Of a stretch of 24,740 nucleotides of DNA, positions 1 to 24,740 are shown in pieces (within the stretch, counting starts at the first letter, position 1; the number at the start of each line of letters is the position of its first letter). Source of the stretch: Nostoc sp. GT001 (GTDB taxonomy: Bacteria; Cyanobacteriota; Cyanobacteriia; Cyanobacteriales; Nostocaceae). Below the pieces are notes generated by a model, which saw only the letters and a list, made by a program, of their open reading frames with translations, was not told the DNA's origin and made no database searches. The stretch lies in the NCBI RefSeq assembly GCF_030382115.1, contig NZ_JAUDRJ010000003.1, positions 478,052 to 502,791 of the forward strand, in the 5' to 3' direction. The position numbers and the translations under genes were made by a program.

Positions 1-159
1 TGGAAAGAAAACTATCATTTATGCAAAAAGTCTATTGATTATCCAGTATTTTCAATGGTGGAATTGGTGTCTGAGCATTGTGCAGAGATTCATAAGGGTA
101 CTCGGTCAAAAATCTTAAGATTAATTTGTAGTGTTCGCGCAACGCTGGTTAATACCTAA
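1..159 (+). CDS. 3' end of an unidentified gene (partial)
   Basis: An open frame runs from the first base to a TAA at 157-159, giving 52 residues that end in RATLVNT. The start lies outside the window. I do not recognise the fragment. It is fairly basic, with two cysteines near the middle and one near the end, and has no obvious membrane segment. A 52-codon open frame can occur by chance at this base composition, so whether it is coding is uncertain. It points towards the minus-strand transporter gene that follows, and the roughly 280-bp gap between them is filled with dispersed repeats. Confidence 0.3.
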   Translation, partial: WKENYHLCKKSIDYPVFSMVELVSEHCAEIHKGTRSKILRLICSVRATLVNT

Positions 160-254
160 AATCTACAGGAAATGTTAGGGGATCAATTTTATGGCTGGGT
201 TAGCTATTCAAATTACCCTACCATATTGTTACCTATAGCTCAATACTATTCGGT

Positions 255-405
255 TAAGGCAAGAGACGCGATGAATCGCCGTCTCTACAATAATCAGTCT
301 TTGGTAGAGACGCCGATTTAATTTTTTACTTCTGACTCCTGTTAGCGCAGCGGGGCGTAGCCCATTCTAGACCCTTCGGCAGGCTCAGGGCATCGCTCCT
401 GAATT
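255..405. repeat. Dispersed palindromic repeats in the 160-442 gap
   Basis: No gene is visible at 160-442. At 262-286, AGAGACGCGAT is followed by its near-perfect reverse complement with one bulged C. A partial further copy (GTAGAGACGCCGATT) starts at 303. At about 350-400 there is a GGGCGTAGCCC palindrome and a segment with CCCTTCGG...CAGGCTCAGGG symmetry. Short palindromes of this kind are scattered through Nostoc-type genomes. No promoter or terminator can be assigned here. Confidence 0.6.
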
Positions 406-442
406 CTGCTGTATTACCTCTTACCATTTTCTCGGTGCAAAA

Positions 443-1360
443 TTACGCCTGAGTTCCTATAGCTAGCCGTATTCCCCAGAATAAGATTAAAGTTGCGATC
501 GCCAGCCAGTCACGCCCTTTTAATCGTAAATCGTGCCACTGGACTCGATGCTCGTTGGGACTGGTAAAACCCCGTACCATCATGGCATTCGCCATTTGAT
601 CGGCTCGTAAGAGGAGATTTTCCAAAAGTCTCTCTGCGACTGTCATCCAAACCTTGAATGCTCCTTTTAATCCCAGCTTTTTCCAATTAATTGCCCTTGT
701 CATCACAGAGCGAAATAAATTTTGCACTTCTTCTAAAACCAAGGGAATAAAGCGCAAGGACAAGGTTAAAGTTAAAGCAATTTCTGTGACAGGCAACTTG
801 AAGCGTCGCAAGGGTTGCATTAAGCTTTCTATGCCAGATGTGATTTCTTCTGGTGCGGTTGTCAGCAGATAGAGGTTGGTGCTGTAAATGACGGTAAATA
901 TAAGTGTACTCAGGCGTACTGCCAAACTCAATGAGTAGCGAGTTACTTTAACCGGGCCTTTGTGAAATAGCACGTAGCTGTATGCTTTTTTCTCGGCTGC
1001 TGGCTCTTTAATATTATTAGAGTTTGCTGGCTGGGTTAAGATTTGTTCGTTAGCTGGCAAACGTGATTGATAATCTACACCCAATCCATCAGGACTAATG
1101 GCTGCGATCACTAACACAAAAAACGATAGCATTAATAGCCAACCCATTTGCTGCTGCCATACACGTCGAGGAATTCTGGCAATCAAGGTGGCAAGAATCA
1201 ATACTACCACCAGCAGCACCCGCCAATTGTTGTTGGCTAAAACATAGCTTGTTAAAAAGCTCATCAACCAGGCGAACTTGACTCGCGGATCGATTTTATG
1301 CAGCCAAGTTTGGGGTTGTTCTAAATAAAGTCCAAGTGGCAGCGATCGCAATAAATCCAT
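443..1360 (-). CDS. EcfT/CbiQ-type energy-coupling factor transporter transmembrane subunit
   Basis: 305 aa. This is the membrane coupling subunit of an ECF (group II ABC) importer, which joins two ATPases to a substrate-binding S component for vitamins or metal ions. Evidence: the N-terminal segment LHKIDPRVKF is typical of the family. Hydrophobic helices follow at about 30-65 and 72-90. After a polar insert (about 95-130) come more helices at about 140-165 and 195-215. The cytoplasmic coupling region contains AMMVRGF near residue 260, which fits the conserved Ala-x-x-Arg-Gly motif. The last helix is near the C-terminus. No ATPase or S component lies alongside, as is common when a shared ECF module serves unlinked S components, so the substrate cannot be inferred. 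It lies 167 bp downstream of der on the same strand, across an STRR hairpin. The polar insert between helices is a mild oddity. Confidence 0.85.
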   Translation of the reverse strand: MDLLRSLPLGLYLEQPQTWLHKIDPRVKFAWLMSFLTSYVLANNNWRVLLVVVLILATLIARIPRRVWQQQMGWLLMLSFFVLVIAAISPDGLGVDYQSRLPANEQILTQPANSNNIKEPAAEKKAYSYVLFHKGPVKVTRYSLSLAVRLSTLIFTVIYSTNLYLLTTAPEEITSGIESLMQPLRRFKLPVTEIALTLTLSLRFIPLVLEEVQNLFRSVMTRAINWKKLGLKGAFKVWMTVAERLLENLLLRADQMANAMMVRGFTSPNEHRVQWHDLRLKGRDWLAIATLILFWGIRLAIGTQA

Positions 1361-1371
1361 TTTAGAGTTAT

Positions 1372-1533
1372 AGAGTTAGGAGTTAGGAGTGAGGAGTTAG
1401 GAGTTTTGACTTTAACTTATAACTTTCACCTTGTACCGCTATCAAACTCAAGTAGATAGGGTTCTATAAGTTAGCAACTTTGACTTTAACTCATAACTCC
1501 TAACTCCTAACTCTTAACTCCTAACTCCTAACT
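1372..1533. repeat. Inverted pair of STRR heptamer arrays between der and the EcfT gene
   Basis: The left arm (about 1372-1406) is tandem GTTAGGA/GTGAGGA heptamers. The right arm (about 1490-1533) is the complementary TAACTCC heptamers. The 85-bp interior carries partly duplicated text (TTTGACTTTAACT occurs next to both arms). The transcript could fold into a long imperfect stem. The right arm runs into the der stop codon. The heptamer family is known from heterocystous cyanobacteria; the paired arrangement is read directly from the sequence. Confidence 0.85.
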
Positions 1534-2898
1534 TATTTTGACGCGAGTAGCTCTATTAACATTACCACTTTCGGCATCACGGACTTTTTTGCTCCGCCAC
1601 AGCAAAATAATTGGCGTGCCTTTAAATCCTAGCTGTTGACGAAATTGCCGTTCAATGTAGCGGCGGTAGTTGTCGTTGAAGCGTTTCGAGTCGTTGACAA
1701 ATAGAGCGATCGTTGGTGGTTGACTGCTAACTTGTGTACCATAATAAATCTTACCCTGACGCCCACCACGGGATGCTGGCGGTGAATGCCAGCTAACGGC
1801 ATCTGTTAAGACTTCATTAATCACTGATGTGCTGACACGGCGTTTGTGTGATTCCGCCGCCGTTTTCACCAATTCTAAAATCTTTTCTACCCGTTGTCCT
1901 GACAAGGCACTCACAAAAATTGTTTCTGCCCATTCGGTAAAATGTAACCGTGATTGCAGAGTTTTTTCGTAATCGTAAATTGTGTAAGAGTCTTTTTCGA
2001 CAGCATCCCATTTATTAACGACGATGATACAAGCTCGGCCTTCTTCAATAATCCGCCCAGCTAGTTTTTGGTCTTGCTCGGTGACTCCATCTACGGCATC
2101 TATTACTAATAAAACCACGTCAGCGCGACGAATCGCTTTGAAAGCCCGGTTAATACTAAAGAATTCTGTGCCGTATTCGATGTGTTTCTTTTTACGAATG
2201 CCGGCGGTGTCAATCAAGCGGTAGGTTTGTCCGGCTCGTTCAATGACGGTATCAATAGCATCGCGGGTAGTGCCGGAAATGGGGCTGACAATTGCCCTTT
2301 CTTCCCCGACAAAAGAATTGAGTAAGCTCGATTTGCCCACATTTGGGCGTCCCACAATTGCTACTTTGATTTCATTCGTTTCTGGAATGTCTTCAATAGC
2401 AGGGATGTGATTAACTAACTCGTCGAGTAACTCCCCTGTACCACTGCCATGAATCGCGGAGATGGGGTAAGGTTCGCCCAATCCCAATTCCCAAAAGTCG
2501 GCAGCTTGCATTAAGCCTTGTTCTGGCGATTCACATTTATTTACAGCTAGTAGTACAGGGACGGGTTGTTGGCGCATCCATTCGGCGATTTCTAAATCTG
2601 CCGATGTGGGGCCTGTTTGACCATCGACGACAAAAATAGCGCCACATGCTTCTGCAAGGGCTGTCATTGCCTGTTGGCGAATCAGTGGTAAAAATTCGGT
2701 ATCATCATTAAAAACTAAACCACCAGTGTCCACCACTAAAAATTCACGATCATTCCAGAAAGCTGGAAGATAAGTGCGATCGCGTGTCACTCCCGGTTCA
2801 TCATGGACAATCGCCGTTTGTTCCCCGGCGAGTCGATTAACCAGGGTGGATTTGCCCACATTTGGGCGTCCGATAATTGCAACAATTGGCAGTGCCAT
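1528..2898 (-). CDS. der: Ribosome-assembly GTPase Der (EngA)
   Basis: 456 aa, the usual length. Der is an essential double-GTPase that binds the 50S subunit precursor during maturation. Two G domains are visible. Domain 1 has P-loop GRPNVGKS at 10-17, DTGG at about 57-60 and NKCE at 120-123. Domain 2 has GRPNVGKS at 183-190, DTAG, and NKWD. A KH-like C-terminal domain follows, with the conserved segment [21 protein letters not shown] and a basic tail. The first base-recognition motif is NKxE rather than the commoner NKxD. The last codon (Ser) and the TAG stop are part of a downstream STRR heptamer array (AGTTAG), so the array may have set the C-terminus. The gene lies downstream of the M50 protease on the same strand but behind that gene's terminator, so it probably has its own promoter in 2899-3038. 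Confidence 0.97.
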
Positions 2899-3038
2899 AA
2901 AACCAGGGTAAGTGAGAGACGTAGTATATCATGTACTTACATTTTACTCGCTTTAAACTTGAAGTTTTAATAATTTCCCCATCATCTGAGGCGATGTCTA
3001 CGATGGGCTGTTTGGTAATACCATACTTTGAAAAATAA

Positions 3039-3062
3039 AAAAGGTAGGAAATCCTACCTTTT
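3039..3062 (-). terminator. Rho-independent terminator behind the M50 protease gene
   Basis: AAAAGGTAGGA at 3039-3049 and TCCTACCTTTT at 3052-3062 form a perfect 11-bp stem with a 2-base gap. Read on the minus strand, the stem is followed by a T-rich run (TTTTTTATTTTT), the classic intrinsic terminator form. It lies about 94 bp behind the protease stop and ahead of der, separating the two genes. The A/T runs on both sides mean it might also work in the other direction. The rest of 2899-3155 shows nothing I can assign. Confidence 0.85.
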
Positions 3063-3155
3063 ACCCAAAAAAAGCATTTTGTAACCAAATACCAAATTCA
3101 ATATCACACACGCTTTTGACGTATCTATTGCAAACCTATGACGAGGATGTGACGT

Positions 3156-4352
3156 TTAATTTGTAGCTGATTTCGCGATTACTCCCAGTTGCAACCCAGG
3201 CGGATAGCTACCTTCTTCCTTGATGCGCTTAATTTCAGCATCGCTTATCTGTAAATTTAACTTTTGTGCCAGCGATCGCACAATATCTCCCCGGTCAATT
3301 ACACCAGCTACAGCACCAGCAGGAGACAGGACGGTAATTCTCGGTAACTGCTCATTTTCTAGCTTGTTAATTACCTCAGCGATCGCTGTTGACTCTGCAA
3401 CGGTAGGTATTTCTGTCAACGGATGTACTATGCTGTGTAAAGTTTCGGTTTCCCATTGACCCCTTTGGGTTAAACGGAAATCGTCAATGGAAACTAGACC
3501 CCGATAACGTCCATCAGAAGCAGCAAAATAAACCTGTGAGGGAGTGGTTTCCAACAGGTACAAATCAGCAAAGGAACGTAATGTCTGGTCAGCATCAATT
3601 ACGCGAAAGTCACGGGTCATTGCATCGCCCGCCACCACCTTGAGCAAGCTTTCTTGCAATGTAGTCATGTTGTCATAGGTGTTAGCGTTGCGGACAGCAA
3701 ACCAACCTAACAGTGCAATCCACAAACCAAGTACTAACTCTCTGGTGACGAAATCTACAACAAATCCGAAAGCGATCGCAGCATAACCCAATATTTGCCC
3801 AGCCCTTGCAGCCCAGTGTACGGATTGAAAACGATTACCTGTGATTTGCCATAGTGCTGCTTTTAACACTTGTCCCCCATCTAAAGGTAAGCCGGGAATT
3901 AGGTTAAATAGAGCCACCACTAGGTTAATTCTCGCCAAATCTCCAATCATGACACTGAGGGGATTAGTATCAGGTATTACAAAAGCTGCCAGACGGAGCA
4001 GGACAAATAGGATGATACTCACCAAAGGGCTAGCGATCGCAACTTGAAAGGCTTTGAAAGGAGTTTTAGATTCTTCTTCAATGGCAGCAATCCCGCCAAA
4101 CATAAATAGGGTAATTGAATTAACTCTAATGCCTTGCGATCGGGCTACTAAGCTATGACCCAACTCATGTAACAACACCGAACCAAATAGCAGCAGTGCC
4201 ATAACTATTCCAGCACTCCAAGCTATAACAGGCCCCCATTCCTGATAAGCTACCCCAAAGTTAAGGGTTGCCAACCCTAAAATCACAAACCATAACGGGT
4301 CTAAAAACAGGGGAATTCCAAATAATGACCCAATTCTCCAATTTGTTTGCAT
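3156..4352 (-). CDS. Site-2-type zinc metalloprotease (M50 family) with two CBS domains
   Basis: 398 aa. This is an integral-membrane metalloprotease of the S2P/M50 class, which cuts substrates inside the membrane. The zinc site HELGH is at 62-66 in a hydrophobic segment. The second motif, NLIPGLPLDGG, is at 150-160, with the ligand Asp158. Several transmembrane helices fill residues 1-225. The C-terminal part (about 240-380) has two CBS-type repeats, one starting near DAMTRDFRVIDADQTL and the other ending in GVIDRGDIVRSL. CBS domains usually sense adenine nucleotides. CBS-fused M50 proteases are common in cyanobacteria, generally with unknown substrates. The first residues (MQTNWRIGSLFGIPL) fit the family N-terminus, supporting this start. 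It appears monocistronic, with its own terminator at 3039-3062. Confidence 0.92.
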   Translation of the reverse strand: MQTNWRIGSLFGIPLFLDPLWFVILGLATLNFGVAYQEWGPVIAWSAGIVMALLLFGSVLLHELGHSLVARSQGIRVNSITLFMFGGIAAIEEESKTPFKAFQVAIASPLVSIILFVLLRLAAFVIPDTNPLSVMIGDLARINLVVALFNLIPGLPLDGGQVLKAALWQITGNRFQSVHWAARAGQILGYAAIAFGFVVDFVTRELVLGLWIALLGWFAVRNANTYDNMTTLQESLLKVVAGDAMTRDFRVIDADQTLRSFADLYLLETTPSQVYFAASDGRYRGLVSIDDFRLTQRGQWETETLHSIVHPLTEIPTVAESTAIAEVINKLENEQLPRITVLSPAGAVAGVIDRGDIVRSLAQKLNLQISDAEIKRIKEEGSYPPGLQLGVIAKSATN

Positions 4353-4511
4353 TACACTGCCCTAAAACTAGATATAATCAGTACTTTTTATACTGAGATA
4401 CTATGCATATTCGTATACACATTTATATTGAGCATCAATTCGGTAGTAACGAGTGACGAAATGCCCTTATTTCTAGAATAGACAATTAATGCCTGTGAGC
4501 AAAACTCTGGA

Positions 4512-4645
4512 ATTGGGAATTGGGCATGAGGCATAAGAGGCAGGGAAGCGGAGGCAGAGGGACAGAGGGGCAGAAGGGAAAGACTCACTGTAACTTCTCC
4601 TCTGCTCCCCTGCTCCTCTGCTCCCTACTCCCTACTCCCCCTGCC
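4512..4645. repeat. Purine/pyrimidine-rich inverted repeat upstream of the M50 protease gene
   Basis: Within the gene-free stretch 4353-4711, about 4539-4577 is a GGCAG/GGAG-rich run (for example GGCAGAGGGACAGAGGGGCA). About 4593-4645 is its rough complement (CTCCTCTGCTCCCCTGCTCC, then CTCCCTACTCCC). Together they can form a long imperfect GC-rich hairpin between the 3' end of psaK and the start of the protease gene. It may help terminate psaK, but no T-run confirms that. Nothing else is assigned in this gap. Confidence 0.75.
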
Positions 4646-4711
4646 CAAAATCATTTTTAGGAGTTTTGCATTGATAGTGCGGTTACAAGTAACACCTCTG
4701 TCATCACAAAA

Positions 4712-4966
4712 CTATAGACGACCGATGTTAGTCAATCCTAAAACGATGCCAATGCCAATAATATGACCAAAAGCCATAGCAGCAGCGAATGTTGGAATAC
4801 TAATCGGCAGAATAGGGAACTTGGGGCCAACTAGGGGTTTTTCAATCCTAGTACTTAGTAAAACCATTACTAAGCTGCTGATGCTGATGATGATTCCTAC
4901 TGTGGGATTCCACGCAGGTGTTGCGGGAACAGTTGCAGCTGCTGCTAGTAAAATAGAGGAAATCAA
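4712..4966 (-). CDS. psaK: Photosystem I reaction centre subunit PsaK, TTG start
   Basis: 84 aa, normal for PsaK, a small peripheral photosystem I subunit with two transmembrane helices that binds chlorophyll and carotenoid at the edge of the complex. Recognised from WNPTVGIIISISSLVMVL at 19-36 (helix 1), the basic loop RIEKPLVGPKFP, and helix 2 ending in AAAMAFGHIIGIGIVLGLTN, with terminal GRL. The start is TTG at 4964-4966: AGGAG at 4975-4979 stands 8 bases before it and there is no in-frame ATG nearby. The N-terminus (MISSILLAAAATVPATPAW) resembles the short leader of some PsaK forms. The gene stands alone, divergent from trpF. Many strains hold several psaK copies; which form this is cannot be told. 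Confidence 0.93.
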   Translation of the reverse strand: MISSILLAAAATVPATPAWNPTVGIIISISSLVMVLLSTRIEKPLVGPKFPILPISIPTFAAAMAFGHIIGIGIVLGLTNIGRL

Positions 4967-5008
4967 GCTTTTGTCTCCTGAATGGAAAATTTAATGTAGA
5001 CCTACAAG

Positions 5009-5014
5009 ATTATA
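5009..5014 (-). promoter_or_regulatory. Probable -10 element of the psaK promoter
   Basis: TATAAT on the minus strand, about 43 bases upstream of the psaK TTG. No good -35 hexamer stands at 16-18 bases, as is often the case for cyanobacterial photosynthesis genes. The 121-bp psaK-trpF divergent gap is very AT-rich on the trpF side. Confidence 0.45.
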
Positions 5015-5087
5015 AAATTACAAGGCTCAAAAATTTTTTAGATAGTTTAGACTTTTCTGATGATTAGTTTAAATTTTTTAAATATTC

Positions 5088-5732
5088 ATGCGCGTTAAGA
5101 TTTGCGGCATTACTCAACCACAGCAGTCTATAGCGATCGCCTCTCTAGGCGCAACGGCCCTAGGATTTATTTGTGTGCCAAACTCACCTCGTTACGTGAC
5201 TACATCTCAAATTCGGGCAGCAGTGGCAGAACTCCCGGCAAATATTGACAAAATTGGGGTTTTTGCCAATCTTAATATTGCTGAAATCAGTCAGATAGTT
5301 GCTGATTCTGGATTGACTGGTGTGCAGTTACACGGAGATGAATCACCAGATTTTTGCGACCAATTGCGTCAAGCTTTACCCAATGTCGAAATTATTAAAG
5401 CACTGAGAATTCGTAGTCTTGAGCATCTTGATACAGCAAATAATTATACAAAATACGTGGATACTTTGCTACTTGATGCCTACCATCCGCAACAACTGGG
5501 TGGTACAGGCAAAACTTTAGATTGGACGATGCTAGAGCAATTTAACCCCAATTGTCCTTGGCTTTTAGCAGGAGGATTAACAGCCGATAATATTGTGCAA
5601 GCCCTAAATCAGGTTAATCCTAGCGGCGTTGATTTATCTAGTGGTGTGGAACGGACACCAGGAGATAAGGATTTAGATAAAGTAGCACTCCTATTTCACA
5701 GTCTCAAGAACATTGAGTTACTTAGAAGTTAG
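5088..5732 (+). CDS. trpF: Phosphoribosylanthranilate isomerase
   Basis: 214 aa. It catalyses the Amadori rearrangement of N-(5'-phosphoribosyl)anthranilate to CdRP in tryptophan synthesis, using a TIM-barrel fold. The N-terminal VKICGIT contains the catalytic general-base Cys6. [20 protein letters not shown] carries the catalytic acid Asp130 and the glycine-rich phosphate-binding loop. [10 protein letters not shown] and GVDLSSGVE supply the rest of the phosphate site. The length is normal and no other trp gene is nearby, which is usual in cyanobacteria, where the genes are scattered. No clear Shine-Dalgarno sequence precedes the ATG. The last codons AGA-AGT-TAG run into an STRR heptamer (AGTTAGGAG), so the stop codon is repeat-derived, as in der. 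Confidence 0.97.
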
Positions 5733-5771
5733 GAGTCATCAGTTGTGAATTAACTCCTAACTCCTAACTCA
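5727..5771. repeat. STRR heptamers between trpF and folE
   Basis: AGTTAGGAGT at 5727-5736 overlaps the trpF stop codon. The complementary TAACTCCTAACTCCTAACTC follows at about 5751-5770. The pair forms a hairpin with a short loop in the 74-bp gap between the convergent genes trpF and folE, where it could act as a shared transcription stop. Confidence 0.8.
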
Positions 5772-5806
5772 GCACGGGCTAAACGCCCCGCTTTCGCTAA
5801 CAGCAC

Positions 5807-6514
5807 TCAAAAGAATGCTGGTTGGTGGCGAATCAAGTTAAAAAATTCTTCGCGGGTTTTGTGCTCATCTTGGAACACACCAACCATTGCGCTAGTGACA
5901 GTCCAAGAACCTGGTTTCTGAACGCCACGCATTACCATACACATGTGGCTAGCTTCCATTACTACGGCAACGCCTTGAGGTTCTAGAATCGTCTGGATTG
6001 CTTCAGCAATTTGGCGAGTTAGTCTCTCTTGTACTTGTAAGCGCCGGGAATACATCTCAACAATCCGAGCTAGCTTACTCAGTCCGACAACTTTTTGGTT
6101 GGGAATATAAGCAACGTGCGCTCTACCCATAAATGGCAGCATGTGGTGTTCGCACAAACTAAAGAAATTAATGTCTCTAACTAGTACCATCTCGCTATGC
6201 CCTTCATCAAAGATGGCATCGTTAACGAGTTCTTCAAGGGATTGGTTGTAGCCACTGGTAAGAAACCGCATTGCCTCGGCTACTCGTTTGGGTGTTTTCA
6301 GGAGTCCTTCGCGTTCAGGGTCTTCGCCAACTCCCAATATTATTGCTCGCACGGCATCCTTCATTTCCTCAAGTTGTTCCTCTTTTGGCGGGAACACATC
6401 CGGTTGTCGCCCGTTATGAGTATTGCGATCGGGTCTAGGAGTTATGGCTTCTGCCAAGTCGGGAATCAGAGGCGATTGAGAGCAATTGGAACCGTTGGAA
6501 CTAGCAATAGTCAT
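5807..6514 (-). CDS. folE: GTP cyclohydrolase I
   Basis: 235 aa. It converts GTP to 7,8-dihydroneopterin triphosphate, the first step of folate (and in cyanobacteria pterin) synthesis, as a homodecamer. Zinc ligands are visible: Cys121 and His124 in [20 protein letters not shown], and Cys192 in [16 protein letters not shown]. Other family signatures are [14 protein letters not shown] at 69-82 and [20 protein letters not shown]. The first 40 residues are polar and variable. The ATG at 6514 is taken as start, but a start closer to the core cannot be excluded. It converges on trpF and follows the SDR gene on the same strand after a 100-bp gap filled by STRR repeats. Confidence 0.97.
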
Positions 6515-6543
6515 GATTCAGTCTTGGTTATGGTTTTAATTTA

Positions 6544-6609
6544 GTTATGAGTTATGAGTTATGAGTTATGAGTTAAAAATTCTAACTCCTAACTCTTAAC
6601 TTCTAACTT
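6544..6609. repeat. STRR inverted pair between the SDR gene and folE
   Basis: Four GTTATGA heptamers (6544-6575) face TAACTCC/TAACTCT/TAACTTC heptamers (6582-6609), forming a hairpin. The right arm begins 6 bases behind the SDR stop codon. The left arm uses the GTTATGA variant instead of GTTAGGA. Confidence 0.85.
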
Positions 6610-6614
6610 CGCAA

Positions 6615-7340
6615 TTAGAGTGCGCCAGCGCTGGGCATTAGGGTCATTTCATCAATAACTGCCTGTTGTGGTAACAGAACTGTGTAGAGAATTGACTGAG
6701 CTACAATTTCCGGGGTTAACATTTTGGAACGGTCTAAGTTGACATGGACTGTTTCTGTATCCCAAAGTTCGGTATTGACTGCGCCGGGACAAATAGCTGT
6801 GACCCGAATGCCGTGAGTGCGTTCTTCTTGTGCCAGGGTTTGAGAGAGGGCTATCAGACCCGCTTTGCTGACGCTATATGCTCCCCAACCGGGAAAGGGT
6901 TGCTTGGCAGCAATTGAGGCGACGTTGATAATTGTGCCTGTGCCCCGATCGCGCATTGAAGGTAAAATCCCCACAATGCACCCAAACACGCTGGTGAGAT
7001 TCAAGTTAATTACTTGCTGCCAGTCTTCTAGGGGAGTTTCGCTCAAAGTAGCTGTATAGGCAATGCCCGCGCTGTTTACCAGAATGTCTATATCACCAAA
7101 GTCAAGGGCGATCGCTTGGATCTTGTCTTTGACTTCGGAAATCCGCGCTAAATCTACAGCGTAAGCTTTAGCTTCGACCCCAGTATGCTCTACGGCTTCT
7201 CTTACCGCCTCCAACTTATCCAAAGAACGGCTGACTAAGGCGATATCTATTCCCGCTTTTGCAAAGGCTAAAGCCGTTGCTTTCCCAATTCCACTACTTG
7301 CCCCAGTAATCAGGGCGCGTCGTTTTTGCTCAACACTCAT
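6615..7340 (-). CDS. Short-chain dehydrogenase/reductase (SDR) family oxidoreductase
   Basis: 241 aa from the ATG at 7340. GGGAG stands 5 bases upstream, which favours this over a TTG ten codons earlier. It is a classical SDR: Rossmann nucleotide-binding motif TGASSGIG at 12-19, NSAG at 89-92, and catalytic Ser142, Tyr155 and Lys159 (YSVSK). SRS after the second strand (about 37-39) leans towards NADPH. The C-terminal PGAVNTELWDT is typical of the substrate-lid region. The substrate cannot be read from the sequence; family members act on sugars, alcohols and acyl carbonyls. It lies upstream of folE on the same strand, but the STRR hairpin between them argues against tight coupling. The same strand order accA, SDR, folE may indicate a conserved block. 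Confidence 0.9.
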   Translation of the reverse strand: MSVEQKRRALITGASSGIGKATALAFAKAGIDIALVSRSLDKLEAVREAVEHTGVEAKAYAVDLARISEVKDKIQAIALDFGDIDILVNSAGIAYTATLSETPLEDWQQVINLNLTSVFGCIVGILPSMRDRGTGTIINVASIAAKQPFPGWGAYSVSKAGLIALSQTLAQEERTHGIRVTAICPGAVNTELWDTETVHVNLDRSKMLTPEIVAQSILYTVLLPQQAVIDEMTLMPSAGAL

Positions 7341-7573
7341 GGTGTCTCCCAATTTTTTGGCAGTTCCCAAAGCCGATTACCACCCCATTATTCACACTTC
7401 TTGGTTTGGATAGATTAAAGGAATCTAAAAATATGATGATTTCCATTAAGCAAATGCTATGATGCAGCACAATACTCCCCATCTTGTGGGTTTTAAGAGT
7501 GAAGACAACAAATTGTTGCCTGGAAAACCACGCCGTACATTCAAATTAGATTATTTACATAAGACAAAACCCA

Positions 7574-7651
7574 CTCAATCAAATTGAGTAGATTTGCCAA
7601 ACATGCAAATGCCTATGGCTAGATTGTTAAAAATCTTTAAGCACATAGGCA
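7574..7651. other. Hairpins in the accA-SDR gap
   Basis: The 355-bp gap 7341-7695 holds no gene. CTCAAT-CAA-ATTGAG (7574-7588) is a perfect small hairpin. TGCCTATG (7610-7617) pairs with CATAGGCA (7644-7651). Both lie behind accA on its strand and could be its transcription end, but neither has a T-run. The rest (about 7375-7570) probably contains the SDR promoter, not resolvable by eye. Confidence 0.5.
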
Positions 7652-7695
7652 ATTATAGCATTGCTGCTTTACTAATAAATCATTATGCAGTGCCG

Positions 7696-8676
7696 TTAGT
7701 GGGCAACTTCTGTAAAAACACCAATTTTGCGGAATTTTTCATAGCGCAGTTGGCGGCGTTCTGGAGCGGTTAAACGATTGAGTTCGTCTAAATTTTCCAT
7801 CAGTACTTGCTTGAGAGTGGTAGCGGCTTTTAAGGGGTCAGAATGAGCGCCACCAGTGGGTTCAGGCAGTATTTGGTCGATAATTCCCAACTTTTTCAGG
7901 TCATGGGAAATAATTTTTAGCGCCACAGCGGCTTGAGGAGCCTTACCAGCGTCTTTCCACAAAATTGCGGCACAGGCTTCGGGAGTGGCGACGGTATAAA
8001 CGGAGTGTTCAAACATGAGTAGGCGATCGCCTACGCCAATACCGAGTGCGCCACCAGAACCACCTTCACCAATGACTGTGCAGATAATTGGCACATCCAA
8101 ACAGAACATTTCACGCAAGTTGTAAGCGATCGCTTCTCCTTGACCTTGGTGTTCTGCTTCTACCCCAGACCAAGCTCCCGGCGTGTCGATAAAAGTTAGT
8201 ATCGGCATACTAAACTTGTTGGCGTGTTCCATCAACCGCATAGCTTTGCGATAGCCGCCAGGGTAAGGCATTCCAAAGTTACGGGCAATATTGTCTTTAG
8301 TATCGCGCCCTTTTTGATGACCCAACATCACCACAGGTTGCCCACTCAGACGACCAACACCACCAACTAAAGCCGGATCGTCACCACCACAGCGATCGCC
8401 ATGCAATTCCATCCATTCATCACTAATTGCCTGAATGTAATCGAGAGTACTAGGGCGACGCGGATGACGAGCGACTTGCAATCGCTGAGACGGGGATAGA
8501 CTAGTGAAAATTTCCTCACGTAGTTGCATGGCGCGTGCTTCTAGTTGACGAATTTGACCAGAAACATCAACGCCGTTTTCTTCTGCAAGTTGCCGAATTT
8601 GATCGATTCGGGTTGCGAGTTCTGCTAGGGGCTTTTCAAAATCTAACAGTAGCGGTTTACGCTCAGTAGTTGCCAT
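7696..8676 (-). CDS. accA: Acetyl-CoA carboxylase carboxyltransferase subunit alpha
   Basis: 326 aa, full length. With AccD it forms the carboxyltransferase that moves CO2 from carboxybiotin to acetyl-CoA, making malonyl-CoA for fatty acid synthesis. Evidence: the N-terminal helical segment [17 protein letters not shown], then the crotonase-like core with [27 protein letters not shown], the [11 protein letters not shown] loop, [14 protein letters not shown], and [16 protein letters not shown], which forms the oxyanion/CoA region. Its neighbours aar and ado use the acyl-ACP that this step feeds. Linkage of aar-ado to accA is a known cyanobacterial arrangement. It is separated from aar by 148 bp of STRR repeats. 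Confidence 0.98.
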
Positions 8677-8694
8677 CGTAGGGGTTATAAGTAC

Positions 8695-8820
8695 GAGTTA
8701 TGAGTTTTTCAGAGTGAGGGATGAGGAGTTAGGAGTTAGGAGTGAGGAGTTAGGTATTAGAAGGCGTGTACTGATGAAAGTTATTAACTCTTAACTTCTA
8801 ACTTTTAACTCCTAACTTTT
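8695..8820. repeat. STRR inverted pair between aar and accA
   Basis: Left arm about 8695-8760 (GTTATGA, then GATGAGGAGTTAGGAGTTAG with GTGAGGA variants). Right arm about 8784-8818 (TTAACTC, TTAACTT and TAACTCC heptamers). The right arm starts within about 6 bases of the aar stop codon. The accA promoter must lie in or beside this repeat if accA is not read through from aar. Confidence 0.85.
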
Positions 8821-8824
8821 ACAG

Positions 8825-9844
8825 TTAAACCAGCAGCGGTCTAAATCCATGTTTCACTGATACCTTACCAATCTGCTCCATTTTGTCTACGGTAATCTGA
8901 TTCCGTCCCCACGAAAAGTTCGTGTATAACTTCTCAAATTCCAACAGCATTGATTCGGCAAAACAAGCAAACAGCTGACGGGCTGGCACGTCCATATTGA
9001 CGATTTTCATAATTTTCCAGTCAATATCTAGGGAATGCTCGACAATCCCACCATTTAACACAAATACACCAGGATGCTGAACTTTTGTTGCTAAGTTTTT
9101 CGGATAGCCACCATCAATCAACAAACAGGGTTGTTTCAAAGTGGTCGGGTCAATTTCCACGCCTCTGGGCATACTAGCAACCCAAACTACAACATCGGCT
9201 TGGGGCAGTGCTTCTGTCAAACCCATGATTTTCCCTCGTCCCAGTTCGTCTTGTAACTCTTTGAGACGTTCTTGATCGCGGGCGATCAACAAAAGTTCTT
9301 GGACATCTGTTTTCGCATCTAGCCAGCGGGTAACTGCACTACCAATATCTCCAGTTGCCCCACATATAGCAACAGTCGCTTTTGATAGATCGATTCCCAA
9401 TTGTTTTGAGGCTTCTTCCACCTGCTTACAAATAATGTAGGCAGTATGTGTGTTTCCTGTAGTGAAGCGTTCAAACTCTAGTTTAATGTTGCGGACTTGG
9501 CTAAACTGGTCTAACTTAAAGTTTTCAAAAATAATCGACGAAAATCCGCCTAAAGCTGTAATGTTAATGCCATGCTTTTGTGCGTGAGCCATCGCGTTGA
9601 GGATTTTGCGCGTCGCGGCTTTGATGCGGCGACTAGCCAGCATCTCTGGCAAAAAGCAAGATTCTACATACCGTCCTTCAATTTTTTGCCCAGTTACACT
9701 GGTGACAATAATGGTATCGACAATTTGCGGTGGGGCGCTGCACCAAAAGTCTAGCCCTTGATCGGCATATTCTGGGTATCCCAATTCTTTAGCTACCGAT
9801 TGAGCGTGTTCTAAACTAGTCAGATGTCCAATTAGACCAAACAT
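8825..9844 (-). CDS. aar: Long-chain acyl-[acyl-carrier-protein] reductase (fatty aldehyde-forming)
   Basis: 339 aa. It reduces fatty acyl-ACP (or acyl-CoA) with NADPH to a fatty aldehyde, the first step of cyanobacterial alkane synthesis. The start [15 protein letters not shown] is the conserved AAR N-terminus. The Rossmann segment [20 protein letters not shown] (NADPH) lies at about 156-175. The catalytic cysteine that carries the acyl thioester is Cys294 in [17 protein letters not shown], at the same position as in characterised homologues. Order on this strand is ado, aar, accA, with 126 bp between ado and aar filled by repeats. The product is passed to ADO, and AAR-ADO interaction has been described. 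Confidence 0.97.
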
Positions 9845-9891
9845 GTAGTGATTATTAGGCTTGTGCTGTCTTGAGGCGTGGAATTTAGTAG

Positions 9892-9967
9892 AGTTAGGAG
9901 TTAGGAGTTCTGAGTTCTGAGTTCTGAATTTAAACTACTCAGCACTCAGCACTCGTTACTCAGCACT
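9892..9967. repeat. STRR arrays between ado and aar
   Basis: GTTAGGA heptamers (about 9892-9912) pass into GTTCTGA heptamers (about 9913-9930). After a short spacer come CTCAGCA/CTCGTTA heptamers (about 9938-9965), which pair with the GTTCTGA/GTGCTGA type. The block fills most of the 126-bp ado-aar gap, begins near the ado stop, and may set the relative transcription of the two genes. Confidence 0.8.
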
Positions 9968-9970
9968 TTG

Positions 9971-10669
9971 TTAGGCGGCTATGAGTCCGTAGGCTGACAA
10001 GCGCATGATATCGCGAGTCGTGAAGCCTATGTTACTTAATGCTTCACCGTATTGAATCATAAAATCTTCTACCAAAGCATCTTTTTCCATTGCCATTGTG
10101 TGGGCATCACCCTCTACTTGGTTAAGCATTCTCCAGACTATGGGAAGGTTATGGCGATTTGCAAGTTCAAGTTCAGCTTTTGATTCTGTGAAATGTTCTT
10201 TCAACCAAACTTCTCCAAAGTTGAGATGGCTATATTCTTCTTTTACTACTCCTTCCGTGATTTTGCGGGCAAAAGCGTCGGCGACGGGGATGTAAATGTT
10301 ATATGCTGCGATCGCAAAACATTCAATAATCAAAGACTGAATCAACAGACAAGTGACGACCTTGCCTTCCGCCGCTGCTGTTTGGAAATTCTGGTGTAGT
10401 CCAGAGAAAAATTCCTTGGCAAATTGCAAATCTGGGGTAACATTCAAATTGCGCCCACAAGCTTCAAATCCTTTCTTGTGACGGCTTTCCATCTTCGAGA
10501 GGCGAATCAATTCATCATGAGATTCTGGCAGCAGTTCGGCTAATGTGATGTAATTTTCATGGGCTTCTTGTTCCCCTTCAATCACGATCGCATTAATCCG
10601 GCTATAAGCATCTTTGTATGTTTCGCTCTTGAAATCTAATTCTTTAAATTGGTCTGCAAGCTGCTGCAT
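9971..10669 (-). CDS. ado: Aldehyde-deformylating oxygenase (alkane synthase)
   Basis: 232 aa. It converts Cn fatty aldehydes to Cn-1 alkanes plus formate using a ferritin-like di-iron centre, O2 and reduced ferredoxin. All six metal ligands are visible: Glu33, Glu61, His64 (MESRH), Glu116, Glu145 and His148 (EEYSH). The highly conserved block [20 protein letters not shown] contains Cys107 and Glu116. The helical length matches characterised enzymes. A GGAG 11 bases before the ATG, and a candidate promoter at 10716-10743, indicate that this is the first gene of the ado-aar unit. It is divergent from the ABC permease. Confidence 0.98.
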
Positions 10670-10715
10670 GGTTATGTTTACTCCTGTAAACCTGAATTAT
10701 TTGACACCAGGATTC

Positions 10716-10743
10716 AATTTACCCTATGAATTGAGGGTAACAA
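10716..10743 (-). promoter_or_regulatory. Candidate ado promoter with an inverted-repeat operator
   Basis: On the minus strand, TTGTTA (10738-10743) and TAAATT (10716-10721) are spaced by 16 bases, a plausible -35/-10 pair about 47 bases before the ado ATG. A perfect 7-bp inverted repeat, TTACCCT (10719-10725) and AGGGTAA (10734-10740) with an 8-base spacer, fits between and overlaps both hexamers. That geometry suits a dimeric repressor. On the plus strand TTGACA at 10701-10706 could be part of a promoter for the divergent permease, but its -10 is weak. Confidence 0.5.
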
Positions 10744-10849
10744 TCTCTGTGGTTTAATTTAACTTAACAAGTAGACTATGTTTATAGATTAATGGTTGCT
10801 GGGGGCAATGCTCTAGTACTAGCGAAATAAATGCTTTGCGGCTCAAGTT

Positions 10850-11677
10850 ATGTCTAAACCAAACCTGAATGTGAAATCTGGTGATTTTTTGAGCCTAGTA
10901 ATCTTACTGCTAGGGGCATTTATCGTTCTACTACCGCTGTTTGTGGTCTTTCTCACCTCCTTTGCACCGACATCCGCCAGCCCAGAAAATTTGTTCAAAA
11001 ATAACTGGTCTTTAGCAAATTACCGCGTTGCATGGCAACAAGGAAAATTTTTGCTGGCGTTTGCTAATTCTACCTTGGTAGCGATCGCTGTGACGGCGTT
11101 TCAGATTGTCACTTCTGCTTTGGCTGGTTACGCCCTAGCACGATTGAAGTTTCGGGGACGCCAAGCACTGCTATTAGTCGTTTTAGCAACTTTAGTAATT
11201 CCCTTTCAGTTATTGGTGATTCCCATCTTTTTGGTATTGAAGTGGGGACACCTGATAAATACATACTGGGCGCTGATTTTACCCACTGCGGTTAGCGGAT
11301 TTGGGATTTTTTTATTACGTCAGTATTTCCAGACAATTCCCGTGGAATTAGAGGAAGCCGCAGCTATAGATGGGGCGAATCGACTGCAAATTTTGTGGCG
11401 GGTGATGTTACCTTTAGCCCGTCCAGCATTGGTGACGCTGTTTTTGTTCACATTCATCGGTGAGTGGAATGATTTGTTTAAGCCTCTAGTATTTACCACA
11501 AGGCCAGAATTAAGAACGGTGCAACTAGCGTTGGCTGAGTTTCAGGAGCAATTTACGAATAATTGGCCCTTGATGATGGCGGCAGTGACAATAGCAACAG
11601 TGCCAGTGATGGTATTATTCCTCATCGGTCAGCGTCAATTTCTTCAAGGTATTGCTGCGACGGGGATTAAGAATTAG
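10850..11677 (+). CDS. Carbohydrate ABC transporter permease (MalG/UgpE type)
   Basis: 275 aa. This is a membrane subunit of a sugar-type (CUT1) ABC importer. Six transmembrane helices are evident, starting with residues 13-36. The cytoplasmic coupling loop ELEEAAAIDGANRLQILWRV (167-186) is the EAA motif that docks on the ATPase. NYRVAWQQGKFLLAFANS and TLVIPFQLLVIPIFL are typical of the family. The partner permease, binding protein and ATPase are not here, so it is an orphan that probably joins components coded elsewhere; the substrate cannot be assigned. It is divergent from ado with a 180-bp shared gap. No strong Shine-Dalgarno sequence precedes the ATG. Confidence 0.93.
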   Translation: MSKPNLNVKSGDFLSLVILLLGAFIVLLPLFVVFLTSFAPTSASPENLFKNNWSLANYRVAWQQGKFLLAFANSTLVAIAVTAFQIVTSALAGYALARLKFRGRQALLLVVLATLVIPFQLLVIPIFLVLKWGHLINTYWALILPTAVSGFGIFLLRQYFQTIPVELEEAAAIDGANRLQILWRVMLPLARPALVTLFLFTFIGEWNDLFKPLVFTTRPELRTVQLALAEFQEQFTNNWPLMMAAVTIATVPVMVLFLIGQRQFLQGIAATGIKN

Positions 11678-11743
11678 TGGAGAAACAGGCGGTAAGTGGA
11701 AGCCCGATTTGAGTTACTAGACGAGACGCCCACTCGACAATAC

Positions 11744-11869
11744 AGCACTGACAGCTATTATGCAATACAGACCGCCAGGGAATAGAATTCCCTGTCTAAT
11801 GGTGCAAGTCCTCTAGAAGAGGACTAGAAAAACTTGGGTTAAAGCACTGACAGCTATTATGCAATACAG
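11744..11869. repeat. Direct 27-bp repeats flanking two AGA-loop hairpins
   Basis: An exact 27-bp sequence, beginning AGCACTGACAGCTATTATGC, occurs at 11744-11770 and 11843-11869. Between the copies lie two perfect 8-bp-stem hairpins, CAGGGAAT-AGA-ATTCCCTG (about 11776-11794) and AGTCCTCT-AGA-AGAGGACT (about 11808-11826), with the same AGA loop. No reading frame is present. On the minus strand the 27-mer resembles the element at 11919-11948. The gap 11678-12089 contains no gene; it probably holds the promoter of the small gene at 12090. Confidence 0.85.
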
Positions 11870-11918
11870 TACAGTTTTTCTTTTTGCCCTTTTCTATCAT
11901 AGCTTTCAGCTTTGAGGA

Positions 11919-11948
11919 TGTACCTCATAGCTGCCGGAAGTGCTGTAA
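11919..11948 (+). repeat. Dispersed element TGTACCTCAT-N9-AAGTGCTGTAA, copy upstream of module 1
   Basis: The same bipartite sequence occurs at 16311-16340 (TGTACCTCAT, nine bases, AAGCGCTGTAA) with identical spacing. Diverged minus-strand copies lie at 11744-11770, 11843-11869 and 16238-16265. ATAGCTG...AGTGCT in this copy pairs with AGCACT...CAGCTAT of the 27-mer at 11843, so the two can form a stem-loop. Function unknown. Confidence 0.7.
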
Positions 11949-12004
11949 ATAATTTGAATTGGTATTAATAAAAATAGCTGTAAAGAAAATCCCGCAGGAA
12001 AATT

Positions 12005-12062
12005 ATGAACTTTTATGACACTGAGCGTAATCATTGCTAACTAAACTGAAGCAGTAATTATA
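12005..12062 (+). repeat. 58-bp block shared upstream of both small Cys-tail genes (copy 1)
   Basis: Aligned without gaps to 15670-15727, 40 of 58 positions agree, including GCGTAAT, CTGAA and TAATTAT cores. It ends 28 bp before the small gene at 12090. It is likely a conserved promoter or leader, or simply homology left by module duplication. Confidence 0.7.
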
Positions 12063-12089
12063 CACATCCCGTCAGGAACGAAAACACTC

Positions 12090-12416
12090 ATGAGTTCTCA
12101 ACAAGTCATAGATCCTCAAATATTACAGCAGTTACAAGAAGAGATTCAGCAGAAAATGAATGAAAGCCTAGAAAACGCTGACTTACATTCAGTGCTTGAA
12201 AAGTACGGCTTATTAGAGTACAGAGTCTTGAGAATTCATTGGCAGTGTAATCTCGATCCCAATCAACTCAAATCAGATGATGCAGTTGATGAACAGCAAC
12301 CCAATGCATTATTGCCAACAACTCCAAGACCTTCAATACCAGAAATTGTGTTAGTCAAAAAAGCATTGTGTATCCCTTGTCCATCAACTGGTAGCCCTTT
12401 AGGCTGTAACTGCTAA
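12090..12416 (+). CDS. Small protein with a cysteine-rich C-terminal tail (unknown function)
   Basis: 108 aa, not recognised. The N-terminal half is acidic and helical (residues 8-50). A proline-rich linker follows (71-85), then a short tail with four cysteines (94, 97, 106, 108: LCIPCPSTGSPLGCNC); Cys53 is the only other. There is no signal peptide or membrane segment. A leader plus a short Cys/Ser/Thr/Gly-rich end is the general layout of ribosomally made, modified peptides. It could equally be a metal-binding tail or a small partner of the adhesin gene 168 bp downstream. No modifying enzyme is visible. AGGAA at 12073-12077 is a loosely spaced Shine-Dalgarno sequence. A hairpin follows at 12436. 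The ordered N-terminus and stop position support a real gene. Confidence 0.65.
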   Translation: MSSQQVIDPQILQQLQEEIQQKMNESLENADLHSVLEKYGLLEYRVLRIHWQCNLDPNQLKSDDAVDEQQPNALLPTTPRPSIPEIVLVKKALCIPCPSTGSPLGCNC

Positions 12417-12435
12417 ATAATTTAATCTTCGGACT

Positions 12436-12482
12436 GCAAAGAGTTTATTCTAGTAAATGTAAAAATACTAAACTTTGCTTTT
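12436..12482 (+). terminator. Hairpin with T-rich tail behind the first small gene
   Basis: GCAAAGAGTTTA (12436-12447) pairs with TAAACTTTGC (12469-12478) with a 2-base bulge, followed by TTTTAT. It stands 20 bp behind the stop codon and about 105 bp before the adhesin ATG. It may end or attenuate the small-gene transcript. Confidence 0.55.
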
Positions 12483-12584
12483 ATGTAGTAGTTAGGCTAC
12501 AAAGATAACCTCAGCGTACTAACATCGCTAATTAGCAAAAAGCAGTATTTTAATAAACTCTGATGTTTTGAGAGCCAGTTTTTC

Positions 12585-15047
12585 ATGTCTCAAAATCGAA
12601 GCAGTTGCCACTGGAAGTTAGGAATAGTGAGTACTTTAGTAATTGCTAGAGTGCTCATTTTTGCTGAGAGTTTTGCCTTAGCTCAAATTCAAAAAGATGC
12701 CACACTTGGATCTGAAAGTTCGATCATTACACCAAAGCTCATTGATGGTCAGCCTATAGACCAGATTGATGGTGGAGCAGTTCGTGGTACAAGCTTGCTC
12801 CACAGCTTTGAAAAATTTTCTATCTCTGCGGGAAGGACAGCCCATTTTAACAATGCAATCAATATTCAGAACATTATCAGTCGGGTGACAGGCAATTCTG
12901 TTTCTAATATAGATGGCATTCTCAAAGCTAACGGTACAGCTAACGTATTTTTGATTAATCCTAACGGCATTGTTTTTGGTACCAATGCTTCTTTAAATAT
13001 TGGCGGTTCATTTGTGGCGAGTACGGCGAGTAGTGTGAACTTTGCTGATGGTACAAACTTTAGTGCTACATCTAGTCAAACTGCACCTCTACTCACAGAA
13101 AGTGTTCCTATAGGTTTACAATTCGGAACAAATGCGGCGCCCATCCGCAATCAATCCCAAGCAAGTCCCAATAATACAATTAATACCTTCGGACAAGGTG
13201 TTGGTCTACAGGTGCAGCAAGGCAAAACCCTAGCACTTATAGGCGGTAATATAACGCTAGAGGGCGGAAATTTAACGGCAAGTGGGGGAAGAATTGAGTT
13301 AGGAAGCGTTGCTGGCAATAGTTTGGTTGGTCTGAATTCAACGAATCAAGGTTGGGTATTAGGATATGAAGGTGTTCAAAATTTTCAGAACATCGAACTC
13401 ACCCAGCAAAGTGAGATTCCATCTACTATAGATACCAGTGGCAAAGGTGGCGGTAATATCCACCTGCAAGGACAACGAGTATTGGTGACTGACGGTTCAC
13501 AAATTTTGGCTCTTAGCCTGGGAACGCAACCAGGAGGAAATTTGACAGTGAACGCTTCCGAATCTGTAGAACTTGGACTAAATGCGTTCTTGTCTACTGG
13601 AACTTTCGACACTGGAAACTCTGGAGATATAAATATCACTACCAGAAAGTTGATTGTCAAAGATGGAGCGCAAGTCTTAATGTTCAATCTGGGGTCGGGA
13701 TTGGCGGGGCAATTGACCATCAACGCCTCAGATTCCGTAGAACTAATTGCAGGCATCCCCATTTCTCCTTTGCCAGATGGTAGTGATTTAACATCCAGTG
13801 GATTATTTAGTGCAACTTATGGCACTCCAAATGCTGGCAGCATAATAATTAATACTGGAAAGTTACGTATTGAGGGAGGGGCAGCAATATCAACAAGTTC
13901 TGAGGGTATACTTGGGCGTTTTTCTAACCAATTTATACCAGCTACAGGAGATGGAGGAGATTTGATAGTGAACGCCTCTGAGTCCGTAGAATTAATAGGA
14001 ACCTCAGCAAATGGTTCTAGGCTCAGTAGCTTGTTTGCTGGGACTCAAGGGACTGGAAATGGCGGCAACTTGACCCTAACTACAGGGCAATTGATTATCA
14101 AAGATGGGGCGGCAATAACTGTCAGCAGTGAAGCTCGAAAAAATGTTAACTATCAAGGGGATGTACCCAATTTAGGTCTAGCAGGCGAACTCAATATAAG
14201 CGCTCGTTCCATTCTGCTGGATAAAGGAAAACTCACATCTAATAGTGAGTCAGGTAAGGGCGGTGACATTGCGGTACAGGTGCGGGACTTATTACTGATG
14301 CGTCGCAACAGTCAAATCTCTACTAATGCCGGAGGTGATAAAACTGGCGGTAATATCACCATCAATGCACCTAATGGCTTTCTCGTCGCCACTCTTTTCG
14401 GAAATAGCGATATTACCGCCAATGCCAACTTTGGTTCTGGTGGTAAAATTGCGATCGCCGCTAAGAATATCTTTGGATTTGTGCCACGCACCCGTGCAGA
14501 GGTGGAGATATTTGATCCAAAAGATATAAACCCGAATAACATCTCAACAAGTGACATCACTGCATTTTCTCAGCAAAACCCTTCATTAAGTGGCACTGTA
14601 CAAATCAACTCACCAGATGCTGACCCCAGTAAAGGATTAGTGGAACTACCTGTAAATCTGGTTGATGCTTCGCAGCAAATTGTTGCTAGTTGTAGTTCTG
14701 GTGGAAAAATAGGAAGAAGTTCGTTTTTTACTACTGGGCGTGGAGGAATACAAGCCGATCCCACGGAGCCATTGATAGCTGATGATGCAGTGCTAGCAGA
14801 TTGGATTGCCCTTCCTCCAGAGAGTCAGAATCGTGCTGGTGGTATTCAGAAAAAAGTGGTTATTCAGGCGCAGGGATACACAGAAGAAAAATCACAGAAG
14901 GTTAATTCTATCGATGAACCTACTCAAATTGTAGAAGCCCAAGGGTGGATTATAGATGCCAATGGGAATGTGGTTCTGGTTGCTCAAGTACCCACTGCAT
15001 CGCCCCATAACTCCTCGCTCGTCGCTACATTTTGCGGTGCTAACTAA
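12585..15047 (+). CDS. Filamentous-haemagglutinin-type secreted adhesin (TpsA-like), module 1
   Basis: 820 aa. This is a secreted beta-helical protein of the two-partner secretion class. A signal peptide occupies residues 1-33, with cleavage likely after ALA. The N-terminal haemagglutination-activity (TPS) domain spans about 36-170: it contains SRVTG, SNIDGILKANGTANVFLINP, NPNGIVFG and IGGSFVASTASSVNF. The middle is built of degenerate beta-helix repeats of the G-G-N-L/I-T/x-I/V-N-A-S-x-S-V-E-L type at about 210-640. The C-terminal 180 residues are nearly the same as in the second adhesin. The mature protein has only two cysteines, 703 and 817. The function is probably surface adhesion or matrix, and the target is unknown. 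TpsA proteins need a TpsB outer-membrane transporter; none is in the window. No clear Shine-Dalgarno sequence precedes the ATG. Confidence 0.9.
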   Translation: MSQNRSSCHWKLGIVSTLVIARVLIFAESFALAQIQKDATLGSESSIITPKLIDGQPIDQIDGGAVRGTSLLHSFEKFSISAGRTAHFNNAINIQNIISRVTGNSVSNIDGILKANGTANVFLINPNGIVFGTNASLNIGGSFVASTASSVNFADGTNFSATSSQTAPLLTESVPIGLQFGTNAAPIRNQSQASPNNTINTFGQGVGLQVQQGKTLALIGGNITLEGGNLTASGGRIELGSVAGNSLVGLNSTNQGWVLGYEGVQNFQNIELTQQSEIPSTIDTSGKGGGNIHLQGQRVLVTDGSQILALSLGTQPGGNLTVNASESVELGLNAFLSTGTFDTGNSGDINITTRKLIVKDGAQVLMFNLGSGLAGQLTINASDSVELIAGIPISPLPDGSDLTSSGLFSATYGTPNAGSIIINTGKLRIEGGAAISTSSEGILGRFSNQFIPATGDGGDLIVNASESVELIGTSANGSRLSSLFAGTQGTGNGGNLTLTTGQLIIKDGAAITVSSEARKNVNYQGDVPNLGLAGELNISARSILLDKGKLTSNSESGKGGDIAVQVRDLLLMRRNSQISTNAGGDKTGGNITINAPNGFLVATLFGNSDITANANFGSGGKIAIAAKNIFGFVPRTRAEVEIFDPKDINPNNISTSDITAFSQQNPSLSGTVQINSPDADPSKGLVELPVNLVDASQQIVASCSSGGKIGRSSFFTTGRGGIQADPTEPLIADDAVLADWIALPPESQNRAGGIQKKVVIQAQGYTEEKSQKVNSIDEPTQIVEAQGWIIDANGNVVLVAQVPTASPHNSSLVATFCGAN

Positions 15048-15075
15048 AAATTGAGATTCTCATAACTTTTGTTAA

Positions 15076-15535
15076 TGCGTTGGCGTAGCCCATCGTAGAC
15101 ATCGCCTCTTTGCAATGAACTTTATATGTAGCGATCGCTCTTTTGACTGAATTCAGGTGTCATATCATGTCCGCATAATTAGTTATGCTAACCACAGTCA
15201 TTGCACCCCACCCCCAGCCCCTCCCCGCTTGCGGGGAGGGGAGACAAAGCGCAGCTTTGGCGGGGTGGGGTTCTTGGGGTTTAGTAAGTAATTAAGCGGA
15301 CATGATATCAGTGCGATCGCCCCTTCTACTCAAATCAAGTGTGGTGTGATCGCTTCTTTGCAATGACATTCATACAAGCGATCGCCCTTTCCATTAAATC
15401 AGTGCGTTGGCGTAGACCTTCGTAGATATCGCTGATTTGCTATGACCTTCATACAAGCGATCGCTTTTTTGGCTGAATTCAGTGCGCCAGTGCAATCATT
15501 GATTTGCAATGACCTTCATACGAGCGATCGCCTTA
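15076..15535. repeat. Degenerate HIP1-containing repeat array
   Basis: A unit of the form CAATGACCTTCATACAAGCG followed by ATCGC recurs at about 15114, 15361, 15442 and 15508, each ending in the HIP1 octamer GCGATCGC. Two copies of GCGTTGGCGTAG followed by a CGTAGA-ATCGC segment (about 15076, 15403) and several GAATTCAGTGCG segments are interspersed. Without the inserted element at 15157-15308 the period is roughly 65-95 bp. There is no reading frame. Spacers are not unique in the CRISPR sense. Confidence 0.8.
15157..15308. mobile_element. MITE-like element with terminal inverted repeats, inserted in the HIP1 array
   Basis: ATATCATGTCCGC at 15162-15174 is the exact reverse complement of 15296-15308. 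The match continues inwards (TAATTA after one mismatch). Inside are nested stems: CCCCTCCCCGC-TT-GCGGGGAGGGG (perfect 11 bp) and CAAAGC-GCA-GCTTTG, enclosed by CCCCACCC/GGGGTGGGG. There is no coding capacity, so it would need a transposase in trans. CAG stands on both sides (15154-15156, 15309-15311) and may be a 3-bp target duplication; the left boundary is uncertain by about 5 bases. Flanking text matches neighbouring array units, supporting insertion into a pre-existing repeat. Confidence 0.75.
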
Positions 15536-15593
15536 ATAAAGCCTGTGAGCTTATCCAAATCATAAACAGAGTGTGAGACTTGAAGAGATATCA

Positions 15594-15616
15594 ATTACTC
15601 AATTCTCTTGAGTAAT
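15594..15616. other. Perfect hairpin in the leader region of module 2
   Basis: ATTACTCAA-TTCTC-TTGAGTAAT has 9-bp arms. It lies 54 bp before the 58-bp conserved block and has no T-run, so it is not a typical terminator. It could be a protein-binding palindrome. The rest of 15536-15887 contains no gene. Confidence 0.5.
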
Positions 15617-15669
15617 CAACGGTGAGTAGCCAGATTTATCAATTCTTTAAGCAAATCCAGCACAAATAT

Positions 15670-15727
15670 ATGAAGTTTTGTAACACAATGCGTAATTATA
15701 ACTAGTCAAGCTGAATTCATAATTATC
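15670..15727 (+). repeat. 58-bp block shared upstream of both small Cys-tail genes (copy 2)
   Basis: This is the partner of 12005-12062 (40 of 58 positions identical, ungapped). Here it ends 161 bp before the small gene at 15888, so the region downstream of it has been expanded or contracted in one module. Confidence 0.7.
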
Positions 15728-15887
15728 GGAGTTCACAAGAGCGTTAGAAACTTAATGCTTTCGTTACACTCTAAACTTTGTATTATTGATTCCTTCGTTG
15801 CCAAACTGTACTAATCAAACTCACGTTAATTGAGTACATCACAAGATAAGTTTATACATTTACCAGTCTGCAAAAAGAGCGAAAATT

Positions 15888-16169
15888 ATGAATTCTCAAA
15901 ATACACGGCAGTCAACAAACAATATTCAAAACGAATTGAGTGAAGACCTGAAGAACTCTGAGGTGAGTGTTGTGAGCAAAAATAACGATGTAGTGGGAGA
16001 CGATTCTCAAGAAGAATTGCAGACCAGTATCGGCCTAAAAACAAATGAATTTGATGATACTGTTAGCAAGCAAGAAATTAAGGATTTGACAGGAGTAATT
16101 CAATCTAAAAAACTTGCAGAAGAGGTCTGCTGGTATAACCAACAAGGTATAAGGGTATGTAGACCTTAA
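15888..16169 (+). CDS. Small acidic protein with paired C-terminal cysteines (unknown function)
   Basis: 93 aa, not recognised. It is hydrophilic and rich in Asn, Gln, Ser, Glu and Asp over residues 1-75, and predicted largely disordered. It ends in EEVCWYNQQGIRVCRP, with Cys81 and Cys91 as its only cysteines, nine residues apart and close to the end. There is no signal peptide. It occupies the same relative place as the 108-aa gene of module 1: a shared upstream 58-bp block, a following hairpin, then an adhesin gene. The two proteins do not align well outside the M-x-S-Q start and the cysteine tail. It may be a modified-peptide precursor, a redox or metal-binding tail, or an adhesin-associated factor; nothing decides between these. 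Confidence 0.6.
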   Translation: MNSQNTRQSTNNIQNELSEDLKNSEVSVVSKNNDVVGDDSQEELQTSIGLKTNEFDDTVSKQEIKDLTGVIQSKKLAEEVCWYNQQGIRVCRP

Positions 16170-16187
16170 TTGTGTATCAACTTAATA

Positions 16188-16237
16188 ATTAACTTTCTAT
16201 TGAGAATTAAGGTAATAGTTAACAATAGAAAGTTAAT
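16188..16237 (+). terminator. Strong hairpin behind the second small gene
   Basis: Perfect 15-bp arms, 16188-16202 (ATTAACTTTCTATTG) and 16223-16237, enclose a 20-base loop. The hairpin starts 18 bases behind the small gene's stop codon. There is no T-run, so it could be a transcript-stabilising or processing structure rather than an intrinsic terminator. Confidence 0.55.
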
Positions 16238-16340
16238 ACAGCAGATTCGATGTTTATGAGGTACAGAAACCGATTCAAATTCAAAGTTTAAAAACTATCC
16301 CTGAAATTGGTGTACCTCATGTACCTCAAAAGCGCTGTAA
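16238..16340. repeat. Divergent pair of the TGTACCTCAT element upstream of adhesin 2
   Basis: ATGAGGTACA at 16256-16265 is the exact complement of TGTACCTCAT at 16311-16320. TGTACCTCA is then repeated in tandem (16320-16328), followed by AAGCGCTGTAA. The left copy, read on the minus strand, also continues to a GCTGTA core. The gap 16170-16701 otherwise contains no gene. The probable adhesin promoter lies in 16350-16680 and is not resolvable by eye. Confidence 0.7.
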
Positions 16341-16701
16341 TATATAGGAATTCTATCTAATGTTTGAACAGAATTTTAGATAAAACCCTGATATAATGGG
16401 CTTTTAATTCTCAGCATTTTTTCAACAATTAAATTGGAGTCCTATATTCTTAGAGGTTGTTTTAAAACTCCTAGAAGTAAGGATGATTTTGTAGTTGTAA
16501 CTTGGGTTAACTCCGGACAAAAATCAAGGTTTTAGCTATCGAATAAGATACTTTGCTGTGCTAATTAGGATAGTAAAAGACCCTTTTAAAACATCCTCTT
16601 AGCAACTCTATAGATTAGCAATTTCAATGTAGTGTACTTAATACAAATGCAGCGTTAGCATTGTTCAGCAACTGTTAATTCTTTGAAGGAGTGCATTAAG
16701 T

Positions 16702-19029
16702 ATGAGTACTCGTTGGGTCTGGTTTAAAGGTCTAGGAATTGCCATCATTGGTACAATAGCCTTTTCTGCAAACTCTGCTATTGCCCAAATTACCCAGGAT
16801 GATACTTTACCTAATAATTCTCAAGTTAGACTACAGGGTAATATCACAATTATTGAAGGTGGAACCCTATCCCAAAGTGGACGCAATCTATTCCACAGTT
16901 TTAAGGAGTTTTCCGTAATTAAAAATAGCATTGCTGAATTTAAAAATGCTGACAGTGTTCAGAACATTATTAGCCGGGTAACAGGTAAGTCTGTTTCTAA
17001 TATTGATGGCATTCTTAAAGCTAATGGTACAGCCAACCTATTTTTGATTAATCCTAACGGAATAATTTTTGGTCCCAATTCTTCTTTACAAATTGGCGGC
17101 TCATTTGTGGCGAGTACAGCGAGTAGCCTAAACTTTACCGATGGAACTAAATTTAGTGCCACAGATCCACAAACCCCACCTCTGCTAACGGTAAATGTTC
17201 CCAATGGCTTACAATTCGGCACAACTGCGGCGTTCATCCACAATCAATCTCAAGCACCTAGCTCAGATGACGTGACAACTAATATACCTGTTGGTCTACA
17301 AGTACAGCCAAATAAAACCTTGGCACTTGTAGGTGGCGACATAACTCTGGAGGGCGGAAATTTAACAGCAGCGTCAGGACGAATTGAGTTAGGAAGTGTT
17401 GCTAGTAATAGTCTGGTCGACCTTAAACCAACAGACCAAGGTTGGATTTTAGGATATCAAGGTGTCCAGAATTTCCAAGATATTCGATTAACTGTTGACG
17501 GTAATAAGATTGCATCTCAGGTCAGTGCTAGTAATAGAGATGGCAGTGGCGGCAATATCCAAATCCAGGGTAACTTAGTGGAACTAACTGGTCCTGTAGT
17601 TTTAAAAACTCAGACTACGGGTGTTGGAAATGGCGGAGATTTAACGATTACTAGCAAGAAAATAATCATTCGGGATGGAGCACAAGTAAGCACTACTACT
17701 TTGGGCAAGGGTGATGGAGGAAAGTTGACCTTAAATGCTTCAGAATCTGTGGAGGTGATTGGTGGCTTTCCCTTGCCAGATAGTAATGATAGACGACCTA
17801 GTGGATTGTTGAGTTCAACTACTGTTGCCGGAAAGGCGGGTGACATAAATATTAACACTGGCAGGTTACTTATTGAAGATGGGGGACAGGTAGCAACAGA
17901 TTCTACTGCATTAGAGCAAATAGCTGGTACAGGAAAAGGAGGAAATTTGACTGTAAACGCCTCTTCGGTAGAGCTAATTGGAAGCTTAACAAGTGCGTCC
18001 ACTGGTTTGTTTGCTTCTACAAATACTTCTGGAGATGCGGGTAATGTAATAATTGATACAAAAGAATTAATTATCCGGAACGGAGCTAAAGTAACTGTGA
18101 GCAGTCAACTTCTTCCAGACTATTTCAAATACACAGAGGATGTATTTAGCTCAGGAAAAGCAGGCGATCTCAATATCACTGCTAGATCGATTCTTCTGGA
18201 CAATCAAGGAAGTCTCACATCTGATAGTGAATTAGGTCGGGGCGGTAATATTTCGCTACAGGTGCAGGACTTATTACTGATACGCGGCAACAGTCAAATA
18301 ACCACTAACGCCAGGGGTGATGGAGATGGCGGTAATATTACTATCAAAGCACCTAATGGTTTCCTTGCCGCCAGTCTCTTAGGAAATAGCGATATCACCG
18401 CCAACACCGTCTCTGGCTCTGGTGGTAAAATCACAATCACTGCTAAGAACATCTTTGGTTTTGTACCCCGCACAGGTGCAGACGTAGAGAAGCTTGATCC
18501 AAAAGAAAAAGACCCAAATAATCTCCAAACAAATGACATCACGGCGTTTTCTCAGCAAAACCCTTCATTAAATGGCACTGTACAAATCAACTCACCAGAT
18601 GCTGATCTCAGTAGGGGATTAGTGGAACTACCCGTAAATCTGGTTGATGCTTCGCGGCAAATTGCTGCTAGTTGTAGTTCTGGTGGAAAAATAGCAAGAA
18701 GTTCATTTATTACCACTGGACGTGGAGGACTAGTAGCCGATCCCACCCAGCCATTGATAGCTGATGATGCAGTGCTAGCAGATTGGATCGCGCTACCTCC
18801 AGAGAGTCGGAATCGTGCTGGCGGTATTAAGAAAAGAGCCGTTGTTCAGGCGCAGCGAAACACAGAAGTAAAATCACAGAAAGTTAATTCTGTCAACGAA
18901 CCTATTCAAATTGTAGAAGCCCAAGGCTGGGTAATGGATGCCAATGGGAACGTAGTTCTGGTTGCTCAAGTACCTACAGAATTGCCCCATAATTCCTCGC
19001 TCACCCCTACATCTTGCCCTGCTCATTAA
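16702..19029 (+). CDS. Filamentous-haemagglutinin-type secreted adhesin (TpsA-like), module 2
   Basis: 775 aa, paralogue of the adhesin at 12585. GAAGGAG (16685-16691) stands 10 bases before the ATG. The signal peptide is residues 1-28, ending AIA. The TPS/haemagglutination domain spans about 30-165 and contains SRVTG, SNIDGILKANGTANLFLINP, NPNGIIFG and IGGSFVASTASSLNF. Degenerate beta-helix repeats of the GGxLTLNASESVEVIG kind follow. The C-terminal 180 residues closely match adhesin 1 (LVELPVNLVDASRQI, DDAVLADWIALPPES, AQGWVMDANGNVVLVAQVPT). The middle differs in length and order. The only two cysteines are 658 and 772, with the same 114-residue spacing as in adhesin 1. It probably reaches the cell surface or sheath through an unlinked TpsB. 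Confidence 0.9.
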   Translation: MSTRWVWFKGLGIAIIGTIAFSANSAIAQITQDDTLPNNSQVRLQGNITIIEGGTLSQSGRNLFHSFKEFSVIKNSIAEFKNADSVQNIISRVTGKSVSNIDGILKANGTANLFLINPNGIIFGPNSSLQIGGSFVASTASSLNFTDGTKFSATDPQTPPLLTVNVPNGLQFGTTAAFIHNQSQAPSSDDVTTNIPVGLQVQPNKTLALVGGDITLEGGNLTAASGRIELGSVASNSLVDLKPTDQGWILGYQGVQNFQDIRLTVDGNKIASQVSASNRDGSGGNIQIQGNLVELTGPVVLKTQTTGVGNGGDLTITSKKIIIRDGAQVSTTTLGKGDGGKLTLNASESVEVIGGFPLPDSNDRRPSGLLSSTTVAGKAGDININTGRLLIEDGGQVATDSTALEQIAGTGKGGNLTVNASSVELIGSLTSASTGLFASTNTSGDAGNVIIDTKELIIRNGAKVTVSSQLLPDYFKYTEDVFSSGKAGDLNITARSILLDNQGSLTSDSELGRGGNISLQVQDLLLIRGNSQITTNARGDGDGGNITIKAPNGFLAASLLGNSDITANTVSGSGGKITITAKNIFGFVPRTGADVEKLDPKEKDPNNLQTNDITAFSQQNPSLNGTVQINSPDADLSRGLVELPVNLVDASRQIAASCSSGGKIARSSFITTGRGGLVADPTQPLIADDAVLADWIALPPESRNRAGGIKKRAVVQAQRNTEVKSQKVNSVNEPIQIVEAQGWVMDANGNVVLVAQVPTELPHNSSLTPTSCPAH

Positions 19030-19074
19030 AATTTGAGATATGGCGATATTTCGTAACTTTGTTATGCACAATAC

Positions 19075-19200
19075 CTACGGCGGGCTACGCCTACGCAATT
19101 GCTGCTCTTGTTGAATATTATCCACAGGCTCATCGGGTAAAGGAAAGTCATCAGGTAACTTTTCCCAAGTGACAATGGGTTCAATGATAGTTGTTGACAT
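19075..19200 (-). pseudogene. Truncated 5' end of a Uma2-family (PD-(D/E)XK-like) gene
   Basis: From the ATG at 19198-19200 a 41-codon frame reads MSTTIIEPIVTWEKLPDDFP, continues LPDEPVDNIQQ and then ends in LRRRSPP and a stop. The first 31 residues look like the N-terminus of cyanobacterial Uma2/DUF820 proteins, usually about 200 aa (from memory, not searched). The frame then enters a GCGTAGGCGTAGCCCGCCGTAG-type dispersed palindrome (about 19074-19097), where similarity stops. The likely history is deletion or repeat insertion that removed the nuclease core. The frame is short, so chance resemblance is possible. Confidence 0.5.
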
Positions 19201-19259
19201 AGAAACCTGGAGTCAGGTGGTTATTGCTATTATCTCGCACAACTTTTAATTCCCACTCC

Positions 19260-20291
19260 CTAACTCGTCTCCTGAATTTGCAAACGAACAGTGTGTTCAG
19301 TCGCACCAGTAAGTTGCAATTCCATGATTTCACCACCTAGAGGTTCCAAGCAAGTGAGGAGCGATCGCAAGTTGGGTGTACTTGCTCCAGTATCTACATA
19401 TAATCGATCTGCTAAATTACCGATCCGTTTCCAAGTCATGTACAATTTAGCGATCGTTTGTTCAATTTGCGATGCTTGATTTACCAAATCAGCAGCAATG
19501 CTCAAACAGCCGACTCTTTGGGCTTCTTCTAAAGCTGTTTCAATGTCAATATTTTCTTGGGTTAGCGCCTGAACTTGAGCCGCCCCTTTCAGATATTTCG
19601 CTAAGTTACGCGCTTCGGTAGTTACCTGTTTCAGGGTATCCACATCAGGATTGGCAGCTATTTCCTTTTGGATAAACTTTTGATGTGATTCTGGCAGTTT
19701 TTCCATTTCCTTCACCAGTGGGGCGATGTAGCGCGGGGGAAGGGTGTTATCTGCTGCTTTTTCTCTAACTGATTCAGGTAGTAAATCTGAGGACATGGCT
19801 GTCCATTCGTCGCTGAGTTGACGCACTTCCCGCCTAGTGATGCGATCGCCTTTTTGGGCGGCTTCACTCACCATCTGTTGCACTTCTGGAACTGCTTTGG
19901 AGGTTTCAACAAATGCCCGTTTGCTGAAGTTGTTCACAGATCCGGGGTCAAGTTTACCGTCTTCAATGAGAGTATCGGCACTATTTGCCAGTTGAATCCA
20001 GGAGTATGCTTGACTTTTACTGATTTCCCGCTCTTTTAGCCATCGGAGAAAGCCAGTACCGCGTCCGTCACCACCCACTTTTTCTCTGTCGCGAATCGCC
20101 CGTAAAATTCGCCCCCGCCAGATTTCAGTTTGCAAATCAAAGCGATCGCATACCTGCCAAGCTATTTCTAGCTGCTGTTGAAAATCTGACTCTAGAATCT
20201 GTTCATCTTCTGGATCGGGCAGTTCAAAGCTGATATCGGCTGGCTGTAGTAAAGCAGCAGCAAGGTCGTTGATGGAGTCGGTATCTTGCAC
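19260..20291 (-). CDS. Conserved-looking protein of unknown function, mostly helical
   Basis: 343 aa, not recognised. The start is GTG at 20289-20291; an in-frame TAG lies 12 bases upstream and no ATG is near, so GTG is the only sensible start. The N-terminal 45 residues are acidic. Residues about 60-100 (GRGTGFLRWLKEREISKSQAYSW and on) resemble the helical core of phage or plasmid DUF3102-like proteins, in which a short helix-turn-helix-like unit recognises DNA; that is only a resemblance. Residues 100-260 are charged helices, some coiled-coil. The last 80 residues include one predicted compact domain ending in LQLTGATEHTVRLQIQETS. It has no membrane or signal sequence, so it is cytoplasmic. 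It is divergent from moaA. Confidence 0.75.
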   Translation of the reverse strand: MQDTDSINDLAAALLQPADISFELPDPEDEQILESDFQQQLEIAWQVCDRFDLQTEIWRGRILRAIRDREKVGGDGRGTGFLRWLKEREISKSQAYSWIQLANSADTLIEDGKLDPGSVNNFSKRAFVETSKAVPEVQQMVSEAAQKGDRITRREVRQLSDEWTAMSSDLLPESVREKAADNTLPPRYIAPLVKEMEKLPESHQKFIQKEIAANPDVDTLKQVTTEARNLAKYLKGAAQVQALTQENIDIETALEEAQRVGCLSIAADLVNQASQIEQTIAKLYMTWKRIGNLADRLYVDTGASTPNLRSLLTCLEPLGGEIMELQLTGATEHTVRLQIQETS

Positions 20292-20453
20292 GATTGATGA
20301 CTAACTAGTGGATGCGATCGGCTTATTATGCCACAATCTGTGGACTCATACTTAAGGGGGAGTACGGTATTTTGAGTTACAACAAAGATAGTAGGAAGGG
20401 GTAAACCACTTTTGTAAAGTCTTTAATTAATCAGAGAGAATAAAAATAAAACG

Positions 20454-21440
20454 ATGAACCAGGTAGACTACCTCCGCATAAGCTTAATCGATCGCTGCAA
20501 TTTTCGTTGTCAGTACTGTATGCCAGAGGGAGTAGAACTGGACTATATTCTCAAGCAACAGTTATTGACTGATGAGGAACTACTCACCTTAATTCAAGAA
20601 GTATTTATTCCAGTAGGCTTTAATCGGTTTCGTTTGACTGGGGGAGAACCCTTGTTGCGTCCGCGTGTGGTGGATTTAGTCGGTGCGATCGCAAATTTAC
20701 CCCAAACTCAAGATATCTCAATGACCACCAACGGTTTTTTGCTGGCTCCGATGGCGCAAAACCTCTACAATGCTGGTCTGCGACGAATTAATATTAGTCT
20801 GGACTCTCTCGATCCCGACATTTTTGACCAAATTATCGGTAATCAGGGGCGTTCTCGTTGGCAACAAGTTTGGCAGGGGATTCAAGCTGCCCATCAAGTC
20901 GGATTCGACCCCCTGAAGCTGAATGTAGTGGTGATTCCTGGCGTTAATGACCACGAAGTTCTCGATTTAGCCGCCCTGACAATTGAAAAACAGTGGCACG
21001 TTCGATTTATTGAATTTATGCCCATTGGTAATGTGCATTTGTTTGGCGATCGCGGTTGGGTATCTTCAGCCGATTTACGAGAACGTATTCGCGATCGCTG
21101 GGGCTTGACAGAATCACAAGTTCGTGGTGCTGGCCCTGCTGATGTCTTTCAAATTCCCAATGCGAAGGGGACACTAGGATTTATTAGTCAAATGTCAGAA
21201 TGTTTTTGCGATCGTTGTAATCGGATGCGCCTGAGTGCTGATGGGTGGCTGCGTCCCTGTTTATTAAATGAAACTGGTCAAATAGATTTAAAAACTGCTC
21301 TGCGTTCTGGTGTCAGCACCGCTCAATTACAAGAGCAGGTCAGACATTTACTCGGAATCAAGCCAGAAATTAACTTTAAACAACGTGATTCTGGCATTTC
21401 AGGTATATACACCCGTACCATGTCGCAAATTGGCGGATGA
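20454..21440 (+). CDS. moaA: GTP 3',8-cyclase (molybdenum cofactor biosynthesis protein A)
   Basis: 328 aa. This radical-SAM enzyme turns GTP into 3',8-cyclo-7,8-dihydro-GTP, the first step of molybdopterin synthesis, needed for nitrate reductase and other Mo enzymes. The SAM-cluster motif is Cys15-x3-Cys19-x2-Cys22 in [18 protein letters not shown] is at 63-66. The second 4Fe-4S cluster that binds GTP is Cys252-x2-Cys255-x13-Cys269. The C-terminal Gly-Gly needed for catalysis is present (MSQIGG). No moaC or moe genes are adjacent. A GAGAG at about 20434 is the only, distant, Shine-Dalgarno candidate. The stop is followed directly by an STRR array shared with convergent rpsD. Confidence 0.97.
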
Positions 21441-21444
21441 AAAA

Positions 21445-21518
21445 AGTTAGGAGTAAAAAGTGAGGAGTTAGGAATTATCATCTTGCAACTCCTAACTCAT
21501 AACTCCTAACTCCCAACT
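21445..21518. repeat. STRR inverted pair between convergent moaA and rpsD
   Basis: AGTTAGGAGTAAAAAGTGAG and following GTTAGGA (21445-21473) face AACTCCTAACTCATAACTCC and following (21487-21518). The arms start 4 bases behind the moaA stop and about 4 bases behind the rpsD stop. With convergent genes this hairpin is a natural shared transcription stop. Confidence 0.85.
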
Positions 21519-21520
21519 GT

Positions 21521-22129
21521 TTAAGCTTGTCGTGAGTAGTATTCCACCACAAGTAGTTCATTAACTTGTAGTGCCACCCATTCGCGCTCAATAACGCTGT
21601 TGACTTTACCAACCAACTTATTTTTGTCAAATTCCAAATGACTGGGGAGGTTAGCCAAACCGGGATATTGCAAGTTCGCTTCCACCAACTTCCGGGATTG
21701 TGCCCGATCTCTGACTGCAATTGTTTCCCCAGGACGGCATTGGTAGCTGGCAATATTCACTACACGACCATTAACAGTTACGTGACCGTGATTTACCAGT
21801 TGACGAGCCGCTGGGATAGTCGGGGCTATACCCAAGCGGAAAACGGTATTATCCAAGCGCATTTCCAGCAATTGCAGCAGCACTTGTCCGGTAGAACCAG
21901 TAACACGTCTGGCTTTCCGCACATAGCGGAGCAATTGCTTTTCAGTCAAACCGTAGTTGAAGCGGAGCTTTTGCTTTTCCTCTAGACGGATAGCATACTC
22001 AGAGCGCTTCTTGCGATTCTGGCCATGCTGCCCAGGTGGGTAAGCGCGTCTGGCACTTTTACGAGTTAATCCTGGTAAGTCGCCCAAGCGGCGGACAATT
22101 CTGAGGCGGGGCCCTCTATATCGGGACAT
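21521..22129 (-). CDS. rpsD: 30S ribosomal protein S4
   Basis: 202 aa, full length. S4 is a primary 16S rRNA-binding protein that starts assembly of the 5' domain and takes part in decoding fidelity. [20 protein letters not shown] is the cyanobacterial/plastid S4 N-terminus. YPPGQHGQ follows, then [20 protein letters not shown]. The S4 RNA-binding domain (about 90-155) has [32 protein letters not shown] and the terminal YYSRQA. It stands alone here, as in other cyanobacteria, away from the main ribosomal cluster. AAGGAAA stands 4 bases before the ATG. Its long 5' leader may carry regulation. Confidence 0.98.
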
Positions 22130-22500
22130 GAGTTTCCTTAATCTAATCCTGTTTAAACTTTACCGAAACATTCAATTTTGACATTCCCCTAATTTTTAAT
22201 AATCAGAGGATTCTTGGTTTTTTGAAGCTGCTTACCGAGGTAAGACGTATCTCACCAAGGTAGACGCATCGATTTTTGCGCCAGTTGCTTTTAATCGGTA
22301 AACCCGACAAACTAGCCTCCAAGCCTGAATTCCGACCTGTCACGCCGTACTCCTGCCCATAAGTTTTTTGTGCTTATTTAGTTTCGTAAGCTACTCAATC
22401 ATCAGATTGGTTCACGCAGTATTCTTACTCTGAAATACTTTTTACGTTGCCTACTTATCTTTCAAACAGCTATGTTAACACAATTTTCGACATAATTAAT
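22130..22500 (-). promoter_or_regulatory. Long leader/promoter region of rpsD
   Basis: No gene is visible in 22130-22594. Read on the minus strand, 22230-22262 carries two similar segments, TACCTTGGT and TACCTCGGT. The second lies in a perfect small hairpin, CTTACCTCGGTAAG (22231-22244). GC content is higher at 22230-22365 than in the flanking AT-rich sequence, which suggests a structured transcribed leader. Free S4 represses its own mRNA in other bacteria; whether that happens here is inference. The promoter itself is not resolved. Confidence 0.35.
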
Positions 22501-22594
22501 TATGTCTATACTTTACTACCTCTGAAATTCTTAGATTACAGAGGATTTTTAAGATATTTGAGTTAGCATAACTTTGGGTGTTTGGAGAATGGCA

Positions 22595-23230
22595 ATGTCA
22601 ATGAGCAAAAAAGTGGTTAGCAGAGTTAAGAACAAACAAGGCAGTTCCACCTCCAGGATTTTAACATTACCAGTTTTGGCTATAGCTGGATGTTTAACAA
22701 TCTTGCCTAATGTGGCTGTTGCTGCCTCCTACAGGAATGATTATAGTGTTTGTGCGGGTCGCCTGTTGAGTGTGGGCGTAAAGGCAGAAGCGGCATCAGA
22801 AGGTTGTGCAGCAGCACTGCGTCCAAAAGATTTGGCTGCTTGCGTGGTGAAAATTGATAAGGAAACCCAAATTGCTGCCACAGATGCGCTTTCTTATTGT
22901 GGGAAGGCTCGGCGTCCTGAAGAGTTAGCAACCTGTGTAGTTGGCGTTAGCTTAAGTACTAAGGAAGAAGCTAATCCAACAGTTTTAGATTATTGTGGAC
23001 GCAGTTTGTTACCCGTGCGCTTTGGCCAGTGTGTGGTTGGCTTACGTAGTCAAATCGACTTTCCCCCTACTCAAGCGCTAGATACTTGTATCAGTGCTGA
23101 TGATAGTGTTATCGGTGCTTCATCTTCGTCTACACCGCCAACGATAATTCCTGCGGGTTCAAGTCCAAGTTTAGAAACTACCCCATTTCCAAACCAACCA
23201 GTTGTTCCAACTCAACCGGGCACTAATTAG
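22595..23230 (+). CDS. Secreted protein with a periodic cysteine repeat (unknown function)
   Basis: 211 aa from the ATG at 22595, chosen because GGAG (22584-22587) stands 7 bases before it; ATG at 22589 and TTG at 22574 are alternatives. A basic N-terminus and a hydrophobic stretch (about 22-42), ending VAVAAS, form a signal peptide, so it is exported to the periplasm or outside. The mature part repeats a 30-33-residue unit three times: Cys, four to six residues, Pro-x-x-x/Leu, Ala-x-Cys-Val-Val, then Ala/Pro and Leu-x-x-Cys. A degenerate first half-unit precedes it. Even cysteine spacing suggests disulfide-linked helical hairpins. The last 45 residues are Ser/Thr/Pro-rich, like a wall- or sheath-facing spacer. 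I do not recognise the family. It is divergent from rpsD. Confidence 0.75.
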   Translation: MSMSKKVVSRVKNKQGSSTSRILTLPVLAIAGCLTILPNVAVAASYRNDYSVCAGRLLSVGVKAEAASEGCAAALRPKDLAACVVKIDKETQIAATDALSYCGKARRPEELATCVVGVSLSTKEEANPTVLDYCGRSLLPVRFGQCVVGLRSQIDFPPTQALDTCISADDSVIGASSSSTPPTIIPAGSSPSLETTPFPNQPVVPTQPGTN

Positions 23231-23336
23231 ATTACAGTGCTTTGTATAATTGATTGAAAATACAGGTTGAATATAGAGTGGCTATTTGCCAACCTGATTC
23301 AGGGACTACCAAAAAATAAATCATTCGATTTTAATT

Positions 23337-23373
23337 AGTAGGTTGGGTTGAGCAACAGCGAAACCCGACCTTA
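23337..23373. repeat. Dispersed GGTTGGGTT...AAACCCGACC palindrome
   Basis: GTAGGTTGGGTT (23338-23349), a short loop, and AAACCCGACC (23361-23370) form a hairpin type common in Nostocales genomes. It lies about 110 bp behind the secreted Cys-repeat gene. The gap 23231-23678 contains no gene. Confidence 0.65.
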
Positions 23374-23573
23374 CCTGGTCTTATCCAGACTACAAAGATA
23401 TCACGCGAACCTTCAGGCGGATTGTACAGTAATGTAACTTCCGTCAAACGCTCTATTAGCTCAGACAAACTTCAGTAACACTTCTGCCACTTGTGGGTAT
23501 ACGATACCTAGCACTGTTCCCAAAGTGTCCACTGACCAGGTAAGCATTCAAATAAATGAAAAACATTATAATT

Positions 23574-23608
23574 CTCCTCTCCAACGCAAAGAGGAGTTGG
23601 AGAGAGGT
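23574..23608 (-). terminator. Hairpin behind hetR (possible transcription end)
   Basis: CTCTCCAAC at 23577-23585 and GTTGGAGAG at 23596-23604 make a 9-bp stem, extended by flanking CCT/AGG. It stands about 75 bp behind the hetR stop on the hetR strand. There is no T-run, so it could also be a dispersed repeat. A tandem TTTGCACAG pair (23652-23669) lies between it and hetR. Confidence 0.4.
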
Positions 23609-23678
23609 TAGTTGAACTCACGTCAGTTTTTCAGCTTTGGTAATTTAGAATTTTGCACAGTTTGCACAGTTAGTTGTA

Positions 23679-24602
<924 letters not shown>

Positions 24603-24671
24603 TTACACAATTTTTAATCGAATGAAAATAGGTAGTATACACCTGGCTGAAGGCTGTCTTTACTTCAAACT

Positions 24672-24716
24672 ATATTAGTATGCGATAACGATGATATCGG
24701 TGGTAGCGCAAACTAC
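24672..24716 (-). promoter_or_regulatory. Candidate NtcA-type promoter upstream of hetR
   Basis: GTA-N8-TAC at 24703-24716 is a perfect match to the NtcA consensus, and its arms extend to TGGTAG/CTACCA. On the hetR strand TAATAT (24672-24677), which fits TA-N3-T, follows after 25 bases. The usual spacing in NtcA-activated promoters is about 20-24, so it is slightly long; CATACT five bases closer is an alternative. The box centre is about 132 bases upstream of the hetR ATG. The upstream region continues past the window edge. Confidence 0.5.
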
Positions 24717-24740
24717 CATTTTCGCATATTTCCTGGTAGA

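Follow-up and report, generated by a model that had tools for sequence, protein, structure and literature searches.

Families of RiPP precursors combine one leader with many cores, a conserved head being followed by a hypervariable Cys-rich C terminus. Type III secretion chaperones are small and acidic and are encoded beside their substrate. For Burkholderia two-partner secretion (TPS) loci, the parts of PMC3415462 drawn on here describe BcpO alleles 10-16 (57-172 residues) as having no predicted signal sequence and as showing mostly allele-specific variation with the exoprotein, and report that in strain E264 BcpO, there predicted to be a lipoprotein, is required for full exoprotein activity. 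In HMW1 and HxuA, according to the parts of PMC5422565 drawn on here, a Cys-bridged element, the C-terminal disulfide anchor, is tied to display of the TPS adhesin.

The window analyzed here, a stretch of 24,740 nucleotides from Nostoc sp. GT001, contains two adjacent plus-strand modules (12004-15047 and 15669-19029), each consisting of a 58-bp block, a small Cys-tailed gene, and a TPS adhesin gene. This repeated order had been proposed in the initial annotation and was confirmed by the ORF coordinates and the Cys-containing C termini. The features are as follows.

12004..12061, plus strand: conserved 58-bp block of module 1, at positions -86 to -29 relative to the start codon (profile search)
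12090..12416, plus strand: small Cys-tailed gene 1, 108 residues, pI 4.7, fixed-slot type, tail CIPCPSTGSPLGCNC
12585..15047, plus strand: adhesin 1, TpsA-like, 820 residues; PF05860 2e-60, TIGR01901 6.6e-25
15669..15726, plus strand: conserved 58-bp block of module 2, at positions -219 to -162 relative to the start codon (profile search)
15888..16169, plus strand: small Cys-tailed gene 2, 93 residues, pI 4.5, variable-slot type, tail CWYNQQGIRVCRP
16188..16237, plus strand: hairpin 3' of small gene 2, 15-bp stem with no T run after it; RNA fold z -3.0; not a regular module part
16702..19029, plus strand: adhesin 2, TpsA-like, 775 residues; PF05860 1.5e-66; residues about 300-475 match the tail type best

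The left edge of the region first noted (11744-11872) is an unrelated dispersed repeat with six identical genome copies, this one included.

Both adhesins carry the N-terminal TPS domain PF05860 above cut-off (2e-60 and 1.5e-66); in Pfam and NCBIfam, their matches are confined to models of the TPS and haemagglutinin N domains. Their description as clear paralogues holds, with 59% identity over the N-terminal part and 66% over residues 298-774; slot-B adhesin identity was computed with one cut adhesin (L088) left out. Many TPS adhesins are encoded in Nostoc genomes; this one contains 12 PF05860 matches. No TpsB (ShlB) gene lies beside the window adhesins, the only ShlB matches in the genome being at C3:94470, 2185578, 4469139, and 7026529, two of which adjoin other TPS genes. 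Given that the window holds no ShlB match, the adhesins are termed TpsA-like by domain; a TpsB protein may act on them in trans. The scant literature found on Nostoc TPS adhesins offers no explanation of their role there.

Pairing of the small gene with the adhesin is nearly absolute and extends to other genera. Across 59 genomes, at least 55 genes match adhesin 2 at E<=1e-140, a lower bound given that at most 17 candidates per genome were scored, and a small gene was present in all 52 for which upstream DNA was available. Among 26 TPS genes having no family member, a small ORF with at least two late Cys residues was found upstream of one. The expectation that Cys-tailed small genes recur before such adhesins far above background was thus borne out. 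On a TPS tree of 88 rows, two label changes were counted without two contig-end rows and four with them, a number as low being reached in 0 of 500 shuffles. The exceptions are two intact small genes without an adhesin (L062 and L073) and one clade adhesin without a small gene (L119). Records labeled as cyanobionts of Peltigera and Lobaria also contain the family.

The upstream blocks of the two modules are identical at 41 of 58 positions on recount (40 had been claimed), a likeness beyond chance, since a profile search of upstream DNA placed the same block 5' of 62 of 67 small ORFs. In a genome-wide search, the block was recovered with E values of 1.6e-12 (module 1) and 1.5e-16 (module 2), and elsewhere in the Nostoc sp. 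GT001 genome the profile scored at chance level only.

The small proteins of the window are members of a single family without a name, for which database searches gave 73 and 137 matches. Relatives of gene 1 occur in 30 of the 59 genomes, and those of gene 2 in nine by its own sequence and in more by profile. The two proteins are indeed poorly alike, at ∼19% pairwise identity, yet they are not unrelated, because the gene at G033:C109 is an intermediate recovered with either as query. Against Pfam and NCBIfam, the gene 1 protein gave no match and all matches of the gene 2 protein fell below cut-off. When 41 family members were compared with Pfam (E<=1), matches were scattered, with at most six members per family among the best 25 of 73 families; the best of these was to Tag1_C (7.3e-5, family cut-off not given). 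Comparison of the same members with NCBIfam (E<=1) gave at most eight members per model among the best 25 of 35 models, cut-offs again not given.

The proteins have a three-part anatomy, namely a constrained, acidic helical head, a mostly free linker, and a Cys tail constrained within its class. In four groups of at least four sequences, omega was 0.10-0.28 for the head, 0.12-0.29 for the tail, and 0.84, 0.84, 1.41, and 0.27 for the linker; the gene 1 group (n = 7) gave 0.10, 0.84, and 0.12 for head, linker, and tail, respectively. That dN/dS lies far under 1 in both head and tail argues for translation of the small genes. Several groups exceeded 0.5: the three-sequence CTCW group gave 0.43 for the head, 0.56 for the linker, and 0.16 for the tail, and the pair L087/L102 gave 0.96 over the whole length. 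AlphaFold2 placed helices at residues 9-29 and 32-38 of the gene 1 protein, with pLDDT <50 for residues 62-94. For the relative P0090 (mean pLDDT 73.5), it returned helices, a strand, and a tail hairpin (E86-94/E99-102), such that one tail type is modeled as a β-hairpin. Inspection by eye revealed no signal peptide on the small proteins.

We tentatively favor a reading, drawn by analogy with the signal-less BcpO proteins of Burkholderia, in which the small protein would be an allele-matched accessory partner of its own adhesin. The small gene had been described as diverging, which applies to the second slot, whose Cys-rich end differs strongly from species to species; the first is fixed. Among 18 two-module loci, two Cys patterns occur in the first slot (A) and 10 in the second (B).

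This diversity also bears on a rather doubtful alternative, that the gene encodes a RiPP-like or disulfide peptide precursor, its helical head being the leader and its Cys tail an exported mature signal or recognition peptide, perhaps displayed with the adhesin. The small proteins do combine a conserved leader with a variable core: the last 24 residues show 27 Cys spacing patterns under one conserved head, 22 of them with an even Cys number, and 158 of 179 distinct tails have an even number (P0018, P0053, P0057, P0144, L077, and L104 were left out of this count). A P-G-K-H-like motif often stands on the N-terminal side of the tail (read by eye), in five ORFs (L078, L084, L086, P0054, and P0072) the tail half is joined in frame to the signal peptide of an adhesin, and two LanC-type enzymes are encoded at distant places in the genome. 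Against this, 64 of the 179 tails lack Ser/Thr after the first Cys, so within-tail lanthionine rings cannot be general; the genome has no YcaO and no MNIO match, which disfavors the modified peptides of these types among the functions initially listed; and the ORF list of the window, read by eye, revealed no maturase or exporter beside the modules. In addition, the P0090 tail is predicted with confidence as a hairpin of a folded protein, confidence being low for that of gene 1.

Tail type was correlated with the middle region of the adhesin (r = 0.687; partial on the N-terminal part 0.565, P = 0.001; 31 modules, preset region limits). A regression on the same modules, with middle-region limits chosen after inspection of the earlier covariation result, gave beta values of 0.598 for the middle and 0.022 for the TPS domain. 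The sets of 31 and 59 modules omit L077 (truncated), the contig-end rows L104 and L125, three signal-peptide fusions, and the orphans L062 and L073. An unlikely explanation is that the small protein has a separate function, as a redox or metal protein, and has only the promoter in common with the adhesin, whose type would travel with the tail type by linkage and gene conversion. On variable columns only, the correlation with the tail rises and then falls along the adhesin gene (SP 0.36, TPS 0.569, middle 0.716, C end 0.13), partly as linkage predicts, and L062 and L073 exist without an adhesin; however, the peak is not in the nearest adhesin region, pairing holds across genera, and in the 31-module set the head does not track the middle of the adhesin when the tail is included in the model (beta = -0.03), although it does when both slots are pooled (59 modules, beta = 0.33). 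Given that, on equally variable columns, the tail shows a correlation with the TPS domain as well, linkage explains part of the signal; with 17 tail-class representatives, the middle/TPS-domain gap was 0.426 versus 0.279. The accord between tail type and the type of the adhesin middle is partly shown, and allele-specific matching of the two would go only partly beyond linkage. The functional link initially proposed is thus favored by the block, by selection, and, moderately, by this covariation.

A hairpin just behind the stop had been taken as common to both modules. A strong one (15 bp, z -3.0) lies behind gene 2 only, RNA folding behind gene 1 being no better than in shuffles (z 0.16). Values of z<=-2 were obtained behind 17 of 66 small ORFs (mean z -1.20) versus eight of 67 control stretches (mean -0.19); there is some excess of structure on the 3' sides of the small genes, yet no regular hairpin. 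That a regulatory leader ORF controls adhesin expression by attenuation, through translation of the Cys tail, is highly improbable: the ORF lies upstream of the adhesin with its Cys codons at the very end, and the gene 2 hairpin and mild structure excess would suit it, but hairpins are irregular, no terminator-like site was found on the plus strand between 11900 and 16750, and the head is under amino acid constraint.

If the small protein is indeed a partner of its adhesin, the promoter-like block shared by the modules would drive in each a TPS-type adhesin together with its own small protein. The tail, as a Cys-paired β-hairpin, may contact the matching adhesin region, the head may provide a common handle for docking or export, and the protein may thereby aid folding, export, or activation of its adhesin. 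One point against such a role is that paired Cys residues suit an oxidizing compartment, yet no signal peptide was seen. The data suggest a dedicated adhesin partner with constant and changing slots, so far undescribed, and such a gene would bring a third protein into a secretion pathway termed two-partner. Constant and hypervariable partner slots would offer a testable handle on surface, host, or mutual recognition by Nostoc filaments, lichen symbionts included. A wider and quite improbable extension is a surface-recognition system of fixed and hypervariable adhesin-peptide pairs, in which disulfide-hairpin tails matched to the adhesin middle, exported or bound, would serve as determinants of self/non-self or partner specificity.

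In comparison with described systems, the small proteins resemble RiPP precursors in their conserved head and hypervariable Cys-rich end and differ in that their genes are tied to an adhesin and that neither a dedicated enzyme nor an exporter was seen next to the modules of the window. They are likened by description to type III secretion chaperones, as small acidic proteins encoded beside a putative substrate; the secretion system is a different one and the hypervariable Cys tail sets them apart. As with BcpO of the Burkholderia TPS/CDI loci, a small ORF adjoins a TPS exoprotein, but bcpO lies 5' of the TpsB gene, whereas the small genes here lie 5' of the adhesin with no TpsB in the window. 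BcpO, likened here by description and not by sequence, is part of toxin/immunity systems, and a Cys tail is unreported in the parts of that source drawn on (PMC3415462). Finally, the disulfide anchor of HMW1 and HxuA, as described in the cited parts of PMC5422565, belongs to the adhesin itself, whereas the Cys tail in Nostoc is encoded by a separate gene.

The 7.9-Mb genome that contains the window carries two consecutive modules on the plus strand, each with the same order: a 58-bp block, a small gene whose product ends in cysteines, and a two-partner-secretion (TPS) adhesin gene. Adhesins 1 and 2 (820 and 775 aa, respectively) both exceed the PF05860 cut-off. No TpsB gene was found in the window, and the four ShlB matches in the genome all lie elsewhere. 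The 58-bp block that the initial annotation had described as common to both modules was recovered with an identity of 41/58, and the left edge assigned to the feature was withdrawn, the following element being unrelated and outside the module:

Window 11744-11872: dispersed repeat, 129 bp, its two ends sharing one 27-base sequence (starts 11744 and 11843)

This repeat has 21 genome matches, 6 of them identical over the full length (window copy counted in), and looks like a recent mobile element. The same genome has an apparently broken TPS gene at G000:C3:7195808-7196516 (genome:contig; stretches L011, L012 and L112): its matches are split over two frames, and a third adhesin fragment lies behind them.

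Relatives of small gene 1 were found in 30 of 59 genomes, every one among the 35 of the genus, and those of small gene 2, searched with its own sequence, in 9 of 59. Profiles unite both genes in one family (73 and 137 database proteins), and a class-wide search gave matches in 7 of 388 genomes, all from one family group. Among the matches listed (120 of the 137), the named organisms are Nostoc and other Nostocales, and the annotation is “hypothetical protein” save for a few mutually inconsistent names; a UniRef entry, for example, reads “Nif11 domain-containing protein.” A same-strand TPS gene lies ≤1.3 kb downstream of 61 of the 65 small ORFs that the window and the fetched stretches (L numbers) contain; these 61 include three signal-peptide fusions, each ahead of another complete module. 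The other four are two orphans (L062 and L073), a truncated copy (L077), and one at a contig end (L104). Orphan L073 (9601-10080) has a long Ser/Gly/Phe-rich insert ahead of its Cys part and neither block nor TPS gene; 331- and 204-aa ORFs come next. At L065 (9813-10244), the helical head is doubled in tandem and followed by a six-Cys tail. The fusions join the signal peptide (and start) of an adhesin in frame to the tail half of a small protein, with differing junctions:

L078 8972-9367: signal-peptide fusion
L084 6120-6626: signal-peptide fusion
L086 11382-11759: signal-peptide fusion
P0054 (database protein): signal-peptide fusion
P0072 (database protein): signal-peptide fusion

L078 and L086 differ little past residue 45 (dN 0.054, omega 0.50).

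A search of the 59 genomes with adhesin 2, which removes the bias of fetching via the small gene, was scored for up to 17 candidates per genome. Among the matches listed, at least 55 genes reached E ≤ 1e-140, three of them cut by contig ends (G008:C13, G034:C11 and G034:C943). As had been proposed, the small gene recurs beside such adhesins in other genomes: it accompanied 52 of 52 uncut matches, including two previously unrecognised cases confirmed on fetching (G020:C191 and G013:C85), at a cut chosen post hoc, the next match (G008:C160, 1.7e-139) being without it. That match covers only residues 431-774 of adhesin 2, and its own TPS domain lies outside the clade. Further down the list, L119 is a clade member from which the small gene looks to have been lost. 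The L120-L124 adhesins (about 940-1005 aa) combine the C-terminal half of the clade with a different TPS domain, have no small gene, and are probably natural chimeras.

In a TPS-domain tree of 88 rows (60 with the small gene, 26 without, and 2 at contig ends), all rows with the gene fall inside a single group of 64 rows (support 83, not starred), which also takes in L119, both contig-end rows and, as its basal member, L133. Label changes numbered two without the contig-end rows and four with them, equally low in 0 of 500 shuffles, most rows with the gene having been fetched via it. The 21 rows fetched by adhesin alone comprise 2 with the small gene, 1 at a contig end, and 18 without, 16 of which fall outside the group. 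Recurrence above background, also anticipated, was borne out: an upstream small ORF with ≥2 Cys in its last 20 residues precedes 59 of 59 TPS genes that have the small gene, a figure that holds partly by definition, versus 1 of 26 other TPS genes, where the single ORF is no family member.

A profile search found the block ahead of 62 of 67 small ORFs, in other genera too, with a weak match at L065 (E = 0.0098); among these 67 it was not found upstream of L073, L118 or the three fusions. Its distance to the gene is mostly fixed, at about 86 or 73 bases in the first slot (A; gene 1, fixed tail type) and about 219 in the second (B; gene 2, variable tail type). Genome-wide, the two modules alone give a score (1.5e-16 and 1.6e-12; next best, 0.15). 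Most simply, the block would be a promoter or regulator site, and the stretch between it and second-slot starts is probably a conserved 5′ untranslated region. This stretch (e.g. in L099, L091 and L069) is open in frame for about 30-45 extra codons in several genomes; in the window (15727-15887), a TGA lies 57 bases ahead of the small gene 2 start.

The slots were compared at 18 loci with both modules. First-slot tails have 2 Cys patterns and a mean identity of 83%, above that of adhesins (78%) and heads (69%); second-slot tails have 10 patterns and an identity of 28%, below the 42% of their heads and the 67% of their adhesins (53% in the middle part; 17 adhesins). Synteny of the locus is largely kept, in a further genus (L063) too, with presumed ABC permease and ParB-like genes as its borders; in genome G383 the slots are apart, A adjoining the permease and B the ParB-like gene.

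With region limits preset and the first-slot tail type left out (31 modules), tail distance had correlations of 0.687 with the adhesin middle, 0.481 with the N part, 0.132 with the C end, and 0.414 with the head; partial on the N part, the value for the middle was 0.565 (P 0.001). A five-region regression, with limits picked after seeing sliding-window results, put the middle at 0.598, against 0.022 for the TPS domain. Across both slots (59 modules), the effect was split between the middle (0.445) and the signal-peptide region (0.404), and the head tracked the middle as well (0.334). On variable columns only, the tail correlated at 0.716 with the middle but also at 0.569 with the TPS domain, which weakens the case for matching; 17 tail-class representatives gave 0.426 and 0.279, respectively. 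Given the correlations and the variable-column control, matching of tail and adhesin types is supported, with linkage a partial cause. On the best reading, the small protein would be a dedicated, allele-matched accessory protein of its adhesin.

The small proteins (median pI 4.5) comprise a helical head, a linker, and a Cys tail. In four groups of ≥4 sequences, dN/dS was 0.10 to 0.28 for the head and 0.12 to 0.29 for the last 17 residues; linker values were 0.84 in two groups, 1.41 in another, and 0.27 in A clade 2. A three-sequence group gave 0.43, 0.16 and 0.56 for head, tail and linker, respectively; some pairs are less clear, with up to 0.96 overall. AF2 models of window gene 1 (mean pLDDT 59; <50 at residues 62-94) contain helices 9-29 and 32-38, and those of the relative P0090 (mean 73.5), whose tail type is found in second slots, have their helices at 13-33 and 36-42, a strand at 52-58, and a hairpin in the tail (86-94/99-102). 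Structure comparison matched no solved fold. Among 179 distinct tails, 158 have 2, 4 or 6 Cys within the last 24 residues, and 22 of 27 spacing patterns are even-numbered; these mostly even numbers suggest that the cysteines are paired. Some spacings (CxC-x4-CxC) are, as we see them, reminiscent of the hairpin peptide protegrin. The alternative that the small protein is a peptide precursor keeps real support, as the head/tail architecture, the even Cys numbers, and the five fusions with a signal peptide ahead of the tail half all fit it; however, YcaO and MNIO were searched for and both were absent, and the LanC type could not form lanthionine rings within 64 of the 179 tails, about a third.

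A filamentous haemagglutinin N-domain protein appears in a table of phage-resistant Nostoc mutants (PMC10811720), and space-exposed Nostoc had variant hotspots in such loci (PMC9307615); the available text of both papers makes no mention of a small partner gene. For an accessory protein, the nearest published parallel, as far as the available text goes, is BcpO of Burkholderia (PMC3415462), which a TPS review, in its available part, lists as an accessory gene (PMC5422565). According to the same portion of the former paper, BcpO is required for full exoprotein function in strain E264, where it is a predicted lipoprotein, and variation among the signal-less alleles 10-16 mostly follows the cognate exoprotein (PMC3415462).
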